Shown here: positions 1 to 10,911 of the stretch, in pieces
Layout: every line of letters starts with the position of its first letter
Numbering within the stretch: the first letter of the stretch is position 1
Source of the DNA: Candidatus Acetothermia bacterium JdFR-50
GTDB taxonomy: Bacteria > Bipolaricaulota > Bipolaricaulia > Bipolaricaulales > Bipolaricaulaceae
Length of the DNA: 10,911 nucleotides
Assembly (NCBI GenBank): GCA_002010365.1
Contig: MTNL01000097.1
Span: 1-10,911, forward strand
Direction: 5' to 3'
Translations under genes and position numbers: made by a program
Notes under the pieces: generated by a model
The model's input: the letters and a program-made list of their open reading frames with translations, nothing else
Told to the model about the DNA's origin: nothing
Database searches by the model: none

Positions 1-416
1 ACCAGGTACCCCTCTCCCGCGGCCCGGGCCGCGGCGAGGAGGGCCCGCCGGAAGGCTTTGCCGTCCTCGATGCGGTGGTCCGCTGGGAGCATGAACATGA
101 TCCCCTCGGGGTCCCGGACGCCGAGGAGGAAGGCCGCCAGGCCCACCGCCGGTGCGGTGTTCTTGCCGAAAGGCTCCACGATTAGCTGGCCCCGGGTAAG
201 CTCCAGATCGGCCCCGATGGTCTCGGCCAGCTCCCGGATGGCCACGACGTAAACCCGGTCCTTTCCCACCAGCGGAAGGACGCGCTCGTAGGTGGCCCTG
301 ATCAAGGTCTTTCCCTCGCCTCCGAAGCGGAGGAATGGCTTCGGCCGCCAGAGGGTCGCCGGCCAAAGCCTCTCCCCTTTACCCCCGGCCAATATCACCG
401 CATAGAAGTTTCCCAT
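1..416 (-). CDS. mannose-1-phosphate guanylyltransferase, N-terminal part (runs off left edge)
   Basis: Sugar-nucleotide pyrophosphorylase that would make GDP-mannose from mannose-1-phosphate and GTP in the cytoplasm, for surface polysaccharide or compatible-solute synthesis. Translating the minus strand gives 138 codons before the window ends. The nucleotide-binding signature is clear: LAGGKGERLWP at residues 9-19 followed by RPKPF (24-28), the family's GGxGxRLWP...PK pattern. EPFGKNTAPA (81-90) and LPADH (110-114) match the conserved EPxGRNTAPA and LPSDH motifs of the ManC/GMP family. The ATG at 416-414 is preceded by AGGGGGT with a 5-nt spacer, a good ribosome site. It starts 33 nt after the gatB stop, so co-transcription with gatB is likely. 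The C-terminal part, including any fused isomerase domain, is outside the window, so a bifunctional ManC/AlgA form cannot be excluded. Confidence 0.88.
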   Translation of the reverse strand, partial: MGNFYAVILAGGKGERLWPATLWRPKPFLRFGGEGKTLIRATYERVLPLVGKDRVYVVAIRELAETIGADLELTRGQLIVEPFGKNTAPAVGLAAFLLGVRDPEGIMFMLPADHRIEDGKAFRRALLAAARAAGEGYL

Positions 417-449
417 TACTACCCCCTGTTCCGTGAATTCTCTGAGGGC

Positions 450-1853
450 TCAGCTCGAACCGAGGAGCTCGAGGAGGATCTGGGAGAGCTTCTTCGCGTC
501 GGCCCGGCCCCCGCTTTTGCGCATGGCCTGGCCCACCAGAAACCCGATGGCCCCCTTCTTCCCGGCGCGAAAATCCTCCACCGCCTTGGGGTTCTCCGCC
601 ACTACCTCCTCGGCCAGCCGTCGAAGCTCCCCCTCGTCGGAGAGGAGGGAAAGCCCCCGCTCCTCCACGATCTCCAGCGGATCCTGTCCGGAGGATATTG
701 CTTCCTCCAACGCCTCCTTGGCGTTGGTACGGGAGATCTTCCCCGATTTGACCGCCGTGATAAGCCGTCCCAACGCCTCGGCCCCTATTGGGGGTTCCTC
801 GTCCCTCCAATAGCGGAGGATTTCCGAGAGGACCCAGCTCGCGGCCTCCCGGGGGGAGCCGCAGGCGCGGGCCACCTCCTCGAAGTAGTCGGCGCGCGCA
901 GGCTCCTCGATCAGAATCGTCGCATCCTTACGCGAGAGCCCATACTCTCGCATGAAGCGTTCCTCTCGCTCCCACGGAAGTTCCGGCATCTCCTCCCGCA
1001 CCCGCGCGAGCCAGTCCGGAGTTACTACCAAAGGCACGAGGTCGGGCTCGGGGAAGTAACGGTAGTCATGGGCTTCTTCCTTAGAGCGCTGGAGCACCAG
1101 TGTCCCGGTGTGCTCGTCCCAACCGAAGGTGACCTGCTCCACCGGCCCGCCCCGTCCGAGGAGCTCCCGCTGCCTTTTTTCCTCCGCTGCCAGGGCCCGC
1201 TCCACCGCCCGGAAGGAGTTTAGGTTCTTTATCTCCGTTTTGGTGCCAAGCTCGCCGTCGGCGGAGACGGAGATATTGGCGTCGCACCGAAGCTCTCCCT
1301 TTTCCATGTCGGCGTTGGAAACTCCCAGGTGCCGCAGGAGTGTTCGCAGGGCGCGGAGGAACTCCCGAGCCTCCTTCGGGGAGCGGATGTCGGGCTCGGT
1401 CACGATCTCCACCAGAGGAACTCCACAGCGGTTCATGTCCACTAGGGCCCCCTCGTCGGTGTGGATGAGCTTCCCCGCGTCCTCCTCTAAGTGCATCTCG
1501 TGGATGCGGACGGAACGTCTCTCCCCATCCATCCGGAAGCTTAGCTCGCCCCCGAGGGCTAGGGGAAACTCCCGCTGGGTGATCTGGTAGCCTTTGGGGA
1601 GGTCGGGGTAGAAGTAGTTCTTGCGGTCAAAGCGGGAAGTCTCCTGCACTTTCGCTCCCAACGCCAAGGCCACCCGCAGGGCGAGCTCCACCGCCCGCTC
1701 GTTCAGGACCGGAAGCGCTCCGGGCATCCCCAGACACACTGGGCAAGTGAGGGTATTGGGGGGAGCAGCGAAGTAATCGGCGTTGCAGCTGCAGAAAAGC
1801 TTTGTTCTCGTTCTTAGCTGTACGTGTATCTCAAGGCCGATTACCGTATGCAT
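450..1853 (-). CDS. gatB: Asp-tRNA(Asn)/Glu-tRNA(Gln) amidotransferase subunit B (GatB)
   Basis: GatB is the tRNA-binding kinase subunit of GatCAB. It activates Glu-tRNA(Gln) or Asp-tRNA(Asn) with ATP so that ammonia released by GatA can amidate it. The 467-residue protein matches the usual family length. It begins with the hallmark GLEIHVQL (residues 6-13). A zinc-site pattern follows: C21-x-C23 and C37-x-x-C40, within FCSC and CPVCLG. DYRYFPEPDLVPL in the middle and GFLVGQ near the C-terminus are also conserved. The ATG at 1853-1851 is preferred over the in-frame ATG at 1898, because family members start directly before the IGLEIH segment and the 15 extra residues look unlike protein. No Shine-Dalgarno lies before 1853; a TATACT hexamer sits 8 nt upstream, so the mRNA may be leaderless. 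gatA and gatC are not in the window. Confidence 0.97.
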   Translation of the reverse strand: MHTVIGLEIHVQLRTRTKLFCSCNADYFAAPPNTLTCPVCLGMPGALPVLNERAVELALRVALALGAKVQETSRFDRKNYFYPDLPKGYQITQREFPLALGGELSFRMDGERRSVRIHEMHLEEDAGKLIHTDEGALVDMNRCGVPLVEIVTEPDIRSPKEAREFLRALRTLLRHLGVSNADMEKGELRCDANISVSADGELGTKTEIKNLNSFRAVERALAAEEKRQRELLGRGGPVEQVTFGWDEHTGTLVLQRSKEEAHDYRYFPEPDLVPLVVTPDWLARVREEMPELPWEREERFMREYGLSRKDATILIEEPARADYFEEVARACGSPREAASWVLSEILRYWRDEEPPIGAEALGRLITAVKSGKISRTNAKEALEEAISSGQDPLEIVEERGLSLLSDEGELRRLAEEVVAENPKAVEDFRAGKKGAIGFLVGQAMRKSGGRADAKKLSQILLELLGSS

Positions 1854-1861
1854 CAGGCCCA

Positions 1862-1867
1862 AGTATA
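1862..1867 (-). promoter_or_regulatory. -10-like hexamer TATACT upstream of gatB
   Basis: TATACT on the minus strand (1867 to 1862) matches the -10 consensus at 5 of 6 positions. Its 3' end lies 8 nt before the gatB ATG, so a start site 7-9 nt downstream would coincide with the start codon. No convincing -35 box is seen at 16-18 bp. There is also no Shine-Dalgarno between here and the ATG. A leaderless transcript is the inference. Confidence 0.4.
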
Positions 1868-1936
1868 CCCTAGAAGGTCTTTGTCCGTAGCTGAGCAAAG
1901 GGCGTTAAGAAGGGGTCCCGGCGCCTTTCTTGTTTT

Positions 1937-2911
1937 TCAGCCTTCGGCCTTCCCAGCCGTGATCTCTATCCTCAGACGCACATGGTTACCATCACCGAAA
2001 CCGATCCAAAGGTCGTAGATCCCGGGCTTGCGTTTTGCCGTGGGATAATAGATCCGGTATATGCCACTGTCGGGATCGTAGGGGATGGCCAGCCAGTCCC
2101 AGATCACGTGTCGTTCCCTCGTTCCCTCGAACTTGACTTCGGTTACAGTCAACGAAGGCACCCCGTTTGGATAAACTTCGTCGAAGTAGTCTTTAAGGGC
2201 GAAGGAAATTCCGATTAGGTCCCCATGGGCGTAACGGGCGAAAAGGAGTAGGCGCCCCTTGGGCTCCCGTTCATCAGGGGGTAGGGGGTTGTCAAGATAG
2301 GTATTTTGGACGCCCATGGGCACAACTTTGTAGACCACCTGATAATTCACTTCTACCACCGTCTCATTTCCGGCCTTATCCACGGCCTTCACTCTGAACT
2401 CGTGGAACCCCACGTCCTCTGTGAGGATTTCCTCTCCGAACAACCTCGTAGCCTCCGTGGTTGCGATCCCTGAGAGGGTGTCAAACGTGTACCAGTTGGC
2501 TTCAACAGGTTGGTGAAGGAAATATTTCGCCCCGTCCTCGGGCGCCTCGACGAAAACCACGGGTGGTGTGCGGTCGATCTTTATCTGAATCACGTGATGA
2601 GGTGCTTCTACATTATCGGCATTATCCGTGGCCCAGTATTCCAAGACGTAAACTCCGTCCTTTCCGAGCTGAATTTGGACTGTATCTCCCATCACCACAT
2701 GTTCTTCTCCGTTCAAGATGTAATGAATTGCTTTCACCCCGCTTCCGTCGTCCTCCGCGGTAATGGTGAGGGTCACAACGGTGTTATTCCAGCCCTCCGC
2801 ATTGGGAACTGGATCGATCTCGTGGGTCGATACCGGAGGAGTTGTATCACCGGCCGCCAGGGCAGTTAATCCTAGCAGAATTACAAAACCGGCGGAAATC
2901 AGAAAGCGCAC
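1937..2911 (-). CDS. secreted protein with two bacterial Ig-like domains
   Basis: Predicted exported protein of 324 residues; the specific role is not recognised. Residues 1-20 form a typical signal peptide (MRF, a hydrophobic stretch, then ALAAG), with likely cleavage after ALA or LAA. Two beta-sandwich, Ig-like repeats follow. The first (about 22-115) starts DTTPPVSTHEI and contains EDDGSGVKAIHYILNG and YWATDNADNVE. The second (about 116-195) starts RTPPVVFVEAP and ends with FRVKAVDKAGNETVVEV. The TTPP...DGSGV...A.D.AGN pattern is seen in OmpL47-like and related bacterial Ig-like surface domains. The C-terminal part (196-320) is another beta-rich segment I do not recognise. The start codon is GTG (2911-2909), with GGGGG 9 nt upstream. 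The gene begins 22 nt after the stop of the neighbouring secreted-protein gene, so the two may act together at the cell surface. Confidence 0.8.
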   Translation of the reverse strand: MRFLISAGFVILLGLTALAAGDTTPPVSTHEIDPVPNAEGWNNTVVTLTITAEDDGSGVKAIHYILNGEEHVVMGDTVQIQLGKDGVYVLEYWATDNADNVEAPHHVIQIKIDRTPPVVFVEAPEDGAKYFLHQPVEANWYTFDTLSGIATTEATRLFGEEILTEDVGFHEFRVKAVDKAGNETVVEVNYQVVYKVVPMGVQNTYLDNPLPPDEREPKGRLLLFARYAHGDLIGISFALKDYFDEVYPNGVPSLTVTEVKFEGTRERHVIWDWLAIPYDPDSGIYRIYYPTAKRKPGIYDLWIGFGDGNHVRLRIEITAGKAEG

Positions 2912-2932
2912 TATCCATCACCCCCACAAACT

Positions 2933-2961
2933 ATTATAATCCGCACCATTCAGTTACCAAG
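2933..2961 (-). promoter_or_regulatory. possible internal promoter before the Ig-like secreted protein
   Basis: A perfect -10 hexamer TATAAT (2938 to 2933, minus strand) overlaps the tandem TAA TAG stop of the upstream gene. TTGGTA (2960 to 2955), 4 of 6 against TTGACA, lies 16 bp upstream. The GTG start is 21 nt past the -10, leaving room for the GGGGG ribosome site. It may allow separate expression of the second gene, but the hexamer partly reflects codons and stops, so this is only a candidate. Confidence 0.35.
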
Positions 2962-3581
2962 GCTTCGATATCGGTGGGCTGAAGGGATCGACACGTGTAG
3001 GGAATTTTTTGGCCGAGATGAGCCACTGCCCAGAGCAAGCGTTCATAGGTAACCCGACCTTCCCGAGAAAGGTCTATCTCGCCACGCTCAACATCCCAAT
3101 GGCGGACAACCTCTATAGGCTCGAGACAATGCCATACCTTTATTTTCAACGTTTCCTGTTGATCGAAGGGCAAAAATTTCACGGAAATGGAATAAATCCC
3201 GGCCGCGGCATTCGGTATCTTGAAGACCAGCGGTATCCTCTGAGAAGCGCCCGCATACGCCGGCAAGGGACAAGGAAGCGTTTCCCCGCATGGCCCGAGT
3301 ATCTGTACGTTCCAACCTTCGGGCAGCACGAACTCGAGGTTGAGGTTCGGGATCTCCTTGGAAGAGTGCACCTCGAGGATGATCAAGAAGGAATGGCCAG
3401 GCAATGCTGTCGGAGCTGTGGATTCGAAATAGGCCACGAAGCCAGTTGCAGGTTGAGGGTTGGAGGTGGAAGCTGTGGCCACGGTGGACTCACCCTGAGC
3501 TACGACATCCCCCGGGGCTACCCCCACCCCTAATCCTACAGCGATGACAACGGCCCGCAAAAACAACTTTTTTATGGACAT
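2934..3581 (-). CDS. secreted protein with NEW3-like domain and dockerin-like C-terminal tail
   Basis: Predicted exported protein of 215 residues; function unknown. Residues 1-29 look like a signal peptide (MSIKKLFLRA, a hydrophobic core, then DVVAQG). After a short Ser/Thr-rich linker, residues 47-150 form a beta-sandwich resembling the NEW3/CARDB type: ALPGHSFLIILEV, LEFVLPEGWNV and AGIYSISVKF. The last 58 residues (158-215) read like a dockerin-type helical repeat pair, with IDLSREGRVTYERLLWAV and LQPTDIEALVTEW, but they lack the usual run of Asp/Asn calcium ligands. Five cysteines remain after the signal (98, 104, 152, 197, 213), so disulfides are possible. The ATG at 3581 has GGGGG 4 nt upstream. 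The gene ends with TAA TAG and is followed 22 nt later by the Ig-like protein gene. Confidence 0.78.
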   Translation of the reverse strand: MSIKKLFLRAVVIAVGLGVGVAPGDVVAQGESTVATASTSNPQPATGFVAYFESTAPTALPGHSFLIILEVHSSKEIPNLNLEFVLPEGWNVQILGPCGETLPCPLPAYAGASQRIPLVFKIPNAAAGIYSISVKFLPFDQQETLKIKVWHCLEPIEVVRHWDVERGEIDLSREGRVTYERLLWAVAHLGQKIPYTCRSLQPTDIEALVTEWCGL

Positions 3582-3618
3582 GATTCCCCCATCAGTACGC
3601 GAATCCTGTGCTGATTTT

Positions 3619-3640
3619 CTTCGAACAACGATGTTTGAAG
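3619..3640. repeat. imperfect inverted repeat in the divergent intergenic region
   Basis: CTTCGAAC (3619-3626) and GTTTGAAG (3633-3640) are 8-base arms with one G-T mismatch around a 6-nt loop. If the minus-strand promoter at 3653-3658 is used, the hairpin would lie in the 5' untranslated leader of the NEW3-like secreted protein gene. It could equally be a DNA operator. There is no T-tract on either strand, so it is not a classic terminator. Confidence 0.4.
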
Positions 3641-3652
3641 TCCACGTTTTAG

Positions 3653-3658
3653 ATTATA
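3653..3658 (-). promoter_or_regulatory. -10 hexamer TATAAT for the minus-strand secreted-protein genes
   Basis: A perfect TATAAT on the minus strand lies about 70 nt before the ATG at 3581, in the only sizeable gap upstream of the minus-strand block. No good -35 match is visible at 16-18 bp. It overlaps a plus-strand TATACT (3655-3660), making a compact divergent promoter pair. Confidence 0.45.
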
Positions 3659-3660
3659 CT
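3655..3660 (+). promoter_or_regulatory. -10-like hexamer TATACT for the lipoprotein/repair-fusion operon
   Basis: TATACT on the plus strand matches the -10 consensus at 5 of 6 positions. It would place a start site near 3667, giving a leader of about 64 nt before the ATG at 3731. The -35 region is weak. It shares bases with the minus-strand TATAAT, so the two promoters could compete. A short dyad (ACTTC 3658-3662, GAAGT 3669-3673) lies at the presumed plus-strand start site. Confidence 0.4.
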
Positions 3661-3730
3661 TCACGTACGAAGTGAGAAGGTGTGATGGAAATTACGCTAA
3701 TTGACATTCCGAACCGAAGGGGTGACAAGG

Positions 3731-4348
3731 ATGAGAAAACCAGCGATATCGCTTGTGGCTCTTGCGGGGCTCCTTTTGCTCGGGGGTTGTGCTTTCTTCA
3801 ACCCGCAAGAGGAGCCCTTACGGGCGGTGATTTACACCGATCCCCAACCGCCTCGGGGGGATCCTCCCCTTGTGGTTGAGTTCTCCGCCGCTGGCTCGAG
3901 TGGAGAGATCGAGGAGTACATGTGGGACTTCGGTGACGGGCAGACCGCGCGGGGACGGGTGGTCTCCCACGTTTACAACGTCCCAGGCAATTACGAGGTG
4001 ACCCTGCGTGTGATCGCGACCAAAGGGGAGGATACCGCCCGCGTGACCGTGCATGTCAACTCCGCCTTGCCCGTGGTGGAGTACTTCCGGGTGGATCGCT
4101 GGATCGTCCACGCCACTCACGCCGTGTACTTCTACGCCGGGGCCTACGACCCCGACGGTGTGGTCCGGTTCTTTCATTGGAATTTCGGAAACGGCGAAAC
4201 CGCCACTTCCTCGAGCGGGGACATTTCTTACACGTACGAATCACCGGGGACCTACATCGTTACGTTACAAGTGGAAGATGACAATGGGGATTTGTCGGAA
4301 CCCGCCACACTCCAGATCCAGGTCCTCCCACCGTGCCCCTGTGACTAG
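3731..4348 (+). CDS. PKD-domain lipoprotein
   Basis: Predicted membrane-anchored surface lipoprotein of 205 residues. The signal peptide MRKPAISLVALAGLLLLGGC ends in a lipobox, L17-G18-G19-C20, so Cys20 would be lipidated. Two PKD (polycystic-kidney-disease type Ig-like) domains follow. The first covers about residues 34-109 with WDFGDG (65-70) and PGNYEVTLRV. The second covers about 114-198 with WNFGNG (150-155) and PGTYIVTLQVEDDNG. PKD domains mediate protein or carbohydrate contacts at the cell surface; no catalytic domain is present. The protein ends PCPCD. The ATG at 3731 has AAGGGGTG 6 nt upstream and starts right at the signal peptide, so it is preferred over the in-frame ATG at 3701. 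Its stop codon lies inside the proposed start of the next gene, an odd partner for a surface protein. Confidence 0.88.
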   Translation: MRKPAISLVALAGLLLLGGCAFFNPQEEPLRAVIYTDPQPPRGDPPLVVEFSAAGSSGEIEEYMWDFGDGQTARGRVVSHVYNVPGNYEVTLRVIATKGEDTARVTVHVNSALPVVEYFRVDRWIVHATHAVYFYAGAYDPDGVVRFFHWNFGNGETATSSSGDISYTYESPGTYIVTLQVEDDNGDLSEPATLQIQVLPPCPCD

Positions 4349-5318
4349 GGGAAGGATCGGGCTGGAGTTACCGGATATAGGCGAGAGCCTTCGGGATTTG
4401 GTCCGTCAAATCCCCCCGGGACGGGTGACCACTTACAAAGCCTTGGCCGAGGCCCTGGGGGATCCGGCGGCGGTTCGTTTCGTAGCCGCGTGGCTTGCTG
4501 TCCATGCCGATGAACTTCCGGTGCACCGGGTGGTGCACGCCTCCGGCGCCGTGGGAAAGGCCGAGTTCTCGGAGCCGGAAACATTTGCGGAGAAGCTGCG
4601 GCAAGAAGGGGTCAGAGTCGAGGGCCTTAAGGTTACCCCCCTCATCCGCTATTTCTTCGCGGGCTTTGAGACGGAAAAACCCCTGGAACGGTTGCGGCGT
4701 GAGCAGGAGGAGATCGCTCGCAAGATAGAGCTGAGGCCGTTGCCCGAAGGTGTGGAACGGGTGGCCGGCCTCGACGCGGCGTATTTGGATTCGGAAGGGA
4801 TCGGGATCTATGTCCTCTGTGATGGAAAGGGGGAGCCCATCGACTACGTGGAGGTCCGGCGGGAGGTACGCTTTCCCTATATCCCCACCTACCTTTCCTA
4901 CCGGGAGCTCCCCCTGTACCTCGCCGCGGTGGAGGAGTCCGAAGGGAAGGGGCTTGCGGCGGACGTGATCCTGGTGGACGGAAATGGGATCCTTCACCCC
5001 CGCCGGGTGGGGATCGCGGCGCATCTAGGGGTATTGCTGGGGAAACCCACGGTGGGGGTGGCGAAGCGGCTCCTCTGCGGTGAGGTGAACACCGAGGGCA
5101 TGGCTATCGGGGAGTGGCGGCCCGTGGTGTTGGATGATGAAACCGTGGGGGCGGCGATGCGCACCGCGCGCAACCGCACGATCTTCATCTCCCCCGGGCA
5201 CCTCGCCGACGTCCGAAGCTCCGTGGATCTCGTGACCTCGCTGCTGGTGGAGCATCCCCTGCCGGAACCCCTCCGCTGGGCCCATGAGTTGGCGACCGAA
5301 TCCCGAGGTCCCCGTTGA
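4341..5318 (+). CDS. alkyltransferase-like (ATL) domain fused to endonuclease V
   Basis: Predicted two-domain DNA repair protein of 325 residues. Residues about 15-107 are an MGMT/ATL DNA-binding domain: IPPGRVTTY (24-32), a recognition helix with the likely base-flipping Arg46, and PVHRVV (60-65). The alkyl-accepting Cys of PCHRV is Val61, so methyl transfer is not expected; it should act as an ATL-type sensor of O6-alkylguanine. Residues about 115-310 are a full endonuclease V, which cuts at the second phosphodiester bond 3' of deoxyinosine. The catalytic set is present: D145 in GLDAAY, E189 in SYREL, D213 and H219 in VDGNGILHPR, K242 in GVAKRL, plus the PYIP wedge (179-182). The GTG at 4341 overlaps the lipoprotein stop by 8 nt and has a poor ribosome site. 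An in-frame CTG at 4362 has GGAAGGA 5 nt upstream, so the start is uncertain. The reading frame upstream of 4341 is lipoprotein antiframe. Confidence 0.9.
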   Translation: MTRGRIGLELPDIGESLRDLVRQIPPGRVTTYKALAEALGDPAAVRFVAAWLAVHADELPVHRVVHASGAVGKAEFSEPETFAEKLRQEGVRVEGLKVTPLIRYFFAGFETEKPLERLRREQEEIARKIELRPLPEGVERVAGLDAAYLDSEGIGIYVLCDGKGEPIDYVEVRREVRFPYIPTYLSYRELPLYLAAVEESEGKGLAADVILVDGNGILHPRRVGIAAHLGVLLGKPTVGVAKRLLCGEVNTEGMAIGEWRPVVLDDETVGAAMRTARNRTIFISPGHLADVRSSVDLVTSLLVEHPLPEPLRWAHELATESRGPR

Positions 5319-5339
5319 TGTCGGCTCGTAAATTATTAC

Positions 5340-5352
5340 TCAAGAGTCTTGA
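5340..5352. promoter_or_regulatory. 13-bp perfect palindrome, candidate operator of the suf operon
   Basis: TCAAGA-G-TCTTGA is a perfect dyad in the 68-bp gap before sufC. It overlaps a -35-like TTGAAA (5349-5354). SUF operons are commonly controlled by Rrf2-type or other Fe-S-sensing repressors binding short dyads near the promoter; that this is such a site is inference. Confidence 0.4.
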
Positions 5353-5377
5353 AAAAGGCCCTCCGGGGCGGTAGCCT
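5349..5377 (+). promoter_or_regulatory. candidate sufC promoter
   Basis: TTGAAA (5349-5354, 5 of 6 against TTGACA) and TAGCCT (5372-5377, sharing T1, A2 and T6 with TATAAT) are separated by exactly 17 bp. The -10 ends 9 nt before the sufC ATG, and no Shine-Dalgarno is seen, so a leaderless suf mRNA is possible. The -10 is weak, which lowers confidence. Confidence 0.35.
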
Positions 5378-5386
5378 TGCGGTGCT

Positions 5387-6109
5387 ATGGCCATATTGGA
5401 AGTGCGGGATTTGATCGTCTCCGTGGAAGGCAACCGGATATTGAATGGGGTTTCTTTCGCTTTGGAAAAAGGCAGAGTTCATGCCTTGATGGGCCCCAAC
5501 GGTTCCGGGAAATCTACCCTCGCCTTTGCCTTGGCCGGGCATCCGGACTATACGGTGGAGGGAGGGCAGATCTTGCTCGAGTCCGAGGACATCACCCGAT
5601 TGCCGGCCTATGAACGTGCGCGGCGGGGACTTTTTCTTGGTTTTCAATACCCCCCGGAAGTGGAGGGAGTGAAGCTGCGGGAGTTCCTCCGATTGGCGGC
5701 GGCGAATTGCCATGCACCCTTCTGTGAATTCCAGAAGCTTTATCTGGAATCCCTTACCTATTTCCGCATGGAAGAGCTCGGGGAGCGGGAGCTCAACGTG
5801 GGTTTTTCCGGAGGGGAGAAGAAACGTTCGGAGCTTTTGCAGATGAGGGTTCTCCGCCCTAAAGTCGCCCTTTTGGACGAGCCCGATTCGGGGGTGGATG
5901 TGGACGCACTCCGTCTGATTGCGGCCGGAATCGAAGAGGCCGCCCGGTTGGGATCGGCGGTCCTGCTCATCACCCACTACCCGCGCATCCTTGAGCATCT
6001 TCCCCTCTCGCGGATCTTCGTGCTCGACGAAGGGAAGATCGTGAAAGAGGGGGGACCGGAACTCGCGTGGGAGATAGAGCGCAGGGGCTACGAGGCGGTG
6101 AGAGGATGA
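5387..6109 (+). CDS. sufC: Fe-S cluster assembly ATPase SufC
   Basis: ABC-type ATPase of the SUF iron-sulfur cluster machinery. It works in the cytoplasm bound to SufB (and SufD where present), and its ATP-driven dimerisation reshapes the SufB platform. The 240-residue protein shows all ABC motifs in order: Walker A GPNGSGKST (36-44), Q-loop Q87 in LGFQYPP, the signature SGGEK (141-145), Walker B ALLDEPDSG (161-169), and the switch histidine H197 in ITHY. LGFQYPPEVEG and DEPDSGVDVDAL are typical of SufC rather than of transport ATPases. Its ATG at 5387 lacks a clear Shine-Dalgarno sequence. It is the first of four genes, and its TGA overlaps the sufB start in an ATGA, implying translational coupling and balanced stoichiometry. 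Confidence 0.96.
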   Translation: MAILEVRDLIVSVEGNRILNGVSFALEKGRVHALMGPNGSGKSTLAFALAGHPDYTVEGGQILLESEDITRLPAYERARRGLFLGFQYPPEVEGVKLREFLRLAAANCHAPFCEFQKLYLESLTYFRMEELGERELNVGFSGGEKKRSELLQMRVLRPKVALLDEPDSGVDVDALRLIAAGIEEAARLGSAVLLITHYPRILEHLPLSRIFVLDEGKIVKEGGPELAWEIERRGYEAVRG

Positions 6110-7437
6110 AGAGGACCAAGGCGGGCTTGACGGCCGAGTTGATAGAGGAAATCTCCCGGGAGAAGGGGGAACCGAAGTGGATGTTGGAGCAACGCCTCCG
6201 GTCCCTGGAGGCCTTCCGTCGACTCCCCATGCCCCGGTTCGGCCCCGACCTCTCGGAGGTGGATTTCGATGAGATCTTCTATTACCTCCGCACCGTGGAG
6301 CCGGTGACGAGCTGGGATGAACTTCCCGAGGAGATCAAACGCACCTTTGAGGAGCTGGGGCTTCCCGAGGCGGAGCGAAAGGCCTTAGCCGGTCTCGGAG
6401 CCCAAGTGGATTCCGAGGTGGTGTATCGGTCCATCCTGGAGGAAGTCCGCGCCCAAGGGGTGATCTTCACCCCTATGGAGGAGGCGGTCAGGGATTACCC
6501 CGAGCTCGTGCGAGAACACTTCATGCGGGTCATCCCCCCCGAGGACAACAAGTTCGCCGCCCTACACGGGGCGGTCTGGTCCGGGGGAACCTTCGTCTGG
6601 GTGCCCGAGGGGGTGGAGGTGGCGATCCCTCTCCAGGCCTACTTCCGCATGCAGACGCAAGGAGTCGGGCAGTTCGAACACACCCTCATCGTGGCCGAGC
6701 CCGGGAGCTCGGTGCATTACATCGAGGGGTGTTCGGCTCCTCGGTACAGCAAGGTGGCGTTGCACTCGGGGATGGTGGAGATCGTGGCCAAGGAAGGGGC
6801 CCACGTGCGGTTTACCACCATCCAGAACTGGTCCCGCAATGTTTACAACCTCAATAACAAGCGTGCAGTGGCATATGCGGGGGCAACGGTGGACTGGGTC
6901 TCGGGGTCCCTGGGGAGCAAGGTCACCATGCTCTACCCCTCCACCGTGCTGGCGGGCAAGGGAGCCAGAACGGAGAACCTTTCATTCTCCTTCGCCCGGG
7001 ATGGGCAGTGGTTGGACCTGGGGGCCAAAGCGATCCACCTGGCTCCGGATACCTCCTCGCGCCTCATCTCCCGGTCGGTGGTCAAAGGGAAGGCCAAGAA
7101 CGTCTTCCGAGGTAAGCTCTTCGTTGCCCCGGAAGCCAGGGGTGCCAAGGGACACGTGGAATGTTCCACCCTGCTCCTCTCCCCAGAGGCCGAGACGGAG
7201 ACCATCCCCACCCTGGACGTGCGCAACCACGATGTGGAGGTGGGCCATGAGGCCACGGTGGGCCGGATCTCCCGGGAGCAGCTTTTTTACCTCATGTCCC
7301 GGGGTTTGGAGGAAGCGGAAGCCATGAGCCTCATCGTGAACGGCTTCGTGTCCCCTATTCTCAAGGAAATACCCTTCGAATACGCCATAGAGCTGAAGCG
7401 CTTGCTAGAGATGAGCTTCACGGAGGCGATCGGATGA
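6106..7437 (+). CDS. sufB: Fe-S cluster assembly scaffold SufB
   Basis: SufB is the core scaffold of the SUF complex, where persulfide sulfur and iron are assembled into a cluster before transfer to apoproteins. The 443-residue protein has the helical N-terminal part (WMLEQRLRSLEAF) and the long beta-helix core of the SufBD family. YIEGCSAP (205-212) holds Cys209, which corresponds to the proposed sulfur-entry Cys254 of E. coli SufB. Cys353 (VECSTLLL) and H381-E382 (VGHEA) match E. coli Cys405 and His433-Glu434; the Cys-to-Glu distance is the same, 29 residues. This identifies it as SufB rather than SufD. The ATG at 6106 sits in an ATGA overlap with sufC and has GGTGAGAGG just upstream. The longer in-frame start at 6067 lies inside sufC and is rejected. 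No sufD follows. Confidence 0.96.
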   Translation: MKRTKAGLTAELIEEISREKGEPKWMLEQRLRSLEAFRRLPMPRFGPDLSEVDFDEIFYYLRTVEPVTSWDELPEEIKRTFEELGLPEAERKALAGLGAQVDSEVVYRSILEEVRAQGVIFTPMEEAVRDYPELVREHFMRVIPPEDNKFAALHGAVWSGGTFVWVPEGVEVAIPLQAYFRMQTQGVGQFEHTLIVAEPGSSVHYIEGCSAPRYSKVALHSGMVEIVAKEGAHVRFTTIQNWSRNVYNLNNKRAVAYAGATVDWVSGSLGSKVTMLYPSTVLAGKGARTENLSFSFARDGQWLDLGAKAIHLAPDTSSRLISRSVVKGKAKNVFRGKLFVAPEARGAKGHVECSTLLLSPEAETETIPTLDVRNHDVEVGHEATVGRISREQLFYLMSRGLEEAEAMSLIVNGFVSPILKEIPFEYAIELKRLLEMSFTEAIG

Positions 7438-8648
7438 GGAATGTGTGTGACGATTTTCCGGTGCTCCAGCGAGAGGTGAGCGGGCGCCCTCTGATCTACT
7501 TGGATTCAGGGGCTACATCTCAGAAGCCGAAGCAAGTGATCGAGGCGGTGGCCCGTTTTTATCGGGAGACGAACGCCAACGTCCACCGAGGGCTTTATCA
7601 ACTGGCGGTGGAGGCCACCGAGCTTTATGAAGAGGCCCGCGGGAGGGTTGCGGCGTTCATCGGTGCCCACCCGGAAGAGACGATCTTCACCCGGGGGACC
7701 ACCGAGGCCTTGAACCTCCTCGCTTATTCCCTGGGCGAGATCCGAGTGGGCCCCGGGGATGAAATTCTGGTGACGGTGATGGAGCACCACGCGAACTTGG
7801 TTCCGTGGCAGGTTTTGTCCCAGCGTAAAGGGGCAATACTCCGCGCCGTGGGGATCACCTCAGAAGGGGAGTTGGACTTGGAGGATTTCCGCCGAAAACT
7901 GACGTCCCGGACGCGGATCGTCGCCGTCACCCATGTCTCCAACGTGCTGGGCACGGTGAACCCAATCCCCGAAATCGCGGAGATGGCCCACGGGGTCGGA
8001 GCGGTGGTGGTTGTGGACGCGGCCCAATCGGTTCCACACATGGAGGTCAAGGTTAGGGAGTTGGGGTGCGACTTCCTCGCCTTCTCTGGCCACAAAATGC
8101 TTGGGCCCATGGGGATCGGGGTCTTGTGGGGAAGGAGGGAGCACCTGGAGGAGATGCCTCCCTTCCTCACCGGGGGCGAGATGATTCGGGAGGTGTGGAT
8201 CGACCGCGCCACTTGGAACGATCTTCCCTACAAGTTCGAGGCCGGGACCCCGCCCGTCGCCCAGGCGGTGGGGCTCGGGGCGGCGGTGGATTACCTCCAG
8301 GGGCTCGGGATGGAAGAGGTACGCCGCCACGAGGAGAGGCTTGTAGCGGAGGCCCTGGAAGGGTTGCTCGCCCGGGACTATGTGGAGGTTTACGGTCCCC
8401 GGGATCCCGGGAAGCGGGGAGGTGTGCTGGCCTTCAACCTCCGGGGCGTCCACCCCCATGATGTCGCTACCCTCCTGGATCAGGAAGGGATTGCCATCCG
8501 CGCCGGCCACCATTGCGCCCAGCCCCTGCACCGGCTGCTGGGGGTCCCCGCCAGCTGCCGGGTCTCCTTCTATGTCTACAATACCCGGGAGGAGATCGAG
8601 GCTTTCCTTTCCGCCCTGGATCGGGTGTGGGAGGCCTTGGGGAAATGA
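7434..8648 (+). CDS. sufS: cysteine desulfurase SufS
   Basis: PLP-dependent group II cysteine desulfurase. It converts L-cysteine to L-alanine and leaves a persulfide on its active-site Cys, supplying sulfur for Fe-S assembly. The 404-residue length is standard. Visible sites are YLDSGATSQKP (22-32), TRGTTEALN (86-94), MEHHANLVPW (116-125) with the PLP-stacking His region, VDAAQSVPH (194-202) with the PLP-binding Asp195, and Lys221 in SGHKMLGP as the internal aldimine lysine. The catalytic Cys361 lies in RAGHHCAQP, the group II (SufS/CsdA) form. The ATG at 7434 forms an ATGA overlap with the sufB stop, and the gene's own stop forms another with the next gene. The downstream SufU-like protein is its likely sulfur acceptor. 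Confidence 0.96.
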   Translation: MRNVCDDFPVLQREVSGRPLIYLDSGATSQKPKQVIEAVARFYRETNANVHRGLYQLAVEATELYEEARGRVAAFIGAHPEETIFTRGTTEALNLLAYSLGEIRVGPGDEILVTVMEHHANLVPWQVLSQRKGAILRAVGITSEGELDLEDFRRKLTSRTRIVAVTHVSNVLGTVNPIPEIAEMAHGVGAVVVVDAAQSVPHMEVKVRELGCDFLAFSGHKMLGPMGIGVLWGRREHLEEMPPFLTGGEMIREVWIDRATWNDLPYKFEAGTPPVAQAVGLGAAVDYLQGLGMEEVRRHEERLVAEALEGLLARDYVEVYGPRDPGKRGGVLAFNLRGVHPHDVATLLDQEGIAIRAGHHCAQPLHRLLGVPASCRVSFYVYNTREEIEAFLSALDRVWEALGK

Positions 8649-9055
8649 GCCCATATGAAGACCTGATCATCGATCACTGGCGGAATCCCCGAAACAAGGG
8701 GACGCTGGAAGCCCCCGACGTGGACGTCACCGAGGCCAACGTTCCCTGTGGGGACGTGGTGCGGCTCCAGCTTCGGGTACGTGACGGGGCTGTGGAGGAC
8801 GTGCGGTTCGACGGCCGCGGCTGTGCCATCTCCATGGCGGCGGCCTCGTTGCTCACGGAGATGATCAAGGGCAAAAAGCTCGAGGAGCTGCAAGGGATGC
8901 GCCAGGAGGACATCCTGGATGCCTTAGGTGGCGTGATAAAGCCACGCCTCAACTGTGCTCTCCTTTCTTACCGCACCCTCAGGAAGGCCCTGGATTCCCT
9001 GGGGGCCCGCGAGCGAATCCGGGGTCAAAAGGCCGGGGCCGAGGAGAAGACATAG
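8645..9055 (+). CDS. sufU: SufU/IscU-family Fe-S scaffold or sulfur-transfer protein
   Basis: Small protein of 136 residues that should accept sulfur from SufS (a SufU-type role) or scaffold a cluster (an IscU-type role). It begins MSPYEDLIIDHWRNPRNKG, the family's N-terminal signature. Three conserved cysteines are present: C35 in PCGD with Asp37, C60 in GRGCAISMAAAS, and C104 in LNCALLSY. These are the metal ligands of the fold. C60 to C104 is 44 residues, as in IscU (about 43). Bacillus-type SufU has about 18 extra residues there. Unlike IscU, the residue before C104 is Asn, not the His of HCS. It is therefore a hybrid-looking member; sufU is used because of its operon. The ATG at 8645 is an ATGA overlap with the sufS stop. 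A polar tail rich in Gly, Glu and Lys ends the protein. Confidence 0.9.
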   Translation: MSPYEDLIIDHWRNPRNKGTLEAPDVDVTEANVPCGDVVRLQLRVRDGAVEDVRFDGRGCAISMAAASLLTEMIKGKKLEELQGMRQEDILDALGGVIKPRLNCALLSYRTLRKALDSLGARERIRGQKAGAEEKT

Positions 9056-9062
9056 CCCCCTG

Positions 9063-9080
9063 CCTTCTCTGATCAGAAGG
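9063..9080. repeat. short hairpin after the suf operon
   Basis: CCTTCT (9063-9068) and AGAAGG (9075-9080) pair around a 6-nt loop, 8 nt after the sufU stop. No T-tract follows on either strand. It could be a weak 3' structure, but it does not meet the usual form of an intrinsic terminator. Confidence 0.3.
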
Positions 9081-9089
9081 AGAACTGGC

Positions 9090-9937
9090 AGCCACGGCTT
9101 GTTTCACCCGTCGGCTCCTTTTGTTGGGAAGATGCGGGACCACAGTGCGGGCCAGTTCCGAGAACTCCTCTTCCGGAACTGCTGTGCTCCCCGGATCCGG
9201 ATTTCGCTTCCCACGCCCGAGGTACATCGCTCCAGGATCGGCACGTGGCGGAAGTCATAGAAATCGGCGTAATGGGCGATAGCGTGGTCCAAATACCCCT
9301 ACAGTCCCGGTACTCATCCCGGGGGCACGGAGGTTGTAATCGGTGAGAGCGAACACGAGCTCGTTCAGCCAGCGAGTGGTGTTCCTCCGAGGTGACATAT
9401 CCGGCCACGCTTCCCCCGACGGCGTCCACCCGGGTAGGATGGGCGACTGCTTTCCTGACAGCTTGGAGGATGTAGCCGATGCGACAGCCTTTCAGGTGTT
9501 CGCTCAAGGGCAGGGTGTGTTCTCGCTCCACTGGGACCTCTTCGGAAGCACACACCTCTATGGAGAAGGGACGCTCGCAGATTTTCCCCATAAGCTTCCG
9601 ATCCAATCGCTTCTCCCCACGGGAACAATGTCGCGCGATGAACTCCCCCACCCCCTGGGAGCGTCCACATACGCCCGGAAGCATCCTCCGCTGCCAAAGG
9701 ACGAACTCGAACCGCCGCTCGGCGTAGGGGAGGTTGGCCCCGGCCTGAGGATGTCCGGAGGACAGAAACTCCGTTTAGTACCGGGAAATATAGCCATCCG
9801 ACCTCTCCTGGGCGAGTATCAGCGGGATCCCGTCCCCGAGGGGCTGGAGAGACTCGGGGGGCCAGAGCCGCGGGGCGGAAGTCCGGCTCCAAGGGCGCTG
9901 CCATCTGGATTCAGGGAGCGCAGGGGCTCGGACATAG
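9090..9937 (-). pseudogene. decayed coding sequence, family not recognised
   Basis: The 956-bp stretch between sufU and the ThiF-like gene holds no intact gene. On the minus strand, protein-like segments follow one another in order in different frames. Near 9935 the reading starts MSEPLRSLNPDG. After a frame change near 9865 it reads LGDGIPLILAQERSDGYISRY, broken by an in-frame TAA at 9777-9775. The same frame then stays open to about 9378, including KRLDRKLMGKICERPFSIEV and KGCRIGYILQAVRKAV. A shift near 9377 continues as TTRWLNELVFALTDYNLRAPG. A further shift near 9295 gives YLDHAIAHYADFYDFRHVPI, and another near 9170 gives VPEEEFSELARTVVPHLP. Codon third positions remain mostly G or C, as in the neighbouring genes. 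I do not recognise the family. Sequencing or assembly errors could also cause the breaks, and the exact ends are approximate. Confidence 0.5.
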
Positions 9938-10011
9938 GTCGACTTCCTTCAAATGCCTTCTCCTCGCTCCCGTTTGCATCAGCCGTGTTCTTGGAGGCAA
10001 GATTTAGCGAG

Positions 10012-10911
10012 ATGCAAGAGAGGTTTTCACGGCAAACGCTTCTTTCCCAACTGGGAGAAGGGGGGCAAAGGCGTTTGGCGAGGGCACGGGTGTTGGTGGT
10101 GGGTTGTGGGGCCTTGGGCTCCCATACTGCTGCTGCGTTGCTTCGGGCTGGAGTGCGGCGGCTAGTTCTAGTGGATCGCGATATCCTGGAGCTCCACAAC
10201 CTCCACCGTGTTGCCCTCTACATCGAAGAGGACCTGGGCCGGCCCAAGGCCGAGGCCCTGGCGGAAAGGCTCCGTCAGGTGGATGTTTCTGCGGAAATCG
10301 AGGTTCAAGTGGCTCACTTCGGGCCCCGGGAGGCGGAGGCCTTGGTCCCGGAGGTGGACCTCGTGGTGGACGGCCTAGACAACATGGAGACTCGCTATCT
10401 TCTCAACGACGCCTGCGTGAAGCACGGGGTCCCCTGGATCTACACCGCGGTCCTGGGGATGGCAGGGATGATGATGGCTATTGTCCCGGGGAAAGGGCCG
10501 TGCCTGCGGTGCCTCTTCCCGAGCCCCCCTCCCCCGGGGACCCTTCCCACCTGCGCCACCCACGGGATCCTGGGACCCGTACCCAAAGCGATGGGGGCGC
10601 TCCAGGCGGCCCTGGCCATCCGGCTCCTGGTGGCCGGGAAGATCCCCTTAGGGAGGCTCTACCAGTTCGACCTGTGGGAGATGGATTTCCGGGAGCTTTC
10701 TGTCTCCCGTCGCGGTGATTGTCCTGCCTGTGGGCGCGGCGAGTACGAGTTTCTCACGGAGTCCTCACGTACGGTGACCCTCTGTGGGGACGCGGTTCAC
10801 ATCCTCCCACGAGTGAGTGCCCCGGTGGACTTGGAGGAACTCGAACATCGTCTCGCGGGCCTAGGCGAGGTACGGCGGGGGAATGGCGTCCTCTTCTTCG
10901 ATGTGGACGGA
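10012..10911 (+). CDS. ThiF/MoeB/HesA-family E1-like adenylyltransferase (runs off right edge)
   Basis: Enzyme that would adenylate the C-terminal Gly-Gly of a ubiquitin-like sulfur carrier (ThiS, MoaD or similar) before sulfur loading, for thiamine, molybdopterin or related synthesis. The 300 visible codons start MQERFSRQTLLSQLGEGGQ, the classic family opening. The ATP site VVGCGALGS (29-37) and Asp55 in LVDRD follow, then LHNLHR (61-66) in place of the usual SNLQRQ, and DGLDNMETRYLLND (120-133). Zinc ligands are C164-x-x-C167 and C237-x-x-C240. Cys181 in PTCATHGILGP is the likely catalytic cysteine. After residue 250 a C-terminal beta domain starts (LDLEELEHRLAGLGEV-like), as in longer ThiF relatives, and continues past the edge. 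The ATG at 10012 is chosen by family alignment; GGAGG lies 14 nt upstream, farther than usual. The specific carrier cannot be told from this window. Confidence 0.9.
   Translation, partial: MQERFSRQTLLSQLGEGGQRRLARARVLVVGCGALGSHTAAALLRAGVRRLVLVDRDILELHNLHRVALYIEEDLGRPKAEALAERLRQVDVSAEIEVQVAHFGPREAEALVPEVDLVVDGLDNMETRYLLNDACVKHGVPWIYTAVLGMAGMMMAIVPGKGPCLRCLFPSPPPPGTLPTCATHGILGPVPKAMGALQAALAIRLLVAGKIPLGRLYQFDLWEMDFRELSVSRRGDCPACGRGEYEFLTESSRTVTLCGDAVHILPRVSAPVDLEELEHRLAGLGEVRRGNGVLFFDVDG

Follow-up and report, generated by a model that had tools for sequence, protein, structure and literature searches.

A bacterial family of endonuclease V fusions whose alkyltransferase-type domain lacks the acceptor cysteine

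A gene joining an MGMT-type DNA-binding domain to an endonuclease V, with valine in place of the acceptor cysteine, is carried by Candidatus Acetothermia bacterium JdFR-50 (phylum Bipolaricaulota) on contig MTNL01000097.1, within the stretch of 10,911 nucleotides analysed here as a whole and called the window (Table 1). Comparison with its relatives confirms that the acceptor has been lost throughout the window's family, and repeatedly, in a fusion that is itself retained, a loss wider than was reported in an earlier note on the same DNA. To judge from the sequences compared, the family-wide disappearance of the cysteine from a domain that is kept suggests that this domain serves the nuclease by reading or gripping DNA, and we lean, if only a little, towards the reading in which a former alkyltransferase domain has been retained as an arm with which endonuclease V reads DNA, without any transfer of alkyl groups.

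Table 1. Features of the window, with positions counted from its first nucleotide
Feature	Position	Strand	Description
PKD-domain gene	3701..4348	+	lipobox-like start; overlaps the start of the fusion by 8 bases
Non-Cys MGMT-domain/endonuclease V fusion gene	4341..5318	+	325 aa; GTG start; single open frame
MGMT-type DNA-binding domain	4395..4613	+	PF01035, residues 19-91
Tyr32	4434..4436	+	place of the AGT/ATL base-flipping Tyr, by alignment
Arg46	4476..4478	+	arginine-finger place, by alignment
Val61	4521..4523	+	replaces the acceptor Cys (PVHRV); codon GTG; by alignment
Inter-domain stretch	4635..4709	+	residues 99-123; modelled as ordered (block pLDDT 97-98) and in part helical
Endonuclease V domain	4710..5285	+	PF04493, residues 124-315
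Asp145	4773..4775	+	catalytic by alignment with Thermotoga endonuclease V
Glu189	4905..4907	+	catalytic by alignment (Tma Glu89)
Asp213	4977..4979	+	catalytic by alignment (Tma Asp110)
His219	4995..4997	+	catalytic by alignment
Lys242	5064..5066	+	catalytic by alignment
sufC-sufB-sufS-sufU-like iron-sulphur cluster genes	5387-9055		downstream of the fusion
ThiF/E1-like gene	9937-10911		PF00899; cut by the window end

The earlier note, made from the letters alone, had described the two domains as lying in one frame, with PVHRV where alkyltransferases (AGT) have PCHRV, a preceding loop that falls two residues short of the one in human AGT and five catalytic nuclease residues in place, and on all these points alignment and domain searches agree with it. 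Both Pfam matches stand well above their cut-offs (PF01035: E 3.8e-15, 55.9 bits against 27; PF04493: E 1.2e-55, 188.7 bits against 23.4); structural alignments give the MGMT-type domain an extent of about residues 10-108, and the score of the fusion protein with TIGR00589 (ogt) is below the cut-off (31.7 against 46.4). The GTG start is putative, the database copy P0002 beginning at residue 20; P11 and D12, which lie upstream of that start, are kept in 99% and 89%, respectively, of the rows that reach them among the matches listed. Structure modelling predicts an ordered junction and a common fold unit, and suggests that the MGMT-type domain and the nuclease form one rigid body.

In the nuclease half, D145, E189, D213, H219 and K242 align with the catalytic residues of Thermotoga maritima endonuclease V and, together with the wedge-motif Tyr180, are identical in all 28 rows of an alignment made of the window protein and the 27 fusions found among the best 80 loci of a scan of named genomes. 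The chain 6ozf (title: D110N) deviates exactly at the Asp213 column and 6ozg (title: E89Q) at the Glu189 column, while 2w36 has Ala at the Asp145 column, which we take to be D43A, the T. maritima counterpart of Asp145 being presumably Asp43. The T. maritima enzyme (2w35, 2w36) is without the N-terminal MGMT domain that the fusion has. No second endonuclease V was found in the organism's own genome, which is 63% complete.

The distribution of the fusion was surveyed in 100 Bipolaricaulota genomes, one genome per species, 61 of which give a match and 57 of which hold the two domains in a single frame, truncated in a few cases where the contig ends. The 58 fused domains compared in the phylum are found in 34 of the 40 genomes of the window's family, here called f1 (this count includes G032, whose contig ends after the MGMT-type domain and which the trees and tables omit), and in 5/6 of f2, 1/1 of f3, 10/10 of f4, 1/1 of f5, 2/2 of f6, 5/5 of f7, 0/2 of f8 and 0/33 of f9. 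Each of the 60 genomes having an endonuclease V has a single copy, which in three of them (G075-G077) comes without an MGMT-type domain. Within f1, endonuclease V was found in 33 of the 40 genomes and not in the other seven, G032 with its contig end among them; all 33 are fused, and no close homologue was seen to encode the domains in two genes, an arrangement that the earlier note had said would point to an assembly fusion. A chance, assembly or frame artefact is ruled out, because the same one-frame fusion recurs in 56 other Bipolaricaulota genomes. The protein-database search gave 853 matches, of which 120 were listed, and the named relatives among the matches listed are Candidatus Bipolaricaulota or Acetothermia. 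Among the best 80 loci of the named-genome scan, 10 of the 27 fusions come from lineages already counted, and the other 17 belong to Planctomycetota, Thermoplasmatota, Methanobacteriota, Micrarchaeota and one record labelled Nealsonbacteria. A plasmid origin was also considered and set aside: 21 plasmid records match, none over more than 80% of the query, and the five rows listed cover the endonuclease V part only.

The surroundings of the gene are partly shared. With the window genes as queries at 14 loci, a same-strand PKD match lies upstream at 10 of 10 further f1 loci as against 0 of 4 loci of other families; G001, in which the match begins 1.3 kb upstream, is counted among the 10 with putative adjacency. 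The product of the PKD-domain gene is likely a surface lipoprotein. The suf genes adjoin the fusion at 4/4 additional loci from the genus, one of them on a contig that stops in sufC, and are absent at the six other f1 loci examined, except for a weak match in G001.

At the acceptor position, Cys is found in none of the 34 f1 domains, which have Val (27), Ala (3), Leu, Gly, Ile or Ser (one each), and it is likewise absent from the 103 f1-type rows among the matches listed of the database search, where the position is Val in 89, Ala in 6, Ile, Thr and Ser in 2 each, and Leu and Gly in 1 each. Left out of these 103 are P0001 (the query, whose shorter copy P0002 is counted), P0014 (foreign N-terminus) and P0106 (N-terminus missing), and 15 more rows among the matches listed (P0107-P0121) have Cys and are counted apart. 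Outside f1, the phylum holds one Ser branch of nine fusions, and 14 of the 15 others have Cys: all nine domains of f2, f3, f5 and f6, four of five in f7 (the fifth having Ser) and one of ten in f4 (the nine others being the Ser branch). Among the best 80 loci, archaeal fusions have Cys in 10/10 and those of Planctomycetota mostly so, the Planctomycetales protein L152 reading PVHRIV. Four of the archaeal fusions (L180, L182, L188 and L204) read PCRRVV, keeping the Cys with the adjacent His changed to Arg. In the nine f4 fusions of the Ser branch (L043, L048, L050-L055, L059), about eight residues that would follow the acceptor segment are also missing, and Phe stands at the place of the flipping Tyr. 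A tree of 67 fusions requires three changes between Cys and non-Cys, and a tree of the endonuclease part only, of 84 fusions including archaea and Planctomycetota, requires four, three of which are forced by starred branches; both trees were built by a quick method, leave several forks open, contain long branches and do not tell in which direction the residue changed. We infer that the direction is loss from Cys, because Cys is found in the 10 archaeal fusions, in most planctomycete fusions seen and in AGTs.

In the helix-turn-helix, the window protein has both the arginine finger (Arg46) and Tyr32, at the place of a tyrosine whose role in AGT and alkyltransferase-like (ATL) proteins is base flipping, a use of this residue also described in PMC10779285. 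Tyr32 corresponds to Tyr in 86 and Phe in 15 of the 103 f1-type rows among the matches listed; Arg46 is Arg in 74 of these and absent in 29, and the finger is kept in all six genomes of the window's genus. In the window protein, the loop between Arg46 and the acceptor is 14 residues long, as against 16 in 61/61 standalone AGTs of the phylum; a loop of 14-15 residues contrasts with the longer one of standalone ATLs (19 in 18/22). His occupies the position of the hinge Asn of human AGT; ATLs, too, are without this Asn and have a capping loop in its stead. Most ATLs, but not all, have Trp at the acceptor place (PMC10779285), a residue found there in 0/103 f1-type rows among the matches listed. 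At position 73, Arg is present in 88% of the same listed rows and Lys in the window protein. Net charge, over aligned stretches, is –3 in the window domain, with a median of –1 in f1, and is 0 in Cys fusions, +2 in ATLs and +6 in standalone AGTs. The best structural matches of the domain are ATL structures, with the ATL fold across its whole length; the first listing had no AGT structure among its 50 matches listed, and a second comparison included AGT structures.

The MGMT-type domain is under purifying selection like the nuclease. When six genomes of the genus are compared in 15 pairs, the domain has a median dN/dS of 0.144 and the nuclease one of 0.130, rough values with dS about 1, and the ratio of mean protein divergence between domain and nuclease is 1.07 in f1, within the 0.74-1.11 of four other families; the domain is therefore not decaying, and no stops lie inside the matches listed. 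In the 103 f1-type rows among the matches listed, P11, P25, G27, T31, A34, L39, G40, D41, P60, R63, V65, G69, L86, E89, G95, P100 and others are 99-100% conserved where reached, and the helix-turn-helix and HRVVH..G segments rank among the most conserved positions. These last observations, the dN/dS close to that of the nuclease and the existence in the same phylum of endonuclease V without the domain (G075-G077) speak against a structural remnant that merely folds or stabilises the nuclease with no DNA contact. Such a role, which we judge unlikely, would nevertheless fit the docking predicted as ordered, the negative net charge, the variation of the acceptor among small residues and the Arg finger missing in 29 of the 103 rows listed.

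The organism's own genome, 63% complete, encodes a separate AGT with PCHRV, as well as UvrC. Of the 43 genomes whose fusion lacks Cys, 37 have a separate Cys AGT, as against 4 of the 14 whose fusion has Cys (Fisher p 1.1e-4, ignoring kinship); G017 is counted as having no AGT, because its AGT runs off the contig ahead of the acceptor, and genomes without an AGT found may be incomplete (G035 69%, G051 61%, G055 75%, G013 85%, G049 87%). Once kinship is counted, this co-occurrence comes down to two independent pairs, and because of this the link between AGT presence and Cys loss is no more than suggestive; we gave up the stronger statement that the Cys goes wherever an AGT is present. The five fusion-bearing f2 genomes and G059, G061, G062 and G064 show no PF01035 match besides the Cys fusion, and G058 has a Cys fusion plus a Trp ATL.

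A second pattern concerns the Arg finger, which is absent in 11 of the 33 f1 fusions on the tree, four changes being required. A classic standalone ATL (PWQRV) is found in 8 of the 11 f1 genomes without the finger and in 0 of the 22 that keep it (raw p 1.2e-5), six of these 22 being judged free of ATL by match counts and the other 16 searched again. The firm claim that the finger is lost where an ATL exists was dropped as well, and the link is held as a lead because three independent pairs remain after kinship (on average 1.5 the same way, 0 the other way). Counter-cases are G007, G016 and G024, without the finger and with no ATL found in their genomes, and, outside the family, G060, whose Ser fusion keeps Arg beside a Trp ATL (L138). 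G034, whose fusion keeps Arg, has a divergent MGMT-like ORF of 154 aa (L255 351-815; PWWRV; 31 bits to PF01035), unlike the AGTs and classic ATLs seen; the counts above leave it out, and with it the Arg-keeping group becomes 1/22.

These residues bear on the central proposal of the earlier note, a lesion-directed nuclease in which the ATL-like domain would flip and hold O6-alkylguanine and the tethered endonuclease V would nick there, by a route apart from direct reversal and UvrABC. The sensor part is favoured in so far as Arg finger and Tyr are kept in 6/6 genomes of the window's genus, the domain is constrained, the nearest structures are ATLs, which also miss the Asn replaced here by His, and Trp ATLs occur in 8/11 finger-less as against 0/22 finger-keeping genomes, as if the fused domain substituted for an ATL. 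It is weakened by the complete absence of Trp and the loss of Arg in 29 rows among the 103 listed, by a loop of 14-15 residues instead of 19, by the charge of –3 and by the exceptions (G007, G016, G024, G034, G060) to an association that counts three independent pairs. The separateness of the route found no backing, since the genome itself holds a Cys AGT and UvrC, and the proposal as a whole appears improbable to us. That the domain marks lesions for UvrABC, with endonuclease V assisting the cut, following the XPG-like idea of PMC10779285, is very improbable: ATLs bind UvrA and UvrC according to the same source, and UvrC is present in the own genome and over cut-off in 82/100 Bipolaricaulota genomes, but this presence says little because UvrC is nearly universal.

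The DNA-reading arm remains the reading that we favour. In this scheme, an O6-alkylguanine transferase domain would have lost alkyl transfer early in the window's family, the nuclease would most likely still nick 3' of deaminated bases, and the arm would dock on the same DNA at a fixed position beside it. In the window's branch, with its Arg finger, Tyr and small hydrophobic pocket residue, base testing by flipping may persist, and alkyl transfer would be left to the separate Cys alkyltransferase of the same genome. Against this reading stand the net charge of the domain (–3, f1 median –1), a poor value for a protein that binds DNA, even if Cys fusions too are at about 0, and the four of 14 Cys fusions that also occur beside a separate AGT.

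Similar proteins have been described (for background on ATL and endonuclease V see PMC3950489; PMC7216122; PMC8307549). The AGT-endonuclease V of Ferroplasma acidarmanus (Kanugula 2005, as cited in PMC10779285) shares with the window protein a C-terminal AGT domain and endonuclease V in one chain, the AGT N-terminal domain being absent, but it is active in alkyl transfer whereas the window protein, with Val, has no acceptor. An ATL-endonuclease V fusion has been reported from archaea (Tubbs 2009, as cited in PMC10779285), in which an ATL domain is likewise joined to the nuclease, on the same notion of a sensor attached to it, and an XPG-like role or a quicker scanning of DNA are among the speculations of PMC10779285; the sensor-plus-nuclease idea is thus not new, as such fusions were mentioned before in that source, though from archaea and not from a bacterial family. 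The archaeal fusions among the best 80 loci differ from the window protein in keeping Cys (10/10). The same domain order and nuclease are found in the Cys fusions that occur in other families of Bipolaricaulota, in Planctomycetota and in archaea; in the phylum, 13 of 14 Cys fusions have a 16-residue loop, and 12 have Tyr at the position of Ala74, where Tyr is absent in 33/33 f1 rows. The ATLs of S. pombe (Atl1) and Vibrio (3gx4, 3gva, 2kif) have Trp for Val and a longer preceding loop and are free-standing. Fusions from Bipolaricaulota or with Val at the acceptor were not found in the open PMC literature, outside which most subscription papers lie.

Alkyltransferases are single-use proteins, and in ATLs the same fold functions without chemistry. 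A bolder extension of the DNA-reading arm, to which we give a rather low probability, is that a non-covalent damage-reading nuclease evolved in parallel three or four times: where an AGT is present, the fused domain would drop its suicide chemistry, become reusable and direct endonuclease V to cut beside alkylated or otherwise flippable bases, and where a Trp ATL is present, as it is in parts of the window's family, base flipping could be dropped too. In any case, one phylum holds a natural series of fusions, some with Cys, some with Ser and some with Val that either keep the Arg finger or are without it; with these matched proteins it can be asked of what use a transferase domain is to a nuclease after the transfer is lost, and if alkylated bases are a target to which endonuclease V can be guided.
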